DNA of 64,000 nt from assembly GCF_014467015.1 (NCBI RefSeq), contig NZ_CP058559.1, positions 1,922,001 to 1,986,000 of the forward strand, in the 5' to 3' direction. A model generated the notes under the pieces. It saw only the letters and a program-made list of their open reading frames with translations, did not search any database and was not told the origin of the DNA. The translations under genes were made by a program, and so were the position numbers. This stretch comes from Alkalicella caledoniensis (GTDB taxonomy: Bacteria; Bacillota; Proteinivoracia; Proteinivoracales; Proteinivoracaceae). This document shows positions 1 to 64,000 of the stretch, in pieces. Position 1 is the first letter of the stretch, and the number at the start of each line of letters is the position of its first letter.

Positions 1-91
1 CTATAACTGTCATTGCATAGTTTAAATATGATTGTCTCATTTCACTATTTAAATCAATAGGAACTACTTTTCCATGAGTAAATTCATTCAT
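1..91 (-). CDS. gyrA: DNA gyrase subunit A, N-terminal fragment (continues beyond window)
   Basis: Only the first 30 codons lie in the window. They read MNEFTHGKVVPIDLNSEMRQ and continue SYLNYAMTVI, which matches the conserved GyrA N-terminus (EMRxSYLxYAMxVI). GyrA is the breakage-reunion subunit that pairs with GyrB to introduce negative supercoils. The start at 91 is preceded by an AGAGGTGA ribosome site at about 102-109, and the gene follows gyrB by 33 bp, so gyrB-gyrA is one minus-strand operon. The gene is cut by the window edge, not broken. Confidence 0.9.
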   Translation of the reverse strand, partial: MNEFTHGKVVPIDLNSEMRQSYLNYAMTVI

Positions 92-124
92 TATTATTGT
101 TTCACCTCTTTAAATATCTATAAT

Positions 125-2068
<1,944 letters not shown>

Positions 2069-2193
2069 TTATATTTAAGTACATAAATTACCACCTTAAA
2101 TTATACTTTATATTTACCTATTGTCAAAACACTGTTTTATTTAAAAGAAAAAACAGCATTTAAACACTATAAAAGCAGTCTCTATGACTGCTT

Positions 2194-2463
2194 TTATATA
2201 TCCAGTTTTTTAAATTCACTGGAATTAAAGCCTAGTTTTGCTCTTTTCTTAAGGGTGTTAGCAGCAATTGGAGAGTAATATATCTGATTTTCAGTAACAA
2301 TAAAGGATTTATTGTTACTATCATCAATCTTCAATGTAGTACCTTTCTCTTCATTGGCATTTAAAAATTCTCCAGTTATTTTATTTTCATTTGAAGAGTA
2401 TGAAAAAATACCAATAATATCTCTTGTAGGAATAACAGTATTCCCTCCTATGTGAAGAAACAT
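2194..2463 (-). CDS. remB: RemB/YaaB-like DUF370 small regulatory protein
   Basis: An 89-residue protein starting MFLHIGGNTVIPTRDIIGIF, typical of the DUF370 family (extracellular matrix regulator RemB/YaaB) that always lies between recF and gyrB in Bacilli and Clostridia. The related RemA binds DNA and controls matrix genes in Bacillus; the role of RemB here is inferred from family. A GTG at 2475 extends the frame by four codons, but the AAGGTGGG ribosome site is well spaced (7 nt) only for the ATG at 2463. Confidence 0.85.
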   Translation of the reverse strand: MFLHIGGNTVIPTRDIIGIFSYSSNENKITGEFLNANEEKGTTLKIDDSNNKSFIVTENQIYYSPIAANTLKKRAKLGFNSSEFKKLDI

Positions 2464-2492
2464 TTTGTATCCCACCTTTTTTGATATTTAGA

Positions 2493-3596
2493 TTAAAATA
2501 TTATATTTCCGTTATTTACATTAAAAATATTACCAAAACCTGCAAGATAATCTTCTTTGTCTGTTGTTGTAATAAATGTCTGTATTTTATCTTTAATATT
2601 TTTAATCAAGTAGTTTCTTCTCTTTTCATCTAATTCAGATAGCACATCATCTAATAGTAAAACAGGGTATATCCCCTTCTGAGACATGAACAGTTCAAGT
2701 TCTGCAAGCTTTAAAGATAGTACAGTAGTTCGTTGCTGCCCCTGGGAACCAAACTTCCTAACATTTTTATTATCAATGTTAAGTTGAATGTCATCTCGGT
2801 GAGGACCAATACTTGTTGATCTAATTTCAAGATCTTTTTTTCTATTTTCTTTGTAGTTAAGTAAAATACTTTCTCTAATCTGTTGTTTTGATAACTTTTG
2901 AATATCTCTTTCTGGTAAATAGGATAAATATTCAATTGTGAGGTTTTCCTGATTATCTGTTAGTTTCCTATGTGTAAGACTTGCAAGTATCTTAAGTTTA
3001 TCCAGTGTATCAATTCTCTTCTTTATAATTTCGCTAGCTAAATTCGAGAGTTGTTCGTCAAATATATCCAAAGTCTTTATAAGATCAGCCTTATTTGATT
3101 TTAGGATTTTGTTTCTTGATATCACTATTTTATTATAATCACTTAATAGTTTTGAATAATAGGGTACAAGTTGTGATATTTCTTGATCTAGAAAGTTTCT
3201 TCTAAGGCTTGGACTTCCTTTAACTAACAATAGGTCTTCAGGTGCGAATATAACAACATTGAAAAATCCTAGTAAGTCATTAAAACTCCTTTTTTCAACC
3301 CCATTTATCTTGATCACTTTGCGATTATTCCTATTGTAACCTATTTCAATTGTATTATCTTTGTCATTGATATTAACAATACTTTTTATATAAAAATATT
3401 GTTTGTCCCAATGGATTAAATCATCTTTGTGATAGTTTCTCAATGATTTACCCAGTGAAAGAAAATATATAGCTTCTAGAAGGTTTGTTTTACCTTGAGC
3501 ATTATTCCCTAAAAAGATATTTATATCATTTTTAAATTCTATATCAATATTTTTGTAGTTTCTGAAATTGTTAACGTGTATTTTTTTAATGTACAA
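2493..3596 (-). CDS. recF: DNA replication and repair protein RecF
   Basis: SMC-like ATPase that loads RecA at gaps. Walker A is GNNAQGKTN (about 30-38), the ABC-type signature SQGQQR is near 284-289, and Walker B VLLLDD is near 312-317. The length of 367 residues is normal. The start is a TTG (codon at 3596-3594) with GGGAG 8 nt upstream; no better start is available because residues MYIKKIHVNNFRNY are the family N-terminus. It follows yaaA by about 20 bp in the dnaA-side operon. Confidence 0.95.
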   Translation of the reverse strand: MYIKKIHVNNFRNYKNIDIEFKNDINIFLGNNAQGKTNLLEAIYFLSLGKSLRNYHKDDLIHWDKQYFYIKSIVNINDKDNTIEIGYNRNNRKVIKINGVEKRSFNDLLGFFNVVIFAPEDLLLVKGSPSLRRNFLDQEISQLVPYYSKLLSDYNKIVISRNKILKSNKADLIKTLDIFDEQLSNLASEIIKKRIDTLDKLKILASLTHRKLTDNQENLTIEYLSYLPERDIQKLSKQQIRESILLNYKENRKKDLEIRSTSIGPHRDDIQLNIDNKNVRKFGSQGQQRTTVLSLKLAELELFMSQKGIYPVLLLDDVLSELDEKRRNYLIKNIKDKIQTFITTTDKEDYLAGFGNIFNVNNGNIIF

Positions 3597-3616
3597 CCTA
3601 CCAGCTCCCTGGCTAC

Positions 3617-3829
3617 TTAGATGATGATAAATTCATCAACATCTTCGATAATAATAGAATCATTTGAATATAGTTTTCTACCTCTTCTTATTTCAACTTC
3701 TCCATTTACTTTAATAATACCTTGCTGAATAATTTCTTTAGCTTCTCCACCACTACTAACTAAGTTAATTAGCTTAAGAAACTGTTGTAGTTGAATATAC
3801 TCTGTTTCAATCTTTACTCTTTGAGCCAT
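3617..3829 (-). CDS. yaaA: S4-domain RNA-binding protein YaaA/RlbA
   Basis: A 70-residue S4 RNA-binding domain protein (QFLKLINLVSSGGEAK, then IKVNGEVEIRRGRKL), the small protein invariably found between dnaN and recF in Firmicutes. The family has been linked to ribosome assembly. GGAGGT is well placed before the ATG at 3829. The gene lies 14 bp after dnaN and 20 bp before recF, so it is cotranscribed with them. Confidence 0.92.
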   Translation of the reverse strand: MAQRVKIETEYIQLQQFLKLINLVSSGGEAKEIIQQGIIKVNGEVEIRRGRKLYSNDSIIIEDVDEFIII

Positions 3830-3843
3830 TTAATACTACCTCC

Positions 3844-4950
3844 CTAGGCTGTTCTTATTGGTAGAACTAAGTATAAAAAGTTGTCTCCTATTGCTGGCTT
3901 TATAAGACAAGGATTAAAAGCTCCTGAAAACTCCATGGTAATCTCAGGACAGTCAACTATTTTAAGACAGTCTGTAATAAGTTTAGCATTAAAAGCAATA
4001 ACAAGATCTTCTCCTTCTTTTTCAATAGCGATGTTCTCATCAGAGCTTCCAAGGTTAGGATTGTTGGATTTTATGTTTAATACATTATCTAGATTAAACT
4101 TAACCAAGCTCCTACTACCATCTCTAGATAGTAGCTCAGCTCTTTCTATTGCATTTAATAAGTCCTTAGTAGTAATTTTGATTTTCGTTTTATACTCTTT
4201 AGGAATTATTTGTTCGTATGGAGGATATTTTCCCTCAATTACCCTAGTGCTAAAGGTTATATGGTCTAAAACAAAGAAAACAATATTGTTATTTACATAG
4301 ATATCAATGTTTTTATCATCATCTTCAAGAAGAATCCTCTGTAGCTCATTAACTGCTCTACCTGGTACTACTGTTTTTATTTCAGACTCTACTTCATCTG
4401 TAACTATGCCAATTCTGTAGGATAGTCTGTGACCATCTGTAGCTACCATATTAAAAGTATTATTTTTAATTTCAAATAAGACCCCTGTTAGGACAGGTCT
4501 AATTTCTTCTGTGGCTATGGAGATCACAGTTTGCTTTATCATGCTTTTAAAAATATTTTCACTTATACTTATGCTCTTTTGATCAGGTATTTTTGGAAAT
4601 TCAGGAAATTCGCTACTGTTTTGACCTGTAAGTTGGATATTTACTGACCCTGATTTAATAAATACGACCTTTTCATCATTTATTGTTAAATTAAGTTCAC
4701 CTTTAGGAAGTTTCCTAACTATATCACCAAATATTTTAGCCTGAAGTATAATTTCACCATCATTGATACCTTTTACATCTAATTTATATTCTATTGCTAC
4801 CTCAAGGTCCGTTGCTTTTATGGTAAGTTCGTCTCCCTTTAGTACTAATAAAACACCTGAAAGTATAGGAATAGTTGACTTTGATGAAATTCCCCTTTGA
4901 GTAACAGATAGTGCTGTAAGTAAATCTTCTTGGGAACATAAAAATTCCAT
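3844..4950 (-). CDS. dnaN: DNA polymerase III beta subunit (sliding clamp)
   Basis: Processivity clamp of DNA polymerase III. The 368-residue protein has the expected three-domain DnaN pattern: N-terminal MEFLCSQEDLLTALSVTQRG, ATDLEVAIEY near 60, ATDGHRLSYR near 175, and the C-terminal LVLPIRTA resembling the family end that completes the clamp binding pocket. The start ATG at 4950 has AGGGGGAA upstream. It lies 170 bp downstream of dnaA; that gap holds further DnaA boxes. Confidence 0.97.
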   Translation of the reverse strand: MEFLCSQEDLLTALSVTQRGISSKSTIPILSGVLLVLKGDELTIKATDLEVAIEYKLDVKGINDGEIILQAKIFGDIVRKLPKGELNLTINDEKVVFIKSGSVNIQLTGQNSSEFPEFPKIPDQKSISISENIFKSMIKQTVISIATEEIRPVLTGVLFEIKNNTFNMVATDGHRLSYRIGIVTDEVESEIKTVVPGRAVNELQRILLEDDDKNIDIYVNNNIVFFVLDHITFSTRVIEGKYPPYEQIIPKEYKTKIKITTKDLLNAIERAELLSRDGSRSLVKFNLDNVLNIKSNNPNLGSSDENIAIEKEGEDLVIAFNAKLITDCLKIVDCPEITMEFSGAFNPCLIKPAIGDNFLYLVLPIRTA

Positions 4951-5120
4951 GAATATTTCCCCCTTATATTTAATAAATATATATATTAATTAATAGTCAT
5001 AGTAATAAGGCCTGTTAGTAATGTTTATAAGTGCATAACGACCATATAAATAATGTCTTAAAGGTCTTTGATAAAGTTGTGGATAATAGGGAAAATTATT
5101 CACAATTATCCACATGTGGA
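4951..5120. other. dnaA-dnaN intergenic part of oriC with DnaA boxes and AT-rich stretch
   Basis: Three DnaA-box-like 9-mers are visible: TGTGGATAA at 5078-5086, TTATTCACA at 5096-5104 and TTATCCACA at 5106-5114. The last overlaps a CCACATGTGG palindrome. Next to them, towards dnaN, is an AT-only run (about 4970-4993) that could be the unwinding element. Read on the minus strand, about 4985-5010 gives TACTATGACTATTAATTAAT, which loosely resembles DnaA-trio repeats. Together with the cluster upstream of dnaA this suggests a bipartite origin as in Bacillus subtilis; the duplex-unwinding role is inferred. Confidence 0.65.
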
Positions 5121-6464
5121 TTATTTATTGATCTTCTTAACAATATTTTGAAGTTCTAGTGCATAATTTTTATTAGCTTCCAAGTCATTTTTTACTTTAT
5201 CGTGTGCATGAAGGACAGTAGTATGATCTCTACCACCAAAACTCTCACCTATTTTAGGTAAGGAATGGTCCGTAAGTTCTCTACAAAGATACATGGCAAT
5301 TTGTCTAGGATGTGCTACAGCCCTAGTCCTTTTTTTAGCCTTGAAATCTTCTATTTTCAGACCGAAATGATCAGCAACCACTTCTTGAACCTTTTCAATG
5401 GTAATTACGTCTGGTTTATTATCAGGTAGAATATCCTTCAATGCTTGTTGTGCTACCTCAGGAGAAATTTCTTGTCCTGTCATTGAGCTATAAGCCATAA
5501 CTCTTGTTAATGCTCCTTCTAACTCACGTATGTTTGTCGCCACTTTATTAGCTATAAACATAAAAACTGAATTGGGAATATCTAAATTTTCCAAGTCCGC
5601 TTTTTTTCGAAGGATTGCCTCCCTGGTTTCTAAATCAGGTGATTGTATATCAGTGATAAGACCCCACTCAAACCTAGATCTTAACCTATCTTCTAAGGTT
5701 GGTATCTCTTTTGGTGGTCTATCACTTGAGATTATTATTTGTTTATTATTCTCGTGCAATGTATTAAATGTATGAAAAAATTCTTCTTGAGTTTGTTCTT
5801 TACCTGCCAAAAACTGAATATCATCTATAAGTAAAACATCAACGGTTCTATACTTATTTCTAAATTCTACTGTTTTATTGTCCCTGATTGCATTAATAAA
5901 CTCATTTGTGAACTTTTCCGTTGAAATATAGACAACCCTACCATCGCTATTTTGTTCAAGTACATAGTGGCCTATGGCGTTCATTAAGTGGGTTTTGCCT
6001 AAACCAACCCCTCCATAGATAAATAAAGGATTATATGCTTTAGCAGGTGCTTCAGCTACAGCCAAAGATGCAGCATGGGCGAACCTATTACTATTACCAA
6101 TTACAAAAGTTTCAAATGTATACTTAGGGTTTAGTGGTGCAGTTACTAAATCATCCATATTTCTATCAGTGGCAGTAAATTTCTTTTTAGGTTGCTTAAC
6201 ACTTATGGACTTATCTTGAGGTACAACAAAATTAACCTCATATTCTTCGGCAGTAATTTGTTTTAATATGTCCTTAATAAGGCCAGAATACCTATTTTCT
6301 AACCATTCTTTAGTAAAATCATTTGGAACACCAACTATAATAGTTGACTCATACATTGTAATAGGCGTAGTACCTTGTAGCCAGGTTTCAAAACTAGGCT
6401 TACTTAACTTAGTTTCCATATTTTTTAAAACCTCTGCCCATAAATTATTCAAGAACGAACTCAT
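5121..6464 (-). CDS. dnaA: Chromosomal replication initiator DnaA
   Basis: AAA+ initiator that binds DnaA boxes and opens oriC. Domain I is at 1-80, a short linker follows, then the AAA+ domain with Walker [10 protein letters not shown] (151-159) and Walker B LLIDD (211-215), and the C-terminal helix-turn-helix with the signature [15 protein letters not shown] from about 410. The length of 447 residues is standard. TAGGAGGTTGTATT precedes the ATG at 6464. DnaA-box clusters lie on both sides, implying autoregulation as known for the family. Confidence 0.98.
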
Positions 6465-6946
6465 AATACAACCTCCTAAAGCAGATCCTATAAATTTTTT
6501 ATAATATATGTGGAAAAATCAATGTGGATAAGAGAAAAAAATATAATTATCCACATTCTATTGGGAATAAAAGAATAACCAACTGTTAACTGTGAATAAT
6601 TATATAAGAGATATTAACAAGTATTGAATTAATATCCACAATGAGATTAGATAAAAGAAGTAATAAAAACAAAAGCTTATGTTATTTTTCCACAGTATCA
6701 ACATATGAAATAAAATAACAGTTATCCACATAGTTATACACAAGCTGTTGATAAGTCTTTCTGTGGATAAACTAGAGTAACATAAACAGTTTATCAAATT
6801 AATCCACAGACTGCAATAAAAATCGAAAGATTAATCCACAGTTCGACAAGTTTTTTGGGGATAACTCTTATTATCCACAATCTTGACATACTGGGACATG
6901 TTAATGTATAATATCTTTTAGCGTAATTAAGGGGGTGGAAACGAAT
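6465..6946. other. Replication origin oriC: DnaA-box cluster between dnaA and rpmH
   Basis: This AT-rich spacer separates leftward dnaA from rightward rpmH. DnaA boxes seen: TGTGGATAA at 6523-6531 and 6762-6770; TTATCCACA at 6547-6555, 6722-6730 and 6871-6879; one-mismatch forms at 6591-6599 (TGTGAATAA), 6632-6640 (ATATCCACA), 6734-6742 (TTATACACA), 6746-6754 (TGTTGATAA), 6800-6808 and 6832-6840 (TAATCCACA). At least five consensus and six near-consensus sites in about 360 bp, and the switch of gene direction, mark the origin. Confidence 0.93.
6883..6912 (+). promoter_or_regulatory. rpmH promoter
   Basis: TTGACA at 6883-6888 and TATAAT at 6907-6912 are both perfect consensus, with an 18-nt spacer, 34 bp before the rpmH start. 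The -35 box begins 4 bp after the last DnaA box (6871-6879), so DnaA binding could affect rpmH transcription; that last point is inference. Confidence 0.85.
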
Positions 6947-7081
6947 ATGAAAAGAACATACCAACCCAAAGTTAGAAGACGTAAATCAAACCACGGGTTC
7001 CTACACAGAATGAGTACAAAAGCTGGACGTAATATTTTAAAGCGCCGTCGTCAGAAGGCAAGAAAAAGGTTAAGTGCATAA
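6947..7081 (+). CDS. rpmH: Ribosomal protein bL34
   Basis: A 44-residue, very basic protein: [20 protein letters not shown], then the [20 protein letters not shown] stretch and LSA. This is the full-length L34 sequence of the large ribosomal subunit. GGGGGTGG precedes the ATG. It is the first gene of the rightward rpmH-rnpA-yidD-yidC-jag cluster next to oriC, the classic bacterial arrangement. Confidence 0.98.
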
Positions 7082-7103
7082 GGCTGCTTTTAGTAGCCTT
7101 TTT
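7080..7103 (+). terminator. Weak hairpin terminator/attenuator after rpmH
   Basis: Arms AAGGCT (7080-7085) and AGCCTT (7095-7100) followed by a short T run. It begins in the rpmH stop codon and lies 29 bp before rnpA, so it probably lowers rnpA expression relative to the far more abundant L34. Confidence 0.6.
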
Positions 7104-7131
7104 GTGCATTAATTTATCGGAGCTGAAAATA

Positions 7132-7491
7132 ATGTATAATGGTTTTTTACCACTTAGAAAAAATGCTGATTTTAGAAACATCTATAATAAAGGAAAATCT
7201 CTATCTACTAAAAATATTGTTATCTATTATAGTAAAAGTGATAGTACAGGTAGGGTTGGCTTTGTAGTAAGTAAAAAGATAGGTAAAGCCATTGTTAGAA
7301 ATAGATTCAAGAGGATGATAAGAGAAGCATTTAGAACTACTAACATTCCATTAGAGCCTAATCTCGACATTATTATTTTGGCAAGACCTAGGATTTTAGA
7401 TGCTGACTATTTCTCTATTAGAAAAGACTTAGTTTATCTATGTAAAAAGATTAAAAAACAAGTTTTGTTGAGTGAAGAGAACAATGGTTAA
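7132..7491 (+). CDS. rnpA: Ribonuclease P protein component
   Basis: Protein subunit of RNase P, which matures tRNA 5' ends. The 119-residue product starts MYNGFLPLRKNADFRNIYNKG and carries the family RNR signature region GKAIVRNRFKRMIREAFR (about residues 56-73). A TTG frame start at 7102 would add ten residues, but GGAG at 7119-7122 fits the ATG at 7132 and gives the usual family length. It overlaps yidD by 8 nt. Confidence 0.95.
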   Translation: MYNGFLPLRKNADFRNIYNKGKSLSTKNIVIYYSKSDSTGRVGFVVSKKIGKAIVRNRFKRMIREAFRTTNIPLEPNLDIIILARPRILDADYFSIRKDLVYLCKKIKKQVLLSEENNG

Positions 7492-7693
7492 GGTAATGTT
7501 AATTTTACTAAACTTCTATCAAAAGAGCATTTCCCCAATAAAGGGTCCAACCTGTAGGTTTTACCCAACTTGTTCTGAATACTCTAAACAAGCCTTTTTA
7601 AAGTATGGATTTATTAAAGGATTTATGTTAACTGTAAAAAGGGTATCAAGGTGTCACCCTTTTAATGAGGGTGGCTATGATCCTTTACAGTAG
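7484..7693 (+). CDS. yidD: Membrane protein insertion efficiency factor YidD
   Basis: A 69-residue YidD family protein: LNFYQKSISP near the N-terminus, then GPTCRFYPTCSEYSKQA with three conserved cysteines, and the C-terminal RCHPFNEGGYDP. It assists YidC-dependent membrane protein insertion. GTG at 7472 and ATG at 7484 are both possible; neither has a strong ribosome site and translation is probably coupled to rnpA. I prefer 7484. Confidence 0.93.
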   Translation: MVKVMLILLNFYQKSISPIKGPTCRFYPTCSEYSKQAFLKYGFIKGFMLTVKRVSRCHPFNEGGYDPLQ

Positions 7694-7709
7694 TTAAAGG
7701 GGGATAAAG

Positions 7710-8387
7710 ATGAATTTTATAGGTCAAATATTATTTAACTTACTTTCTTTCTTTTATGACATTACTAATAGCTATGGTATAGCTATAGTTTTGCTTACTT
7801 TGGTTTTTAGGTTTGTAACTTTTCCACTGAACTTAAAACAAATCAAATCTACCAAGGCAATGAATGCCCTAGTTCCAGAAAGAAAAAAATTAGAAGAAAA
7901 GTATAAAAATGATAAGCAAAAGCTAAACGAAGAAATGATGCAGCTTTATCAAAAACATAAAATTAATCCTTTAGCAGGCTGTTTACCAATGCTAATTCAA
8001 TTTCCTGTGTTTATTGCAATGTTTAACGTAGTTAAAAACTTTCCAAAAGAGATGAGTGATGTGGCAGGGTTTTCTTCAGTTTTCCTAGGGATTGACTTAG
8101 CTAGCATAGGCAGGCAACTTGGTGTAATAGGATTTATTTTACCAGCTTTAGCTGGGATAACTACCTATTTACAAACTAAACAAAGCATGGCAGACAACCC
8201 TCAGGCAGCCCAAGGTGGTATGGGAGCTATGACTTCTATAATGCCTGTAATGATAACTTATTTTAGTTACATACAGCCCGCTGGTCTTGCACTTTACTGG
8301 TTATTAGGTAATATTTTCTCAATAGGTCAACATCACCTATTAAGCAAACATGTTGTAAAACTACCTGAAAAACAAGGGGAGGCGTAA
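7710..8387 (+). CDS. yidC: Membrane protein insertase YidC/Oxa1 (SpoIIIJ-like)
   Basis: A 225-residue Oxa1-type insertase without the large periplasmic domain, as in Gram-positives. Core motifs are MKxxNALVPERKKLEEKYK-like cytoplasmic hairpin (about 48-68), INPLAGCLPMLIQFPVFIAM (about 89-108), and FSYIQPAGLALYWLLGNIFS (about 189-208). About five membrane segments are expected. No clear N-terminal lipobox: the protein starts MNFIGQILFNLLSFFYDIT. AGGGGGATAAAG precedes the start; it lies directly before jag. Confidence 0.95.
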   Translation: MNFIGQILFNLLSFFYDITNSYGIAIVLLTLVFRFVTFPLNLKQIKSTKAMNALVPERKKLEEKYKNDKQKLNEEMMQLYQKHKINPLAGCLPMLIQFPVFIAMFNVVKNFPKEMSDVAGFSSVFLGIDLASIGRQLGVIGFILPALAGITTYLQTKQSMADNPQAAQGGMGAMTSIMPVMITYFSYIQPAGLALYWLLGNIFSIGQHHLLSKHVVKLPEKQGEA

Positions 8388-8389
8388 TA

Positions 8390-9007
8390 ATGAGAGTTGT
8401 TGAAATATCTGCTAAAACAATTGATGAGGCATTAGCTGAGGGATTACAACAACTTGCTCTTGCAAAAGATGAAGTAGAATATGAAGTAATTGAATATCCA
8501 ACTAAAGGCATCCTAGGAATAATGGCTAAGCCAGCTAAACTTCGTATAGTGGAAAAGTTTCTACCAAAAAAAGAGATAGAGAAATTTCTGAAAAACACTC
8601 TAGAATCTTTTAATGTAAATTACGAATTAGAGCTTATTGAGTACTCTGACTACATCAAAGCAAACATTAGTGGAGACGATTTAGCTATTTTAATTGGGAA
8701 ACATGGAAAAACAATTGATGCACTGCAATATCTTCTTTCCTTGACAATCAACAAAAAGACTGAAGAATATGTAAAAGTGCTTCTAGACGTAAATGGTTAT
8801 AGATTAAAAAGAGAACAGACCCTAGAAAATTTAGCTATTAGGCAAGGTCAAAGGGCTAAGGCCATAGGGAAAAAAATTATTCTAGAGCCAATGAATGCCC
8901 TTGAAAGAAGAATTATTCATAGTGTACTAAATGACGATGCTGGACTAGAAACATATAGTGAAGGTGAAGAACCTCACCGTAGAGTTGTAATAGAGCCCCT
9001 AAAATAA
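8390..9007 (+). CDS. jag: RNA-binding protein Jag/KhpB
   Basis: A 205-residue protein with the Jag_N domain (VVEISAKTIDEALAEGLQQL at 2-21), a KH domain with DLAILIGKHGKTIDALQYL (about 97-115), and a C-terminal R3H domain (about 140-205, with LEPMNALERRIIH and GEEPHRRVVI). It binds RNA with KhpA in related bacteria and affects cell-wall and sporulation genes. It starts 2 bp after the yidC stop, with GGGGAGGCG upstream. Confidence 0.95.
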   Translation: MRVVEISAKTIDEALAEGLQQLALAKDEVEYEVIEYPTKGILGIMAKPAKLRIVEKFLPKKEIEKFLKNTLESFNVNYELELIEYSDYIKANISGDDLAILIGKHGKTIDALQYLLSLTINKKTEEYVKVLLDVNGYRLKREQTLENLAIRQGQRAKAIGKKIILEPMNALERRIIHSVLNDDAGLETYSEGEEPHRRVVIEPLK

Positions 9008-9012
9008 AATAG

Positions 9013-9050
9013 ATAACCAGTTGGCGGTTTACGTTAGCTGGTTATTTTTG
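9013..9050 (+). terminator. Terminator after jag
   Basis: Perfect 8-bp arms ATAACCAG (9013-9020) and CTGGTTAT (9038-9045), followed by TTTTTGTTTT. It closes the rpmH-jag cluster. Confidence 0.8.
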
Positions 9051-9105
9051 TTTTAGCATAGGAGTGCTTTTTTAAAAATTATTATTATGGTATTATGTAA
9101 TAAAT

Positions 9106-9135
9106 TTGATTTAATTGCTAAAATTATTGTATAAG
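9106..9135 (+). promoter_or_regulatory. Possible mnmE promoter
   Basis: TTGATT (9106-9111) and TATAAG (9130-9135), 18-nt spacer, about 30 bp before mnmE. Each box differs by one or two bases from consensus. Confidence 0.45.
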
Positions 9136-9164
9136 GTTGTTTTTAAAAAATAGAGGTGAATTCA

Positions 9165-10544
9165 ATGATAGACGACACTATAGTAGCTGTAGCAACAGCT
9201 GTAGGAAAAAGTGGTGTAGGTATAGTTAGAGTCAGTGGTAAAAGTGCCATCCATATTGTCAATAAAGTTTTTAGATCATCAAGTGGTAAAAGTTTACTGG
9301 ACTTAAGAAGCAACACAATTAACTACGGATTTGTTGAAAGAGAAAATAAGATTATTGACGAAGTACTGGTTTCTTTATTTAGAGGACCTAAATCTTATAC
9401 TGGTGAAGATGTTGTAGAGATAAACTGTCATGGTGGCCCAATTCCAATTAAACTAACAATGGAACTATTGCTAACCTTTGATTGTAGATTAGCTGAGCCT
9501 GGTGAATTTACAAGAAGAGCTTTTCTAAATGGTAGAATTGATTTATCCCAAGCAGAGGGGATAATGGATATAATATCAGCTAAAACTGATTTAAGCCTAG
9601 ATGCTGCCACTAAGCAAGTTTTAGGTAAACTCTCTAGTATGATTAATGAACTAAATGAAAGTATTATAAGCTCACTTGCATTGATAGAGGCAACAATAGA
9701 TTATCCTGATGAAGTATTCGAGAGTATTGATGTTGATACCATTTCTAATAGCCTTAATGATGTAATAAATGAGTTGAATAATTTATTATTAACAGCAAAG
9801 ACAGGTAAAATATTGAGGGATGGAATAAAAACTACCATAGTCGGTAAACCGAATGTGGGGAAATCATCCCTTTTAAACTCCCTATTAGAGCAGCAAAGGG
9901 CTATTGTAACTGATATACCAGGTACTACACGGGATATACTAGAAGAACAGATAAGTATAAATGGTGTTCCCCTTGTACTTGTTGATACTGCAGGAATAAG
10001 AGAAACCGATGATGTTGTAGAAAGAATAGGGGTAGAAAGAAGTAAAAGTGCAATAAATGAAAGTAACTTGGTTCTGTTTGTATTAGATGGATCAAAAGAG
10101 TGGGAAGAGTATGATCAGAAAATATTGGAACTGATAAAAGGGAAAAAAGTCATTATATTGATTAACAAGCTTGATTTGCCACAAATGATGGATATAAATA
10201 TAATAGCTAATAAAACAGGAGTGGAAAATATTATAAATGTTTCCATAGAGAAAAATATAAATTTAGAGGAACTAAAAAATGAAATATTCTCTATGTATGA
10301 GATAAGTGATATTGAAGATCAAACAATGAATACAATGATAACCAATTTAAGACATGAAAAAGCCATAAAGGATGCTGTTAAAAACCTTATGGAAGCAATA
10401 GAAAATATAGAAGCAGGGATGCCATTAGATATAGTAGCCATAGATATCAAAGATGCCTGGGAAAACCTAGGCAAAGTTTCAGGCTCATCTTTGAATAAAA
10501 ATATTGTTGATGAGATTTTTTCGAGATTTTGTTTAGGGAAATGA
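9165..10544 (+). CDS. mnmE: tRNA modification GTPase MnmE (TrmE)
   Basis: GTPase that with MnmG installs the cmnm5 group on wobble uridines. The N-terminal domain contains [20 protein letters not shown], the G domain has [10 protein letters not shown] (about 221-230), DTAGIRET and NKLD, and the protein ends FCLGK with the invariant C-terminal cysteine. A GTG at 9156 is in frame, but GAGGTGA is spaced for the ATG at 9165. The gene is followed after 13 bp by mnmG. Confidence 0.97.
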
Positions 10545-10557
10545 AAGAGGTGTAATT

Positions 10558-12429
10558 ATGAATAGTTATGATTGTATAGTAATAGGAGCCGGTCACGCAG
10601 GCTGCGAAGCTGCCTTAGCGGCGTCAAGGATGGGAGTTAAAACCCTTATTTTAACATTAAATATGGATAATATTGGACTTATGCCATGTAACCCTGCCAT
10701 AGGAGGTCCTGCCAAAGGGCATTTGGTTAAAGAAATAGATGCCCTTGGTGGGGAAATGGGAAAAAATATAGATAAAACATACATACAAATCAGAATGTTA
10801 AACACCGGTAAGGGTCCAGCTGTTCATGCCCTTAGAGCACAAGCTGATAAGGCTCTTTACCAACTTAATATGAAAAAAACCCTTGAAAACCAAGAAAACT
10901 TGCAAGTAAGACAAGGTTTGGTAGATGATATAATTTTTAAGGATAATAAAATTAGTGGTGTAGCCTTAGATACAGGAGAAATATTTTATTGTAGTACTTT
11001 GATTTTAGCCACAGGAACTTATCTAAGGGGAAAAATAATACAAGGGAACTTGAGCTATGAAGGAGGACCAAATGGTCAGTTTTCTGCAAAGAAATTAACC
11101 AATTCCCTCATGGACATGAAACTTAATTTAATGAGGTTTAAAACTGGAACACCTGCTAGGGTAGATAAAAGGTCTGTGGACTTTTCTAAAATGGAAATAC
11201 AGCCTGGTGATGATAAGCCCTATAAATTCTCTTTTATAACTGAAGAAAAGGACTTATTAGGTGAGCAAGTACCGTGTTACCTTACATATACAAATAAGAG
11301 AACTCATGAAATTATTACTTCAAACGCCCATAGATCACCACTTTACTCAGGGGTAATAGAAGGGGTTGGCCCAAGGTATTGCCCTTCTATAGAGGATAAA
11401 ATAAGGAGATTTGCGGAAAAGGAAAATCACCAACTTTTTGTGGAACCTGAGGGAAGGTACACAAACGAAATGTACTTACAAGGCATGTCCACAAGTTTAC
11501 CGGTGGATGTGCAATTAGAATTTCTAAGAACCATACCAGGTCTAGAAAAAGTTGAAATAACAAGACCAGGTTATGCAATAGAATATGACTGCATAGACCC
11601 CACAGAACTAAAAAGAACATTAGAGACAAAGAAGATAGAAGGACTTTTTACTGCAGGACAATTTAATGGATCTTCTGGATATGAGGAAGCTGCTGCTCAG
11701 GGGCTAATAGCTGGTATAAATGCAGCTATGAAAATAAAGGGAGAGGAACCATTTATACTTGAACGTTCAGATGCTTATATAGGCGTTTTGATAGATGATT
11801 TAACAATAAAGGGAACCCATGAACCCTATAGAATGCTAACTTCTAGGGCGGAGTTTAGGCTTTTACTAAGACAAGATAACGCAGATCTAAGACTTACTCC
11901 TAAGGGATATGAAATAGGTCTTATTAGTGAAGAAAGATATGTAAAATATTTAAGTAAGGTAGCATCAATTGAAAAAGAGATCAAAAGACTGTCGGAATAT
12001 TCAGTCAACCCAACCAGTGATATAAATAGTATATTGAGTGAATTAGGTTCTACACAATTAAACAAAAAATACTCATTAGTGGATTTACTTAAAAGGCCCG
12101 AAATCAAGTATAGTGATCTGAAGAGGTTTGTTGATTGTCCACAGCTTGATTTTGAAATAATAGAACAAGTTGAAATACAAACTAAATACTCAGGATATGT
12201 GGATAAACAATTAAGCCAGATAAGTAGATTTCAAAAGTCCGAAAGAACAAATTTACCTGTCAATATAGACTACAATGAAATTAAAGCTTTGTCTTCAGAG
12301 GGTAAAGAGAAATTATTAAGAATTAGGCCCGAAACCATAGGGCAGGCATCTAGGATTTCTGGGGTGTCACCTGCAGATATTTCTGTTTTACTGATTTACC
12401 TTGAACAGTCAAGGAGGGGTAAAAAATAA
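10558..12429 (+). CDS. mnmG: tRNA uridine-5-carboxymethylaminomethyl modification enzyme MnmG (GidA)
   Basis: FAD-dependent partner of MnmE. The dinucleotide-binding motif [10 protein letters not shown] is at about 8-17, the GidA signatures [19 protein letters not shown] ([20 protein letters not shown], about 271-290) and the [20 protein letters not shown] stretch (about 361-380) are intact. The length of 623 residues is normal. The stop codon overlaps the rsmG start by one base, indicating translational coupling. Confidence 0.97.
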
Positions 12430-13145
12430 TGGAATTTAAAAATCTACTAAAACTTTATAGTGAAGAAATAGACTTTCAGATTTCTGAAAAGATGCTCACT
12501 GACTTCGAAAAATATAGGGATCTACTAGTTGAGTGGAATGAAAAAATGAATTTAACCGCTATTACAGATGCAGAGGGTATAGCAATAAAGCACTTTATTG
12601 ACTCAATAGTTCCTATTAAACACTTTAGTGATGACAGCCATATTATAGATGTTGGTATAGGGGCTGGTTTTCCAACTATTCCACTTAAGATAGTCAATAC
12701 CTCATTAAAAATAACGGCATTGGATTCTCTAAACAAAAGGTTGTCATTTCTCAAAGAAGTTAAAGAAACTCTTCAATTACAGAATATAAATTTTATTCAT
12801 GGTAGGGCTGAGGATATAGGTCAAAATAAAAGCTATCGTGAAAAGTATCAGTATGCTACTTCTAGAGCCGTTGCTTCACTAAATGTTTTAACGGAATTAT
12901 GTCTACCACTTATTGAAATAGGTGGGCAATTTATAGTATATAAAGGGGAAAAGTGGAAGGATGAGTTAAAGGAAGCTGAATTTGCCATAAAAAAGCTGGG
13001 CGGAGAAGTTATAGATGTAAAAGAGTATTCTTTACCTAAGCTACAGGACAAAAGATCGATTATAATTATCAGTAAAATAAGTAAATCTCCAGCTATTTAC
13101 CCGAGAAAAGCGGGAACTCCCGCTAAAAAACCCTTAACAAATTAA
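12429..13145 (+). CDS. rsmG: 16S rRNA (guanine527-N7)-methyltransferase RsmG
   Basis: SAM-dependent methyltransferase (GidB) acting on G527 of 16S rRNA. The SAM motif DVGIGAGFPTIPLKI is near 74-88 and ATSRAVASLNVLTELCLPL near 143-161; ERxxFLKEV-like (LNKRLSFLKEVKETLQL) is also present. A GGAGGGG ribosome site lies inside the end of mnmG. The C-terminal PRKAGTPAKKPLTN is the common RsmG tail in Firmicutes. The terminator begins in its stop codon. Confidence 0.97.
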   Translation: MEFKNLLKLYSEEIDFQISEKMLTDFEKYRDLLVEWNEKMNLTAITDAEGIAIKHFIDSIVPIKHFSDDSHIIDVGIGAGFPTIPLKIVNTSLKITALDSLNKRLSFLKEVKETLQLQNINFIHGRAEDIGQNKSYREKYQYATSRAVASLNVLTELCLPLIEIGGQFIVYKGEKWKDELKEAEFAIKKLGGEVIDVKEYSLPKLQDKRSIIIISKISKSPAIYPRKAGTPAKKPLTN

Positions 13146-13175
13146 GTAAAGTTTATAAAACTTTACTTTTTTTTA
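13144..13175 (+). terminator. Terminator after rsmG
   Basis: Arms AAGTAAAGTTT (13144-13154) and AAACTTTACTT (13158-13168) with a run of eight Ts. It overlaps the rsmG stop codon. Confidence 0.85.
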
Positions 13176-13245
13176 TTAATTAAGAAGGAAAACAAAGTAT
13201 GTTTAGCGAAAATATTAAGGTGAAATATATAAAGGTGGTGTACCT

Positions 13246-14085
13246 ATGAAAGAACATTTATCAAAGTTACTAGGTCAGCAAGCTGAAAAGGGTGATGAAA
13301 TTCAACAAATAGAGGTATCAAAAGTAATATCAAATCCATTTCAGCCCCGTAAATACTTTGATGGTGAGAAGATTGAGGAACTTGCTCAATCTATCAAGAC
13401 ATATGGCCTGTTGCAACCTATCATATTAAGGAAGGTAGGTAAACAATTTGAAATAATAGCAGGTGAAAGGCGTTTTAAAGCATGTAGCAAACTTGGATTT
13501 AGCACAGTATCTGCTATAGTAAAAGAAGCTAACGATGGAGCTATGGCTGCTATAGCTTTAATAGAAAATATACAAAGAGAAAACCTAAGTTTCCTAGAAG
13601 AGGCAGAAGGCCTACACAGGTTACTAAATGAGTTTAACTTAACCCAAGAAGTTTTAGCTCAGAGAATTGGTAAAAGCCAATCTACCATTGCTAACAAACT
13701 TCGTTTACTAAAACTTCCAGAAGAAGTAAAGAACCAGTTGAAAGAATCAAACCTTACTGAAAGACATGCAAGAGCGTTGCTTAAATTGCCTGAAACTGAT
13801 CAAATGTCCTTATTAGGTAGAATTATGGAGGAAGGAATGACTGTTAGACAAACAGAAGAGGCAATTGACATGCTAATTCAGACTTCTTGTAATGATGGAG
13901 AAAATGAAGAGAAAAGTGATAGGAATATATCCCAAAGAAGATTTGTAATAAAAGACTTTAGAATATTTATGAATTCCATCAAGCAAGTTGTTAACACAAT
14001 AAAGAGTACTGGCGTCAATGCAATAATAGAAGAAAATGACCAAGAAGAATATTTAGAGGTAAAAATCAAGTTACCTAAAAAGTAG
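13246..14085 (+). CDS. noc: ParB-family nucleoid occlusion protein Noc
   Basis: ParB/Noc CTPase-type DNA-binding protein. The N-terminal clamp domain has NPFQPRKYFDGEKIEELAQS (about 28-47) and GERRFKACSKLGF (about 72-84); the helix-turn-helix region includes LTQEVLAQRIGKSQSTIANK (about 132-151). It lies between rsmG and soj, the position of noc in Bacillus. Noc blocks division over the nucleoid. No consensus Noc site (TATTTCCCGGGAAATA) was seen in the window. It could be called a second ParB; position favours Noc. Confidence 0.85.
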   Translation: MKEHLSKLLGQQAEKGDEIQQIEVSKVISNPFQPRKYFDGEKIEELAQSIKTYGLLQPIILRKVGKQFEIIAGERRFKACSKLGFSTVSAIVKEANDGAMAAIALIENIQRENLSFLEEAEGLHRLLNEFNLTQEVLAQRIGKSQSTIANKLRLLKLPEEVKNQLKESNLTERHARALLKLPETDQMSLLGRIMEEGMTVRQTEEAIDMLIQTSCNDGENEEKSDRNISQRRFVIKDFRIFMNSIKQVVNTIKSTGVNAIIEENDQEEYLEVKIKLPKK

Positions 14086-14107
14086 GTAACTGAAGGGAGT
14101 TTTTTAT

Positions 14108-14869
14108 ATGTCTAGGGTTTTAGCAATAACTAATCAAAAAGGTGGAGTAGGCAAAACTACAACTGCAGTTAATTTAAGTGCTTTTCTTGCTAAAAAAGGA
14201 AAAAAGGTACTACTTTTAGATATAGACCCTCAAGGTAACTCAACCAGTGGGTTAGGAGTTAACAAACACAGAATAAAAAAATGTATATATAATGTTTTAG
14301 TTGATGAATTTCCAATTGAGGCTATAATTGTTCCAACAACTATAGATAATCTTGACGTGGCTCCAGCCACAATACAACTAGCCGGTGCAGAAATTGAATT
14401 AGTTCCAACTGTGTCAAGGGAAGTAAGACTAAGAAGTCAAGTTGAAACCATAAGGAGTTTATATGATTTTATAATAATTGACTGTCCACCTTCCCTAGGG
14501 CTTTTAACAATAAATGCTCTTACAGCCGCTGATGCAGTTGTGGTACCAATACAGTGTGAGTACTATGCTCTTGAAGGGTTAAGCCAACTTGTTAATACTG
14601 TTAACCTTGTACAAAAACATTTAAACCCCGGCTTAATATTTGAAGGAGCCTTACTTACAATGTATGATTCAAGAACCAACCTATCAAACCAAGTTGTAGA
14701 CGAAGTTAAAAATTTCTTCGGAGCTAAAGTGTATAAAACAATAATACCTAGGAACGTAAGGCTAAGTGAAGCACCTAGTCACGGACAGTCTATACTAGAA
14801 TATGATCCTAAATCAAAAGGTGCCGAGGTTTATGAAAGCCTGGCCCAGGAGGTGTTAGAGGGTGTCTAA
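14108..14869 (+). CDS. soj: Chromosome partitioning ATPase Soj/ParA
   Basis: ParA ATPase. The deviant Walker A KGGVGKTT is at 11-18, Walker A' LLLDIDPQGN at about 36-45, and Walker B IIIDCPPSLGLLTINAL near 122-138. Length 253 residues matches Soj. It works with ParB/Spo0J at parS in segregation and in control of DnaA. Its last 8 nt overlap the spo0J GTG start, so the two are translationally coupled. Confidence 0.97.
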   Translation: MSRVLAITNQKGGVGKTTTAVNLSAFLAKKGKKVLLLDIDPQGNSTSGLGVNKHRIKKCIYNVLVDEFPIEAIIVPTTIDNLDVAPATIQLAGAEIELVPTVSREVRLRSQVETIRSLYDFIIIDCPPSLGLLTINALTAADAVVVPIQCEYYALEGLSQLVNTVNLVQKHLNPGLIFEGALLTMYDSRTNLSNQVVDEVKNFFGAKVYKTIIPRNVRLSEAPSHGQSILEYDPKSKGAEVYESLAQEVLEGV

Positions 14870-15704
14870 GAAGGGGCTAGGAAGAGGCTTAAGTGCCCTA
14901 ATACCTGAAATGCCAGAGAAAGAGATTGATGAAAATTCAATTCAAAAGATATCTTTATCAAGGATAAGGCCGAATCCTAAACAACCTAGAAAAATTTTCA
15001 ACGTTGTAGCTTTAGAAGAACTCGCATCTTCAATAAAGGAACATGGAATTATACAACCAGTAGTGGTAAGGCAAATTGAAGGTGGATATGAGTTAGTTGC
15101 AGGGGAAAGAAGGCTAAGGGCTTCTAAATTAGCAGGATTAAAGGAAATTAGCGCTGTTATTCAAAACTTCAACGACAAGCAAATTGCAGAGATTGCTTTA
15201 ATAGAGAATTTGCAAAGGGAGGATCTAAATCCCATAGAAGAAGCTGAAGCTTATCAAAAACTAATAGAAGAGTTTGGGATTACACAAGAGCAGTTATCTG
15301 TAAGAATTGGTAAAAGCAGACCTTCCATAGCAAACACAATAAGACTATTGAGTTTATGTAAAGAAGTTAGGGAAATGATTATAAAAGGTAGAATTAAAGC
15401 AGGGCAAGCTAGGCCACTATTGATATTAGATAAAAACAAGCAAATTGATGTAGCAAATTTGATTATTGAAAAAGGACTTAATGCAAGACAAATAGAAAAA
15501 TACTGCAAGGAAATAAATGAAGAAAAGAAAAGTAGAAAAATGATTCATAATCCAATAATCAAAGACGTAGAAAATCGTATTATGGAATCTATCGGTGTAA
15601 ATGTAAAAATAAAAGGGAATGATAATAAGGGTAAGGTTGAAATTCAATACTATGATCAAGATGATTTAAACAGAATTATAGATATACTGATGAACAAGGG
15701 GTAA
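14862..15704 (+). CDS. parB: Chromosome partitioning protein ParB/Spo0J
   Basis: parS-binding CTPase clamp. N-terminal KKGLGRGLSALIPE is typical ParB; RPNPKQPRKIF near 36, AGERRLRASKLAGL near 82, and the helix-turn-helix ITQEQLSVRIGKSRPSIANT near 142-161. The start is GTG at 14862, with AGGAGG about 9 nt upstream inside soj. Two consensus parS sites lie directly downstream. It is distinct from the upstream paralogue noc. Confidence 0.96.
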   Translation: MSKKGLGRGLSALIPEMPEKEIDENSIQKISLSRIRPNPKQPRKIFNVVALEELASSIKEHGIIQPVVVRQIEGGYELVAGERRLRASKLAGLKEISAVIQNFNDKQIAEIALIENLQREDLNPIEEAEAYQKLIEEFGITQEQLSVRIGKSRPSIANTIRLLSLCKEVREMIIKGRIKAGQARPLLILDKNKQIDVANLIIEKGLNARQIEKYCKEINEEKKSRKMIHNPIIKDVENRIMESIGVNVKIKGNDNKGKVEIQYYDQDDLNRIIDILMNKG

Positions 15705-15716
15705 CCCTTGTTTTTT
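15694..15716 (+). terminator. Terminator after parB
   Basis: Arms ACAAGGG (15694-15700) and CCCTTGT (15705-15711), loop GTAA, then TTTTTT. It contains the parB stop codon. Confidence 0.85.
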
Positions 15717-15736
15717 AAATAAGTGTATTAAATTTT

Positions 15737-15752
15737 TGTTTCACGTGAAACA
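15737..15752. promoter_or_regulatory. parS site 1
   Basis: TGTTTCACGTGAAACA, the perfect 16-bp parS consensus palindrome, 33 bp after the parB stop. Confidence 0.97.
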
Positions 15753-15767
15753 ATTATGTAAATATAC

Positions 15768-15783
15768 TGTTTCACGTGAAACA
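15768..15783. promoter_or_regulatory. parS site 2
   Basis: A second perfect TGTTTCACGTGAAACA. Its centre is 31 bp from that of site 1, almost exactly three helical turns, so both lie on the same DNA face. It ends 22 bp before the next gene. Confidence 0.97.
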
Positions 15784-15804
15784 ATCTATTAGGGGAGGTA
15801 AAAT

Positions 15805-16944
15805 ATGATTTATTTAGATAATGGCGCCACTAGTTATCCTAAACCGGAAGAAGTTTATAAAGCACATGATTATGCTTTTAGAAAATTTGGAGCCAATCCT
15901 GGTAGGGGTGGGCATACATTAGCTCGAGAGTGTGCTAGAGTTATATATAAAACTAGAGAGAAAATGGCTGAGTTTATAAATGCAAAGGATTCAAGGGAAA
16001 TATCATTTACTTCAAATACAACTGAGGCTCTAAATCAGATGTTGTTAGGGGTTATAAAAGAGGGAGACCATGTTATAACTTCACAATTAGAACATAACTC
16101 TGTATGGAGGCCCTTGGAATGGTTAAAAGAAAACAAAAGAATAAAAATAGATTTATGTAAGCACGATGAAGAAGGGTTCATAGATATTGAAGATATGGAA
16201 AGAAAAATTAATAAAAATACAAAACTAATAATAATTAATCATTGTAGTAATGTTTTTGGTTGCATACAAGATATTGAACAAATAGGAAATTTAGCTAAAA
16301 GAAAGGGTGTTTACTTAGCAGTAGATGGTGCACAAAGCCTAGGTTATGAGAAAATTGATGTTCAAAATATGAATATTGACATGCTGGCATTTGCAGGTCA
16401 CAAAGGTCTATTAGGACCCTTTGGAGTTGGCGGTATGTACGTAAAAAAAGATGTTTTGTTAGAACCAATAAAAACAGGTGGTACAGGTAGTATTTCAGAA
16501 TCCCCTGACATGCCAGAACAAGGACCTGACCGCTACGAAAGTGGAACCATGAATACACCGGGAATCTATTCTTTAGGAGCTTCTCTTGATTATATAAGTG
16601 AAAAAGGCGTAGATAATATTAAGAAACATAAAATGAAACTTGTAGATAAGCTTATTAAAGAAATAGGAGGATATGTAACAATTTATGGGCCAAAAGAGTT
16701 GGAAAAAAGAGGACCCGTTGTATCTTTTAACATAGATGATAAATATTCATCAGACGTAGCTTTCATATTGGATACAGTATATGGAATCGCTGTAAGGGCA
16801 GGCCTTCACTGCTCTCCTTTAGCTCATAAATGCTTCAACACATTAGAACAGGGTACGGTGAGAGTAACACCAGGTTTATTTAACACTGAAGGGGAGATAG
16901 ATACTCTTATTACCGCTATAAAGGAAATTAAAGGGGAAATCTAA
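15805..16944 (+). CDS. Cysteine desulfurase family class V aminotransferase
   Basis: PLP enzyme of the cysteine desulfurase family (379 residues), probably releasing sulfur from cysteine. N-terminal IYLDNGATSYPKP, PLP-region LAVDGAQSLG (171-180), the PLP lysine in FAGHK (K200), the GTxNTPGI-like SGTMNTPGI (246-254), and a candidate catalytic cysteine in AGLHCSPLAHK (C336) are visible. It resembles the group often located beside parB in Clostridia and is not obviously IscS or SufS. It is followed after one base by a DUF554 gene, so the two are probably an operon starting beyond parS. Confidence 0.85.
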   Translation: MIYLDNGATSYPKPEEVYKAHDYAFRKFGANPGRGGHTLARECARVIYKTREKMAEFINAKDSREISFTSNTTEALNQMLLGVIKEGDHVITSQLEHNSVWRPLEWLKENKRIKIDLCKHDEEGFIDIEDMERKINKNTKLIIINHCSNVFGCIQDIEQIGNLAKRKGVYLAVDGAQSLGYEKIDVQNMNIDMLAFAGHKGLLGPFGVGGMYVKKDVLLEPIKTGGTGSISESPDMPEQGPDRYESGTMNTPGIYSLGASLDYISEKGVDNIKKHKMKLVDKLIKEIGGYVTIYGPKELEKRGPVVSFNIDDKYSSDVAFILDTVYGIAVRAGLHCSPLAHKCFNTLEQGTVRVTPGLFNTEGEIDTLITAIKEIKGEI

Positions 16945-16945
16945 T

Positions 16946-17620
16946 ATGGGAAATATTATTAATGGGCTATCCATAATATTTGGTGGATTGATTGGAAGTT
17001 TTTTTGGCAAAAAAATACCTAAAAAAATGGAAGAGACTGTAGTACATGGACTGGGGTTGGCTGTTATATTGATAGGCGTGAGTTCCATGATGGAATCGAG
17101 TAACATATTGCATATTATAATAGCTATAGTTCTTGGGGGCATATTAGGTGAATATATTGACGTAGATGGAAAATTTAACATGGTTGCTAAGAGGTTCGAG
17201 AAGTTTGTCAGTCGTATTTTTAAAGGTGATATAGCTTCAGGGATGGTTTACGCTAGTTTGATTTACTGTGTAGGGCCAATGGCTATACTTGGATCAATAG
17301 AAATGGCGTTGTTTCAAAGTTCTGAAATATTGATAGCTAAGGCTGCCATAGATGGTGTAACTGCCATTGCTTTTGCTTCTGTTCTTGGCATAGGGGTTGT
17401 TTTTTCATCTATTGTAGTATTTATATATCAAGGATTAGTTTACTTACTTGCATTTTTTCTAGGGGATTTTGCAACACCAGAAATTATAATGGCCATAAAG
17501 GGACTAGGTGGAATGTTAATATTTGCCATAGGATTTAATATATTGGATATTAAAAAAATAAAAGTTGCAAATTTATTACCGGCTTTTTTATTCATAATTA
17601 TCCTTACTATATATTTTTAA
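16946..17620 (+). CDS. DUF554 family integral membrane protein
   Basis: A 224-residue polytopic membrane protein beginning MGNIINGLSIIFGGLIGSFF, characteristic of the DUF554 (YdfK/YqgA) family, with about six hydrophobic segments and GPMAILGS near 110. The function of the family is not established. It starts 1 bp after the upstream desulfurase and is followed after 12 bp by an alanine-racemase-fold enzyme. Confidence 0.85.
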   Translation: MGNIINGLSIIFGGLIGSFFGKKIPKKMEETVVHGLGLAVILIGVSSMMESSNILHIIIAIVLGGILGEYIDVDGKFNMVAKRFEKFVSRIFKGDIASGMVYASLIYCVGPMAILGSIEMALFQSSEILIAKAAIDGVTAIAFASVLGIGVVFSSIVVFIYQGLVYLLAFFLGDFATPEIIMAIKGLGGMLIFAIGFNILDIKKIKVANLLPAFLFIIILTIYF

Positions 17621-17632
17621 GGGGGTTAAATA

Positions 17633-18706
17633 GTGCTTATTACACCGGCAGTTATTATTGACTATGATATAATGATCAATAATTTAATAACAACTCAAAG
17701 GGAATGTGATAAAAGAGGAATTAATTTAAGACCACACTTCAAAGCCCACAAAACACCTCTTTTAGCTGAAATACAGGAAAGAATAGGGGCAATTGGATTT
17801 ACAACTGCAAAGCTCTCAGAGGCAGAATTATTAAAAGAAGAGGGTTTTAAAGACATAATAGTAGCATACCCAATAGTGACACAGAGTAATGTGTCAAGGT
17901 TACGAGAGCTGTCTGAGGGTATAAAGGTAGGAACCATTGTCGACTCATATGAAGGTGTAGATGTGCTTAATAACGGATTTGAGGGATCAAAGCTAGATGT
18001 ATATATAAAAATAGATACAGGACTAAACAGATGCGGTCTTAAAAGCAGTGATGATATAATTGCCTTTGCAAAGAATATCAAATTAAAAAGGAATCTAAAC
18101 TTGATTGGACTACTTACCCATGCAGGCCATAGTTATAAATGCTCGTCATTAGCAGAAGTTATGAATATTGGTCAAAGTGAAGGAAAAATTCTACTTGACA
18201 TAAAAAACAAACTAAAAGCAAGTGGAATACACATAAGAGAAATTAGTGTTGGTTCTACACCTACACTGAATTTTGTAATAGATGTACAGGGTGTTACTGA
18301 AGTAAGACCAGGAAACTACATTTTTAATGATAATACTCAGTTGGCATTAAGGACATCCAAAATGGATAATTGCGCCCTAACAGTAAAGACCACTGTTATT
18401 AGCAAGAAAGAAAGCGGTTTTATCATAGATGCAGGTGCAAAGACACTAGGGTTAGATAAAGGTACACATGGAAGTAATATACTGGAGGGTTATGGAAAAA
18501 TATTGGAGTATCCAGAGGCACAGATAGTAGGACTGTCGGAAGAACATGGCTTTGTAAATAGCCAAAAACAACCAGAAATCGGAGGAGTAATTACCCTTAT
18601 TCCCAATCATAGCTGTGTGGTTATGAATTTAGCTCCTAGGGTCTTTTTAAATAAAAATAATAAATTAGAAAATATAGAAAATAAAGGAAGATTATTAAAT
18701 TATTAA
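17633..18706 (+). CDS. D-threonine aldolase/D-serine dehydratase-like PLP enzyme
   Basis: A fold-type III PLP protein (357 residues). The RPHFKAHKTP motif at about 28-37 carries the PLP lysine; GLLTHAGHSY near 157-166, EVRPGNYIFND near 223, and a C-terminal metal-binding pair in PNHSCVVMNL (H and C, near 324-333) match the D-threonine aldolase/D-serine dehydratase family. It likely acts on a beta-hydroxy D-amino acid; the substrate cannot be told. The start is GTG at 17633 after AGGGGGTT. Confidence 0.8.
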   Translation: MLITPAVIIDYDIMINNLITTQRECDKRGINLRPHFKAHKTPLLAEIQERIGAIGFTTAKLSEAELLKEEGFKDIIVAYPIVTQSNVSRLRELSEGIKVGTIVDSYEGVDVLNNGFEGSKLDVYIKIDTGLNRCGLKSSDDIIAFAKNIKLKRNLNLIGLLTHAGHSYKCSSLAEVMNIGQSEGKILLDIKNKLKASGIHIREISVGSTPTLNFVIDVQGVTEVRPGNYIFNDNTQLALRTSKMDNCALTVKTTVISKKESGFIIDAGAKTLGLDKGTHGSNILEGYGKILEYPEAQIVGLSEEHGFVNSQKQPEIGGVITLIPNHSCVVMNLAPRVFLNKNNKLENIENKGRLLNY

Positions 18707-18758
18707 TATGACTATTACCACAAAATAATGGAAAAGCTATCTTTAAGGAGGGATTTTT

Positions 18759-18983
18759 ATGAAGAAGAAGATAACACCACCTACAGAGATGGTAGCTCCG
18801 GAATTTGATATGACCATTAATGAACAAGAAATTCTAAATGCAACGGGGGTAGATGAAAAAGAAACTAACTGGCGAAATGTTAAGAACCACTTAGACAAAC
18901 CGGAAATTTTCGGAGATATAATTCAAGGTGAATGGTCTAATAATTGGGCTCCCGTAGATATGATAGATAATCCTCCCAAGTAA
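18759..18983 (+). CDS. Small acidic hypothetical protein
   Basis: A 74-residue protein (starts MKKKITPPTEMVAPEFDMTI) with no recognised domain. It is acidic, lacks membrane segments and cysteines, and is rich in Asn and Trp (NWRN, EWSNNWAPVD). The ribosome site AAGGAGGGA and a strong terminator 9 bp before the end of the message argue that it is a real, separate gene. Function unknown. Confidence 0.7.
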   Translation: MKKKITPPTEMVAPEFDMTINEQEILNATGVDEKETNWRNVKNHLDKPEIFGDIIQGEWSNNWAPVDMIDNPPK

Positions 18984-18996
18984 TAGGGAGGTTTTT
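18972..18996 (+). terminator. Terminator after the small acidic protein gene
   Basis: Arms CCTCCC (18972-18977) and GGGAGG (18986-18991) then TTTTT; the loop holds the stop codon. Confidence 0.8.
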
Positions 18997-19010
18997 CTAT
19001 TTAAAAAGAT

Positions 19011-19038
19011 TTGACATATATTTGTACCAATATATAAT
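19011..19038 (+). promoter_or_regulatory. Promoter of the DUF4446 gene
   Basis: TTGACA (19011-19016) and TATAAT (19033-19038), both consensus, 16-nt spacer, 35 bp before the ATG at 19073. Confidence 0.75.
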
Positions 19039-19072
19039 TATATTGGTAAAGAAAAATTAGGGGGAATTAGGT

Positions 19073-19588
19073 ATGATGAATATTTTGGATATATTTTCTG
19101 AGTTTAGTGATATGATTTTATTAACTCTTGCAATTCTACTTGTATTATCATGGATGGTTTTTCTAATAAGTTTTTTAAGAATAAATAAGAAGTTTAAAGG
19201 TTATAAAGAGCTAATTACCTACTCAGGGGGACAAAATATAGAAGAAATAATGGTAGAATACGGTAGAAAGATACATGTTTTAGATAAGGGTGTAGAACAT
19301 ATGGAAAAAGTATTAGGTGCTATGAATGAGGATTTAAAAAATCATCCTCAGCACTTTGGAATGATAAGATTCAATGCCTTTTCAAATACTGGGAGTGATT
19401 TGAGCTTTGCAATTGCACTATTAGATGATAATTATAATGGATTTGTAATGAGTAGTATTTACGGGAGAGAAGAATCTAGGATATATGCCAAGCCCCTTGA
19501 GCACGGTAAGTCAACTTACCAGTTGACAAAAGAAGAAGAGCAAGCAATAGAGGTAGCTAAGGAAAAAAAGGCCCTAAGTCATAATTAA
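19073..19588 (+). CDS. DUF4446 family protein
   Basis: A 171-residue protein with one N-terminal membrane segment (about 14-35), a short coiled region, and the core QHFGMIRFNAFSNTGSDLSF (about 93-112) followed by FAIALLDDNYNGFVMSSIYGRE, typical of DUF4446. Family function unknown; members sit near parB in many Clostridia. ATG at 19073 follows GGGGAATTAG. Its last codons are duplicated in the adjacent 21-bp tandem repeat. Confidence 0.8.
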   Translation: MMNILDIFSEFSDMILLTLAILLVLSWMVFLISFLRINKKFKGYKELITYSGGQNIEEIMVEYGRKIHVLDKGVEHMEKVLGAMNEDLKNHPQHFGMIRFNAFSNTGSDLSFAIALLDDNYNGFVMSSIYGREESRIYAKPLEHGKSTYQLTKEEEQAIEVAKEKKALSHN

Positions 19589-19611
19589 AGGGCCCTAAGT
19601 CATAAATATAG
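19570..19611 (+). repeat. Two-copy 21-bp tandem repeat across the DUF4446 stop codon
   Basis: GGCCCTAAGTCATAA occurs at 19570-19584 and again at 19591-19605, with a period of 21 bp. The first copy encodes the last residues and stop of the upstream gene. It looks like a recent small tandem duplication. Confidence 0.8.
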
Positions 19612-19690
19612 ATAATTATAGCAGGAAAAATGATTTCTTTAGAGAAATAAAGTTTAGTAGTAATAGAAATAAAACAGGGGAGGGATGTTA

Positions 19691-20587
19691 TTGTCTTCTA
19701 AGGGGAAAAACAACAAATTTACTATTATGGTTATACCGCACTCTGAAGGAACACCCTTAGTATTTAAACTACCTATCTCCACTGTTCAACTCATTGGTGT
19801 ATTGATTTTAGCTGTTGTTATGGTAAGCATTAGCTTCGTTACACGATATGTTGATATATCCAAATCAATGGACGAGTTGGATTACTTAAGACAAGAGAAT
19901 ATAGCTAAAGAAAGTAAAATAGAGGAGCTTGCCAAAGAAACTCAACTACTTATTGAAAAATTTGAGGAAATTAAAGAGTTAGAAGAAAAGCTAAAAAATC
20001 TTGCAAATATAGAAGATGAAGCAAAAGGTGTAGAAAAAGAATCATCCATAGATGAAAAGCTGTTTGTGAATAGTAGAGGAACCACTACACTAGAGCGCGC
20101 AAGTAGAAGTGTAAATCATCTCAATAATTTATTGCCAAATCAAAGGGATGCTATGAGTGAAATGGTAGGGGATATAGAAGAAACAAACCGTAGATTAGCA
20201 TCGACCCCAAGTATATGGCCAACTTGGGGAAGAATATCGTCTCCTTTTGGTAATCGCAGGGGTCCTTTTACTGGTAGGATAGAGTTTCACTCAGGAATCG
20301 ACATCGCTAATAGCACTGGGACACCTATTTATGCCACAGCAGATGGGAGTGTCTCAGTAGCAGCATATAGGAGTGGTTGGGGTAACCTAGTTATCATTGA
20401 ACATAGTAATGGTTTCTCTACATATTATGCGCATATGTCAAGGATTGCTGTAAAGCCATGGGAAAAAGTAGAAAAAGGTCAAATAATTGGTTATGTTGGA
20501 AGCACTGGTAACAGTACAGGGCCGCATTTACACTACGAGGTAAGACTTAGAGGGACTCCTGTTAATCCCCGTAATTACATGAATTAA
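19691..20587 (+). CDS. M23 family metallopeptidase with coiled-coil (cell-wall endopeptidase or activator)
   Basis: About 298 residues: a cytoplasmic N-terminus, one membrane segment (about 35-57), a Glu/Lys-rich coiled coil (about 60-125), and a C-terminal M23 peptidase domain with FHSGIDIA (zinc His and Asp) and PHLHYE (zinc His). It probably cleaves peptidoglycan cross-links outside the membrane. An ATG at 19685 is in frame, but GGAGG lies 1 nt from it; the TTG at 19691 has a 7-nt spacing and is preferred. A bactofilin gene follows in the same transcript. Confidence 0.88.
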   Translation: MSSKGKNNKFTIMVIPHSEGTPLVFKLPISTVQLIGVLILAVVMVSISFVTRYVDISKSMDELDYLRQENIAKESKIEELAKETQLLIEKFEEIKELEEKLKNLANIEDEAKGVEKESSIDEKLFVNSRGTTTLERASRSVNHLNNLLPNQRDAMSEMVGDIEETNRRLASTPSIWPTWGRISSPFGNRRGPFTGRIEFHSGIDIANSTGTPIYATADGSVSVAAYRSGWGNLVIIEHSNGFSTYYAHMSRIAVKPWEKVEKGQIIGYVGSTGNSTGPHLHYEVRLRGTPVNPRNYMN

Positions 20588-20606
20588 ATTCTGGGAGGGA
20601 AAGAAA

Positions 20607-20990
20607 TTGTTTAAGAAAAAAGAAGAGTTGGACTTTGCAAATGTGGATACAATAATAGGTAAGGACACAGAATTTAGTGGCACCATAAATGGTAAGGGGA
20701 TATTAAGGGTCGATGGGAAAGTAACTGGTGAAATAATTACTGGGGATGTTTTGGTTGGGGAAACGGGAGTTGTTGAGGCTAATATAAAGGCTAGACATGT
20801 GACCGTGTCAGGCACTATAAAAGGTAATATAGAAGCTTCAGGATTATTAGAGCTTATGCCAAGTGCTAGATTAACAGGTGATATTAAAGTATCTAATCTT
20901 TCAATCGGAGACGGTGCTTACTTCAAAGGTGCATGTGAAATGCTAAGTGGTGATAAATCAAAAGAGAATAAAGGACAAGAAAAAAAGTAG
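20607..20990 (+). CDS. Bactofilin family cytoskeletal protein
   Basis: A 127-residue bactofilin (DUF583): the right-handed beta-helix repeats are visible as FSGTINGKGILRVDGKVTGE (about 24-43) and VTVSGTIKGNIEASGLLELM. Bactofilins form membrane-associated polymers and are often encoded beside an M23 peptidase, as here, in cell-shape modules. The start is a TTG at 20607 with GGGAGG 8 nt upstream. The tail is charged and glutamate/lysine rich. Confidence 0.9.
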   Translation: MFKKKEELDFANVDTIIGKDTEFSGTINGKGILRVDGKVTGEIITGDVLVGETGVVEANIKARHVTVSGTIKGNIEASGLLELMPSARLTGDIKVSNLSIGDGAYFKGACEMLSGDKSKENKGQEKK

Positions 20991-21017
20991 ATGGTAATTT
21001 TCCACCTACTTTTTTTG
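20985..21017 (+). terminator. Terminator after the bactofilin gene
   Basis: AAGTAGATGG (20985-20994) pairs with CCACCTACTT (21002-21011) with one mismatch, followed by seven Ts. Confidence 0.8.
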
Positions 21018-21073
21018 TATAAAAAAATCAAGATAAAAACAAAATAAGAACAAACAAGTTAAGGAGGATATTC

Positions 21074-21313
21074 ATGAGAATAATTGCTGTTGAGGATGGT
21101 TTAGATAAATTTAAGGAAGGGTTAGAAAAAGCTGGGTATAAGACTGTTGATCTATCTCAAAACTTTGTAAACCCTATAGCTATAGTGGTATCAGGCATGG
21201 ACGATAACTTAATGGGAATGGAAACCATAACAAATGAGATTCCGGTAATTAATTGTGAAGGAATGAGTGTTGAACAAGTTGTACGAGAAATTAAAAATAG
21301 AATGGTACACTAA
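21074..21313 (+). CDS. YkuS/UPF0180 family small protein
   Basis: A 79-residue protein starting MRIIAVEDGLDKFKEGLEKA, matching the UPF0180 (YkuS) family, of unknown function. AAGGAGGATATTC precedes the ATG. It is a single-gene unit closed by a bidirectional terminator shared with the convergent yyaC gene. Confidence 0.8.
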   Translation: MRIIAVEDGLDKFKEGLEKAGYKTVDLSQNFVNPIAIVVSGMDDNLMGMETITNEIPVINCEGMSVEQVVREIKNRMVH

Positions 21314-21338
21314 AAGAAGGCGAATTAAGCCTTCTTTT
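21312..21338. terminator. Bidirectional terminator between the ykuS-like gene and yyaC
   Basis: Arms AAAAGAAGGC (21312-21321) and GCCTTCTTTT (21329-21338) with A and T runs on both sides. The yyaC stop codon (21325-21327) lies in the loop. Confidence 0.85.
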
Positions 21339-21924
21339 TAGTATTTAGCAAGGTTAAATCTAATACAGTTGACTCAAGAGCTTTTGCAATGACATTAGCC
21401 ATTTTCATTACTATAGCTAATCTAGTATTTTGTAAAACAAAATATTCCATAAAGCCACCAACATTAACCACACCAGTGATATAGATATGTCCGACTTCAG
21501 GTAAGTTTTTCTTTACACCGGCTCCCGGTTTTAAACTACCTATCCCTACGGAAACTGTGCTTACGTTATCCATACTACCTAGGCATGCATCTATGGCAAT
21601 TACAAGGGGATTCTTAAGCTTAGGAATTGACTCTAACTTTTCTTCTAAATTTGCTGCGTGAACAGGGTCATCTAAAGTACCCATTACATGGATATTATCT
21701 AGATCATTCAACCTTTCAATCTTACTCCCAACTAAGGGACCAAGACTGTCTCCTGTAGAGCGGTCCGTTCCAATACACATAATAACAATGTCTGACCAAT
21801 CAGTTTTTACAGTGTGGATATAATCTAATAAATTATTCTTTAAAGTAAAATAGCAATTACTAGAAGAACAATCAACCCTGTTACTGTATAACTTTTTATC
21901 AGGTTTACTAAAGAAACTGAGCAT
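21325..21924 (-). CDS. yyaC: Spore protease-like protein YyaC
   Basis: A 199-residue member of the YyaC family, related to the germination protease GPR: VIMCIGTDRSTGDSLGPLVG (about 47-66) and VIAIDACLGS near 108-117, then the GAGVKKNLPEVGHIYITGVV stretch. It is found in endospore formers, often near soj/spo0J, and so supports a sporulating host. It is convergent to its left-hand neighbour. TATAGGAGGTTTATT precedes the ATG. Confidence 0.9.
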   Translation of the reverse strand: MLSFFSKPDKKLYSNRVDCSSSNCYFTLKNNLLDYIHTVKTDWSDIVIMCIGTDRSTGDSLGPLVGSKIERLNDLDNIHVMGTLDDPVHAANLEEKLESIPKLKNPLVIAIDACLGSMDNVSTVSVGIGSLKPGAGVKKNLPEVGHIYITGVVNVGGFMEYFVLQNTRLAIVMKMANVIAKALESTVLDLTLLNTKKKA

Positions 21925-22031
21925 AATAAACCTCCTATAATTTCGATGTAATTATTTTTATGTTTAAATAAAAATAATTATTCATATTAGCTAAAGTTTT
22001 TTAATAAAAGAAAATGTGGGGGGTGTATCAA

Positions 22032-23066
22032 ATGTTTAAATCCGATACTCTTAAGATAACTTTTACGTATGTAGGTGCCTTAGTAGGTGCAGGATTTGCC
22101 ACAGGTCAGGAAATAATACAATTTTTTACTATGTTTGAAAGTAAAGGACTTCTAGGCGTCTTATTTTCTACCCTATGTATAGTAGTATTTGGAATCATGT
22201 ATTTATATGTAACATTTAATGAAGAAGTTGATACGTATTATGATCTGCTTTTGATAATAGCAGGACAAAAAGTAGCAAAAATTTTCGACATAATAATTAG
22301 CTTATTTTTATTTGGAGGTTTCACCATAATGATTGCTGCAGGCAATGGGTTACTTTATGAAAATATAGGCACTAATAATTACATAAATTACTCCCTAATT
22401 GCTCTAATTTTATACCTCAGTTTTTCAAGTGGAATAAAAGGTATTTTGAAGTTAAATACAGTCCTTATCCCTTTACTTGTGATAGTGATAGTGATAATAT
22501 GTTTAAATAGTATGATAATAAGTGAAAAAGCTTTTACAGGGGGAATAATGCCAAAAAATTATTTAGTATCAGGACTTACCTACGCCTCCTATAATTTAAT
22601 AATAGGGATGGTTGTATTATCGTCTATAAAAAAAGAAATATACAATAAATCTACTATAATTTTTGGTCCCCTATACGCAGGATTGTTATTAGGAGCTATG
22701 CTAATCTTGATTACAATAGCCACAAGAGGTTTAGAATCTTACTCTGAAATACCCATACTAGACTTAGCAAGACCTTTAGGACAGAAATTTTACTACTTGT
22801 TAGTACCTAGCATTGGTATTGCTATACTTACCTCTGCCATAGCGTCAGGGCATGGGCTGGTAGTGCGGTTGCAGCAGTTAACAAATCTTAAATATAATAC
22901 CCTTGTTGCAATTATAATAATCATTGCAATACCTATGTCCTCAATTGGTTTTACTCAACTTATTAAATTTGTGTACCCCTTTTTCGGATTTATAAATTTC
23001 TTGATTATGTTTTTGACTGGGGTATACTTTATTAAAAAAAATGTTATTTCTTTTAATGTAAGATAA
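22032..23066 (+). CDS. YkvI family polytopic membrane protein
   Basis: About 344 residues and about ten membrane segments, beginning FKSDTLKITFTYVGALVGAG followed by FATGQEIIQFF, the hallmark of the YkvI family (APC-superfamily-like putative transporters). Substrate unknown. The frame extends upstream to ATG 22014, but the GGGGGGTG ribosome site overlaps those codons and is spaced for ATG 22032. Confidence 0.8.
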   Translation: MFKSDTLKITFTYVGALVGAGFATGQEIIQFFTMFESKGLLGVLFSTLCIVVFGIMYLYVTFNEEVDTYYDLLLIIAGQKVAKIFDIIISLFLFGGFTIMIAAGNGLLYENIGTNNYINYSLIALILYLSFSSGIKGILKLNTVLIPLLVIVIVIICLNSMIISEKAFTGGIMPKNYLVSGLTYASYNLIIGMVVLSSIKKEIYNKSTIIFGPLYAGLLLGAMLILITIATRGLESYSEIPILDLARPLGQKFYYLLVPSIGIAILTSAIASGHGLVVRLQQLTNLKYNTLVAIIIIIAIPMSSIGFTQLIKFVYPFFGFINFLIMFLTGVYFIKKNVISFNVR

Positions 23067-23118
23067 TTAGTTAATTAAAAAGTATTAAAGCTTAATATTA
23101 TACAAGGAGTGGACAGGC

Positions 23119-23718
23119 ATGGATAAAGAAAAAGGCTATGAACAACAACCTCAGGATCTTGTAGATAAGGTAGAAAGTATGTATCAAAAAGGTGTACTTT
23201 CTTTAAATCGTGCTCAGAACAAAGATGCATATGAACTGTTTAAAAAAATAATAGAAATAGACCCAGAGCATGGGAAAAGCTATAATAAATTAGGTGTGAT
23301 ATTAGCCCAGGTGGGTGAAATAGATGAAGCAAAGAAACTATTTCAGACAGCCCTTGAAAAGGACCAAGGGAATACTTCAGCCAAGGTCAATATGGGTAAC
23401 CTTTTCTTTTTAGAAGAAGATTTTGACACAGCAAAAAAATACTATCTAGATGCATATGAGAAGGATAAGGAAAATGCTGTTTTGCTAAACAACTTAGCTA
23501 CTATTTATAAAAATCAAGGTCAAATAGAGGAGTATTTAAAATACTTTAAACTTGCTCAAAAATTTCATAAAGAAAATATCAAAAAAGAGTTAAGTGATGA
23601 TAGTTTTATGAATAAGACTAAAGAGTTTGTAAAAGGAGAAAAAAAGGGTTGCTTAGGGCCATCTTTGATGATATGTTTAATGGTGGTAATTAGTTTTATT
23701 TTCTTAACATTTTCTTAA
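23119..23718 (+). CDS. TPR-repeat protein with C-terminal membrane anchor
   Basis: A 199-residue protein with at least three tetratricopeptide units (about 36-69 KIIEIDPEHGKSYNKLGVIL, 70-103, 104-137 with YEKDKENAVLLNNLATIYKN), then a basic linker and a C-terminal hydrophobic segment (about 176-197). TPRs suggest a protein-interaction role on the cytoplasmic membrane face. CAAGGAGTGGACAGGC precedes the ATG. Partner unknown. Confidence 0.8.
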   Translation: MDKEKGYEQQPQDLVDKVESMYQKGVLSLNRAQNKDAYELFKKIIEIDPEHGKSYNKLGVILAQVGEIDEAKKLFQTALEKDQGNTSAKVNMGNLFFLEEDFDTAKKYYLDAYEKDKENAVLLNNLATIYKNQGQIEEYLKYFKLAQKFHKENIKKELSDDSFMNKTKEFVKGEKKGCLGPSLMICLMVVISFIFLTFS

Positions 23719-23731
23719 AAGGGTGGGAAGG

Positions 23732-24076
23732 TTGAAAAAGAAAGAGAACCTTATAGCAAAGATCCTTAGTTTTTTTATTTTGCTGATAATTATGGAATTA
23801 TTTTTGCATTTATTAGACCCGAACCAGGAAATAAATCCAATAATTATAGCTCCCGTAGCTTTCCTTTTGGCAAAGCTATGTTATGATCTAATCCTGTTAA
23901 TAAAATATAGGGAAAAATTATTTTTATATGTTGAAGACTATATAAAAGAAATTATTTTGGTTTTTTCCTTATCTATTTTGGCAGGGGGGATTGTATTTTT
24001 GTCAGAATTATTGATTAGGGGTAATGTTAGGATGTCAATTTTGGCAGTAATAACTTCACTTTATTTAAAAAAATAA
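23732..24076 (+). CDS. Small hypothetical membrane protein
   Basis: About 114 residues with three or four hydrophobic segments (LSFFILLIIMELFLHLL, IIAPVAFLLAKLCYDLILLI, LVFSLSILAGGIVFLSELLI) and a short basic end. I do not recognise a family. Starts possible are GTG 23723 or TTG 23732; GGGTGGGAAG favours the TTG. It lies 14 bp after the TPR gene and just before a Gate-domain membrane protein, so the three may form an operon. Confidence 0.6.
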   Translation: MKKKENLIAKILSFFILLIIMELFLHLLDPNQEINPIIIAPVAFLLAKLCYDLILLIKYREKLFLYVEDYIKEIILVFSLSILAGGIVFLSELLIRGNVRMSILAVITSLYLKK

Positions 24077-24102
24077 CTAAACTTATGGAGAGTGGAGAAA
24101 AA

Positions 24103-25251
24103 ATGGCCCAGATGGTCAAGAAAAAAGTAAAAGCTGTTAATTTAGAATCATTTGTAATAACCGCAGTTTTGGTGGGTTCGGGAGTTTTTTTCGGTTCTAT
24201 AATGGGTTTTGATAATATGTTTTCTACCATAATGAAAACAGCACATGAGTTACTACTAGATACTGTATTTTATATCTTAGCGGTAGCTGTATTAGCAGGA
24301 GCATTGGGTGCAGTTGGAGTTGAATTTGGATTAATTGCTTTACTAAATAAGATTTTATCTCCACTGATGAAACCTCTATTTAATTTGCCAGGGGCAGCAG
24401 CTATAGGGGGGATAACAACTTATATATCTGACAATCCCGCCATTATAAGCTTAGCTAAGGATGAAGGTTTTAAAAAATACTTTAAAAAACATCAATTGCC
24501 TGTACTTTGCAACCTTGGCACTTCCTTTGGAATGGGCCTTATAGTTACTAGCTTCATGATTGCAAGGGGCAAGGAATTTTTAGTGCCAGCCATAGTGGGT
24601 AATATAGGTGCAATTATCGGCTGCATTGTAAGTGTTAGGATAATGCTAAGCCAAACAAAGAAGTTATATAAAGAAGAAGACAGTACAGTGGATTCTGATG
24701 ACTCAGATCTCTTTGATTATAGGGAGATAAGGGAAGGAACTATATTGCAAAGGTTTCTTGAATCAGTACTAGAAGGTGGAAGAAATGGTGTAGAGATGGG
24801 ACTTGCCATAATACCTGGAGTGCTATTTATTTGTACTTTGGTTTTGATGCTTACCTTTGGTCCTTCTCCTGGAGGATATACGGGTGCTGCCTTTGAGGGT
24901 ATAGAACTATTGCCCAAAATAGGAGGTTTCTTATATCCAGTATTGCAACCTGTTTTTGGATTTTCTTCACCCCAGGCCCTAGCTTTCCCAATAACAGCCC
25001 TAGGAGCTGTGGGAGCAGCTATAGGTTTAGTTCCAGGATTTTTGGAGCAAGGTTGGATAAAACCATCTGACATAGCAGTGTTTACAGCTATGGGGATGTG
25101 TTGGTCAGGGTACTTATCAACACATGTAGCCATGATGGATGCACTAGGTACTAGAGAATTGATAAATAAAGCTATAACTGCTCATACCATAGGGGGACTA
25201 GCTGCAGGAATTTCCGCAAATCTAATAATGAGACTCATTTCGTTACTATAA
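24103..25251 (+). CDS. Nucleoside-recognition (Gate) domain membrane protein, CD0519/CD1768-like
   Basis: About 382 residues and about nine to ten membrane segments with two Gate-type repeats: AAIGGITTYISDNPAIISLA (about 105-124) and a C-terminal IAVFTAMGMCWSGYLSTHVA. It fits the clostridial Gate-domain transporter-like family whose substrate is not known. The frame starts at ATG 24085, but GTGGAG is spaced for the ATG at 24103. Confidence 0.75.
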   Translation: MAQMVKKKVKAVNLESFVITAVLVGSGVFFGSIMGFDNMFSTIMKTAHELLLDTVFYILAVAVLAGALGAVGVEFGLIALLNKILSPLMKPLFNLPGAAAIGGITTYISDNPAIISLAKDEGFKKYFKKHQLPVLCNLGTSFGMGLIVTSFMIARGKEFLVPAIVGNIGAIIGCIVSVRIMLSQTKKLYKEEDSTVDSDDSDLFDYREIREGTILQRFLESVLEGGRNGVEMGLAIIPGVLFICTLVLMLTFGPSPGGYTGAAFEGIELLPKIGGFLYPVLQPVFGFSSPQALAFPITALGAVGAAIGLVPGFLEQGWIKPSDIAVFTAMGMCWSGYLSTHVAMMDALGTRELINKAITAHTIGGLAAGISANLIMRLISLL

Positions 25252-25259
25252 ATAAAGAA

Positions 25260-25303
25260 TAATCTTCACTTACCTAAAATATTTTTTAGGGAGGTGAAGA
25301 TTA
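25260..25303 (+). promoter_or_regulatory. Hairpin masking the ribosome site of the next gene
   Basis: TAATCTTCACTTACCT (25260-25275) pairs with AGGGAGGTGAAGATTA (25288-25303), a 16-nt stem with one mismatch and one G-U pair and a 12-nt AT loop. The right arm contains the GGAGG ribosome site (25290-25294) and reaches the A of the start codon (25303). No T run follows, so it is not a simple terminator; it looks like a translational switch. Confidence 0.6.
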
Positions 25304-25941
25304 TGATTATAGATTTAATTATGGTAAATACTGTTTTTTGGAGTTTCCTATTAGGGTACAAAAGCAGTCCAAAGATAACACTGTATAAACCACTGATACT
25401 AGTGATTTCTTTTATTTTAACTTTAAATATTCACAACAATGTGGCTATATTTAGCCAAGAAAAAGTGGTAAAAACCATATTAGACAATGACTATGTTATA
25501 CAGGTGAGTGAAGAAAATTCTCATAGAGAATACTTACTAACAAAATCATTTGTGGATGAGCTACCAGTAACAACTCAGATGCAAAATAAGATAATCGAGA
25601 ACTACTATAAAGATAATACAGGTTACCTGATAGACGAACTGGTGGAAACGGCAGGTAAAACTATTACAAAATCCATGGAAGTGTTACTTGTTTTAACAAT
25701 AGTAATTGTTTTTCTAAATGTGGTTGGGAGCATTACGCTATTTAAAAGGAAATCTACAGGAAGTATTTCATCGGGAGTAATAACTGTTATCTCAAACTTA
25801 ATAGTTGTATCAATAATTATACTACTTATCAACTTAATATCAGTCTTTCTTTTAAAGGATATTCCGAAGATTAGTCTAGAAGGATCTTTATTTACTCCAC
25901 TGATACATAAAATCATTGATTTTGTAATTAATACAATTTAG
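25303..25941 (+). CDS. Hypothetical membrane protein
   Basis: About 212 residues: two N-terminal hydrophobic segments (about 5-18 and 30-45), a polar middle region (about 50-125) with IENYYKDNTGYLIDEL, two more membrane segments (about 130-150 and 165-190), and a hydrophobic end. The layout recalls CvpA-like proteins but I cannot assign it. GTG 25294 is in frame; GGAGG with 8-nt spacing supports ATG 25303. The ribosome site is buried in a hairpin. Confidence 0.65.
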   Translation: MIIDLIMVNTVFWSFLLGYKSSPKITLYKPLILVISFILTLNIHNNVAIFSQEKVVKTILDNDYVIQVSEENSHREYLLTKSFVDELPVTTQMQNKIIENYYKDNTGYLIDELVETAGKTITKSMEVLLVLTIVIVFLNVVGSITLFKRKSTGSISSGVITVISNLIVVSIIILLINLISVFLLKDIPKISLEGSLFTPLIHKIIDFVINTI

Positions 25942-25952
25942 GAGGAATTACA

Positions 25953-26195
25953 ATGGAAATAAGGTTTAAAACTGAAGGAACCTGTGCAAAAGAAATTATA
26001 TTTAAAATAAGCAACGGTATAGTAGAAAAAGTTGAATTTGTAAATGGATGTGCAGGAAATGTACAGGGTATAGCAAAACTTGTTGAAGGGCGGCCAGTGG
26101 ATGAGATAATTGATAGATTATCAGGTATTGAATGTAGAAACGGAACTTCTTGTCCAGATCAATTGGCAAAAGCTTTAAAGGGGGCCACAGCCTAA
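25953..26195 (+). CDS. TSCPD domain protein (TIGR03905 type)
   Basis: An 80-residue protein with GTCAKEIIFKI, FVNGCAGNVQGIAKLVEGRP and the eponymous TSCPDQLAKAL at the C-terminus. The family resembles the C-terminal domain of vitamin B12-dependent ribonucleotide reductases and may bind metal through its cysteines; function not established. TTAGGAGGAATTACA precedes the ATG; a DUF951 gene follows 1 bp later. Confidence 0.88.
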   Translation: MEIRFKTEGTCAKEIIFKISNGIVEKVEFVNGCAGNVQGIAKLVEGRPVDEIIDRLSGIECRNGTSCPDQLAKALKGATA

Positions 26196-26196
26196 G

Positions 26197-26397
26197 ATGA
26201 ATAAACCCTTTAATTTTCAATTGGGGGATATAGTTGAGATGAAAAAACCTCATCCCTGTGGGAATAACGAATGGGAAATTCTAAGGATAGGAATGGATTT
26301 TAGAATTAAATGTACAAAATGTGAAAGAAGTATACTTATTCCGAGGGTTAAGTTTGAAAAGGGCTATAAGAAGACAATAAAACATTCAGAGGTTTAA
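26197..26397 (+). CDS. DUF951 family protein (YyzM-like)
   Basis: A 66-residue DUF951 protein: QLGDIVEMKKPHPCGNNEWE (about 8-27) and RIGMDFRIKCTKCERSILIP, with three cysteines that could form a small metal site. It is nearly always found just upstream of rpsF in Firmicutes, as here. Role unknown. Confidence 0.9.
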   Translation: MNKPFNFQLGDIVEMKKPHPCGNNEWEILRIGMDFRIKCTKCERSILIPRVKFEKGYKKTIKHSEV

Positions 26398-26400
26398 TAT

Positions 26401-26428
26401 TTGCATTTTCTATATTATATGTTATAAT
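26401..26428 (+). promoter_or_regulatory. rpsF operon promoter
   Basis: TTGCAT (26401-26406) and TATAAT (26423-26428), 16-nt spacer, upstream of the rpsF leader. Confidence 0.65.
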
Positions 26429-26435
26429 GTTCTAT

Positions 26436-26475
26436 AGTCCCTGCCCTGTTTATAAACAGGGCCGCTTAGTCCAAA
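26436..26475 (+). promoter_or_regulatory. Candidate S6:S18 autoregulatory leader of rpsF
   Basis: A perfect 20-nt inverted repeat (26443-26462, arms GCCCTGTTTA and TAAACAGGGC) is followed at once by CCG and flanked by AGTCC on both sides. Leaders of rpsF operons in many bacteria bind the S6-S18 complex through a hairpin with a conserved CCG, so this fits by position and by motif. The fold has not been computed. Confidence 0.5.
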
Positions 26476-26493
26476 GGGAGGAGGTGAATGTCG

Positions 26494-26778
26494 ATGACAA
26501 AATACGAGTTGATTTATATACTAAACACTGATCAAGACCAAGAGGCTATTGAAGCTGCCATTGAGAAGTTTAACGGCATCATTACCAATCAAGGTGGAAC
26601 TGTTGACGAAGTTATTCAATGGGGTAAAAAAAGGCTAGCTTACGAAATTAACGACCTTAAAGACGGTTATTACGTGCTAGTTAACTTTACTGGTACAGGT
26701 GCGGTTGTTAATGAGCTTGAGCGTATCTTCAAGATTTCTGAAGGTATCCTTAGACATTTAGTAGTTAAAAAAGCGTAA
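26494..26778 (+). CDS. rpsF: Ribosomal protein bS6
   Basis: Small-subunit protein S6, about 94 residues: MTKYELIYILNTDQDQEAIE, WGKKRLAYEINDLKDGYYVL and RIFKISEGILRHLVVKK are the family signature segments. The ATG at 26488 is only 3 nt from GGAGG; the ATG at 26494 is 9 nt away and gives the usual N-terminus. First gene of rpsF-ssb-rpsR. Confidence 0.97.
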   Translation: MTKYELIYILNTDQDQEAIEAAIEKFNGIITNQGGTVDEVIQWGKKRLAYEINDLKDGYYVLVNFTGTGAVVNELERIFKISEGILRHLVVKKA

Positions 26779-26796
26779 TACAAAGGGGGAAGAGCA

Positions 26797-27192
26797 ATGA
26801 TAAACAGAGTTGTTTTAGTAGGGCGTTTAACTAAAGACCCTGAACTAAGATATACACCAAACACTGGAATCGCTGTTACCACCTTCACTTTAGCAGTGAG
26901 CCGAAATTTCACGAATCAACAAGGGGAAAGGGATGCTGACTTTGTTCCAATTGTTGTGTGGAGGACTCAAGCAGAGCACTGTGCAAACTACTTAAGAAAA
27001 GGATCTTTAGCAGGTATTGATGGAAGAATACAAACAAGAAGCTATGACACCCCAGAAGGGCAAAGGAGATTTGTTACTGAAATAGTAGCAGACAATGTTA
27101 GATTCTTAGATCCTAAGCAAAAAAGCGGTGGAGATAATCAAGAGTCTTACTCTAACTTTGGTCAAGAGGTAGATGAAGATGTTCCATTCTAA
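26797..27192 (+). CDS. ssb: Single-stranded DNA-binding protein
   Basis: A 131-residue SSB with the OB fold ([60 protein letters not shown]) and a short acidic tail ending DEDVPF, the binding tip for replication and repair partners. The linker is short. AAAGGGGGAAGAGCA precedes the ATG. It is encoded between rpsF and rpsR as in Bacillus. Confidence 0.97.
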
Positions 27193-27211
27193 TTGGTAAG
27201 GAGGGAAATAG

Positions 27212-27439
27212 ATGCGTAGAGATAAAAGAAGAGGAAGAAAAAAAGTTTGTAGTTTCTGTGTTGATAAAGTTGAGACAATAGACTACAAAAGTGTTGATAA
27301 ACTTCGTAAATATGTAACTGATAGAGGAAAAATAATGCCTCGTCGTATATCTGGTACATGTGCGCCACATCAAAGGCAATTAACTGCTGCGATTAAAAGA
27401 GCTAGAATTATCGCACTATTGCCATTTACAGCTGAATAG
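27212..27439 (+). CDS. rpsR: Ribosomal protein bS18
   Basis: A 75-residue, basic S18: [20 protein letters not shown], then [20 protein letters not shown] and [12 protein letters not shown]. The CSFC and single later cysteine are those of the zinc-type S18. AAGGAGGGAAATAG precedes the ATG. It partners S6 on the 30S platform. Confidence 0.97.
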
Positions 27440-27458
27440 TATATAATATGCAATGTAT

Positions 27459-27480
27459 GGGGCAAATTTTTTGCCCCTTT
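27459..27480 (+). terminator. Terminator after rpsR
   Basis: Arms GGGGCAA (27459-27465) and TTGCCCC (27471-27477), then TTTGTG. The T run is short. Confidence 0.6.
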
Positions 27481-27517
27481 GTGTTATATATATATGTCTT
27501 TATGCGGGGTGGAAAAT

Positions 27518-27826
27518 ATGGTGGGAAAGCAAGAAAAAGTTGATATTATAAAAAATATATCGAGTATAGAGGCACTTAAAATCAAAATATTAGGTGGAAT
27601 TACTAATGTTTTTGATTCTCTTTATAAAGGCAAAGAAGAACAGGTTTTAGACTACATAGCAGGTATTATGGTGAGTTTATATTGTCTTTCTAAGCGGATA
27701 GGATTTTCCTTTAGAAAGCTAGACCAAAAGTTTACTGAAAAAGTAAATACAATAAATACTAACCAAACTGAATTTGAAGAGGATATTAATGAATTAAAAC
27801 AATATCTTTCTGTGCGAGGTGACTAA
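27518..27826 (+). CDS. MazG-like family protein
   Basis: About 102 residues, with IEALKIKILGGITNVFDSLY and LDYIAGIMVSLYCLSKRIGF, resembling the clostridial MazG-like family (all-alpha, without an evident complete nucleotide pyrophosphohydrolase metal site). Enzymatic activity is uncertain. The frame opens upstream, but GGGGTGG is spaced for the ATG at 27518. Its stop overlaps the ribosome site of the following yybS-like gene. Confidence 0.65.
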   Translation: MVGKQEKVDIIKNISSIEALKIKILGGITNVFDSLYKGKEEQVLDYIAGIMVSLYCLSKRIGFSFRKLDQKFTEKVNTINTNQTEFEEDINELKQYLSVRGD

Positions 27827-28756
27827 ATGCAAAGAAAAATCTCTACAAAAGCTATTGTCGAAGGTGCTTTGTTATTGGGCATACTTGTTATCTTAAGTAT
27901 ATTGACCTATGTACCACCATTTAGTTTATTTTCCTTTATCCTACTACCTACCCCTATACTTTTTGCTGTATTTAGGCATAATCTCAAAGTTGCTACAATG
28001 ATAGGTTTTTTGTCAGTTATTACTCTAATAATAGTTGGAATAGACCCTATTTCCTCTCTTATTAACGGAATTTATGCATCGTTTATAGGATTAGCTCTAG
28101 GATACGGTTTTGTTAAAAAACTTAAACCAACCATGACCCTAATTATAACAACGGCATCTCTTCTGACTGCCATACTACTTATAGCGTTCTTGTATACAAC
28201 TTTTTTAGAGTATAATATAGTAGAAGAGATTTTAGATCTACAGGTTCAACTTTTAGAGAGTATAGCAGAAAGAATTCAAGAGACAAGACCTCCTGTGGAG
28301 GAACAAGGTGATAGAGAACTGTTTATCGCTTTAACCAGAGAAGAAATAAGATATATATTTCCCGGCCTTTTAGTTTTAGCTGCCACAATAAACTCTTTTT
28401 TTACCATAGGACTAACTAGGATAATACTAAAGAAGTTTAAAATAGAGACCCAGCCTTTCCCCAAATTTTCTCACTGGAGGTTTGGAGACTGGCTAATTTG
28501 GACATTCGTTGCGGCACAGTTACTGCCGATATTTTTGCCTCAAACGAAGCAAATAGCTTACAATGTAACCCAGGTGGCTCTATATGGGATAATTCTTCAA
28601 GGCTTAGCGGTAATTTACTATAAAATTTCTGAGAAAATAAGATATGCTGCAATAAAGGTGATTATAATTTTAATTATTTTATTTATACCGATTCTACAAT
28701 CAATTGCCATGTTTATTGGTATAATTGACTTCTTTTGGAACTTTAGACGTATTTAG
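27827..28756 (+). CDS. yybS: YybS family membrane protein (DUF2232)
   Basis: A 309-residue membrane protein with about eight hydrophobic segments; a luminal or cytoplasmic acidic loop (about 125-170) separates two halves. The N-terminal KAIVEGALLLGILVILSILT and FSFILLPTPILFAVFRHNLK match the DUF2232/YybS family. Its place between rpsR and rplI is the same in Bacillus. Function unknown. Confidence 0.85.
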   Translation: MQRKISTKAIVEGALLLGILVILSILTYVPPFSLFSFILLPTPILFAVFRHNLKVATMIGFLSVITLIIVGIDPISSLINGIYASFIGLALGYGFVKKLKPTMTLIITTASLLTAILLIAFLYTTFLEYNIVEEILDLQVQLLESIAERIQETRPPVEEQGDRELFIALTREEIRYIFPGLLVLAATINSFFTIGLTRIILKKFKIETQPFPKFSHWRFGDWLIWTFVAAQLLPIFLPQTKQIAYNVTQVALYGIILQGLAVIYYKISEKIRYAAIKVIIILIILFIPILQSIAMFIGIIDFFWNFRRI

Positions 28757-28767
28757 GGAGGGATTAT

Positions 28768-29208
28768 ATGAAAGTTATAATGTTACAAACTGTTAAGAAG
28801 GTTGGACAACAAGGTCAGGTTCTTGAGGTATCAGAAGGCTATGCAAGAAATTTTCTATTGCCCAAGGGCTATGCAGTTGAAGCATCTAAGGGAAATGTTA
28901 AGAGTTTAGATGAACAAAAAAAGTCTGAGGAACGTAAAAAAGAAAAAGAACTAGAAGAAGCTAAAAAGTTTGCAGACAAAATTACTAACACTTCCTTGAG
29001 TATGAAGGCTAAATCTGGAGAAGGCGGAAAATTGTTTGGTTCTGTCACATCAAAAGATATAGCGGAACTCTTAGCCAAAAAGGGAATTAAGGTAGACAAA
29101 CGCAAAATTGAACTATCAGAACCCATAAAAAGTTTAGGTGAATACGAATTAAACGTAAAACTATACCCAGAAATAAACGCAACTTTAAAAGTAAAGATAT
29201 CTCAGTAG
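28768..29208 (+). CDS. rplI: Ribosomal protein bL9
   Basis: A 146-residue L9: MKVIMLQTVKKVGQQGQVLE, then YARNFLLPKGYAVEAS with the N-terminal RNA-binding signature, a long central helix (about 45-75, KKSEERKKEKELEEAKKFAD), and the C-terminal domain with GEGGKLFGSVTSKDIAELL. AGGGAGGGATTAT precedes the ATG. Unlike in Bacillus, no dnaB helicase gene follows. Confidence 0.97.
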   Translation: MKVIMLQTVKKVGQQGQVLEVSEGYARNFLLPKGYAVEASKGNVKSLDEQKKSEERKKEKELEEAKKFADKITNTSLSMKAKSGEGGKLFGSVTSKDIAELLAKKGIKVDKRKIELSEPIKSLGEYELNVKLYPEINATLKVKISQ

Positions 29209-29235
29209 GCACCCTAAACCAAGGGTGCCTTGTGT
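29208..29235 (+). terminator. Terminator after rplI
   Basis: Perfect 8-bp arms GGCACCCT (29208-29215) and AGGGTGCC (29222-29229), followed by TTGTGTTTT. Confidence 0.8.
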
Positions 29236-29301
29236 TTTGTTAAAAAGTACTTGTAAGGGAAAAGCTAACAGTATACTATTTTTAGGAAGGTGGTAAATGC
29301 C

Positions 29302-30414
29302 ATGGTTAACAAGAAAAGGCTTTTAGAAGAATTTTTTGAACTTGTTCAAATTGACAGTGTAACAAGAACAGAGGGTAAGGTGGCTAAAGTATTAAGTCAG
29401 AAACTAATGGAGCTTGGAGCTGATGTATATGTAGATGATGCTGCTCAAAAAGTTGGATCAGATACGGGAAATATTATAGCCAAAATAAAAGGGAATGCAA
29501 ACAAACCAACACTACTATTCTCTGCACATATGGATACTGTAGTACCAGGAAACGGTATAAAGCCAATTATAAAGGACGAAATTATATATAGTGAAGGTGA
29601 AACCATTTTAGCTGCAGATGACAAGGGTGGTATAGCTGCTATTTTAGAAGGAATTAGATCTATTAAGGAAAATAATTTAGAACATGGGGATATAGAGGTT
29701 GTTCTTACCATAGCAGAAGAAGGTGGCCTTTTTGGTGTTAAAAATTTAGAGTATGGAAAATTAGAAGCAAAGATGGGCTATGTTTTAGACAGTGACGGAA
29801 AACCGGGCACAATAGTAGTTCAAGGACCAGCCCAGGACAAAATTGATGTGGTGGTAAAGGGTAAATCAGCCCATGCTGGAGTTAGCCCAGAAGAAGGAAT
29901 TAGCGCCATTCAGGTGGCTAGTAAAGCTATATCCATGATGAACCTTTTACGAATAGATGAAGACACAACGGCTAACATAGGAGTAATTCAAGGAGGGACT
30001 GCTACTAACATAGTTACAGACAAGGTTGAAATAAAGGCTGAAGCAAGAAGTGTTTTAGAAGAAAAACTAAATGCCCAATCTAAGCACATGGAAGAGTGTT
30101 TTATAAAAGCAGCAGCAGAGTTTGGTACTGAAGCTGAAGTAAAAATAGAAAGAGTGTATTCAGCCTTTCATCTTACAGAAGAAGACTTAGTTGTTCAAAA
30201 TGCCATAAAGGCTGCAGAAGCTTTAGGTTTTGCTGTTACAATGAAAGCTACTGGTGGAGGTAGTGATACCAATATTTTGAATACTTATGGCATATCAACA
30301 ATCAACTTAGGTGTTGGAATGACTAAACCCCATACTACCCATGAAAGCATATCAGTTGAGGACTTAGTCAATAGCGCAAGGTATGTAGAAGAACTTATAA
30401 AAACAGTTGGTTAA
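29302..30414 (+). CDS. M20 family metallopeptidase (peptidase T-like)
   Basis: About 370 residues of the M20 dizinc peptidase family. Visible: FSAHMDTVVPG (metal His and Asp, about 75-85), ADDKGGIAAIL (bridging Asp, about 105-115), IAEEGGLFG (catalytic Glu and metal Glu, about 138-146), a lid domain with KGKSAHAGVSPEEG, and HTTHES near the end. It likely trims short peptides. GTG 29290 is in frame; AGGAAGGTGG fits ATG 29302. It is a single-gene unit. Confidence 0.88.
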   Translation: MVNKKRLLEEFFELVQIDSVTRTEGKVAKVLSQKLMELGADVYVDDAAQKVGSDTGNIIAKIKGNANKPTLLFSAHMDTVVPGNGIKPIIKDEIIYSEGETILAADDKGGIAAILEGIRSIKENNLEHGDIEVVLTIAEEGGLFGVKNLEYGKLEAKMGYVLDSDGKPGTIVVQGPAQDKIDVVVKGKSAHAGVSPEEGISAIQVASKAISMMNLLRIDEDTTANIGVIQGGTATNIVTDKVEIKAEARSVLEEKLNAQSKHMEECFIKAAAEFGTEAEVKIERVYSAFHLTEEDLVVQNAIKAAEALGFAVTMKATGGGSDTNILNTYGISTINLGVGMTKPHTTHESISVEDLVNSARYVEELIKTVG

Positions 30415-30422
30415 GGCTAAAA

Positions 30423-30450
30423 AAAACTCCAAAATCTTTTGGGGTTTTTT
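30423..30450 (+). terminator. Terminator after the M20 peptidase gene
   Basis: ACTCCAAAA (30426-30434) pairs with TTTTGGGGT (30437-30445) with one G-U pair; the innermost pairs must open for a loop. A six-T run follows. Confidence 0.7.
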
Positions 30451-30577
30451 ATGTTATTAACTATTAAATAACCCTCTTTGATGAGGGCATAATAACTTAA
30501 AGGCTTATTCCATCACTTTGTTATCGATTTGCAAAAAAAAATAATAAATGTGATGTAAAGAAAAACTTTTAGTACAT

Positions 30578-30623
30578 AAAACACGAATATTAAAATATAT
30601 AAATGCTACAATGTTCGTGTTTT
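30578..30623 (+). promoter_or_regulatory. PurR operator (two inverted PurBoxes) before the oxidoreductase-purA unit
   Basis: AAAACACGAATATT (30578-30591) and its near-complement AATGTTCGTGTTTT (30610-30623) form two inverted PurBox-like 14-mers with the central CGAA, separated by 18 bp. The double PurBox is the known PurR operator of Firmicutes. A TACAAT (30607-30612) overlapping the second box could be the -10 element. The first gene starts 72 bp later; purA is second in the unit. Confidence 0.75.
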
Positions 30624-30695
30624 AACCTTGACTAGCACTGAGTTTTTCGTTAAACTTACATAGGGTTAAATAAAAAAACCAAGGAGGAAATTCCT

Positions 30696-32096
30696 ATGAC
30701 AAAGTATGATGTTATTGTTGTTGGAGCAGGTCCTGCAGGAATTTTTACTGCACTGGAAATAGTTAAATTAGATCCTAATAAAAATGTACTAATTTTGGAT
30801 AAAGGAAGAAATATAGAAAGCAGAAAGTGTCCACTTAGAACTATACAAAAGTGTGTTCACTGCAAACCCTGTGGAATTGTAAATGGATGGTCAGGAGCTG
30901 GAGCATTTAGTGATGGAAAACTATCCTTGTCCCCAGAAGTAGGTGGGAGATTAACTGAGTATATGACTTTCTCAGAAGCTCAGGAGCTTATAAAATATGT
31001 AGACAAGGTATACTTAGACTTTGGAGCTAATGGAGTTATACATGGTTTAGACAATAAAAAAGTAGAAGATATAATGTATGAGTCATCTAAGCACAATATA
31101 AAACTTGTTCCTTGCCCTGTTAGGCACTTAGGAACTGATCTAGGATATGAAGTACTAAAGAATATGTATCATTACTTAAAAGATCAAGAAAATTTCACAT
31201 TTGTTGAGCTCACAGAGGTTAGCGAAGTGATATTTGAAGGTGACACTGTCAAAGGAGTAAAAGCAAAAAATAACAAAAAAGAAGAAACTACCTATCTTGC
31301 AGATAAGATAGTTATTGCTCCTGGTAGAGGTGGGGCAGGTTGGCTAGAGAAGCTAATGAAAAAGGCTAACATTAAAACTGAGAATAATGAAGTCGATATT
31401 GGTGTTAGAGTTGAAGTCCCAAACTCTGTTATGGATCATCTAACTGAACATTTATATGAACCTAAACTGGTATACTACTCAGATACATTTGAAAATAAAG
31501 TTCGTTCCTTTTGTGTAAATCCAGGGGGTTTTGTTTCAGAAGAACACTATGACGACAACCTTGCTGTAGTAAATGGACATAGTTTTGCTGACTCTAAACA
31601 AAAAAGTGAGAACACTAACTTTGCACTATTAGTTTCAACAAAGTTTACAGAGCCTTTTGATCAACCAATTGAATATGGCAAATATGTTGCTAAACTTGGC
31701 AATATGATTACAGGTGGCGGTATATTAGTTCAAAGATTAGGTGATCTGATAAATGGCAGGAGAACAAACGCCCATAGGCTATCTAAATCCACCACTATAC
31801 CCACATTAAAGAGTGCTGTTCCAGGAGATCTTAGCTTCGTCCTTCCCCAGAGGTATTTAACTTCGATAGTGGAAACTTTAAAAGCATTTGATAAAATAGC
31901 CCCTGGAATGTACTCTAAGAACACCCTTTTATATGGAGTAGAAGTAAAGTTTTATTCATCTAAGGTTCAAGTGAATAATAACTTTGAGACTGATGTGAAA
32001 GGTCTTTATACCATAGGAGATGGAGCAGGTATTACTAGAGGATTGATGCAAGCCTCAGTAACAGGAGTAATTGTCGCTAGGGATATCTGTAAATAA
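30696..32096 (+). CDS. FAD-dependent oxidoreductase (COG2509-like)
   Basis: A 466-residue flavoprotein. The Rossmann motif VVVGAGPAGIFTALE is at about 7-21, followed by a cysteine-rich segment SRKCPLRTIQKCVHCKPCG (about 42-60), unusual and conserved in this uncharacterised dehydrogenase family, and GWSGAGAFSDGKLS. A second FAD segment YTIGDGAGITRGLMQASVTG is near the C-terminus. Substrate unknown. It is followed after 21 bp by purA and preceded by a PurR operator, linking it to purine metabolism. Confidence 0.8.
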   Translation: MTKYDVIVVGAGPAGIFTALEIVKLDPNKNVLILDKGRNIESRKCPLRTIQKCVHCKPCGIVNGWSGAGAFSDGKLSLSPEVGGRLTEYMTFSEAQELIKYVDKVYLDFGANGVIHGLDNKKVEDIMYESSKHNIKLVPCPVRHLGTDLGYEVLKNMYHYLKDQENFTFVELTEVSEVIFEGDTVKGVKAKNNKKEETTYLADKIVIAPGRGGAGWLEKLMKKANIKTENNEVDIGVRVEVPNSVMDHLTEHLYEPKLVYYSDTFENKVRSFCVNPGGFVSEEHYDDNLAVVNGHSFADSKQKSENTNFALLVSTKFTEPFDQPIEYGKYVAKLGNMITGGGILVQRLGDLINGRRTNAHRLSKSTTIPTLKSAVPGDLSFVLPQRYLTSIVETLKAFDKIAPGMYSKNTLLYGVEVKFYSSKVQVNNNFETDVKGLYTIGDGAGITRGLMQASVTGVIVARDICK

Positions 32097-32102
32097 CCGT
32101 AA

Positions 32103-33401
<1,299 letters not shown>

Positions 33402-33425
33402 AATAAAAAAAATAATAAAAAAGTA

Positions 33426-33454
33426 TTGACTTAGCACCTGGGACATAGTATTAT
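33426..33454 (+). promoter_or_regulatory. Promoter of the tRNA cluster
   Basis: TTGACT (33426-33431) and TATTAT (33449-33454), 17-nt spacer, 15 bp before tRNA-Lys. Confidence 0.75.
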
Positions 33455-33469
33455 ATACAAGTGTCCTAA

Positions 33470-33545
33470 GAGCCATTAGCTCAGTCGGTAGAGCACCTGA
33501 CTTTTAATCAGGGTGTCCCGCGTTCGAGTCGCGGATGGCTCACCA
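33470..33545 (+). tRNA. tRNA-Lys (anticodon TTT)
   Basis: Acceptor GAGCCAT pairs with ATGGCTC, encoded CCA present, D loop AGCTCAGTCGGTAGAGC, anticodon loop CTTTTAA, T arm GCGTTCGAGTCGC. 76 nt. Confidence 0.97.
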
Positions 33546-33552
33546 TTTTTTT

Positions 33553-33627
33553 GGCCCCTTGGTCAAGCGGTTAAGACACCGCCCTTTCACGGCGGTATCA
33601 GGGGTTCGATTCCCCTAGGGGTCACCA
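33553..33627 (+). tRNA. tRNA-Glu (anticodon TTC)
   Basis: Acceptor GGCCCCT pairs with AGGGGTC (one G-U), CCA encoded, anticodon stem CCGCC/GGCGG with loop CTTTCAC, T arm GGGGTTCGATTCCCC. Confidence 0.97.
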
Positions 33628-33637
33628 ATTATATTTA

Positions 33638-33714
33638 GGAGCTGTGGTGTAGAGGCCTAACATGCCTGCCTGTCACGCAGGAGACCGCGGGTTCGACTCC
33701 CGTCAGCTCCGCCA
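33638..33714 (+). tRNA. tRNA-Asp (anticodon GTC)
   Basis: Acceptor GGAGCTG pairs with CAGCTCC, CCA encoded, anticodon stem CCTGC/GCAGG with loop CTGTCAC, T arm CGGGTTCGACTCCCG. 77 nt. Confidence 0.97.
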
Positions 33715-33719
33715 TTTAT

Positions 33720-33795
<76 letters not shown>

Positions 33796-33807
33796 TCTTA
33801 TGAAATT

Positions 33808-33832
33808 AACACCTAATAAGGTGTTTTTTTTT
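33808..33832 (+). terminator. Terminator of the tRNA cluster
   Basis: AACACC (33808-33813) and GGTGTT (33820-33825) followed by nine Ts. Confidence 0.85.
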
Positions 33833-33925
33833 ATACATAAATGAAAATTATTAAAAAAAATCATAATATAAAAGTTCTCTTAATATAATTTATTGATAAA
33901 AGACTTAATTTTAAGGGAGTATATT

Positions 33926-34861
33926 ATGTCAATCATTCAGAGTATAAAATTTGTACTGGCACTGGGCTTGTTTTTATTAATACTTAAGAGATTTTCTAAA
34001 TCTTGTTCAGACTTAGTTTCAATGTCCCATCAAAGGAAGTTTTTTAGGAATAGATCTATAATAACCCTCGCACTAACAAGTGCCTTACTAACAGCTATTG
34101 TTCAAAGTAGTAGCATAGTAGTTATTATGATTATAGGATTAGTTCAGGGAGATATAATTTCAGAAAAGCACGGGTTAGCTGCAGTAATGGGTACAGAAAT
34201 TGGAACAACAATGACTGGTCAACTACTGAGTATTCCAAAGGATTTTTTACTTTACACTATCCCAGTGATACTGTTTTTAACAATGATTTTCCCTAAAACA
34301 AGGAGATTTAAAAAACCAATTATTTGGTTTGGATTATTGATCTTTTCCATGTTTCTCATGTCATTACCCTTAAAAAATCTTATAAACAGTGAGTATAGCT
34401 TAATAAGACAAACACTGATAAAGGCAAATGATAATAAATTTTTGGGTATATCATTAGGTCTTGGGTTCACTGCTCTAATCCAAAGCAGTAGCGCTTTAAC
34501 AGCTCTCACAATAAATTTAGCAAGGATGGGGCTCCTTAACCTAAAGGGATCCATTGCGTTAGTTTTAGGGGCAAATATAGGCACTTGTGTTACAGGTATA
34601 ATAGCCAGCGTTGCTTTCTCAAAAAAAATTAAAACAATTGTAATAGGTCAAGTAATATTTAACCTACTAGGTGTTTTGGCCATTTTGGTAATATTCAACC
34701 CATTTTTAGAGCTAGTAAGCCTTGTTACAACAACTGGCTTAATTGAAAGGCAGATAGCCAATGGCCAGACACTATTTAATATATTATCTTTCCTAGCGGT
34801 ACTACCATTCTTCTCTTACTACTATCTACTTGTGAAAAAAATTTCTATGAAATTTTTGTAA
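33926..34861 (+). CDS. Na/Pi cotransporter family protein (NptA-type, no PhoU domain)
   Basis: About 311 residues with two inverted membrane repeats, each bearing the family QSSS motif (TAIVQSSSIV near 62 and ALIQSSSALTALTINLA near 190). This is the signature of the Na+/phosphate symporter (SLC34/NptA) family. It lacks the C-terminal PhoU-like domain found in many bacterial members. GGGAG fits the ATG at 33926 better than the upstream frame start. Phosphate as substrate is inferred from family. Confidence 0.85.
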   Translation: MSIIQSIKFVLALGLFLLILKRFSKSCSDLVSMSHQRKFFRNRSIITLALTSALLTAIVQSSSIVVIMIIGLVQGDIISEKHGLAAVMGTEIGTTMTGQLLSIPKDFLLYTIPVILFLTMIFPKTRRFKKPIIWFGLLIFSMFLMSLPLKNLINSEYSLIRQTLIKANDNKFLGISLGLGFTALIQSSSALTALTINLARMGLLNLKGSIALVLGANIGTCVTGIIASVAFSKKIKTIVIGQVIFNLLGVLAILVIFNPFLELVSLVTTTGLIERQIANGQTLFNILSFLAVLPFFSYYYLLVKKISMKFL

Positions 34862-34920
34862 ATATCAAAAAAATAAAGGAAATTAGAAAGTCATGTAGAA
34901 TAGTAGAAGATAGACTTAAT

Positions 34921-34940
34921 GTAGAAAGGGGTGATTCTAC
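34921..34940 (+). promoter_or_regulatory. Ribosome site displayed in a hairpin loop
   Basis: GTAGAA (34921-34926) and TTCTAC (34935-34940) form a perfect 6-bp stem whose 8-nt loop AGGGGTGA is the ribosome site of the GTG start at 34942. This keeps the site single-stranded or makes it regulable. Confidence 0.45.
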
Positions 34941-34941
34941 G

Positions 34942-36342
34942 GTGAATCTAAAGATCCCCAAATTTGCCACTCAAACTCAAATCGGAGTTGTGAGCCTAAT
35001 AATTATAGCTATTCTTTTAACAATAGGCCACCAAGGGTACAATCACTACCAACCTGGTTTTGTGTACTTGGTAACCGTAAACGGGCAAGAAGTGGGAATT
35101 GTGAGGGACCAAGACGACCTTACGAACATCATTGACCATTTGACAGATCAAGAGAAACAAAGGACAGGATACGACGTTTTGATTGTGGAGGAAATTTCTA
35201 CAAAAAGGGAATTTCAGTTTCAACCCAATATTCACTTACCTAATCTGCAGTATAGCATTGATAGCCTTGTAAACTACGAGGCATCTGCTACGTTGATCCT
35301 AGTTGAAAATGAACCTACTGTAATAGTTGAAAGCCTAGACTTAGCAAAACAAATAATTCAAGACGTAACAGAGTATTACACCAGCTTCATAAAAGGTAAA
35401 ATAGTTGATCAACCTAAGGTACTTAATGACATTAGCTTTGAAAATGTACTTGTTAAGCCTGAGGAAATAGTTGATTTTGAGTCTGCTAAATCCTTACTAC
35501 TAAGGGGAACCACAAACTTTGAAACATATAAAGTGTCTAGGGGTGACAGTTTGTGGAATATAGCGACCAAAGCAAACATTTCTGTGGAAGAACTAAAAGA
35601 AGCGAACAACCTTAAAACCAATGTGGTAAATGAAGGTCAGGAACTTAAACTAACAACAGCAGAACCTTTAATTGTAGTTGAAATAGTTGAAGAGGTGTCT
35701 GTTCAAGAATCAATTCCATTTACAACTGAGTGGAAAAACAACTCAAGCCTCTTTTACTGGCAAACAAGGGTAATAACACCTGGAGTAAATGGTATAAAAG
35801 AAACAAAATATCAAGTTACTAAAATAAACGGTGAAGAAGTTGAAAAAGTAAAAATAGGCACGGAAGTAATATCTGAGCCTGTTACAAGAATAGCTGAAAG
35901 AGGAACTTCTAAACAGTCAAACGCAGCTGTGGGCAGATTCAGATGGCCACTGGCAAGTGGAGCTGGGCAGATTACTTCCCCGTTTGGGAACCGAAATGAT
36001 CCTTTTAGTGGGAGAATTGCATTCCACACAGGGGTGGATATAGGAGCTCCTGCTGGTACAGCTGTATATGCTTCGGAAGGTGGAACAGTGAGGATTGCAG
36101 GACGGCAGGGAAGTTATGGAAACCTTGTAGTAATACAACACTCTGGCGGCTATGCAACATATTATGCTCATTTGTCAAGTATAAACACATCTGTTGGATC
36201 CACTGTATCAAAAGGTCAACTGATAGGAAGAGTGGGAAGAACAGGTAGTGCCACTGGAAACCATTTACACTTTGAAATAAGAACTGGATATGGGGCAGGT
36301 AATGGAAACCCAGTAAATCCTATGGGATTCTTTTCACCATAA
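34942..36342 (+). CDS. LysM-G5-M23 peptidoglycan endopeptidase
   Basis: A 466-residue secreted or membrane-anchored peptidase. One N-terminal membrane segment (about 14-32), a polar region, a LysM domain (YKVSRGDSLWNIATKANISV, about 199-218), a G5-like domain (about 255-320, ending GTEVISEPVTRIAERGT), and a C-terminal M23 domain with FHTGVDIG and NHLHFE zinc motifs. It likely binds and cleaves peptidoglycan. The GTG start follows AGGGGTGA. It shares SPFGNRNDPFSGRI with the M23 protein at 19691, so the two are paralogues. Confidence 0.9.
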   Translation: MNLKIPKFATQTQIGVVSLIIIAILLTIGHQGYNHYQPGFVYLVTVNGQEVGIVRDQDDLTNIIDHLTDQEKQRTGYDVLIVEEISTKREFQFQPNIHLPNLQYSIDSLVNYEASATLILVENEPTVIVESLDLAKQIIQDVTEYYTSFIKGKIVDQPKVLNDISFENVLVKPEEIVDFESAKSLLLRGTTNFETYKVSRGDSLWNIATKANISVEELKEANNLKTNVVNEGQELKLTTAEPLIVVEIVEEVSVQESIPFTTEWKNNSSLFYWQTRVITPGVNGIKETKYQVTKINGEEVEKVKIGTEVISEPVTRIAERGTSKQSNAAVGRFRWPLASGAGQITSPFGNRNDPFSGRIAFHTGVDIGAPAGTAVYASEGGTVRIAGRQGSYGNLVVIQHSGGYATYYAHLSSINTSVGSTVSKGQLIGRVGRTGSATGNHLHFEIRTGYGAGNGNPVNPMGFFSP

Positions 36343-36351
36343 ACATTAAGA

Positions 36352-36379
36352 AGAACCTACGTTAACTCGTAGGTTCTTT
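36352..36379 (+). terminator. Hairpin after the LysM-G5-M23 gene (first copy)
   Basis: Perfect 10-bp arms AGAACCTACG (36352-36361) and CGTAGGTTCT (36368-36377). The T run is broken by the structured repeat that starts here; an almost identical hairpin recurs at 36656-36681. Confidence 0.7.
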
Positions 36380-36655
36380 CAGACTGATGACAAAGTCATT
36401 TTTTGGTGAATGTCGCATATTAAACGCTGTGCAAAATTCTGCGTCGAGACTTAAGGTTTCTATCTAAACTCCAGAAGGGGACCGCTCCAATTCACCGTCC
36501 ATGGTTCAGTGGAGCTCTCAGAACGTCCTGTTCTTCGCCCCTTCTTCCGTTTAGCTATTCAGCTCTTAAGTCAACCTCCTCGAATAAATTGTACTGCTTT
36601 TTAATATGCACATCTTGGGTCAATGACTTTGTCTGAGGTTTGTCTACAAGCTGGA
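36378..36655. repeat. 278-bp structured repeat element (long nested inverted repeat)
   Basis: No open reading frame. Its arms nest in order: GACAAAGTCATT (36389-36400) with AATGACTTTGTC (36622-36633); GACTTAAG (36448-36455) with CTTAAGTC (36565-36572); CTAAAC (36464-36469) with GTTTAG (36549-36554); AGAAGGGG (36473-36480) with CCCCTTCT (36538-36545); GCTCCA (36484-36489) with TGGAGC (36510-36515). The whole can fold into one long imperfect hairpin. It is flanked by two copies of a terminator hairpin. Its right 134 bp recur at 52667-52800. It could be a MITE-like element or a structured RNA. Confidence 0.75.
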
Positions 36656-36685
36656 AGAACCTACGTTAAATCGTAGGTTCTTATT
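36656..36685 (+). terminator. Hairpin (second copy) right of the structured repeat
   Basis: AGAACCTACG (36656-36665) and CGTAGGTTCT (36672-36681) followed by TTATTT. Its 26 bp differ in one loop base from the hairpin at 36352-36377. Confidence 0.8.
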
Positions 36686-36856
36686 TAAATGTTAACGATT
36701 TAAATAATATTAAAGGACTTTTTGAGGGTTTTGTGATAAAATTATTTTAAACAAAAAGCAAAATTGCTAACAATTGCTAACAAGGAAGAATAGTGTCATT
36801 TATGGGTTTGTGGTATAATGGGGTGTATTATGTAAACTAGAAATGGGGAGGGGAGT

Positions 36857-37738
36857 ATGATGGCACAAGTACAAAGAACACGTAAATTTCCTATAATTTT
36901 AATTGGCATATTTTTTGTTTGTACGATAGTTTTATTTAACTGGCAAAATGTTAAAATAGTAGGGACAAGTGCCATGCGAGATGCCATGGCATCTTACCAG
37001 CGTAATGTTGCATACAAAGACTTTCTGTGGATATACGGGGAAGATGTAGATGTTGCTTACAAACAAGAGGATGAGGATTTTTCAGATTTTATACTACAGC
37101 TTTCTGAAGAAAGCTATGAGATTTTAAGAGAAAAATACGATTTTACTCCAGGAGTTAGGCCTCTAGTAGTTATATACCCAACCTATAAAGACCTACTAGA
37201 CTCCCTAGGTTGGGATGAAAGTAACAAAGCATCTGGAGTATATCAAGCTGGGACCATAAAAATTGTTTCGCCAATTCAGTGGTACCCAATTGATGTAATA
37301 GAAGATATCAAAGAAATTTACAAGAATTTCGGGCCAATGCATCATGAGATGACACACCTATTTGTAGATTATATGGCAAATGGTAACTATCCTGATTGGT
37401 ATACAGAGGGCTTAGCCCAAATTGAAGAACTAAAGTTATTAAATATCCAATGGATAGATGAAAATAACACTAACCCAGAAGAGCTATATGCATTTGATAC
37501 TTTAAGAAAAGGGTTTTATAGTTTAGAAAATCAAGCTCTTGCTTATAGACAGTCTCTAACTATGGTGATTTATTTAGAAGAAACATACGGTGAAGAAATT
37601 AATTTCAATATACTAGATGGACTTGGAAAGGGAAACTCCTTTTCAACTAGTTTAACAAAAGCTACTGGAGTAACATGGGATGAGTTTGAAATAAACTATA
37701 CCCTATGGATAAAAGAGAATTGGAACAAATTTTTTTAA
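36857..37738 (+). CDS. Membrane-anchored gluzincin metallopeptidase (peptidase MA-like)
   Basis: A 293-residue protein with an N-terminal membrane segment (about 11-29) and an extracytoplasmic zinc peptidase domain: the HExxH motif HHEMTH (H163, E164, H167) and the third ligand region DWYTEGLAQ (E184) spaced as in the MA-like gluzincins. Substrate unknown. GGGGAGGGGAGT precedes ATG 36857 (ATG 36860 is an alternative). It lies 14 bp before walR, so it may be the first gene of the wal operon. Confidence 0.8.
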   Translation: MMAQVQRTRKFPIILIGIFFVCTIVLFNWQNVKIVGTSAMRDAMASYQRNVAYKDFLWIYGEDVDVAYKQEDEDFSDFILQLSEESYEILREKYDFTPGVRPLVVIYPTYKDLLDSLGWDESNKASGVYQAGTIKIVSPIQWYPIDVIEDIKEIYKNFGPMHHEMTHLFVDYMANGNYPDWYTEGLAQIEELKLLNIQWIDENNTNPEELYAFDTLRKGFYSLENQALAYRQSLTMVIYLEETYGEEINFNILDGLGKGNSFSTSLTKATGVTWDEFEINYTLWIKENWNKFF

Positions 37739-37752
37739 GGAGGTAATTATAG

Positions 37753-38442
37753 ATGGTAAAAATAATGGTTGTTGATGATGAAAAACCTATTGCTGATATA
37801 ATTCAGTATAATCTTGAAAGGGAAGGATTTAAGGTTGTTGCTTGCTATGATGGTGAGAAAGCAGTTAAGACTGCATATGCTGAAAAGCCAGATTTGATCC
37901 TATTAGATGTGATGTTACCTAAAATAAATGGCTTTGATGCATGTAAGAAAATCAGAGAATTTACAAACTGCCCCATTATTATGCTAACAGCTAAAGAAGA
38001 AGAGAGAGATAAGGTTACTGGCCTTGAACAAGGGGCAGATGACTATGTAACAAAGCCCTTTGGTCATAAAGAACTGCAAGCAAGAATCAATGCCCATTTA
38101 AGAAGGTACAAGCTTATGGGAGGTCAGTCTGAGGAGCAAAATCCTAACACCCATCACGGCCTTGAGATTATTCCTGAAACATATGAGGTTAAACGTGATG
38201 GTGAAACAATAGAGCTTACTCAAAGGGAGTTTGATCTTTTAATGTTCCTTATACAAAACTCCGGGAAAGTATATTCAAGGGAGCAACTGCTTGAACTAGT
38301 ATGGGGCTTTGATTACTATGGAGATGTTAGAACAGTGGATGTGACTATCCATAGACTTAGAGAAAAAATAGAAAAAAACCCCAGTAAAGCAGAATATATT
38401 TTAACGAAAAGGGGTTTTGGGTACTACTTTAGGAGGAATTAA
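37753..38442 (+). CDS. walR: Response regulator WalR (YycF)
   Basis: OmpR-family regulator of cell-wall metabolism, 229 residues. Receiver domain: DDE at 8-10, phosphoacceptor D52 (LILLDVMLP), T/A switch LTAKEEERDKV, K in VTKPFGHKEL. The winged helix C-terminal domain includes ELTQREFDLLMFLIQNSGKV and GYYFRRN. AAGGAGGTAATTATAG precedes the ATG. Followed by walK with 2 bp spacing; order walR-walK-yycH-yycI as in Bacilli. Confidence 0.96.
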   Translation: MVKIMVVDDEKPIADIIQYNLEREGFKVVACYDGEKAVKTAYAEKPDLILLDVMLPKINGFDACKKIREFTNCPIIMLTAKEEERDKVTGLEQGADDYVTKPFGHKELQARINAHLRRYKLMGGQSEEQNPNTHHGLEIIPETYEVKRDGETIELTQREFDLLMFLIQNSGKVYSREQLLELVWGFDYYGDVRTVDVTIHRLREKIEKNPSKAEYILTKRGFGYYFRRN

Positions 38443-38444
38443 GT

Positions 38445-40214
38445 ATGGTTAAGTCCATACAGTATAAACTGATCCTTATATATGTACTTCTACTTTTATT
38501 TGCATTTCAGGTTCTAGGTGTATTTTTGATTCAATCCCTTGAGAATTATTACCTTGCGGAATTTAAAGATGGGATTAAGTCTCAAGGGCAGCTGCTATCA
38601 AGCTTTGTGTCTAGACACCTTTATGAAAAAGAGTATGATATTACCACCATAAACCAACTAGTGAGAGAGTTTAGTCAGCCCATTACAATGGCAGACATAT
38701 ATATTATTAGTAATTCAGGTATAGTTGTCAGTGCATCAAGGGGTAAAGAAAGATATGTAAACACTAGGGTTGTGCAACATGAAGTGACAAGGGCCATTAT
38801 GGGCACCCCAGGTGAAGCAGTTAGACCTAACCCTGAAACAGGATCAAGGGACTACTTTTACGCTACGCCTGTTTTTTATGAACAAAGTCAGGTTGGAACA
38901 ATTTATATAGTTGCATCCCTTATCAGTGTAGACAATACGTTAGCAAAAGTTAGAAATATCCTTATTATAGGGACTCTATCTACTATGTTGTTAACTGCTG
39001 CCCTTGGTATTTTTGTGGCCAAAACCATAACACAGCCAATTGAGGATGTTACCCAAAAGGCTGAGGCAATGGCAAAGGGTAATTACGAAGGCAAAATAGC
39101 TATTAAATCCGATGACGAGATTGGTCAGTTAGGTTCAGTGTTCAACTATTTAGCAGAAAAGCTTGAAGAATCAATAGGAGAAATATCTGATCAAAAGAAT
39201 AAAACTGAAGCAATACTGCAAAATCTTACCGATGGAGTTGTTGCCTTTAATAAAGATGGTGACGTTATCCATCAAAATCCATTGATTGAGAAGCTTCTAG
39301 CTACTAAGGACAGTTCAAAGCTTAGGGAAATTCTCCTTTATGATGAAAAAAATCTTGCAGATCTATTAAAAAATGAAGATATTACACAAAAGCAACGAGA
39401 GGTAAACGGCAAAACGTTACTACTAAACTACGTTACTTTTTCAAGTGAGCACGGTAGCTCAGGGCTTATTGTAGTAGTTAATGATATAACCCAAAGAGAG
39501 CAACTTGAGTATATGAGAAGGCAGTTTGTTGCCGATGTATCCCATGAACTTCGTACACCCCTTACTAGCATAAAAAGTTATGTAGAGGCATTGCTAAACG
39601 GAGGTATAGAAGATAGGGAAATTAGTGAAAAATTCCTAAGAGTTGTGGAAGATGAAACTCAAAGAATGGTTCGCATGGTAAAAGACCTACTGATGATAAC
39701 TAGGTTAGATTACAACAAAGAAAGTTGGCACTACGGAACAATTGATATGGAAGAGTTTTTTGAGTCATTAACTTTTAAAGTTCTACCACAGCTTGATGAC
39801 AAGAATCAGATACTAACTAAAGACATAGAAAAAAACATCCCCATAATTAGAGGAGATATTGATAAATTACAGCAGCTATTTATTAACCTTTTGACTAACG
39901 CTAGCAAATATTCTCCAGAAGGAAATCAAATAAAGACTATTGTAAAAAGATATGGAAATGATAGCATATCTATTGTTGTAGAGGACAAAGGTATAGGAAT
40001 TCCCAAGGAAGATCTCCCAAGAATATTTGAAAGATTTTATCGGGTGGATAAAGCTAGATCTAGAGAACTAGGTGGTACAGGTTTAGGATTGTCCATTGTA
40101 AAACAAGTGGTAGACGGGCACAGGGGGCACATTACCATAGACAGTGAAGAAGGAAAAGGTACCAGTGTGAAAGTAATTTTACCTATAGCCCCAGCTGTGG
40201 AGGAGGATGTATAA
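38445..40214 (+). CDS. walK: Sensor histidine kinase WalK (YycG)
   Basis: A 589-residue kinase: membrane segment 1 (about 9-29), extracellular PAS-like loop (30-170), membrane segment 2 (about 171-192), HAMP (193-245), PAS (about 250-350), HisKA with DVSHELRTPL (H367), and HATPase with NLLTNASKYS and GTGLGLSIVK. It phosphorylates WalR in response to cell-wall state. AGGAGGAATTAAGT precedes ATG. The stop is directly followed by yycH. Confidence 0.96.
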   Translation: MVKSIQYKLILIYVLLLLFAFQVLGVFLIQSLENYYLAEFKDGIKSQGQLLSSFVSRHLYEKEYDITTINQLVREFSQPITMADIYIISNSGIVVSASRGKERYVNTRVVQHEVTRAIMGTPGEAVRPNPETGSRDYFYATPVFYEQSQVGTIYIVASLISVDNTLAKVRNILIIGTLSTMLLTAALGIFVAKTITQPIEDVTQKAEAMAKGNYEGKIAIKSDDEIGQLGSVFNYLAEKLEESIGEISDQKNKTEAILQNLTDGVVAFNKDGDVIHQNPLIEKLLATKDSSKLREILLYDEKNLADLLKNEDITQKQREVNGKTLLLNYVTFSSEHGSSGLIVVVNDITQREQLEYMRRQFVADVSHELRTPLTSIKSYVEALLNGGIEDREISEKFLRVVEDETQRMVRMVKDLLMITRLDYNKESWHYGTIDMEEFFESLTFKVLPQLDDKNQILTKDIEKNIPIIRGDIDKLQQLFINLLTNASKYSPEGNQIKTIVKRYGNDSISIVVEDKGIGIPKEDLPRIFERFYRVDKARSRELGGTGLGLSIVKQVVDGHRGHITIDSEEGKGTSVKVILPIAPAVEEDV

Positions 40215-41495
40215 ATGGGTAAAGAGAAAACAACGACCTTGATCCTGACAATAATGATATGTACTAGCATCTTGCTCTCTGGAATACTTTTATATGGTGT
40301 TTCAGATGGAATAAATGCACAGATGTTTGATTTTGAAGATATTTACTTTGGAAGAACTCCACAAATAAAAAATGTTTTGATACCTTGGCAAATAGTTGCT
40401 ATAACAGGTGACGAGGAAATAATTATAATTCCTGGGAGCTCTGAGTTTTCAAAGGTAATGTATATATTAGAAGAAACAGACACTACTGTAGACAACATAT
40501 ACCAATGGCAGTTATCTGAACTGAGCCCAGAGTTATTTTTAAGTAAAGGTCTTTATCTAAATTACGGTACTGAGTACTTTGGAGATTATCTTGACTACGC
40601 ACTACCAAAGATTCAAGACTATATTTATCCAACATCAGATGTCCATGGTTTATTTTTCGATATGGAGAACCAAACTTTATCAGTGATTGATAATTATAAG
40701 GGGCATGTTTGGACACATAAATTTAACTTCCCTTCGGTGGTATTACAGAGTCTTTTGGATGATGCAAAAAAAACACAGAATCTTAGGATGGAGTTATTGA
40801 GCTTAGAACAATCCAATGGGTTAATATTTGTACCAAAAGATAGATTTGAAATTGCACCACTACTAGTAGCAGAGGATAATGTTGAACTAGACAAAATACG
40901 AAAATCTTTTTTTAATGATTTAGTGTCTAGGAAAATAGAAGAGAGAGATGGGACAGTAATTTACACCGATGGTATAAATAGTGGGCTTCGGATTTTTGGA
41001 AAAAATGTTTATGAGTACTACTCGTACTTGGAAATATCATCTCCAACAATTGTAAGCTCAGAATCCAGTCTAAAAGATGCGGTGGATTTTATTTCTAAGC
41101 ATGGTGGTTGGCCAAGTACAGCCTATCTAGTGGAATACAGATTTAATGACCCTGTTTACTCAGACTACACCCTTGGTTTTTCTTACTACGGAAATGGTTA
41201 TCCTATTCTGTCAACAAAGTATCCATTAGAGGTAAACATCCGAGGAGGAAAAGTTTTAGGCTACTATAGAAATATCCATCACATTCGTGGTCTAGATAAC
41301 GAAGGAACTTTGGAAGTTATAAGTTATGACAGAATTTTAAGGAACCATGTTAAAGAAGGGGAGACTATCCAAAGGATGTATCTTGCCTATAGCCTGGTGG
41401 AAGATAAAACAGAAACATTAAGTCCAATATGGGTTATAGAATTAGAAGAACGTATTATATATGTTAACGCATATACAGGAGAAGTAATGAGGTAA
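40215..41495 (+). CDS. yycH: WalRK regulatory protein YycH
   Basis: A 426-residue protein with an N-terminal membrane anchor (about 8-29) and a large extracytoplasmic domain (NVLIPWQIVAITGDEE near 54, LGYYRNIHHIRGL near 353). It matches YycH by size, topology and position; YycH and YycI bind WalK and modulate it. Sequence similarity alone would be weak; the walRK-yycH-yycI order decides. It starts immediately after the walK stop. Confidence 0.85.
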   Translation: MGKEKTTTLILTIMICTSILLSGILLYGVSDGINAQMFDFEDIYFGRTPQIKNVLIPWQIVAITGDEEIIIIPGSSEFSKVMYILEETDTTVDNIYQWQLSELSPELFLSKGLYLNYGTEYFGDYLDYALPKIQDYIYPTSDVHGLFFDMENQTLSVIDNYKGHVWTHKFNFPSVVLQSLLDDAKKTQNLRMELLSLEQSNGLIFVPKDRFEIAPLLVAEDNVELDKIRKSFFNDLVSRKIEERDGTVIYTDGINSGLRIFGKNVYEYYSYLEISSPTIVSSESSLKDAVDFISKHGGWPSTAYLVEYRFNDPVYSDYTLGFSYYGNGYPILSTKYPLEVNIRGGKVLGYYRNIHHIRGLDNEGTLEVISYDRILRNHVKEGETIQRMYLAYSLVEDKTETLSPIWVIELEERIIYVNAYTGEVMR

Positions 41496-41508
41496 AGGAG
41501 GCTAATGG

Positions 41509-42354
41509 ATGGACTGGTCTAAAACTAAAACAATTTTCATCATTGCCTTCGCAGTGCTAAATATTTTTCTGGCGTTGCAAATATGGGTGTTTCCCCACGG
41601 CACAGAGGGACATGTAACACAAGGGGAAATACAAATGATAAGAGAACAATTAGAAAATCAAAATATCGATATAGATACAAGTATACCCGATAGGGTTTTT
41701 CCAAAAAAAATGCTTACAACAACCACACCTAACATTGTAAATAAAAATCTAAGGAATGCTTTTTTTGCTGAAAATGAAAAAGTGACGGAGAAAATTGAGA
41801 ACGGGGATTATAACGTTTTTTCCACTCACAGTTCTATGTCAGTTTCAGCAGAAGGAAAAATTATCTATATATCTGAGTCCAGTGGTCCAAATATACTGAC
41901 ACTAAATGAACAAAACGCCCTATCCATTGCTGAGTCATTTTCAAAACAAACTCTCGCCTTACCTTCAGATGCAAAGGTGCATGGCATAAAGAAAATAAAT
42001 CAAGACACCTATTTAGTAGAGTATTACCAAGTTTATAAAAGAAACAGAGTAGATGCTTCTTATATAAAAGTAACAGTTTCATCAAGGGGTGTAACAAAGT
42101 ACGAAAGGTATTGGGTAGAACCCGTTTCATTTAGTGGTAATGAATATTTAATAATACCCTCTACCGGTGCATTGATGAGATTTACAGATTTTTATCAAGG
42201 GAAGGGAACCATAACAGAACTATTTCTGTCTTATTATAGTGAGCCACTTAAAGCAGGTCAGTGGCAGATGGTTCCTGTATGGGTTGTGGAAGTGGATGAT
42301 TTGAACTATTATTACCTTAATGCTTATACAGGGGAACTAGAAGGAATAAGATAA
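41509..42354 (+). CDS. yycI: WalRK regulatory protein YycI
   Basis: A 281-residue protein starting MDWSKTKTIFIIAFAVLNIF, the highly characteristic YycI N-terminus with one membrane segment, followed by a beta-rich extracytoplasmic domain that ends YYLNAYTGELEGIR. It forms a complex with YycH and WalK. AAAGGAGGCTAATGG precedes the ATG. 13 bp after yycH. Confidence 0.92.
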   Translation: MDWSKTKTIFIIAFAVLNIFLALQIWVFPHGTEGHVTQGEIQMIREQLENQNIDIDTSIPDRVFPKKMLTTTTPNIVNKNLRNAFFAENEKVTEKIENGDYNVFSTHSSMSVSAEGKIIYISESSGPNILTLNEQNALSIAESFSKQTLALPSDAKVHGIKKINQDTYLVEYYQVYKRNRVDASYIKVTVSSRGVTKYERYWVEPVSFSGNEYLIIPSTGALMRFTDFYQGKGTITELFLSYYSEPLKAGQWQMVPVWVVEVDDLNYYYLNAYTGELEGIR

Positions 42355-42474
42355 TATGTAAAGGTTTTAAGTAATTTAAGTAATTTAAGGAAATTAAGAA
42401 ATGGAAGCAGGAATTTATTCATTTTTGTTGAATAAACTAAAGTATGTTGAAAAATGCACTGGGAGGATAAACCA

Positions 42475-43734
42475 TTGGAAAAATTATTGGTAAAAGGTAA
42501 ACAGAAGTTGATGGGACAAGTTAAAATCAGTGGCGCAAAAAATGCTGCTGTTGCCATATTACCTGCAACCATTGTTGCAGGAGCTCCATGTACTATTGAA
42601 AATCTACCGAACATTAGTGATGTAAAAGTATTAACAGAGATGCTAGCTGAATTAGGGGCTAAAATCACGTGGCACGATGAGCATACAGTCACCATAGACC
42701 CTACAACCACTAATACGTTTCATGCTCCATATAAGCTTGCAAAAAAGCTAAGGGCTTCTTATTATCTAATGGGAGCTTTACTTGCCAGATTTAAAATGTC
42801 AAAGGTTGCACTCCCAGGTGGTTGTCAAATTGGGCCAAGACCCATGGACCAACATCTGAAAGGCTTTGAAGCTGTAGGTGCACAAGTGACTATTGCCTCT
42901 GGAGAAGTAGACCTTAAAGCTAATGAGTTCTGTGGAGGCTCGGTCTACATGGACATAGTGACAGTTGGGGCAACTATAAATACAATGCTTGCTGCTTCAA
43001 GGTGTCCAAACTTAACAATTATTGAAAATGCTGCTAAAGAGCCAGAAGTAGTGGATGTGGCTAACTTCCTAAATGCTATTGGTGTGACAGTAAAAGGTGC
43101 AGGAACTGATATCATAAAAATTCAAGGTTCAGAGGAGTTACATGGATGTGTTCATAGCGTTATTCCTGACCGCATCGAAGCTGGAACTTTTATGGTTGCA
43201 GCAGCTGCAACTAATGGGAATGTTAAAGTTTGTGAAGTTATACCGAAACACTTAGAACCCATAACTGCAAAGCTTAGGGAGGCTGGGGTTGAAGTTGAAG
43301 AGGGAGATGACTACATTCATATAAAGGCAGAAAATAAAAGGCCTATACCTATAGATGTAAAGACATTCCCATATCCAGGATACCCCACAGACCTACAACA
43401 ACCTATGATGGCATTTTTAAGTAGGTGCGCAGGAGCAAGCCTTATAACAGAGAATATTTTTGAGAATCGTTTCCAACATGTTGATGAGTTAAACAGAATG
43501 GGTGCCAATATAAAGGTTGAAGGAAGAACAGCAATTATTGAAGGTGTTGAAAATCTACAAGGAGCAGAAGTGAAGGCAACGGATCTTCGCGCAGGTTCTG
43601 CTTTAGTTATTGCTGGGCTTATGGCAGAGGGGATAACTAAAATATCCGATGTCAGCCATATAAAACGGGGCTACGAAAACATCGATAAGAAGTTTGCTTC
43701 ACTAGGAGTAGACATAAGCTATATCGAAGAATAA
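42475..43734 (+). CDS. murA: UDP-N-acetylglucosamine 1-carboxyvinyltransferase (MurA)
   Basis: First committed enzyme of peptidoglycan synthesis, transferring enolpyruvyl from PEP. Motifs: KISGAKNAAVAILPATI (about 17-33), PGGCQIGPRPMDQHL with the catalytic cysteine (about C117, the fosfomycin target residue), and ATDLRAGSALVIAGLMA near the end. The frame opens at ATG 42454, but GGGAGG lies inside those codons, so the TTG at 42475 (8-nt spacing) is the likely start. It follows yycI in the wal cluster, tying wall synthesis to WalRK. Confidence 0.95.
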   Translation: MEKLLVKGKQKLMGQVKISGAKNAAVAILPATIVAGAPCTIENLPNISDVKVLTEMLAELGAKITWHDEHTVTIDPTTTNTFHAPYKLAKKLRASYYLMGALLARFKMSKVALPGGCQIGPRPMDQHLKGFEAVGAQVTIASGEVDLKANEFCGGSVYMDIVTVGATINTMLAASRCPNLTIIENAAKEPEVVDVANFLNAIGVTVKGAGTDIIKIQGSEELHGCVHSVIPDRIEAGTFMVAAAATNGNVKVCEVIPKHLEPITAKLREAGVEVEEGDDYIHIKAENKRPIPIDVKTFPYPGYPTDLQQPMMAFLSRCAGASLITENIFENRFQHVDELNRMGANIKVEGRTAIIEGVENLQGAEVKATDLRAGSALVIAGLMAEGITKISDVSHIKRGYENIDKKFASLGVDISYIEE

Positions 43735-43737
43735 GTT

Positions 43738-43773
43738 AGGTGAAGGGAATCTTTGCTCCCTTCACCTTTTTTA
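43738..43773 (+). terminator. Terminator of the wal-murA operon
   Basis: Perfect 11-bp arms AGGTGAAGGGA (43738-43748) and TCCCTTCACCT (43757-43767) and a T run. Confidence 0.9.
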
Positions 43774-43944
43774 TCTTAAATAAAGGCTATATAGAGAATA
43801 TTAAGCACTATAGATTCCGACCTATCAATAATAAAAACTGTAAACAAAATGTAAAAAATGAGTGAGAAATAATCAACAGAACTTTAATTTTACTAGACGA
43901 ATATGTATAATAAATATAGCGAGCTAATGGAGAGGAAGAATTTG

Positions 43945-44733
43945 ATGAAATTATTTTCCGTGGCCAGTGGCAGTAGTGGAAATTGCATCTACTACTCCGA
44001 TGGAGAAACTGACATACTTGTTGATGCAGGATTAAGTGGTAAAAAAATTCAATTGGGCCTAGATCAATTTGGAGTAGATCCTAAAGGGTTAAAGGGAATC
44101 CTTGTTACCCATGAACATAACGATCACATCATAGGTGTAGGAATAATGGCGCGAAGGTTTAAACTACCTATTTATTTAACAGAGAGAACATATTTAGCTT
44201 GTAAAGATTCCTTAGGGAAGATAGACAATAACCTCATAAATCATTTTGATGTGGGAGAGAAATTTGATATAGGTAATATGAAGGTAGAAGCCTTTTCCAC
44301 ATATCACGACGCTGTTGACCCAGTAGGCTTTACAATAACAAGCAAAGAACAAAAACTTGGCTTTCTAACAGATACTGGAATAGTTGACCAAAGGGTAATG
44401 GAAACAATATATAACTCAGATATACTGCTTATTGAATCTAACCATGATGAGAAAATGGTTGAAACGGGTCCTTATCCTTGGGGACTAAAAAAGCGGATAT
44501 TAGGGGAGAAGGGCCACTTATCAAATACAGTGGCTGGGGAAGTATTAGTTGAGGTACTCAAAGGAAAAACTAAGAAGGTCCTTTTAGCCCACTTAAGTGA
44601 AGAGAATAATTTTCCTCAGTTGGCTAAAATAACAGTGGAAACAATTTTAGCTAAAGCTCAGATAGCAGTAGGTCAAGATGTTCAATTAGATATACTTCCT
44701 AGAAAAGAAGTTTCACCTTTAATTCAGTTATAA
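43945..44733 (+). CDS. yycJ: Metallo-beta-lactamase fold protein YycJ/WalJ
   Basis: A 262-residue MBL-fold hydrolase: MKLFSVASGSSGNCIYY start, metal motif VTHEHNDHIIG (about 61-71), TYHDAVDPVG and LLAHLSEENN. YycJ/WalJ is a 5'-3' DNA exonuclease-like protein tied to mismatch repair or to the wal cluster in Firmicutes. The frame extends upstream to 43903, but the known family N-terminus begins at 43945. It has its own promoter region after the murA terminator. Confidence 0.9.
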   Translation: MKLFSVASGSSGNCIYYSDGETDILVDAGLSGKKIQLGLDQFGVDPKGLKGILVTHEHNDHIIGVGIMARRFKLPIYLTERTYLACKDSLGKIDNNLINHFDVGEKFDIGNMKVEAFSTYHDAVDPVGFTITSKEQKLGFLTDTGIVDQRVMETIYNSDILLIESNHDEKMVETGPYPWGLKKRILGEKGHLSNTVAGEVLVEVLKGKTKKVLLAHLSEENNFPQLAKITVETILAKAQIAVGQDVQLDILPRKEVSPLIQL

Positions 44734-44776
44734 TTTTAATTTCTGTGCAATAAAAATAAATGGAAGGAGGAGTAGT

Positions 44777-45916
44777 ATGGATTACTTTGAGTATTATTAC
44801 AAACCCAAAAGACCCAGCCTATCCTTAATAATAGTCATAGCACTAATTTCTTCTATTATAGGGGGAGCCATTGCCCTAACTTTTTTTGCACCCCAGCAGC
44901 AAACCCTTCCACCAACTTCAAATGGAGATTTAATCCCTCCAGCAAGGGATACGGACGAAGATTTTCAGTGGGAAGCATTGGAGTATCAGAAGACACCAGT
45001 TGTACAGGCGGTACAAAAGGTGAGTCCGGCAGTTGTTGGGATAAGCACCTTTGCAAATCGCAGAGATATGTTTAGGGGTACGGAGCAAATGGTCCAAAGG
45101 GGTGTGGGAAGTGGAGTCATAATTGAATCAAACGGTTATATAGTGACAAATTACCACGTAATAGAAGAAGGAGAAATATTTGTTGTTACACTAGATAGTG
45201 GTGAAGAGATTGAAGCAGAGGTCATTGGCTCAGATCCTGGAACAGACCTAGCTGTACTTAAGATAGACAAAACAGGCTTGCCTTCAGCAGAACTAGGTGA
45301 CTCTGATAAACTGGTTGTAGGCGAAACTGCCATAGCCATAGGAAACCCTACAGGACTAGATCTGCAGCAATCTGTTGCTGTGGGAGTCGTAAGTGCCACG
45401 GACAGATCCCTTGAGATATACGAATGGATTTTTTCCCTTATACAAACTGATGCAGCCATAAACCCAGGCAACAGTGGTGGCCCTTTGGTAAACGCAGTAG
45501 GTCAGGTTGTTGGTATTAACAGTGTAAAAATCTCAAATGCAGAGGGGTTAGGATTTGCCATACCCAGTAATATAGTTAGAAATGTTGTAAATGAGATAAT
45601 AAGAAGTGGTGAAGTTACTAGGCCAATGATTGGTATAGTTATTAACGAAATCAATCAGACCTTGGCAAGGCAATATGACTTGCCTGTTGACCATGGACTT
45701 TATATAGTAGAAGTTGCAGACAATAGCCCTGCTCATTTAGGTGGAATCCAAAGCAACGACATAATAACCCATGCAGATGGTAAAGAAATTAATAGCTTAA
45801 GGGATTTCAGAATGATAATGGTAAGAAAGCAAGCAGGTCAATCAGTAGAGATAACGGTGGTAAGAGGTGACGAAACCTTAGAGTTTACAATAACACTGGC
45901 AGATATGAATAACTAG
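44777..45916 (+). CDS. htrA: HtrA/DegP-type serine protease
   Basis: A 379-residue membrane-anchored protease: one membrane segment (about 16-38), trypsin-like domain with catalytic H127 (NYHVIEE), D157 (GTDLAV) and S233 (NPGNSGGPLV), and a C-terminal PDZ domain (about 280-375). It degrades misfolded extracytoplasmic proteins. TGGAAGGAGGAGTAGT precedes ATG. Position between yycJ and rlmH equals that of htrC/yyxA in Bacillus. Confidence 0.95.
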   Translation: MDYFEYYYKPKRPSLSLIIVIALISSIIGGAIALTFFAPQQQTLPPTSNGDLIPPARDTDEDFQWEALEYQKTPVVQAVQKVSPAVVGISTFANRRDMFRGTEQMVQRGVGSGVIIESNGYIVTNYHVIEEGEIFVVTLDSGEEIEAEVIGSDPGTDLAVLKIDKTGLPSAELGDSDKLVVGETAIAIGNPTGLDLQQSVAVGVVSATDRSLEIYEWIFSLIQTDAAINPGNSGGPLVNAVGQVVGINSVKISNAEGLGFAIPSNIVRNVVNEIIRSGEVTRPMIGIVINEINQTLARQYDLPVDHGLYIVEVADNSPAHLGGIQSNDIITHADGKEINSLRDFRMIMVRKQAGQSVEITVVRGDETLEFTITLADMNN

Positions 45917-45917
45917 C

Positions 45918-45957
45918 AAATTAGCAGCAGGGAGAGAACTCCTTGCTGCTAATTTTT
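45918..45957 (+). terminator. Terminator after htrA
   Basis: AAATTAGCAGCA (45918-45929) pairs with TGCTGCTAATTT (45944-45955), followed by TT and, before it, a 14-nt loop. Confidence 0.85.
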
Positions 45958-45998
45958 GAAGAAGGGTCTTTTAAATCTAGTTAAAGGGAGGAGAGTAA

Positions 45999-46877
45999 AT
46001 GAATATTCAGATGGACCTTGATCTAGAAGTTAGTTCGCATATAGAAAAAAGATGGGGTAACATAACCTCATTAAAGAAGTTAGATGGAATTAAAAGCCAA
46101 GGTGGCTGTTATAGAGCAAAGCATAAGAGTGGTTCCGTGATTGTTAAATCCATGGAAGTTCAATCAGAGTACCAATTCTACAAAATGTTTAGTAAAAAAC
46201 TCATTGACAACGGAGTCAACATCCCTGAGATATACTTTGCCCACCAAGGGAAAAAGAAATATTGGATAGTGATAGAAGATATACTAAACACCTTACCTAA
46301 AGATAGGTGGTACGGGGATGAGTCACTTCTGGAAGTACTATGTAATTTACATTGTTTTACGTGGGGAAGACCCCTTATACTAACTGATAACTACAAACCC
46401 AGTTGGAGTGATTGTTTAAGTGAAAAGGTTTCAGAACTATATAAAAGTGACTATAACAAGGCACTTAAACATCTTTTACGGGTGCAAAAAGTGTCTCAAA
46501 CTGTTTTTCAACCAACTTGCTGGATAAATGGAGATACTAATCCGACTAACTGGGGAGTAAGGGATAATGGAGACCTAGTGCTGTTTGACTGGGAAAGAAT
46601 ATGCTATGCATCTCCTGCAATTGACCTCGCAATTACAATACCAGGGCTAGGGACAACAGATTACTCTTTGGAAAGAAAAATAGCTGAAACATATATTAAA
46701 CTTTTTGCTAAAAAAGACTTGGACTTTTTATTCAAAATCGATGAACTTGTAGAACAGATTATATTAGCTAAAATTTGGAGCGCAGTAGAATTTCTAGCCT
46801 ATAATCACAAGCTTTTAGAACAGAATCAATTGGAGACACTGCTAACTGAATTGCTTACAAAGCTAAAGAAATTCTAA
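45999..46877 (+). CDS. Phosphotransferase family protein (APH-like kinase fold)
   Basis: A 292-residue aminoglycoside-phosphotransferase-fold protein. The catalytic loop is WINGDTNPTNWGV (HGD-type motif as NGD, near 175-187) and the metal-binding DFD-type motif is VLFDWERICY (near 194-203). The His of the usual HGD is replaced by Asn, so activity as a kinase should be treated with caution. AAAGGGAGGAGAGTAA precedes the ATG. It lies between htrA and the CxxH-rlmH pair. Substrate unknown. Confidence 0.8.
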   Translation: MNIQMDLDLEVSSHIEKRWGNITSLKKLDGIKSQGGCYRAKHKSGSVIVKSMEVQSEYQFYKMFSKKLIDNGVNIPEIYFAHQGKKKYWIVIEDILNTLPKDRWYGDESLLEVLCNLHCFTWGRPLILTDNYKPSWSDCLSEKVSELYKSDYNKALKHLLRVQKVSQTVFQPTCWINGDTNPTNWGVRDNGDLVLFDWERICYASPAIDLAITIPGLGTTDYSLERKIAETYIKLFAKKDLDFLFKIDELVEQIILAKIWSAVEFLAYNHKLLEQNQLETLLTELLTKLKKF

Positions 46878-46976
46878 ATAACTAATTAATTTATTAAAAA
46901 TTGGCAGGGTTTAGGATATATTTGACGAAATAATAAATACTAAACCTAAAAGGAATATATTATGGAGTTGATATAA

Positions 46977-47144
46977 ATGTTTGTAGTATGTAGAGAACAT
47001 CTTGATGATGCAATAGAAGAATTTGTGGATGTATATGAACAACCACCGGATTTGTACGAGCTTGAGAAAGTGACGTTTACTGACTGGGCTCAACCAAGTC
47101 ATTGCAGCTACTGTGTAAAACCACCAAGGTACTTGGTGGTATAA
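46977..47144 (+). CDS. CxxH/CxxC small zinc-ribbon-like protein (BA5709 type)
   Basis: A 55-residue protein: MFVVCREHLDDAIEEFVDVY, a short acidic middle, and SHCSYCVKPPRYLVV at the end. The CxxH and CxxC pairs fit the TIGR04129 family that lies just upstream of rlmH in Bacilli. It probably binds zinc. Three bases separate it from rlmH and its end supplies the rlmH ribosome site GGTGGT. Confidence 0.88.
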   Translation: MFVVCREHLDDAIEEFVDVYEQPPDLYELEKVTFTDWAQPSHCSYCVKPPRYLVV

Positions 47145-47147
47145 GTC

Positions 47148-47627
47148 ATGCAAATAGATATCGTAGCAGTTGGTAAAATCAAAGAAAAGTATATAAACCT
47201 AGGTATAGCAGAATTCACAAAAAGATTATCCAGCTACTGTAAACTAAGCATAGTAGAAATTGGAGATAACCCTACACCCGATAACGCATCCCCAGCAGAA
47301 GAACTGATTATTAAAGAAAAAGAAGGGGATAAAATTTTATCTAAAATAAAAGACCAATCCCACGTAATTGCCTTGGCTATCCAAGGCAATATGTATTCAT
47401 CAGAGGATTTAGCAAACAAGCTGGACAAGCTAGCTCTATCTGGCAATAGCCATATAACATTTGTCATAGGGGGATCCCTTGGCTTAAGTGATGTAGTATT
47501 AAAAAGGGCGAACACACTAATGAGCTTCTCTAAAATGACATTCCCTCATCAACTGATGAGGCTTATTTTGCTAGAGCAGGTTTATAGAGGTTTTAGGATA
47601 AATAGGGGTGAACCGTACCATAAATGA
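47148..47627 (+). CDS. rlmH: 23S rRNA (pseudouridine1915-N3)-methyltransferase RlmH
   Basis: SPOUT methyltransferase (159 residues) of the 50S subunit. [20 protein letters not shown] start, [20 protein letters not shown], the SAM-knot [11 protein letters not shown] (about 105-115), [20 protein letters not shown] and the conserved end RGEPYHK. In staphylococci the last codons of this gene (orfX) form the attB site for SCC elements. Here copies of the last 18 bp recur four times downstream; the gene itself is intact. Confidence 0.97.
47610..47627 (+). repeat. rlmH 3' end, att-like site A (resident copy)
   Basis: GAACCGTACCATAAATGA encodes E-P-Y-H-K-stop. It is preceded by GTTTTAGGAT (47590-47599), which recurs before copy D. 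It corresponds by position to the attB used by SCC integrases in staphylococci. Confidence 0.75.
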
Positions 47628-47630
47628 CGG

Positions 47631-47869
47631 GGGTTCTAATTAACGGATATGAGAAGGGTTAACATATTAAATTGTTAGCCCTTTATGATGTCTATAAGTA
47701 TTTCAACCCATAGGAAATTCTAGAGTAGGAGTTTCCACCTAAATAGAGAAGTAGTATTGGAAGATATATGTTTATATATAGAAAAGAGCATGGTGATTGT
47801 ACAAGGAAAAGGGGATGGTGATAAGTTTACCTGTTAACAATGAATTAGTCTTAATTGACAACATTATCC
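47631..47869. repeat. 239-bp direct repeat, left copy, flanking the IS1634-type element
   Basis: Identical at every base to 49854-50092 by direct reading; the bases on each side differ. It starts 4 bp after the rlmH stop and contains the rlmH terminator hairpin and a leader module also seen at 57831. Best explained as a very long target-site duplication. Confidence 0.9.
47654..47685 (+). terminator. Terminator after rlmH
   Basis: AAGGGTTAACA (47654-47664) pairs with TGTTAGCCCTT (47673-47683) with one G-U pair. Related hairpins follow the att-like copies at 57729 and 58699. A second copy lies in the right direct repeat. Confidence 0.7.
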
Positions 47870-47890
47870 CACGTTTGACACTTGATGATT

Positions 47891-47938
47891 AAAAAAAGCC
47901 TGTAATCCCTTGAAAATAAAGGGTTTGTAGGCTTTAAT
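47891..47938 (-). terminator. Terminator of the IS1634-type transposase
   Basis: On the minus strand AAAGCCTAC... (from 47935) pairs with the arm ending at 47895 and is followed by seven Ts (47891-47897 read on the minus strand). Confidence 0.75.
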
Positions 47939-47965
47939 TTTTGTCAAAAAAGTGAATAATGTTTT

Positions 47966-49708
47966 TTACTTCTTTGTATCTTTTAGAATCTTTTTCATCT
48001 TGCTTTTTGTTACAATTTGGTAGTCTGTGCGAAAGTCAAAGGCTTCATGTAAAGCATCGGTAAAATCGGTTCTAGTATATAAGGGCTCATATCCTTCTCC
48101 CTTAATTTCTTTGAAATTCATATCTCTTAATTCACTAATAATTTCATGACAGGTAAATTCCTCTTTAAGTCGCTTTTCTAGCATTCTATAGATGACTAAA
48201 GATATAAAGCATGTGCTGAAATGTGCTTCAATACGGTCATCTTTTTTTAAGAATACAGGTCTTGCTTTGAATTCACTTTTCATAATCCTAAAGCATTCCT
48301 CGATTTCCCATCTCCTGTGATTTACCTTAATTATTTCAGGTACATCATCCTCAAGATTTGTACAAACTCCATAAAAACCATCAAAAGCTTCTTCTTTTTG
48401 GATGATAGCTTGATCAATGCTGTATATTTCTTTCTTTGCAATTTCACCATCAGGAGTATAGCTCGTTTTATGAATAAATCTTTTGTAATCGTTAGCATTA
48501 CATTTCTTGATTTTTGTCGGGTTTGTATCTATAGTCTTTTGAGCACGTTCTATTTGTGAGTTGCGGATTTTGCGCTGATAATCCCTGTATTTGATCGAAT
48601 AAGTTACAATCAATCTTTGTTCAAAGCCATTTTCTTTGATCCAACGTTCTTTGAAATAGACCTTTGCACTTATTTTTGCTTTATCTTCAGGAGTAGCCTT
48701 ATCTATCATTTCATCGAGTTCAGAAATATCATAGTTTTTTTTGCTGCCTGGAAGTTTCCAGCCATCAGGATCAAGAGCCCATTTCTTCAGGTGTGCTTTT
48801 AATTTTTTAATAGATTGTGTGGTAATAAAAGCTCGACCATCCTTGTCGTTAAACTTTCGATTAGCTTCTGAAGCCAACCCAGCATCTGTGCACACGATAA
48901 ATTTAGAAAGCTCAAAATCAGAAACGATTTTCTTTTCCAATGGTTTTAGAGTCAGTTGCTCATTCATATTCCCCCTGTTAATGCTAAAAGCCAGAGGAAT
49001 GCCATCCCCGTCCATGAATAGCCCCATTTGGACTATCGGGTTTGGTCTGTGTTCTTTTGACGGACCATACTGCTTTATACCATCTCCCTGCTCTATTTCA
49101 AAAAAGTAATTGGTGCAATCATAGTAAAGAACGCCGGTATTTCTTTTGGAGACCTTCAAGCTATTTTTGTACAAGGAGGACTGGATAAAGTCTGTCTCCT
49201 TAGCAAGAATTTCAAGAGCTCTGTATATTTGATGCAAATCATATTTGGGTTGTTCTATAAACTTTTTAGAAAGCTCATATGTAGCAAGTTTTGAAGAAGG
49301 GAAGATAATTCTACCGTAAATAAGCCTGGAAAGAATCGAGTCTAAATCAAAATCAAACTTATATTTTTGTGATATTTCCATACAAATCTTGTGTAGCCCA
49401 AGATCATGATATATTTTTTGCAGGAATAGGTAACCGCCGTTAAACAAGCGTGGTTCACCTTTATCAATAAGTTTTGAGGGGGAGTACTTTACAAGAACTT
49501 CCCTTTTTTCTTCCTTTTCTTTTTTGTTAAGTTCTTCTACGTAATTTTTTGCCCATTCTATGGGATCTTGGTCGATTAATTTTTTTTCTAAATCAGCAAC
49601 GGTACCGAGCTTTTCAACAACTTTAGAAGAGCGCTTTCCATTTTCGTAAATAGACTTAACCACATATAAAGATGCGGCATTTTTTGAACTAACAATTTGT
49701 AGTCTCAT
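47966..49708 (-). CDS. IS1634-family DDE transposase
   Basis: A 580-residue IS4-superfamily transposase. The DDE residues are visible: D197 in LYYDCTNYFF, D275 in FIVCTDAGLAS, and the YREK region with R466, E470 and K477 in NHRRWEIEECFRIMKSEF. The length and the region between D2 and E (with RAFITTQSIKKLKAHLKKW) match the IS1634 family. The frame is intact, so the element is probably active or recently active. The start ATG at 49708 has no strong ribosome site. Confidence 0.9.
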   Translation of the reverse strand: MRLQIVSSKNAASLYVVKSIYENGKRSSKVVEKLGTVADLEKKLIDQDPIEWAKNYVEELNKKEKEEKREVLVKYSPSKLIDKGEPRLFNGGYLFLQKIYHDLGLHKICMEISQKYKFDFDLDSILSRLIYGRIIFPSSKLATYELSKKFIEQPKYDLHQIYRALEILAKETDFIQSSLYKNSLKVSKRNTGVLYYDCTNYFFEIEQGDGIKQYGPSKEHRPNPIVQMGLFMDGDGIPLAFSINRGNMNEQLTLKPLEKKIVSDFELSKFIVCTDAGLASEANRKFNDKDGRAFITTQSIKKLKAHLKKWALDPDGWKLPGSKKNYDISELDEMIDKATPEDKAKISAKVYFKERWIKENGFEQRLIVTYSIKYRDYQRKIRNSQIERAQKTIDTNPTKIKKCNANDYKRFIHKTSYTPDGEIAKKEIYSIDQAIIQKEEAFDGFYGVCTNLEDDVPEIIKVNHRRWEIEECFRIMKSEFKARPVFLKKDDRIEAHFSTCFISLVIYRMLEKRLKEEFTCHEIISELRDMNFKEIKGEGYEPLYTRTDFTDALHEAFDFRTDYQIVTKSKMKKILKDTKK

Positions 49709-49853
49709 TTTTTTACACCACCCTTACAAACAACTACTTATATCATAACACATTGTTAAACATTGTGCACTAAAAATATGTAAAGTTTGACAAAAAAATA
49801 AGCCTATATTAAGGCTTACAAGAACTTTTCATCTATTCAACTGTCAAAGACCC

Positions 49854-50092
49854 GGGTTCTAATTAACGGATATGAGAAGGGTTAACATATTAAATTGTTA
49901 GCCCTTTATGATGTCTATAAGTATTTCAACCCATAGGAAATTCTAGAGTAGGAGTTTCCACCTAAATAGAGAAGTAGTATTGGAAGATATATGTTTATAT
50001 ATAGAAAAGAGCATGGTGATTGTACAAGGAAAAGGGGATGGTGATAAGTTTACCTGTTAACAATGAATTAGTCTTAATTGACAACATTATCC
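49854..50092. repeat. 239-bp direct repeat, right copy
   Basis: Perfect copy of 47631-47869. It lacks the att core, because the duplication begins after the rlmH stop. A short open frame (50038-50103, starting MVISLPVNNELVLIDNIIHT) runs across its right boundary and ends at once, so it is likely a remnant. Confidence 0.9.
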
Positions 50093-50437
50093 ATACAGGG
50101 TAATATTAGTATTGAAAGACTGCATGAGGAGTGAATTTTTTATGGTTAACTACTATGATTCTACGGTTGGTTTAGCTTACTAAGGGAGTAGTCTGCCCTT
50201 TTTTAAGTCTAGATCAATTGAATAGTATCAAGTAGTTAAGAAAATAACTCTTCCATCATAAAAGAGAAGGTGTATTGTATCTATTACAGCAATAACTTTT
50301 TGTACACCTAAACATGTTTTGTAATCCTATAAATTAAAGGAAAGAGGATAGTTATTATTCTTTTTCCTTTTTTGATTTGTAAAGGTTTCCTTAACTACTA
50401 ATGTGAAGGAAGCTTTTTTATATAAAAGGAGTGATAA
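50093..50437. other. Non-coding or decayed segment right of the direct repeat
   Basis: No gene is evident. A one-base frameshift would extend the 50038 frame to a TGA at 50132. Two hairpins with T runs are present: AAGGG/CCCTT at 50182-50204 and one at 50384-50419 (GGTTTCCTT with AAGGAAGC). Confidence 0.5.
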
Positions 50438-50644
50438 CATGTATTTATAGGCATTAAGGATCGAGGCGTAATTGACCAAGGTAAGTATGCAGATATTGTA
50501 ATCTTTGACCCTGAAAGGATTATAGATAAAGCAACTTATGAGAATCCTGCAAGATACCCAGAAGGGATAGAACTTGTATTGGTTAATGGGCAAAAGCAGT
50601 TTGTTGATGGGCAGTATAGGGTAATAAGATTGGAAGAATCATAA
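50438..50644 (+). pseudogene. Remnant of an N-acyl-D-amino-acid deacylase (D-aminoacylase) C-terminus
   Basis: The frame reads IKDRGVIDQGKYADIVIFDP, then ERIIDKATYENPARYPEGIE and LVLVNGQ, the C-terminal end of the D-aminoacylase amidohydrolase family. About 400 N-terminal residues are missing and a stop lies directly upstream (50435). It is a decayed fragment. No start codon and no function expected. Confidence 0.8.
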
Positions 50645-50714
50645 AAAATGACAAATCTAAAGTTAAGTAATAAAGACCTCTTTAAAACAGGATTATTAAC
50701 AAGGAGTGGAGAAA

Positions 50715-51284
50715 ATGGTACATTTTAAAAAGCTTGTAGGAGAAAAATGCTATTTGTCACCAGTAGATGATAGCCAAGCAGAAAAAGTAGGGGTGTGGAG
50801 CAATGATATAGAGGTAGCCATTAGGACTGGTGACGTAACGGATATGATAACTTATGACCAACAAAAAAAATACCTAGAAGGTATGAATAACAGTAGAAGT
50901 TATGCTTTCTTTATCATAAGGCAAGAGGAAGGTGAGGTCATTGGAATCGCAAGATTGATGAGGGTAGATTTAATAAACAGAAAAGCTCTAATGGGTATGT
51001 TTATTGGTGAAAGAGGTAACAGGAGTAAGGGTATAGGAACGGAAGCAACGAATCTATTACTAGACTTTGGCTTTAACATTCTTAATCTAAGGAATATAAT
51101 GATAGAGACATTTTCCTTTAATGAACCTGCCATAAGAACACTAAAAAAGGTGGGTTTTAAAGAAATAGGTAGAAGAAGAAAAAGTATAATATACGGTAAA
51201 AATGAATATGATGAAATTTTGATGGATATGCTTAGTGATGAGTTTCAAGATTCCAGAATTGAGGGGATACTAGATAACAAATAA
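50715..51284 (+). CDS. GNAT family N-acetyltransferase (RimJ/RimL-like)
   Basis: About 189 residues of the GNAT fold: GEKCYLSPVDDSQAEKV near the N-terminus, IGIARLMRVDLINRKALMGM (beta 4), the acetyl-CoA loop IGERGNRSKGIGTEATNLLL (about 95-114) and NEPAIRTLKKVGFKEIGRRR. It may acetylate a small molecule or a protein N-terminus. AAGGAGTGG fits ATG 50715; GTG 50706 is in frame. It is a single-gene unit with its own terminator. Confidence 0.88.
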   Translation: MVHFKKLVGEKCYLSPVDDSQAEKVGVWSNDIEVAIRTGDVTDMITYDQQKKYLEGMNNSRSYAFFIIRQEEGEVIGIARLMRVDLINRKALMGMFIGERGNRSKGIGTEATNLLLDFGFNILNLRNIMIETFSFNEPAIRTLKKVGFKEIGRRRKSIIYGKNEYDEILMDMLSDEFQDSRIEGILDNK

Positions 51285-51307
51285 AAATATTATAAATAAA
51301 CCACTTG

Positions 51308-51335
51308 ACTCTGCCCCTAGGGCAGAGTTTGTTTT
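51308..51335 (+). terminator. Terminator after the acetyltransferase gene
   Basis: Perfect 9-bp arms ACTCTGCCC (51308-51316) and GGGCAGAGT (51320-51328) with a TTTGTTTT tail. Confidence 0.75.
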
Positions 51336-51397
51336 AAACTAGAGGTGGTTTTATAAATACAAAGGAAGTATGTATATATAGTACCCTGCACAGCTTG

Positions 51398-51458
51398 TAT
51401 AATTAACAGAATGTTAATATCTCCAGAGGAGGAAAGTCATTCTAAAAATAGAAATTTA
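51398..51458 (+). repeat. Cassette leader module, diverged copy
   Basis: TATAATTAACAGAATGTTAA and the following CCAGAGGAGGAAAGT...TAGAA align with the leader at 57831 (TATAGTTAATAGAATATTAA, CCAGAGTAGGATTTTCC). No att core or terminator remains here. Confidence 0.55.
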
Positions 51459-51526
51459 ATTATTAATATTACTTAAAAAAGCCATTACTAGCACAACAAA
51501 AAGCTAACACAATCAGCTCCATATAA

Positions 51527-51640
51527 CTGTTTTATGAAGCAAAAGAGAGAGGCATTAAAAGGTTATTGGCAGATATTTCATCTGAGAATACCAGTAGTAT
51601 AAAATTTCATGAGAAAAATGGGTTTGCTGAGCATGATTAG
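51527..51640 (+). pseudogene. Remnant of a GNAT acetyltransferase C-terminus
   Basis: The frame reads LFYEAKERGIKRLLADISSE, then NTSSIKFHEKNGFAEHD and stop. EAKERGIKRLLADIS...NTSSIKFHEKNGF is the helix and beta-strand region of GNAT motif A/B. A stop at 51524 precedes it; the N-terminal two-thirds is missing. It is unrelated in frame to the intact acetyltransferase at 50715. Confidence 0.75.
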
Positions 51641-51734
51641 ATACCAAATATAGGAAAAAAGTTTAATAGTATTTTAGCGTTGTGTAAATGGGAAAGGAAG
51701 TGTTATGTTAATGAAGGATTTAGGAGGGTCAAAG

Positions 51735-52514
51735 ATGAATTTAAGAAAGTACGGAGAAAAAGCTTATAAGGTAGCTGTGATTCATGGGGGGCCAGGTGCT
51801 GCGGGAAGCGTAAAGCCTATATGTGAGGAGCTTTCTAAGTTTTGTGGCATATTGGAACCCCTTCAAACTGAAATGTCAGTAGAAGGACAGCTCATTGAGT
51901 TAAAAGGAATACTAGAAGAGAACACCGAGGAGCCGATAATTTTAATTGGTCATTCTTGGGGAGCTATGTTGGTTTACATGTTTGCAGCAAAATACAATCA
52001 TTTAGTTAAAAAAGTTATTCTTATAGCAAGTGGGTCTATTGAAGAAAAGTATTACAAAGATTTACAGGAGAATAGAGAAAATAAGCTCACAGAAGATGAG
52101 AAGATTGAGCTAAAGAGATTACAACAGATTTTCTCTAATCCCCTTGGCCATGACATGAATAGGGTGTTTGCAAAGTTTGGAGCACTTATGGAGAAACTTG
52201 ACAGCTACGCCCCATTAGAAGTCTCTAATGACGATAGTCTATATAACTACGAAATATTTACAAAAGTGTGGCCTGAAGCTCATGCTCTGAGGAAAAGTGG
52301 ATCTATGTATGAAATGGGAAAGGATATAAAATGTGAAGTCGTTGCTATTCATGGGGATTATGATTCTCATCCAGCTTATGGCATTAAAGCATCTTTAGAA
52401 AAGATAATCCCTAATTTTAAGTTTTATAAATTAGAAAACTGTGGTCATAGTCCTTGGACTGAAAGTTATGCCAAAGATGAGTTCTATAGAATTCTAAAAG
52501 ATGAGATTTTATAG
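51735..52514 (+). CDS. Alpha/beta hydrolase
   Basis: About 259 residues with HGGPGAAGS (oxyanion loop, near 17-25), the nucleophile elbow IGHSWGAML (Ser near 77), a probable acid in HGDYDSHP (near 205-212), and catalytic His in LENCGHSPWT (near 236). The fold is the proline iminopeptidase or esterase-like group; substrate unknown. GGAGGGTCAAAG precedes ATG 51735; the frame extends upstream but has no better site. Confidence 0.85.
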   Translation: MNLRKYGEKAYKVAVIHGGPGAAGSVKPICEELSKFCGILEPLQTEMSVEGQLIELKGILEENTEEPIILIGHSWGAMLVYMFAAKYNHLVKKVILIASGSIEEKYYKDLQENRENKLTEDEKIELKRLQQIFSNPLGHDMNRVFAKFGALMEKLDSYAPLEVSNDDSLYNYEIFTKVWPEAHALRKSGSMYEMGKDIKCEVVAIHGDYDSHPAYGIKASLEKIIPNFKFYKLENCGHSPWTESYAKDEFYRILKDEIL

Positions 52515-52666
52515 AAGCAGATTCTGTGATTCAATTATATAGTGTTATATTGCAAGTAAACATAGGACTGCCCTCGCTAGGTCTCCCTAAGGTCTATTCA
52601 AGCAAAATAGGCTTCAAGAGTAATTCTAAAATAATAAATATTTAGCCGGAGGGATATCATGATCAA
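52515..52666. other. Intergenic segment without a recognised feature
   Basis: About 150 bp of AT-rich sequence after the hydrolase. I see no gene, hairpin with T run, or att-like copy. Confidence 0.4.
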
Positions 52667-52800
52667 AACGTCCTGTTTTTCGCCCCTTCTTCCGTTTAGC
52701 TATTCAGCTCTTAAGTCTAACTCCTCGAATTAATTGTACAGCTTTTTAATATACACATCTAGGGTCAATGACTTTGTCTGAGGTTTGTCTACAAGCTGAA
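52667..52800. repeat. Right half of the structured repeat (partial second copy)
   Basis: 134 bp that align without gaps to 36522-36655, with about ten differences (about 93 percent identical by eye). It lacks the left 144 bp, so it cannot form the full nested hairpin. As in the first copy it abuts a hairpin on its right. Confidence 0.85.
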
Positions 52801-52834
52801 AGGACTAACAATAATTCAATTGTTAGTCCTTCTG
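52800..52834 (+). terminator. Hairpin right of the partial structured repeat
   Basis: Perfect 13-bp arms AAGGACTAACAAT (52800-52812) and ATTGTTAGTCCTT (52819-52831). The right arm equals the right arm of the hairpin after att-like site B. Confidence 0.75.
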
Positions 52835-53066
52835 CTATTTAGAAAGGGTTGTCCTATCACACTAGGAATATATAGTATAACCGCACCACAATGACATGGG
52901 ACATTTATAAAAACGTTTAAGGAGAGACTGTCTATGGCATAATTAAAAGTGAGAAAACGGCAGTGTAAAATCTGATAAGGTATAGCTGGAAATAAAAAAA
53001 CCATTGCTAACAATCCCTAATTACAGTACCCTATTAGTGTCGAAGCTAATGGGAGGTAATGAAAGG

Positions 53067-54572
53067 ATGTTAACAATGGACAGAATTAAGTATATCAGAA
53101 GAGAAGTAATTAATAAAGGTCGAAGTATCAATAGTGTTGCTAAAGAAAAGGGCCATGCGTGGGAAACCGTAAATAAGTATGTTGAGTGCCAGGATTTCAA
53201 CATTAAGAAAACCAAGAAGACTAGGGAATCCCGTTTAGATAAGTTTAAGCCAACAATTGATAAATGGTTAGAAGATGATCTAAATGCCCCACGAAAGCAA
53301 AGGCATACTGCTAAGAGAATCCACGAAAGGCTTCAGAAGGTTTTCAAGAACGATTATGATATGTCTGATAGAACCATTAGATCTTATGTAGCAAAGAGAA
53401 AGGCTGAGCTTCAACGAGAAATTGTTGACTGTTACTTGCCCCTAGAACACGCTCCTGGAGAGGCCCAAGTAGATTTTGGCAAAGTAACCTTTGTAGAAAA
53501 CGGTATTACCTATGAGGGGTCTGAGCTTGTCTTATCTTACCCTAACTCAAATGGTGCATTGGTGCAGCTATGTAAGGGTGAAAATTTAGAGTGCTTACTT
53601 ACAGCTCTTAAAAGCATGTTTGAGTTTACTGGCACAGTACCGAAAGAAATATGGTTTGATAACATGAGCACTGCTGTAAAGAAAATCAAAAAGAGTCACG
53701 AGAGAGATTTAACTGAGCGTTTTGAGAGATTTGCTCTTCATTATGGATTTGAACATAACTTTTGTAACCCTTCTAAGGGGAATGAGAAAGGGCATGTTGA
53801 AAACAAAGTTGGTTACTCAAGAAGAAACCTTTTCGTGCCGGTGCCAGAATTCCGGGAGCTTAAAGAATATAATAAAGACCTTCTACAAGAGTGTTTAGAA
53901 GATATGGATAGAGACCACTATGTAAAGAAAGCTAAAATATCTTATCTATTCGAAAAAGATATAGCTGCATCTAGGCCCTTACCAGTTGTCCCATTTGAAA
54001 CTTCAAAACTAGTAAAGCTAAAGGCAGATAAGTATGGGAAAATAAGGCTTGATGGTAAATATACATATTCTACTTCTCCAGCATACTGCCAGCAGCAAGT
54101 TTGGGCCAAGGTCACTGATTTGGAAGTAATAATACTGAATAACGATTACAAAGAGGTAGTAAGGCATAATCGACTATATGGTGACCAGCTAGACTCTATG
54201 CAATGGATAACATATATTGATTTAATGTCTAGAAAGCCTTTTGCTTTAAAGTATACAAGCTTCTATTCATCTATACCAGATGAGATGCGTTGTTACTTTG
54301 ATACATGTAACTTAGAAGAGCGCAAGCAGGGATTAAAAGCCCTGAATCTAATGTTACAAAATATTTCTATAGAGGAAGCTGCAAACGTTTTTAGTTCGGC
54401 CATTGAAGCTAACTGTAGAGATTCTGACAGCTTGATAGGGTTGTATCATAGGGTAGTAAATGGAGTTTTAGAAATGCCTGATATGGAGCTCCCTGATTTT
54501 GTGCCACAATTAAAGGGATACACAACAGATTTAGACGTTTATGACGGATTGATGGGTGGTGGCAGCAAATGA
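53067..54572 (+). CDS. istA: IS21 transposase IstA
   Basis: About 501 residues with an N-terminal helix-turn-helix (VINKGRSINSVAKEKGHAWE) and the retroviral-type DDE core: D in GEAQVDFGKVTF (near 135), D in PKEIWFDNMSTAVK, and E in GNEKGHVENKVGYSRR. The frame opens at 53004; the ATG at 53067 follows GGGAGG by 10 nt. Intact. Overlap ATGA with istB. Confidence 0.9.
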   Translation: MLTMDRIKYIRREVINKGRSINSVAKEKGHAWETVNKYVECQDFNIKKTKKTRESRLDKFKPTIDKWLEDDLNAPRKQRHTAKRIHERLQKVFKNDYDMSDRTIRSYVAKRKAELQREIVDCYLPLEHAPGEAQVDFGKVTFVENGITYEGSELVLSYPNSNGALVQLCKGENLECLLTALKSMFEFTGTVPKEIWFDNMSTAVKKIKKSHERDLTERFERFALHYGFEHNFCNPSKGNEKGHVENKVGYSRRNLFVPVPEFRELKEYNKDLLQECLEDMDRDHYVKKAKISYLFEKDIAASRPLPVVPFETSKLVKLKADKYGKIRLDGKYTYSTSPAYCQQQVWAKVTDLEVIILNNDYKEVVRHNRLYGDQLDSMQWITYIDLMSRKPFALKYTSFYSSIPDEMRCYFDTCNLEERKQGLKALNLMLQNISIEEAANVFSSAIEANCRDSDSLIGLYHRVVNGVLEMPDMELPDFVPQLKGYTTDLDVYDGLMGGGSK

Positions 54573-55297
54573 AATCATCTATAGCCGAATACTGTAGGCT
54601 GCTCAGACTAGGTAACCACATAGTCAAGCACTATGAAGACATAAAAGCTGAAACACATGAAGAATTTTTACTTAAGATACTGGAAGTTGAATATGAATGC
54701 CGTGAAGTAGTAAAAAAAAATAGAGCGATCAAGGCCGCGACCTTTGATATGCTCAAGACATTTGAGACTTATGAATTTAAAAAAGTTAGTATCCCTAAGA
54801 GTACATCTATTGAAGACATAAAAAGTGGGGCTTTTATCGATAGAAAAGAGAATCTAATTTTATATGGCGGGGTGGGTCTAGGAAAAACTCATCTGGCAAC
54901 TTCCATTGGCATTGAGGCTTGTAATAATGGCAAAAAAGTTAAGTTTTACAGGACTGCAACCCTTGTAAATGAGCTGATTGACGCTAAAGAAAATGGCAGT
55001 CTAACCAAGTTAATGCGGAAATTAAAGAAGATGGACCTTATTATTTGCGATGAGTGGGGATATATTCCTCTAGATACAGATGGAGCACAACTGCTCTTTA
55101 ATGTAATATCCGAGTGTTATGAAAAAAGAAGTATCATTTTAACTACAAACCTTGAGTTCAGCAAATGGAATAATATATTTTATAATGACAGGCTAACAAG
55201 TGCAATTGTTGATCGGTTGGTACACTACAGTCACTTACTAATATTTGAAGGACCAAGTCATAGAGTTGAGAACTCTATATTAAGAAACAACCAATAA
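54569..55297 (+). CDS. istB: IS21 helper ATPase IstB
   Basis: A 242-residue AAA+ ATPase related to DnaC: Walker [13 protein letters not shown] (about 100-111), Walker B LIICDEWGYIP (about 155-165), and IILTTNLEFSKW (sensor region). It regulates IstA target choice. Intact. A start ATG overlaps the istA stop, indicating translational coupling. Confidence 0.92.
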   Translation: MKSSIAEYCRLLRLGNHIVKHYEDIKAETHEEFLLKILEVEYECREVVKKNRAIKAATFDMLKTFETYEFKKVSIPKSTSIEDIKSGAFIDRKENLILYGGVGLGKTHLATSIGIEACNNGKKVKFYRTATLVNELIDAKENGSLTKLMRKLKKMDLIICDEWGYIPLDTDGAQLLFNVISECYEKRSIILTTNLEFSKWNNIFYNDRLTSAIVDRLVHYSHLLIFEGPSHRVENSILRNNQ

Positions 55298-55448
55298 TTT
55301 ACATAAATGGAATTAGGGATTATCATATTTTTAATTGCCAAATTATCAAATTTCTACTTGCCAAAAACAAGGAGAGACTCCCTACATAGTTAATAATTCG
55401 GTGGGAGGACTTAGTTTACACTGCACATCGATATATTAGGAATCTAGA

Positions 55449-55479
55449 AAGCAAGCGCTGGTAAAGCACTTGCTTTTTA
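55449..55479 (+). terminator. Hairpin terminator right of IS21
   Basis: AAGCAAGCGC (55449-55458) pairs with GCACTTGCTT (55466-55475) with one G-U pair, followed by TTTTT. The rest of 55480-55601 holds no gene; it is the upstream region of the ArsR-like gene. Confidence 0.75.
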
Positions 55480-55601
55480 TTATTCAGATATTAAGTTTTT
55501 ATTAATAAGATAGAAAACAATGGTATTAGATGGTCATCTATGATATATTAAAATAGACATCTAAACAATGAATAAATAGTTGTCTAAGGAGGGCTAACTA
55601 T

Positions 55602-56696
55602 ATGCTACTAGCTGAAGAAAAATTAAAAGAGCAACTACAATTTGTACATAAGCCAATTATTGATTTTATGCATTCTTTGTACCTATTTGGTAATTTTGAT
55701 GAGGGGAGAGATGTGTTAGGTCAGAGGGGTATAGCCCTTGATCAAGAAGTCCAACATATTTTGCAAAGTATAAAAAATAACCTATCAGGGTTTGTGAATA
55801 ATGAAATACAGACATTAAGTGACTTGGGCACTGCTGATTGTTTGCTGATTTCATTTGTCTCAAATTATGAAGAGCTACACTCTGTGGAAGATTTCTTTGA
55901 AATATATGAGAAAGCATCTAGTGAAGAGATACTTAGGTACATTGGAACCTCTTTTTTAATTAGTTATTACTCTGGCTCTATGAATCGATGGAATAAGGAT
56001 AATCACTCTATTGAAAAGATGAAGGAATTTTTGAAAAGACTAGATGGCGTAGAGCCAGACTTGAAGGAAAAGATTGTAGATTTATACAACGACCCTCAAG
56101 AAACGAAAATGCGTTTAGGATATATGTTCAAACAATTTTACACTAAGGGGTATAAAGGATTTGAAAAGGAAATCTTAGAGAAATCAAAAGCAGAACAAGT
56201 CAGATATGAGAATCTTATAAATGAAAATCCTGCACTTTTCATAGAGATTAATCTTAAGAAACCTTCTATTAACGGGACTGTTCCAATGGAATACGATAAG
56301 TATAACATCTATGTGTCTTATATACAGCAATACGGCTATACCGTACTAGCCAATAACCGTTTACCCAATGCTAATGGGACTATAAGTATAGGATGCAGAA
56401 ATATAGATTTCTATAACAATAAGAATATAGTCACAAACTTCGATAGATTTTTAAAGACAATTGCAGACCCTACAAGGTTTAAGATAATTACATACGTAGG
56501 AAAAAGGAATTGGTATGTTAATGAACTAGCAAAAGAATTAAAACTAACACCGGCAACTATTCATTACCACTTAGAAACACTACATAGTATAGATATGGTT
56601 ACCTCTTTTAAAGAGGAAAATAAGGTGATGTATAAACTTAATACTACTGTAACAAAGCAGTATATAGATTATTTATCCACAAAGATTTTTAATTAG
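55602..56696 (+). CDS. ArsR/SmtB-like winged-helix regulator with long N-terminal domain
   Basis: A 364-residue protein. Residues about 275-364 form an ArsR-type winged helix: FLKTIADPTRFKIITYVGKR, then NELAKELKLTPATIHYHLET as the recognition helix. The N-terminal 270 residues are not recognised; they are alpha-helical, acidic, and have no ArsR-type metal cysteines. They are a likely ligand-sensing domain. AAGGAGGGCTAACTAT precedes the ATG. It lies 31 bp before a methyltransferase gene and probably controls it. Confidence 0.75.
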   Translation: MLLAEEKLKEQLQFVHKPIIDFMHSLYLFGNFDEGRDVLGQRGIALDQEVQHILQSIKNNLSGFVNNEIQTLSDLGTADCLLISFVSNYEELHSVEDFFEIYEKASSEEILRYIGTSFLISYYSGSMNRWNKDNHSIEKMKEFLKRLDGVEPDLKEKIVDLYNDPQETKMRLGYMFKQFYTKGYKGFEKEILEKSKAEQVRYENLINENPALFIEINLKKPSINGTVPMEYDKYNIYVSYIQQYGYTVLANNRLPNANGTISIGCRNIDFYNNKNIVTNFDRFLKTIADPTRFKIITYVGKRNWYVNELAKELKLTPATIHYHLETLHSIDMVTSFKEENKVMYKLNTTVTKQYIDYLSTKIFN

Positions 56697-56727
56697 AAAA
56701 ATATAAGAATAGAAAGAGGGTAAGAAA

Positions 56728-57498
56728 ATGGATTTCGTAAAGATTAACGAAGAAGTTTGGGATCAAAAAGTAGAAGAAAAGTATATTTGGAGTAGAGTGG
56801 TTAGTAGCGAGAGGGTAGAAAAAGCAAAAAAGGGAGAGTGGAGTATTGTTCTAACCCCAAGAAAGCCCGTTCCTAAGAATTGGTTTCCAGAAAACTTAGC
56901 AGGAAAGAAGATCTTGTGTTTAGCTTCTGGAGGAGGTCAACAAGGACCTATTATGTCAGCCATAGGTGGTGATGTTACAGTCCTTGATAACTGCGATTCT
57001 CAGCTTGCTCAAGATAGATTTGTAGCCGACCGGGATGGTTTGGAGATTAGGACTGTGAAAGGTGATATGCGAGATTTATCTATGTTTGAGGACGAGAGTT
57101 TTGACTTTATTGTTCATCCTTGGTCTAATGGGTACGTGGATAATGTACTTCCTGTATGGAAAGAAGCTTATAGAGTACTGAAAAAGGGGGGGATTCTAAT
57201 TTCAGGTTTTGGGAATCCTGTGGAATACATATTTGACCTTAAATCAATGACGGAAGGCAATTTTGTGGTAAGGCACAAACTCCCATACTCCGATCTAACA
57301 AGTATATCTAGTGAAGAGTTACAAGAGCTAGTGCTAGATGAAGGGGAAGGAATTTGTTTTGCCCATACATTAGAGGATCAAATTCAAGGTCAAATAGGGG
57401 CAGGCTTTGTAATCGCGGGGTTCTACGAAGACATTGGAGGCTCAGCTCTTGACCAGTATATGAATGGGTCAATAGCCACCAAAGCTATAAAACTATAA
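56728..57498 (+). CDS. Class I SAM-dependent methyltransferase
   Basis: A 256-residue protein with motif I ILCLASGGGQQGPIMSAIGG (about 67-86), the acidic post-I loop DVTVLDNCDSQLAQ, FDFIVHPWSNGYVDNV (motif II) and AYRVLKKGGILISGF (motif III). It is a small-molecule type (Methyltransf_11-like); the target is unknown. AAAGAGGGTAAGAAA precedes the ATG. Same transcript as the ArsR-like gene. Confidence 0.85.
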   Translation: MDFVKINEEVWDQKVEEKYIWSRVVSSERVEKAKKGEWSIVLTPRKPVPKNWFPENLAGKKILCLASGGGQQGPIMSAIGGDVTVLDNCDSQLAQDRFVADRDGLEIRTVKGDMRDLSMFEDESFDFIVHPWSNGYVDNVLPVWKEAYRVLKKGGILISGFGNPVEYIFDLKSMTEGNFVVRHKLPYSDLTSISSEELQELVLDEGEGICFAHTLEDQIQGQIGAGFVIAGFYEDIGGSALDQYMNGSIATKAIKL

Positions 57499-57512
57499 AA
57501 ATTCATTAAAAA

Positions 57513-57562
57513 AATCTCCTTTTGTAGTGGCCAAAACTACAAGAGGAGATTCATTCATTTTA
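57513..57562 (+). terminator. Terminator after the methyltransferase gene
   Basis: Arms of 15 nt (57513-57527 and 57537-57551) pair with one G-U, with T-rich flanks on both strands. Confidence 0.75.
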
Positions 57563-57730
57563 GAGTTTATCATCATGTTTGGTGCTGAGGTGAAGGTTTT
57601 TAGGATTCATGATGATACTCCCAATAAGATAAGGACACCACCGTTTGTAAATATGAAGGAGAATACCCTATTAAAGGACATATTGTATCTATTTAATATA
57701 AATAATTTGGAGCCAAAAGCGATAAGATGA
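57527..57730 (+). CDS. Doubtful small hypothetical ORF ending in att-like site B
   Basis: A 67-residue frame that would start at a GTG inside the preceding terminator; a later ATG at 57575-57577 (MFGAEVKVFRIHDDTP) is an alternative without a ribosome site. No recognised domain. Its stop TGA lies in the att-like copy. It may be the end of a decayed gene. Confidence 0.25.
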   Translation: MAKTTRGDSFILEFIIMFGAEVKVFRIHDDTPNKIRTPPFVNMKENTLLKDILYLFNINNLEPKAIR

Positions 57731-57746
57731 ACCGTACCATGGGTAA
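57729..57746 (+). repeat. att-like site B (rlmH 3'-end copy)
   Basis: GAACCGTACCATGGGTAA, 15 of 18 positions equal to the rlmH end; encodes E-P-Y-H-G-stop. The following bases (TTTAATAACGG at 57753-57763) match those after sites A and C. Confidence 0.7.
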
Positions 57747-57769
57747 TGGGAATTTAATAACGGATAAAG

Positions 57770-57803
57770 AAGGGTTGACATGTGAGACTGTTAGTCCTTT
57801 TTT
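57770..57803 (+). terminator. Hairpin terminator after att-like site B
   Basis: AAGGGTTGACA (57770-57780) pairs with TGTTAGTCCTT (57789-57799), several G-U pairs, then a T run. Related to the rlmH terminator. Confidence 0.65.
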
Positions 57804-57830
57804 GTCTAGCAGTATTAGAAACCATAAAAT

Positions 57831-57960
57831 TATAGTTAATAGAATATTAATGATTCCAGAGTAGGATTTTCCTTCTGAATATAGAATTTGTACTTGGAGT
57901 TATATGTTTATACATAGAAAAGAGCATGGTAATTGTATACTGAAAAGGGGTTGGGGATAA
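57831..57960 (+). repeat. Cassette leader module (reference copy)
   Basis: Shares TATAGTTAATAGAATATTAA and following bases with 58811 and, diverged, 51398; its right part (ATATGTTTATACATAGAAAA, then AGAGCATGGTAATTGTA) matches the direct repeats at 47769-47810 and 49992-50033. It may hold the promoter for the NUDIX gene (TTGTAC 57889-57894). Confidence 0.6.
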
Positions 57961-57962
57961 AA

Positions 57963-58394
57963 ATGCTAAATGTAAATTTTTACGAGTTAAATTCAGTGGA
58001 GGATAAAAAGTTAAGGTTTGCAGTGATAATGGCAAGTTACAAGGGAAAATGGGTCTTTGTAAGACATAAAGAGAGGGAGACTTGGGAGATACCGGGTGGA
58101 CGCAGGGAACCAGGGGAAAATATAAGTGATACAGCTTCAAGGGAATTAGTTGAAGAAACTGGCGCTAAAGACATTAGTATTGTTCCAGTTTCTATATATT
58201 CCGTAGATAATGGAGAAAATGAATCTTTTGGACAACTGTTTTATTCTGAAATAAAAATTCTTGGAATGCAATTGGATCATGAGATTGGTGAGGTAAAATT
58301 ACATGATAGGATGCCTGAAAATCTAACCTACCCGTTAATTCAACCATACTTATTTACAAAAGTAGAGAAACAATTTCCCAGGATGAAAGCTTAA
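57963..58394 (+). CDS. NUDIX hydrolase
   Basis: About 143 residues. The NUDIX box runs from GRREPGENISD to RELVEETGA (about 46-68), with all catalytic Glu and Arg residues (GX5EX7REUXEEXGU). The partner strand WEIPGG precedes it. It may clean up oxidised nucleotides or a metabolite pyrophosphate; substrate unknown. GGGGTTGGGG precedes the ATG 57963. Only gene in the segment between att-like sites B and C. Confidence 0.88.
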   Translation: MLNVNFYELNSVEDKKLRFAVIMASYKGKWVFVRHKERETWEIPGGRREPGENISDTASRELVEETGAKDISIVPVSIYSVDNGENESFGQLFYSEIKILGMQLDHEIGEVKLHDRMPENLTYPLIQPYLFTKVEKQFPRMKA

Positions 58395-58698
58395 ATTGCT
58401 AAGAAATAAAGATGATATAATAGAATTAATCTAAAACGACAATAAAGGGATAGTGATAAAAAGTAAAGGGGCATGAAAAGTGGTTAGTAAGCAGTCAGTA
58501 TAGAAAAAAGGAAGTGTGTTGACTGTAAATCAAAAGATAGGGTTTGTTATAACCTGTCAATAATAGAGGGACAATTTGATCCTAAAAGACTGAGATTATT
58601 TATTGTAGATGAGGAAGCTGGTTTCTAAACAAATACTTTAAAACAATATTGCTAAGTCATTTTGTCTGCTTAAATAGACGCGTAAAAGGCGATGCGGT
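58395..58698. other. Segment after the NUDIX gene with a possible gene remnant
   Basis: A short frame at about 58502-58628 reads CVDCKSKDRVCYNLS and ends IVDEEAGF-stop, without a start. It may be the end of a decayed gene. No terminator with a T run is evident. Confidence 0.35.
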
Positions 58699-58716
58699 GA
58701 ACCGTACCACAAATAA
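58699..58716 (+). repeat. att-like site C (rlmH 3'-end copy)
   Basis: GAACCGTACCACAAATAA encodes E-P-Y-H-K-stop with synonymous changes against site A; preceded in frame by a Gly codon, as in rlmH (G-E-P-Y-H-K). TTTAATAACGG follows at 58724-58734. Confidence 0.75.
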
Positions 58717-58738
58717 CGCGGACTTTAATAACGGTTTA

Positions 58739-58777
58739 AAGAGGGTTATCAAATAATTTCATTTGCTAGCCTCTTTT
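58739..58777 (+). terminator. Hairpin terminator after att-like site C
   Basis: AAGAGGGTTATCAAA (58739-58753) pairs with TTTGCTAGCCTCTT (58762-58775), then Ts. Confidence 0.65.
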
Positions 58778-58810
58778 TGGTACTTAGAAAGATTCATCCT
58801 ACCAAATCAG

Positions 58811-58865
58811 TATAGTTAATAGAATATTAATGATTTAAGAGAAGGAAAGTCTATATGAATAGAGA
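58811..58865 (+). repeat. Cassette leader module, copy before the phosphotransferase gene
   Basis: First 25 bp (TATAGTTAATAGAATATTAA plus TGATT) are identical to 57831-57855; then AAGAGAAGGAAAGTC...GAATAGAGAA diverges. Confidence 0.65.
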
Positions 58866-58921
58866 ACTTGCTATAGTGGAGCTTGAGGTGCGAGTATGTT
58901 AATAAAAGGAGATGTGTCTAC

Positions 58922-59845
58922 ATGACAACTACAGAAATAATCAATAAGCTAAAAGAAGAGAAGAATTATCTGAATAACAGCACTGTCAATGAGTTGGATA
59001 AGGGATGGTCAAATGATAAGAAATATATTTTTACTTCTGATAGTGGCAGATATCTCCTTACAATATTTGAGTTAAAACACTATGATAATAAACTTTATCA
59101 ATTTGATATATTAAAAAAGATGATAACCTTAGGAGTACCAGTGCAAGAGCCTGTTGAAATATTTAGTGACAGCACCTTTGGGTACATGGTTGTGTCCTAT
59201 ATAGATGGCTTAGACGCAGAAGAGAGTCTAAAAAGTATGAGTGAAGAAGGTCAATACAATATAGGAATACAAGCAGGCCGTAAATTAAAATTGATGCATC
59301 AATTAAAAGCCTCTGACCAGTTAGATTCCTGGTATAACCGTAAAAAGCACAAACACGCTAAATACTTGGAAACCTATAAGCAGCTAGGAATTAAACTAAG
59401 AAATGAACAAAAGATAGTAAATTTCATTAACGGAAATATTGAACTGATGATGGATAGACCCAACATATTTCAACATGATGATTTCCACGTGGGGAATATA
59501 ATTTTGGATAATAAAAAAATTGCCGGGGTTATTGATTTTGACCTAATGGACTGGGGAGACCCAATACATGACTTTGTAAAACTAGGTACAGTTAGTAGAA
59601 AAACTAGCATCCCATTTTGTATAGGACAAATCCATGGATACTTTGGAAATACTGAACCAGATGAGTTCTTTTGGAAACTATATTCCCTATACCACTGCAT
59701 GGCTGCCATATCAACAATAGTTTGGGTGCAGAGGTTTCATCCAAGTAGAGTTGATGAGGCAATGCAGGGTGTAAATGAAATGATGGAGGATCATAATTAC
59801 TTCGATGATATAAAACCAAAGTGGTATAAAAATATAGATATGTAA
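58922..59845 (+). CDS. Aminoglycoside phosphotransferase family protein
   Basis: About 307 residues of the APH/choline kinase fold. The catalytic loop is IFQHDDFHVGNIIL (near 190-203; the catalytic Asp and the Asn are kept, HGD reads HDD) and the metal motif is GVIDFDLMDWGDP (near 210-222). Related to bacterial aminoglycoside or macrolide kinases; the substrate is unknown. AAGGAGATGTGTCTAC fits ATG 58922. Only gene between att-like sites C and D. Confidence 0.85.
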   Translation: MTTTEIINKLKEEKNYLNNSTVNELDKGWSNDKKYIFTSDSGRYLLTIFELKHYDNKLYQFDILKKMITLGVPVQEPVEIFSDSTFGYMVVSYIDGLDAEESLKSMSEEGQYNIGIQAGRKLKLMHQLKASDQLDSWYNRKKHKHAKYLETYKQLGIKLRNEQKIVNFINGNIELMMDRPNIFQHDDFHVGNIILDNKKIAGVIDFDLMDWGDPIHDFVKLGTVSRKTSIPFCIGQIHGYFGNTEPDEFFWKLYSLYHCMAAISTIVWVQRFHPSRVDEAMQGVNEMMEDHNYFDDIKPKWYKNIDM

Positions 59846-59870
59846 CAAAAGTTTTAGGATGCAATACGTT

Positions 59871-59888
59871 GAAACCTACCATAAGTAA
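59871..59888 (+). repeat. att-like site D (rlmH 3'-end copy)
   Basis: GAAACCTACCATAAGTAA encodes E-T-Y-H-K-stop. It is preceded by GTTTTAGGAT (59851-59860), exactly as the rlmH end is (47590-47599), so this copy spans about 39 bp of rlmH. Confidence 0.75.
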
Positions 59889-59902
59889 CTGGAGATGTTC
59901 AA

Positions 59903-59944
59903 AAGGCTATAACCTTCTAATCTAGTAAGGTTATAGCCTTTTTT
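59903..59944. terminator. Strong terminator after att-like site D
   Basis: Perfect 14-bp arms AAGGCTATAACCTT (59903-59916) and AAGGTTATAGCCTT (59927-59940) then TTTT. It lies between convergent genes and can serve both. Confidence 0.9.
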
Positions 59945-59945
59945 G

Positions 59946-61064
59946 TTACTTATATATCAAAATTTCCTCAACGATTCTGGATTGACCTGACTGTGCTGTT
60001 TTCTTTATAAATAGGTTATTTGAATCTGGAGCCCAGTGTGCCATCATAGCTATAACAGCTGGCAGATTTTCATTTTCAATTATTCGTACTGTGTTAATCA
60101 GTCTAGCATCAGATATACCAGCTAGGTAATAGTTTGTTTCATGGTTCCCTTGTTCTTCTATCTCAAGACTGAATGCAATTCTACTCTCATCTGGAGAAAT
60201 TGTGTATGAAGGAATCCATTCTCCTTCACTTGTTTTACCTCCAGATACTAGCCTCGTCAAAGATGCATCAGTTAAATCATACAAAAACACTCCTGATAAT
60301 TTGTTATACACACCATTAAAGATAAGTTGTTTTCCCCCGTTAATAACTTGAAAGTCAAGGATGGTATCTTCTTTATGTGGAAACAATAGTTTCTCTATCA
60401 ATGAGCCATCCTCATTAACTTGGTATACCGCTAACTTACTTTGGCTATCCATAGCAATGTACAGGCTTTCCCCATCAATATGAGCTTTAGGGCGAGCATA
60501 ACTGCCGTGATTTAATATACCTTCAAGGTCGATTAGTTGTATTTCTCCGTTAGAGCTATCAATGATTTTTAAGGTTAGTGAGTTATTATCAAAATATGAA
60601 ACGTAATGCCCCATAGTGTCTATGAATGCTATCTGATTATCAAAAAAATCTATTATATCTTCGTGTATCAATACAGAAGCTTCTTTTTGTACTTCATATA
60701 CGTATAGATTATTCTCATCAACGAAAAGGGCTTTACTTAAGTCCTTTGAAATAGCCAAAGGGTTAAATGCTAGTAAATTTTTCGAAATTTGGGAGTTTAA
60801 ATCTAACTGAAAAAGTTGACTGTTTTTCCTGTAAAGAAGTCTTTTACTAGATACCCCCAATATATCAGTGAAATCGATTTCAGGTTCTAGGTCTAATACT
60901 TCCTTGAATGTAACGTAGATGGGGTCATTAAGTTTGCCCGATTCAGATAATACGTCCTTACTTAAAATGGTAGTTTGACTTTCATTGTTCCCATAGCAGC
61001 CAGATAGAAGTGCTACACCAAGGGATAAAATAGTCACATAAAAAAAGCATTTGTTTTTAATCAT
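59946..61064 (-). CDS. Lipoprotein with beta-propeller-like repeats
   Basis: A 372-residue secreted lipoprotein: signal peptide with lipobox LLSGC (cysteine at about 23), then about 350 residues of beta-rich repeats (for example LTRLVSGGKTSEGEWIPSYT and ISPDESRIAFSLEIEEQGNH) that recall TolB/WD-like propellers. TATAGGAGGAATTAACT precedes the ATG. It follows a sensor kinase on the same strand by 29 bp and may be its accessory sensor or target. Function unknown. Confidence 0.75.
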   Translation of the reverse strand: MIKNKCFFYVTILSLGVALLSGCYGNNESQTTILSKDVLSESGKLNDPIYVTFKEVLDLEPEIDFTDILGVSSKRLLYRKNSQLFQLDLNSQISKNLLAFNPLAISKDLSKALFVDENNLYVYEVQKEASVLIHEDIIDFFDNQIAFIDTMGHYVSYFDNNSLTLKIIDSSNGEIQLIDLEGILNHGSYARPKAHIDGESLYIAMDSQSKLAVYQVNEDGSLIEKLLFPHKEDTILDFQVINGGKQLIFNGVYNKLSGVFLYDLTDASLTRLVSGGKTSEGEWIPSYTISPDESRIAFSLEIEEQGNHETNYYLAGISDARLINTVRIIENENLPAVIAMMAHWAPDSNNLFIKKTAQSGQSRIVEEILIYK

Positions 61065-61093
61065 AGTTAATTCCTCCTATTTATAGTGTACAT

Positions 61094-62629
61094 CTAGCTT
61101 ACCCAAGAGTTATTGCCATCTTTGCCTAGATTATTGCCAAGTTGTTGCCAGAGGGGAAATTTCACTATGATTTTTGTGATATTATCTTTATTTTCTAAAT
61201 CTATAGAGCCTTTATGTTGTTCAACTAGCTTTTTACATATATAAAGTCCCAACCCGCTACTACCTTTCTCCCCCATATTTGAGGATATATTAGCCCTATA
61301 AAAGGGGCCAAATAACTTCTCTATATCACCTTCATCAATTACATCACTATGATTACTAATCTGTATCTCTGCAATTTTTCCTTTTTTTGCAGAACTTATG
61401 TAGATATCCGTATTATTAACGCCATACTTAATAGAATTATCTATGAGGTTTATAAAAATCTCTCGAAGGTTATTTTGTGACCCAATTATCTTAATATCAT
61501 CTTCGATGGTACACTGGATTTTCATCTGGTACTTATCTGCTTTCATTTGCATGTCTTCACCAACTGATTGGAGTAAGCTGCTTAGACCTATCACTGTAAA
61601 CTTGTTTTGGTTATTTTGTGATTCTGTCTTGGAAAGTTCGATTAGTTGTACAACCATTTGATGGAGACGTTGACTTTCACTTTTGATTTTTCCAGCTGCC
61701 CGCATCAAAAATGCCTTATCGTTAAAGTCTTCACCTTCTAATATCTGGGCATATCCAGATATTGTGGTTAGGGGAGTTTTTAGTTCATGGGTTACATTAT
61801 TAAAGAAGTCTATGCGATTTTTTTCAAGTTTTAGCACCTTATCTTTCTCTTCTAAGATGGTTTCAACTTGTTTTTTTATCTTAGTGGACATTTTATTAAA
61901 ACTATTAGATAGTTCTTCAAGCTCATCTCCTGTTTTAACTCTTACATTTAGACCATAATTGCCTTCGGAAAACTGCTTTAGACCCTTATTTATTGCAACT
62001 AGTGGTCTAATGATATTTAGGGAAACATAATAAGTAACGGAAAATAGAAGGGCTAAAACAAATATATTTACTAATGAAAAGCCTCTTAATAAAAATTGGC
62101 TAGAATTAAATAACCCACTATAATCTTTGCTAAATCTAAGAATTCCATAGTAGTTATTATCCAAATAAAGGGGGTATGAGTAATTTACAATGTAAGTACC
62201 TTCAAGGGAATTTATAGTAAAGCCAGATTGATTATTTAAGGCTAATAATAAGTCTTCTTTACTGCTATTCTTTAGTTGAATACTTTCATTATAGTGAAGA
62301 ACATAAGAGTCGTTTTCTTCTGTAGTGGCTCCATAGACAAAACTACCTGAAGAATCATATAACGCTACATTGTATTGAAAGTAATTGCTTAACTCCTTTA
62401 CCAGTAATTGACCTTCAGTTCTAAAGTTATCATCTGTTAAGTTATTACGTAAGAAAAACTGCCTTAAGTACTCAAGGGACGACTTTTGAAGGTTTTCCAT
62501 ATCCCCCTTAATAACTTCATGGTTGTTCCTATAAAGCTGCTGATAAATGAAAAAGTGTGAAGAAAATGCTCCAAACAGAAATATAATAAAGAAACATATT
62601 AAGAGTTTATAACGGATTGAAAGCTTCAA
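61094..62629 (-). CDS. Sensor histidine kinase
   Basis: About 511 residues: membrane segment 1 (about 8-30), extracytoplasmic loop (about 31-175), membrane segment 2 (about 180-205), HAMP (about 206-260), HisKA with NVTHELKTPLTTI (phosphoacceptor His about 281), and HATPase with NLIDNSIKYG and GLGLYICKKL. The frame reaches a TTG at 62680 that overlaps the regulator; the TTG at 62629 gives the typical MKLSIRYKLLI start, though AAGGAG lies 11 nt upstream. Pairs with the adjacent regulator. Confidence 0.9.
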   Translation of the reverse strand: MKLSIRYKLLICFFIIFLFGAFSSHFFIYQQLYRNNHEVIKGDMENLQKSSLEYLRQFFLRNNLTDDNFRTEGQLLVKELSNYFQYNVALYDSSGSFVYGATTEENDSYVLHYNESIQLKNSSKEDLLLALNNQSGFTINSLEGTYIVNYSYPLYLDNNYYGILRFSKDYSGLFNSSQFLLRGFSLVNIFVLALLFSVTYYVSLNIIRPLVAINKGLKQFSEGNYGLNVRVKTGDELEELSNSFNKMSTKIKKQVETILEEKDKVLKLEKNRIDFFNNVTHELKTPLTTISGYAQILEGEDFNDKAFLMRAAGKIKSESQRLHQMVVQLIELSKTESQNNQNKFTVIGLSSLLQSVGEDMQMKADKYQMKIQCTIEDDIKIIGSQNNLREIFINLIDNSIKYGVNNTDIYISSAKKGKIAEIQISNHSDVIDEGDIEKLFGPFYRANISSNMGEKGSSGLGLYICKKLVEQHKGSIDLENKDNITKIIVKFPLWQQLGNNLGKDGNNSWVS

Positions 62630-62664
62630 TGTACTAAATTCTCCTTTCTGAGGGGTACATATAA

Positions 62665-63372
62665 TTAAACTGTTGTGCAACCTTCCTCTATAAGATTCAT
62701 CTTGTATCCTAGTCCAAACACAGTCTCTATTATTGGAGGGGAAGAGGGGGAATCGAGCTTTTTTCTCAACCTTTGTACATGTACATCAACAGTTCTTAGA
62801 TCGCCAGTGAAGTCCATACTCCATACTCTATCTAGAATTTCGTCTCTTGTGAAAACACGGTTCTTATTGTAGGAAAGCAAAAGTAAAAGATCAAATTCCT
62901 TAGGTTTGAGTTTAACTTCTAATTCGTCCCTAAAAACAGTCCTAGCCTGGGTGTTTATTCTAACTGAACTATTAATATATAAATAGCTGTACTTTTTAGG
63001 CATATTCTCAATTCTTCTTAGGATAACTTTAATTCTTGCTACCAATTCTCGAATATCAAAGGGTTTTGGAATGTAATCATCTGCACCTAACTCTAATCCA
63101 AGGACCTTATCCACTATATCAGTCCTTGCGGTTAACATAATGATAGGCAATTGATACTTTTGAGAGATTTTTTTGCAAATGTCAAAACCACTCATATCTG
63201 GGAGCATTAGGTCTAATATTATTAGATCAGGACAAAATTCTTCAAGGGCTTTAAGTCCATCTTTACCATTGCTAGCACAGTTGACTAAAAACCCTTCTCT
63301 ACTAAGGGAGTATGTGAGAATATCCCTTATGGATGAATCATCTTCAATGAGTAAAAGTTTATATTGGCTCAT
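62665..63372 (-). CDS. OmpR-family response regulator
   Basis: A 235-residue regulator. Receiver with IEDD (9-12), phosphoacceptor D54 (LIILDLMLPD), LTARTDIVDKV and PKPFDIREL; winged helix with KLKPKEFDLLLLLSYNKNRV and FGLGYKMNL. TAGGAGAGAGAATA precedes the ATG. First gene of the regulator-kinase-lipoprotein operon on the minus strand between att-like sites D and E. The signal is unknown. Confidence 0.93.
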   Translation of the reverse strand: MSQYKLLLIEDDSSIRDILTYSLSREGFLVNCASNGKDGLKALEEFCPDLIILDLMLPDMSGFDICKKISQKYQLPIIMLTARTDIVDKVLGLELGADDYIPKPFDIRELVARIKVILRRIENMPKKYSYLYINSSVRINTQARTVFRDELEVKLKPKEFDLLLLLSYNKNRVFTRDEILDRVWSMDFTGDLRTVDVHVQRLRKKLDSPSSPPIIETVFGLGYKMNLIEEGCTTV

Positions 63373-63596
63373 TATTCTCTCTCCTAAATTTAAATTTAAT
63401 TATACTATTATTCTACAATACACTAAAGTTGTTGCCAAAATATGAATATAAATACCCAAAGCCCTAATAATTGACTTAATTATATAAATTAGGAAGCCTA
63501 GCCAGTTGAGCTATATCTTAAAGGAGTAGGACAACAGGGCATAGCTAAGACCGTTAGTAGAACTAAAAAAAGATCCCCCGCTACAGGAAGTGCGTA
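63373..63596. other. Upstream region of the two-component operon
   Basis: No gene is evident. It holds the promoter region of the minus-strand operon (no confident boxes) and AAGGAG at 63521-63526, which is not followed by an open frame. Confidence 0.4.
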
Positions 63597-63614
63597 GAAC
63601 CGTACAATAAGTAA
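63597..63614 (+). repeat. att-like site E (rlmH 3'-end copy)
   Basis: GAACCGTACAATAAGTAA, 15 of 18 equal to site A; encodes E-P-Y-N-K-stop. AGCGG follows, as ACGGG and ACGCG follow sites A and C. Confidence 0.7.
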
Positions 63615-64000
63615 CAGCGGTAATTAGCTATTGTCTTTATATTCTCAATCAGCATGTGAAGTAATAAAGAAATAATTATGTTCTGTCAACCATTTTTGAA
63701 AATGTCCTAAAAAAGTCTTAACATAAGCACCAGATTTCTGGTGCTAAATTCTAAAAACACTTTTCAGAATAGTTATGCTATTAACTTTTAATACTGCGAC
63801 AATCTGTTGTTGTTCATGGCTTTCACAAAAGACAGTTGTAGCCGATGCTTCAGCTTCGGCTGACATTCAAAATGAACAGTATGATGGTAGGACTTTGTAC
63901 TCGCCGTAAAACAAAAAGGCAGTGCCTAGAATGCACCTTGTTTTTGCGTAACTTTAATAAACCTAGTGATTTCTAAGATTCTTGCTAAGCTATGTTGTTC
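63615..64000. other. Right end of the window without a recognised gene
   Basis: I see no convincing gene. A small hairpin AGCACCAG/CTGGTGCT lies at 63726-63745 and an imperfect palindrome around AGCCGA/TCGGCT at 63840-63861. A possible terminator-like hairpin is at about 63908-63955. The next cassette or an insertion element may begin here. Confidence 0.35.

Follow-up and report, generated by a model that had tools for sequence, protein, structure and literature searches.

The stretch of Alkalicella caledoniensis DNA analysed here (the window, 64,000 nucleotides) carries a 274-bp element that is very probably a non-autonomous mobile element (MITE) of the IS1182 family, with a complete terminator hairpin as its target-site duplication. 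The element inserted, it duplicated the whole hairpin, its ends match those of autonomous relatives, and these relatives behave in the same way. The first-pass annotation had proposed either that the element inserted beside a terminator and duplicated it or that it uses hairpins as targets; both statements are right and describe one event, the duplicated hairpin being the target-site duplication. What had been a candidate non-autonomous mobile element can now be named as an IS1182-family MITE.

The MITE runs from 36380 (CAG) to 36653 (CTG) on the forward strand, with one additional T at 36379, and is enclosed by a 29-bp direct repeat (36350-36378 and 36654-36682, both forward strand) whose copies have one mismatch and each form a hairpin with 11-bp arms. 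The two hairpins differing in one base that had been noticed initially are therefore real, and the full direct repeat is longer than described. Of these two terminator hairpins, the left one has lost its T-tract, and the right one is followed by the original downstream sequence. The left terminal repeat is CAGACTGATGACAAAGTC (36380-36397, forward strand) and the right terminal repeat (reverse complement CAGCTTGTAGACAAAC) occupies 36638-36653 on the reverse strand. No gene was seen in 36380-36653, making this a short MITE without a transposase gene. The single long nested hairpin between the twin hairpins, also pointed out earlier, was borne out by fold energies: the interior folds with a forked tip at -90.0 kcal/mol as RNA versus -63.1 ± 4.8 kcal/mol for shuffles (z = -5.6; 0/200), and at z = -5.8 versus shuffles when folded as DNA. 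An Rfam scan of the window at gathering score gave no matches in the MITE (no known structured RNA, no group II intron) and four tRNAs only.

The apex hairpin of the MITE, AGAACGTCCTGTTCT, contains an ACGT (36523-36526) that is empty in the window copy and holds a different IS1182-family IS in 13 sister copies. A second MITE copy in the window (52666-52798, forward strand) retains just its right half, with the break at the apex ACGT, and adjoins a terminator-like hairpin (52799-52831, forward strand). The window also contains two more transposase-like genes of other types (47966-49708 and 53004-54572), the second of which looks like an IS21-type istA from a reading of its translation only.

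The first-pass annotation would have counted a restriction to two copies against its own proposal, but searches of the genome and its relatives with the element returned dozens. In the 3.70-Mb A. caledoniensis genome, 45 matching pieces were found, many of them element halves split by a 1.66-kb insert, and these represent more than 30 MITE copies, each at a different terminator. Nearly every copy lies between two copies of a hairpin that differs from locus to locus, and formal repeat detection found the duplicated local hairpin in 23/23 copies examined. A search of 60 related genomes found the MITE in one, G003 (same family but another genus), with about 40 matches that are 76% identical to the window copy and 94-99% identical to one another. 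The hairpin is duplicated in 28 of the 36 G003 copies analysed; the repeat was not found in the other eight, several of which are at contig ends. True flank pairs carried a duplicated hairpin in 86% of 57 cases versus 0.6% for randomly paired flanks from different copies, and the median folding energy of the duplications is -11.7 kcal/mol versus -2.3 when shuffled.

Comparison of the A. caledoniensis and G003 elements shows the outermost 15 bp of the left and right ends swapped, with the interior orientation unchanged; both element ends are therefore equivalent. Three A. caledoniensis loci (L252, L253 and L254) form a subfamily whose outer arms are longer and whose ends differ; L252 has GCGCC-type hairpins at either side. 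A fixed orientation relative to the terminator was not upheld: tandem contexts gave 10 sense and 1 antisense in A. caledoniensis and 7 versus 7 in G003. Loci with variant right ends were inspected for an autonomous gene within other copies and share none beyond other IS insertions.

Loci with and without the element, a comparison proposed at the outset, could be matched, and they yielded empty sites with a single hairpin. One such site corresponds to the G003 insertion L093: both genes recur in the sister species G001 (86-87% identity), accompanied by just one hairpin, and the flanks matched in G001 overlap by exactly 21 bp, which is the hairpin. The gene order of the window locus (M23 peptidase, next gene, response regulator) is preserved in G002 and G004 at 45-75% protein identity; there the M23 peptidase and the next gene are separated by one terminator hairpin then T7 or T8, with no element. 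These single-hairpin empty sites therefore indicate that the element inserted and duplicated the hairpin. They contradict the alternative in which recombination produced the twin hairpins, or two tandem terminators were already present around an intergenic structure, an alternative that would also have to account for flank-specific duplication at about 50 different sites. One clade IS (L240) has two different hairpins at its sides, as tandem terminators would, yet we regard this explanation as extremely improbable.

The MITE ends match those of autonomous IS1182-family ISs (CAGACTGTAGACAAAG...CTTTTGTCTACAGTCTG) in a wide Bacillota clade. The right end TTTGTCTACAAGCTG is identical in the G048 and G341 ISs, and the left end is CAGACTGATGACAAAG versus CAGACTGTAGACAAAG. 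Elsewhere in the phylum, full-length relatives have ends CAGACTGTCGACAAAGT...TTTGTCTACAAGCTG and are flanked by duplicated hairpins, which were found at 7/7 autonomous ISs in G048, 6/7 in G341 and 3/3 in G209. In G341, a tandem array of hairpin-IS-hairpin-IS (L245) suggests that a hairpin, once duplicated, can become a target again. We also assembled 80 loci from named genomes (Bacillus, Cytobacillus, Enterococcus, Butyrivibrio, Lysinibacillus, Romboutsia and others), and 55 of the 66 analysed have a duplicated foldable repeat (length 27.0 ± 4.4, base pairs 10.8 ± 2.2). At 38 loci the first base of the repeat pairs with the last, placing the repeat symmetrically about the dyad. The repeats mostly start with AA or AG and finish with TT or CT, and since the palindrome often reaches further outwards than the duplication, the cut is not simply at the stem base. 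A pattern scan of the named genomes for the element core found none.

Transposases of this clade pass the NCBIfam IS1182 model (NF033551) with 465, 466 and 390 bits against a cut-off of 270, and no solved structure is related to them by sequence. G003 encodes a 234-aa IS1182-family transposase fragment (an interrupted gene, scoring 213 bits alone with NF033551) adjacent to an end CAGACTGAAGACAAAGTC, which in turn adjoins a terminator hairpin, and G001 has two fragments of a related transposase, also ending CAGACTGTAGACAAA and adjoining hairpins. Searching A. caledoniensis for an intact transposase of this clade found none, with no close relative at E 1e-30 and distant IS1182 members only. Because no intact clade transposase was found in A. 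caledoniensis and only a broken fragment in G003, the active partner was deduced from relatives; a MITE usually, though not necessarily, shares its genome with an intact partner transposase.

A 1657-bp IS1182-family IS (499 aa) is present in A. caledoniensis in 20 copies, of which 13 are at ACGT in the MITE apex, in both orientations, and seven are elsewhere; its target duplication is 4 bp, usually ACGT. That this resident IS mobilises the MITE, or that both move as a composite, might be supposed from the residence of 13/20 IS copies inside the MITE and from IS ends that begin with CAGACTG, as the MITE left end does. Its duplication is the wrong one, 4 bp with no duplicated hairpin, and we rejected it as the mobiliser. 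It sits at the apex in both orientations, and most of its copies are more than 99% identical, versus about 5-8% difference among MITE copies, which together point to independent later IS insertions. The MITE has moreover spread in G003, where the closest relative of this IS that was found is a 26%-identical fragment. We therefore consider mobilisation by the resident IS highly unlikely; it uses the MITE apex as a landing site. At other loci (L012, L013, L016, L037, L109 and L121) a different foldback (GTAGGGGG...CCCCCTAC, whole or in part) takes the place of the apex, and a further IS1182-family IS lies inside such a replaced apex at L130.

The fold of the MITE is conserved among copies, as the first-pass annotation had required, with arms kept and compensatory changes found. 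In a 25-copy alignment of A. caledoniensis and G003 elements, 99.0% of cells pair, versus 45-56% when partners are slid by one column, and nine pairs have changed on both sides. The covariation score was 0.156 versus 0.086 when shuffled. Three more double changes were seen by eye in the outer-third helix, which the program had misaligned (A. caledoniensis GCATATTAAA/TTTAATATGC, G003 GGTAATTAAA/TTTAATTACC), and compensatory apex changes within A. caledoniensis (AGAAC/GTTCT, GAAAC/GTTTC) are additional to those between genomes. Because there are two main sequence groups, many of these alignment cells reflect few events. This pattern shows that the hairpin itself is maintained; the conserved, covarying fold may be that of a DNA hairpin or of an RNA, or may result from copying of one arm onto the other.

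The undescribed structured RNA that had been offered as an alternative, in the form of a 3'UTR or small RNA under selection with mobility secondary, would draw on this same pairing, on the two-sided changes and above-shuffled covariation, on the apex changes that arose inside one genome, and on a left gene that reads towards the element in 19/21 scored A. caledoniensis copies. Against this, tandem contexts in G003 lack any orientation bias, the apex is freely swapped for other foldbacks or interrupted by ISs, and the paired changes are also obtainable by arm-to-arm template switching. Copy numbers, duplications and empty sites bespeak recent transposition. An RNA under selection is thus unlikely, and such a reading is not needed to explain the element.

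For the MITE as a transposed element, our data suggest a mechanism in which a DDE transposase of the hairpin-targeting IS1182-family clade would act in trans, recognising the ends (CAG...GACAAA) and choosing an intrinsic-terminator palindrome by shape, not sequence. Target shape is apparently recognised, since terminator hairpins are copied to both sides by the MITE and by dozens of related, gene-carrying ISs of other bacteria. The element would be joined at two positions symmetric about the dyad, and gap repair would then copy the whole stem-loop to both sides. We infer, rather than observe, that the target is an extruded cruciform attacked at its two 5' feet, and we judge this step to be somewhat probable; such a cruciform would bring together in space cut sites that lie about 27 nt apart along the sequence. 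The host terminator would be expected to survive, with an A-tract and hairpin on the left and a hairpin and T-tract on the right. Fixed-stagger DDE transposases produce fixed-length duplications; here the duplication length tracks the hairpin, with joins placed symmetrically around its dyad.

In a model for IS1272 (PMC5678879, Fig. 13), joining at the 5' feet may duplicate the whole stem-loop (pathway b), joining at the loop duplicates the loop only (pathway c), and joining at the 3' feet leads to loss of the stem-loop (pathway a, the case of IS1272). The MITE data fit pathway b. We think there is a reasonable likelihood that a broad IS1182-family clade and its MITEs share structure-dependent attack on terminator cruciforms, with dyad-symmetric joins, a stem-loop target-site duplication of variable length set by the fold, and a working terminator left behind.

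Two further IS1182-family ISs were noted in A. caledoniensis. A 501-aa IS with five copies (L182, L183, L186, L188 and L189) and ends GAGGGCACTGAAA lies at terminator-like sites, with duplications of about 8 bp in or near the terminator hairpin loop in at least three copies; this loop-only duplication fits pathway c of the same model (PMC5678879). A 547-aa relative with three copies (L077-L079) and ends GGGTGTCGCAAAA has no obvious duplication, and its flanks form partial inverted repeats, the pattern that hairpin replacement should leave.

The reported worked IS1182 cases destroy the hairpin, whereas dozens of natural insertions in many genera, together with empty sites, document the opposite outcome here. 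A documented set of whole-hairpin duplications was not found in the open literature, the coverage of which mostly excludes subscription journals. Duplication of a whole stem-loop opens the structure-dependent model to testing and suggests an insertion strategy of low damage in which terminators are kept. It also accounts for twin terminators that enclose intergenic repeats, a class that annotation would miss. If true, the mechanism would represent a DDE transposase that takes its duplication length from how the target folds, not from a fixed stagger.

Group IIC introns, like the MITE, insert adjoining intrinsic terminator hairpins, but they carry a ribozyme and a reverse transcriptase and do not duplicate their target. 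ISfinder lists variable duplication lengths for the IS1182 family. The SPRITE, RUP and BOX repeats of pneumococcus resemble the MITE as small structured intergenic repeats with elements nested in one another, though terminator hairpin duplication is undescribed in the excerpted account of them (PMC10969869). An IS1182 MITE with a long stem-loop is already known, according to the excerpted text of PMC11578231: MITEPye1 of Paracoccus yeei is likewise non-autonomous, with IS1182-family ends and a long stem-loop fold, but it has 1-3 copies per chromosome in an alphaproteobacterium, and duplication of a terminator hairpin is undescribed in that text. IS1182 members target palindromes and terminators (PMC4923244, PMC5678879), and the closest mechanistic comparison is with IS1272/TnSha1, which have a transposase of the same family and inverted-repeat targets, often confirmed terminators, without a sequence consensus (PMC5678879, PMC4923244). 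The MITE departs from IS1272-type inverted-repeat replacement in its outcome: IS1272 deletes or replaces the target hairpin with no duplication, whereas the MITE duplicates the whole hairpin.
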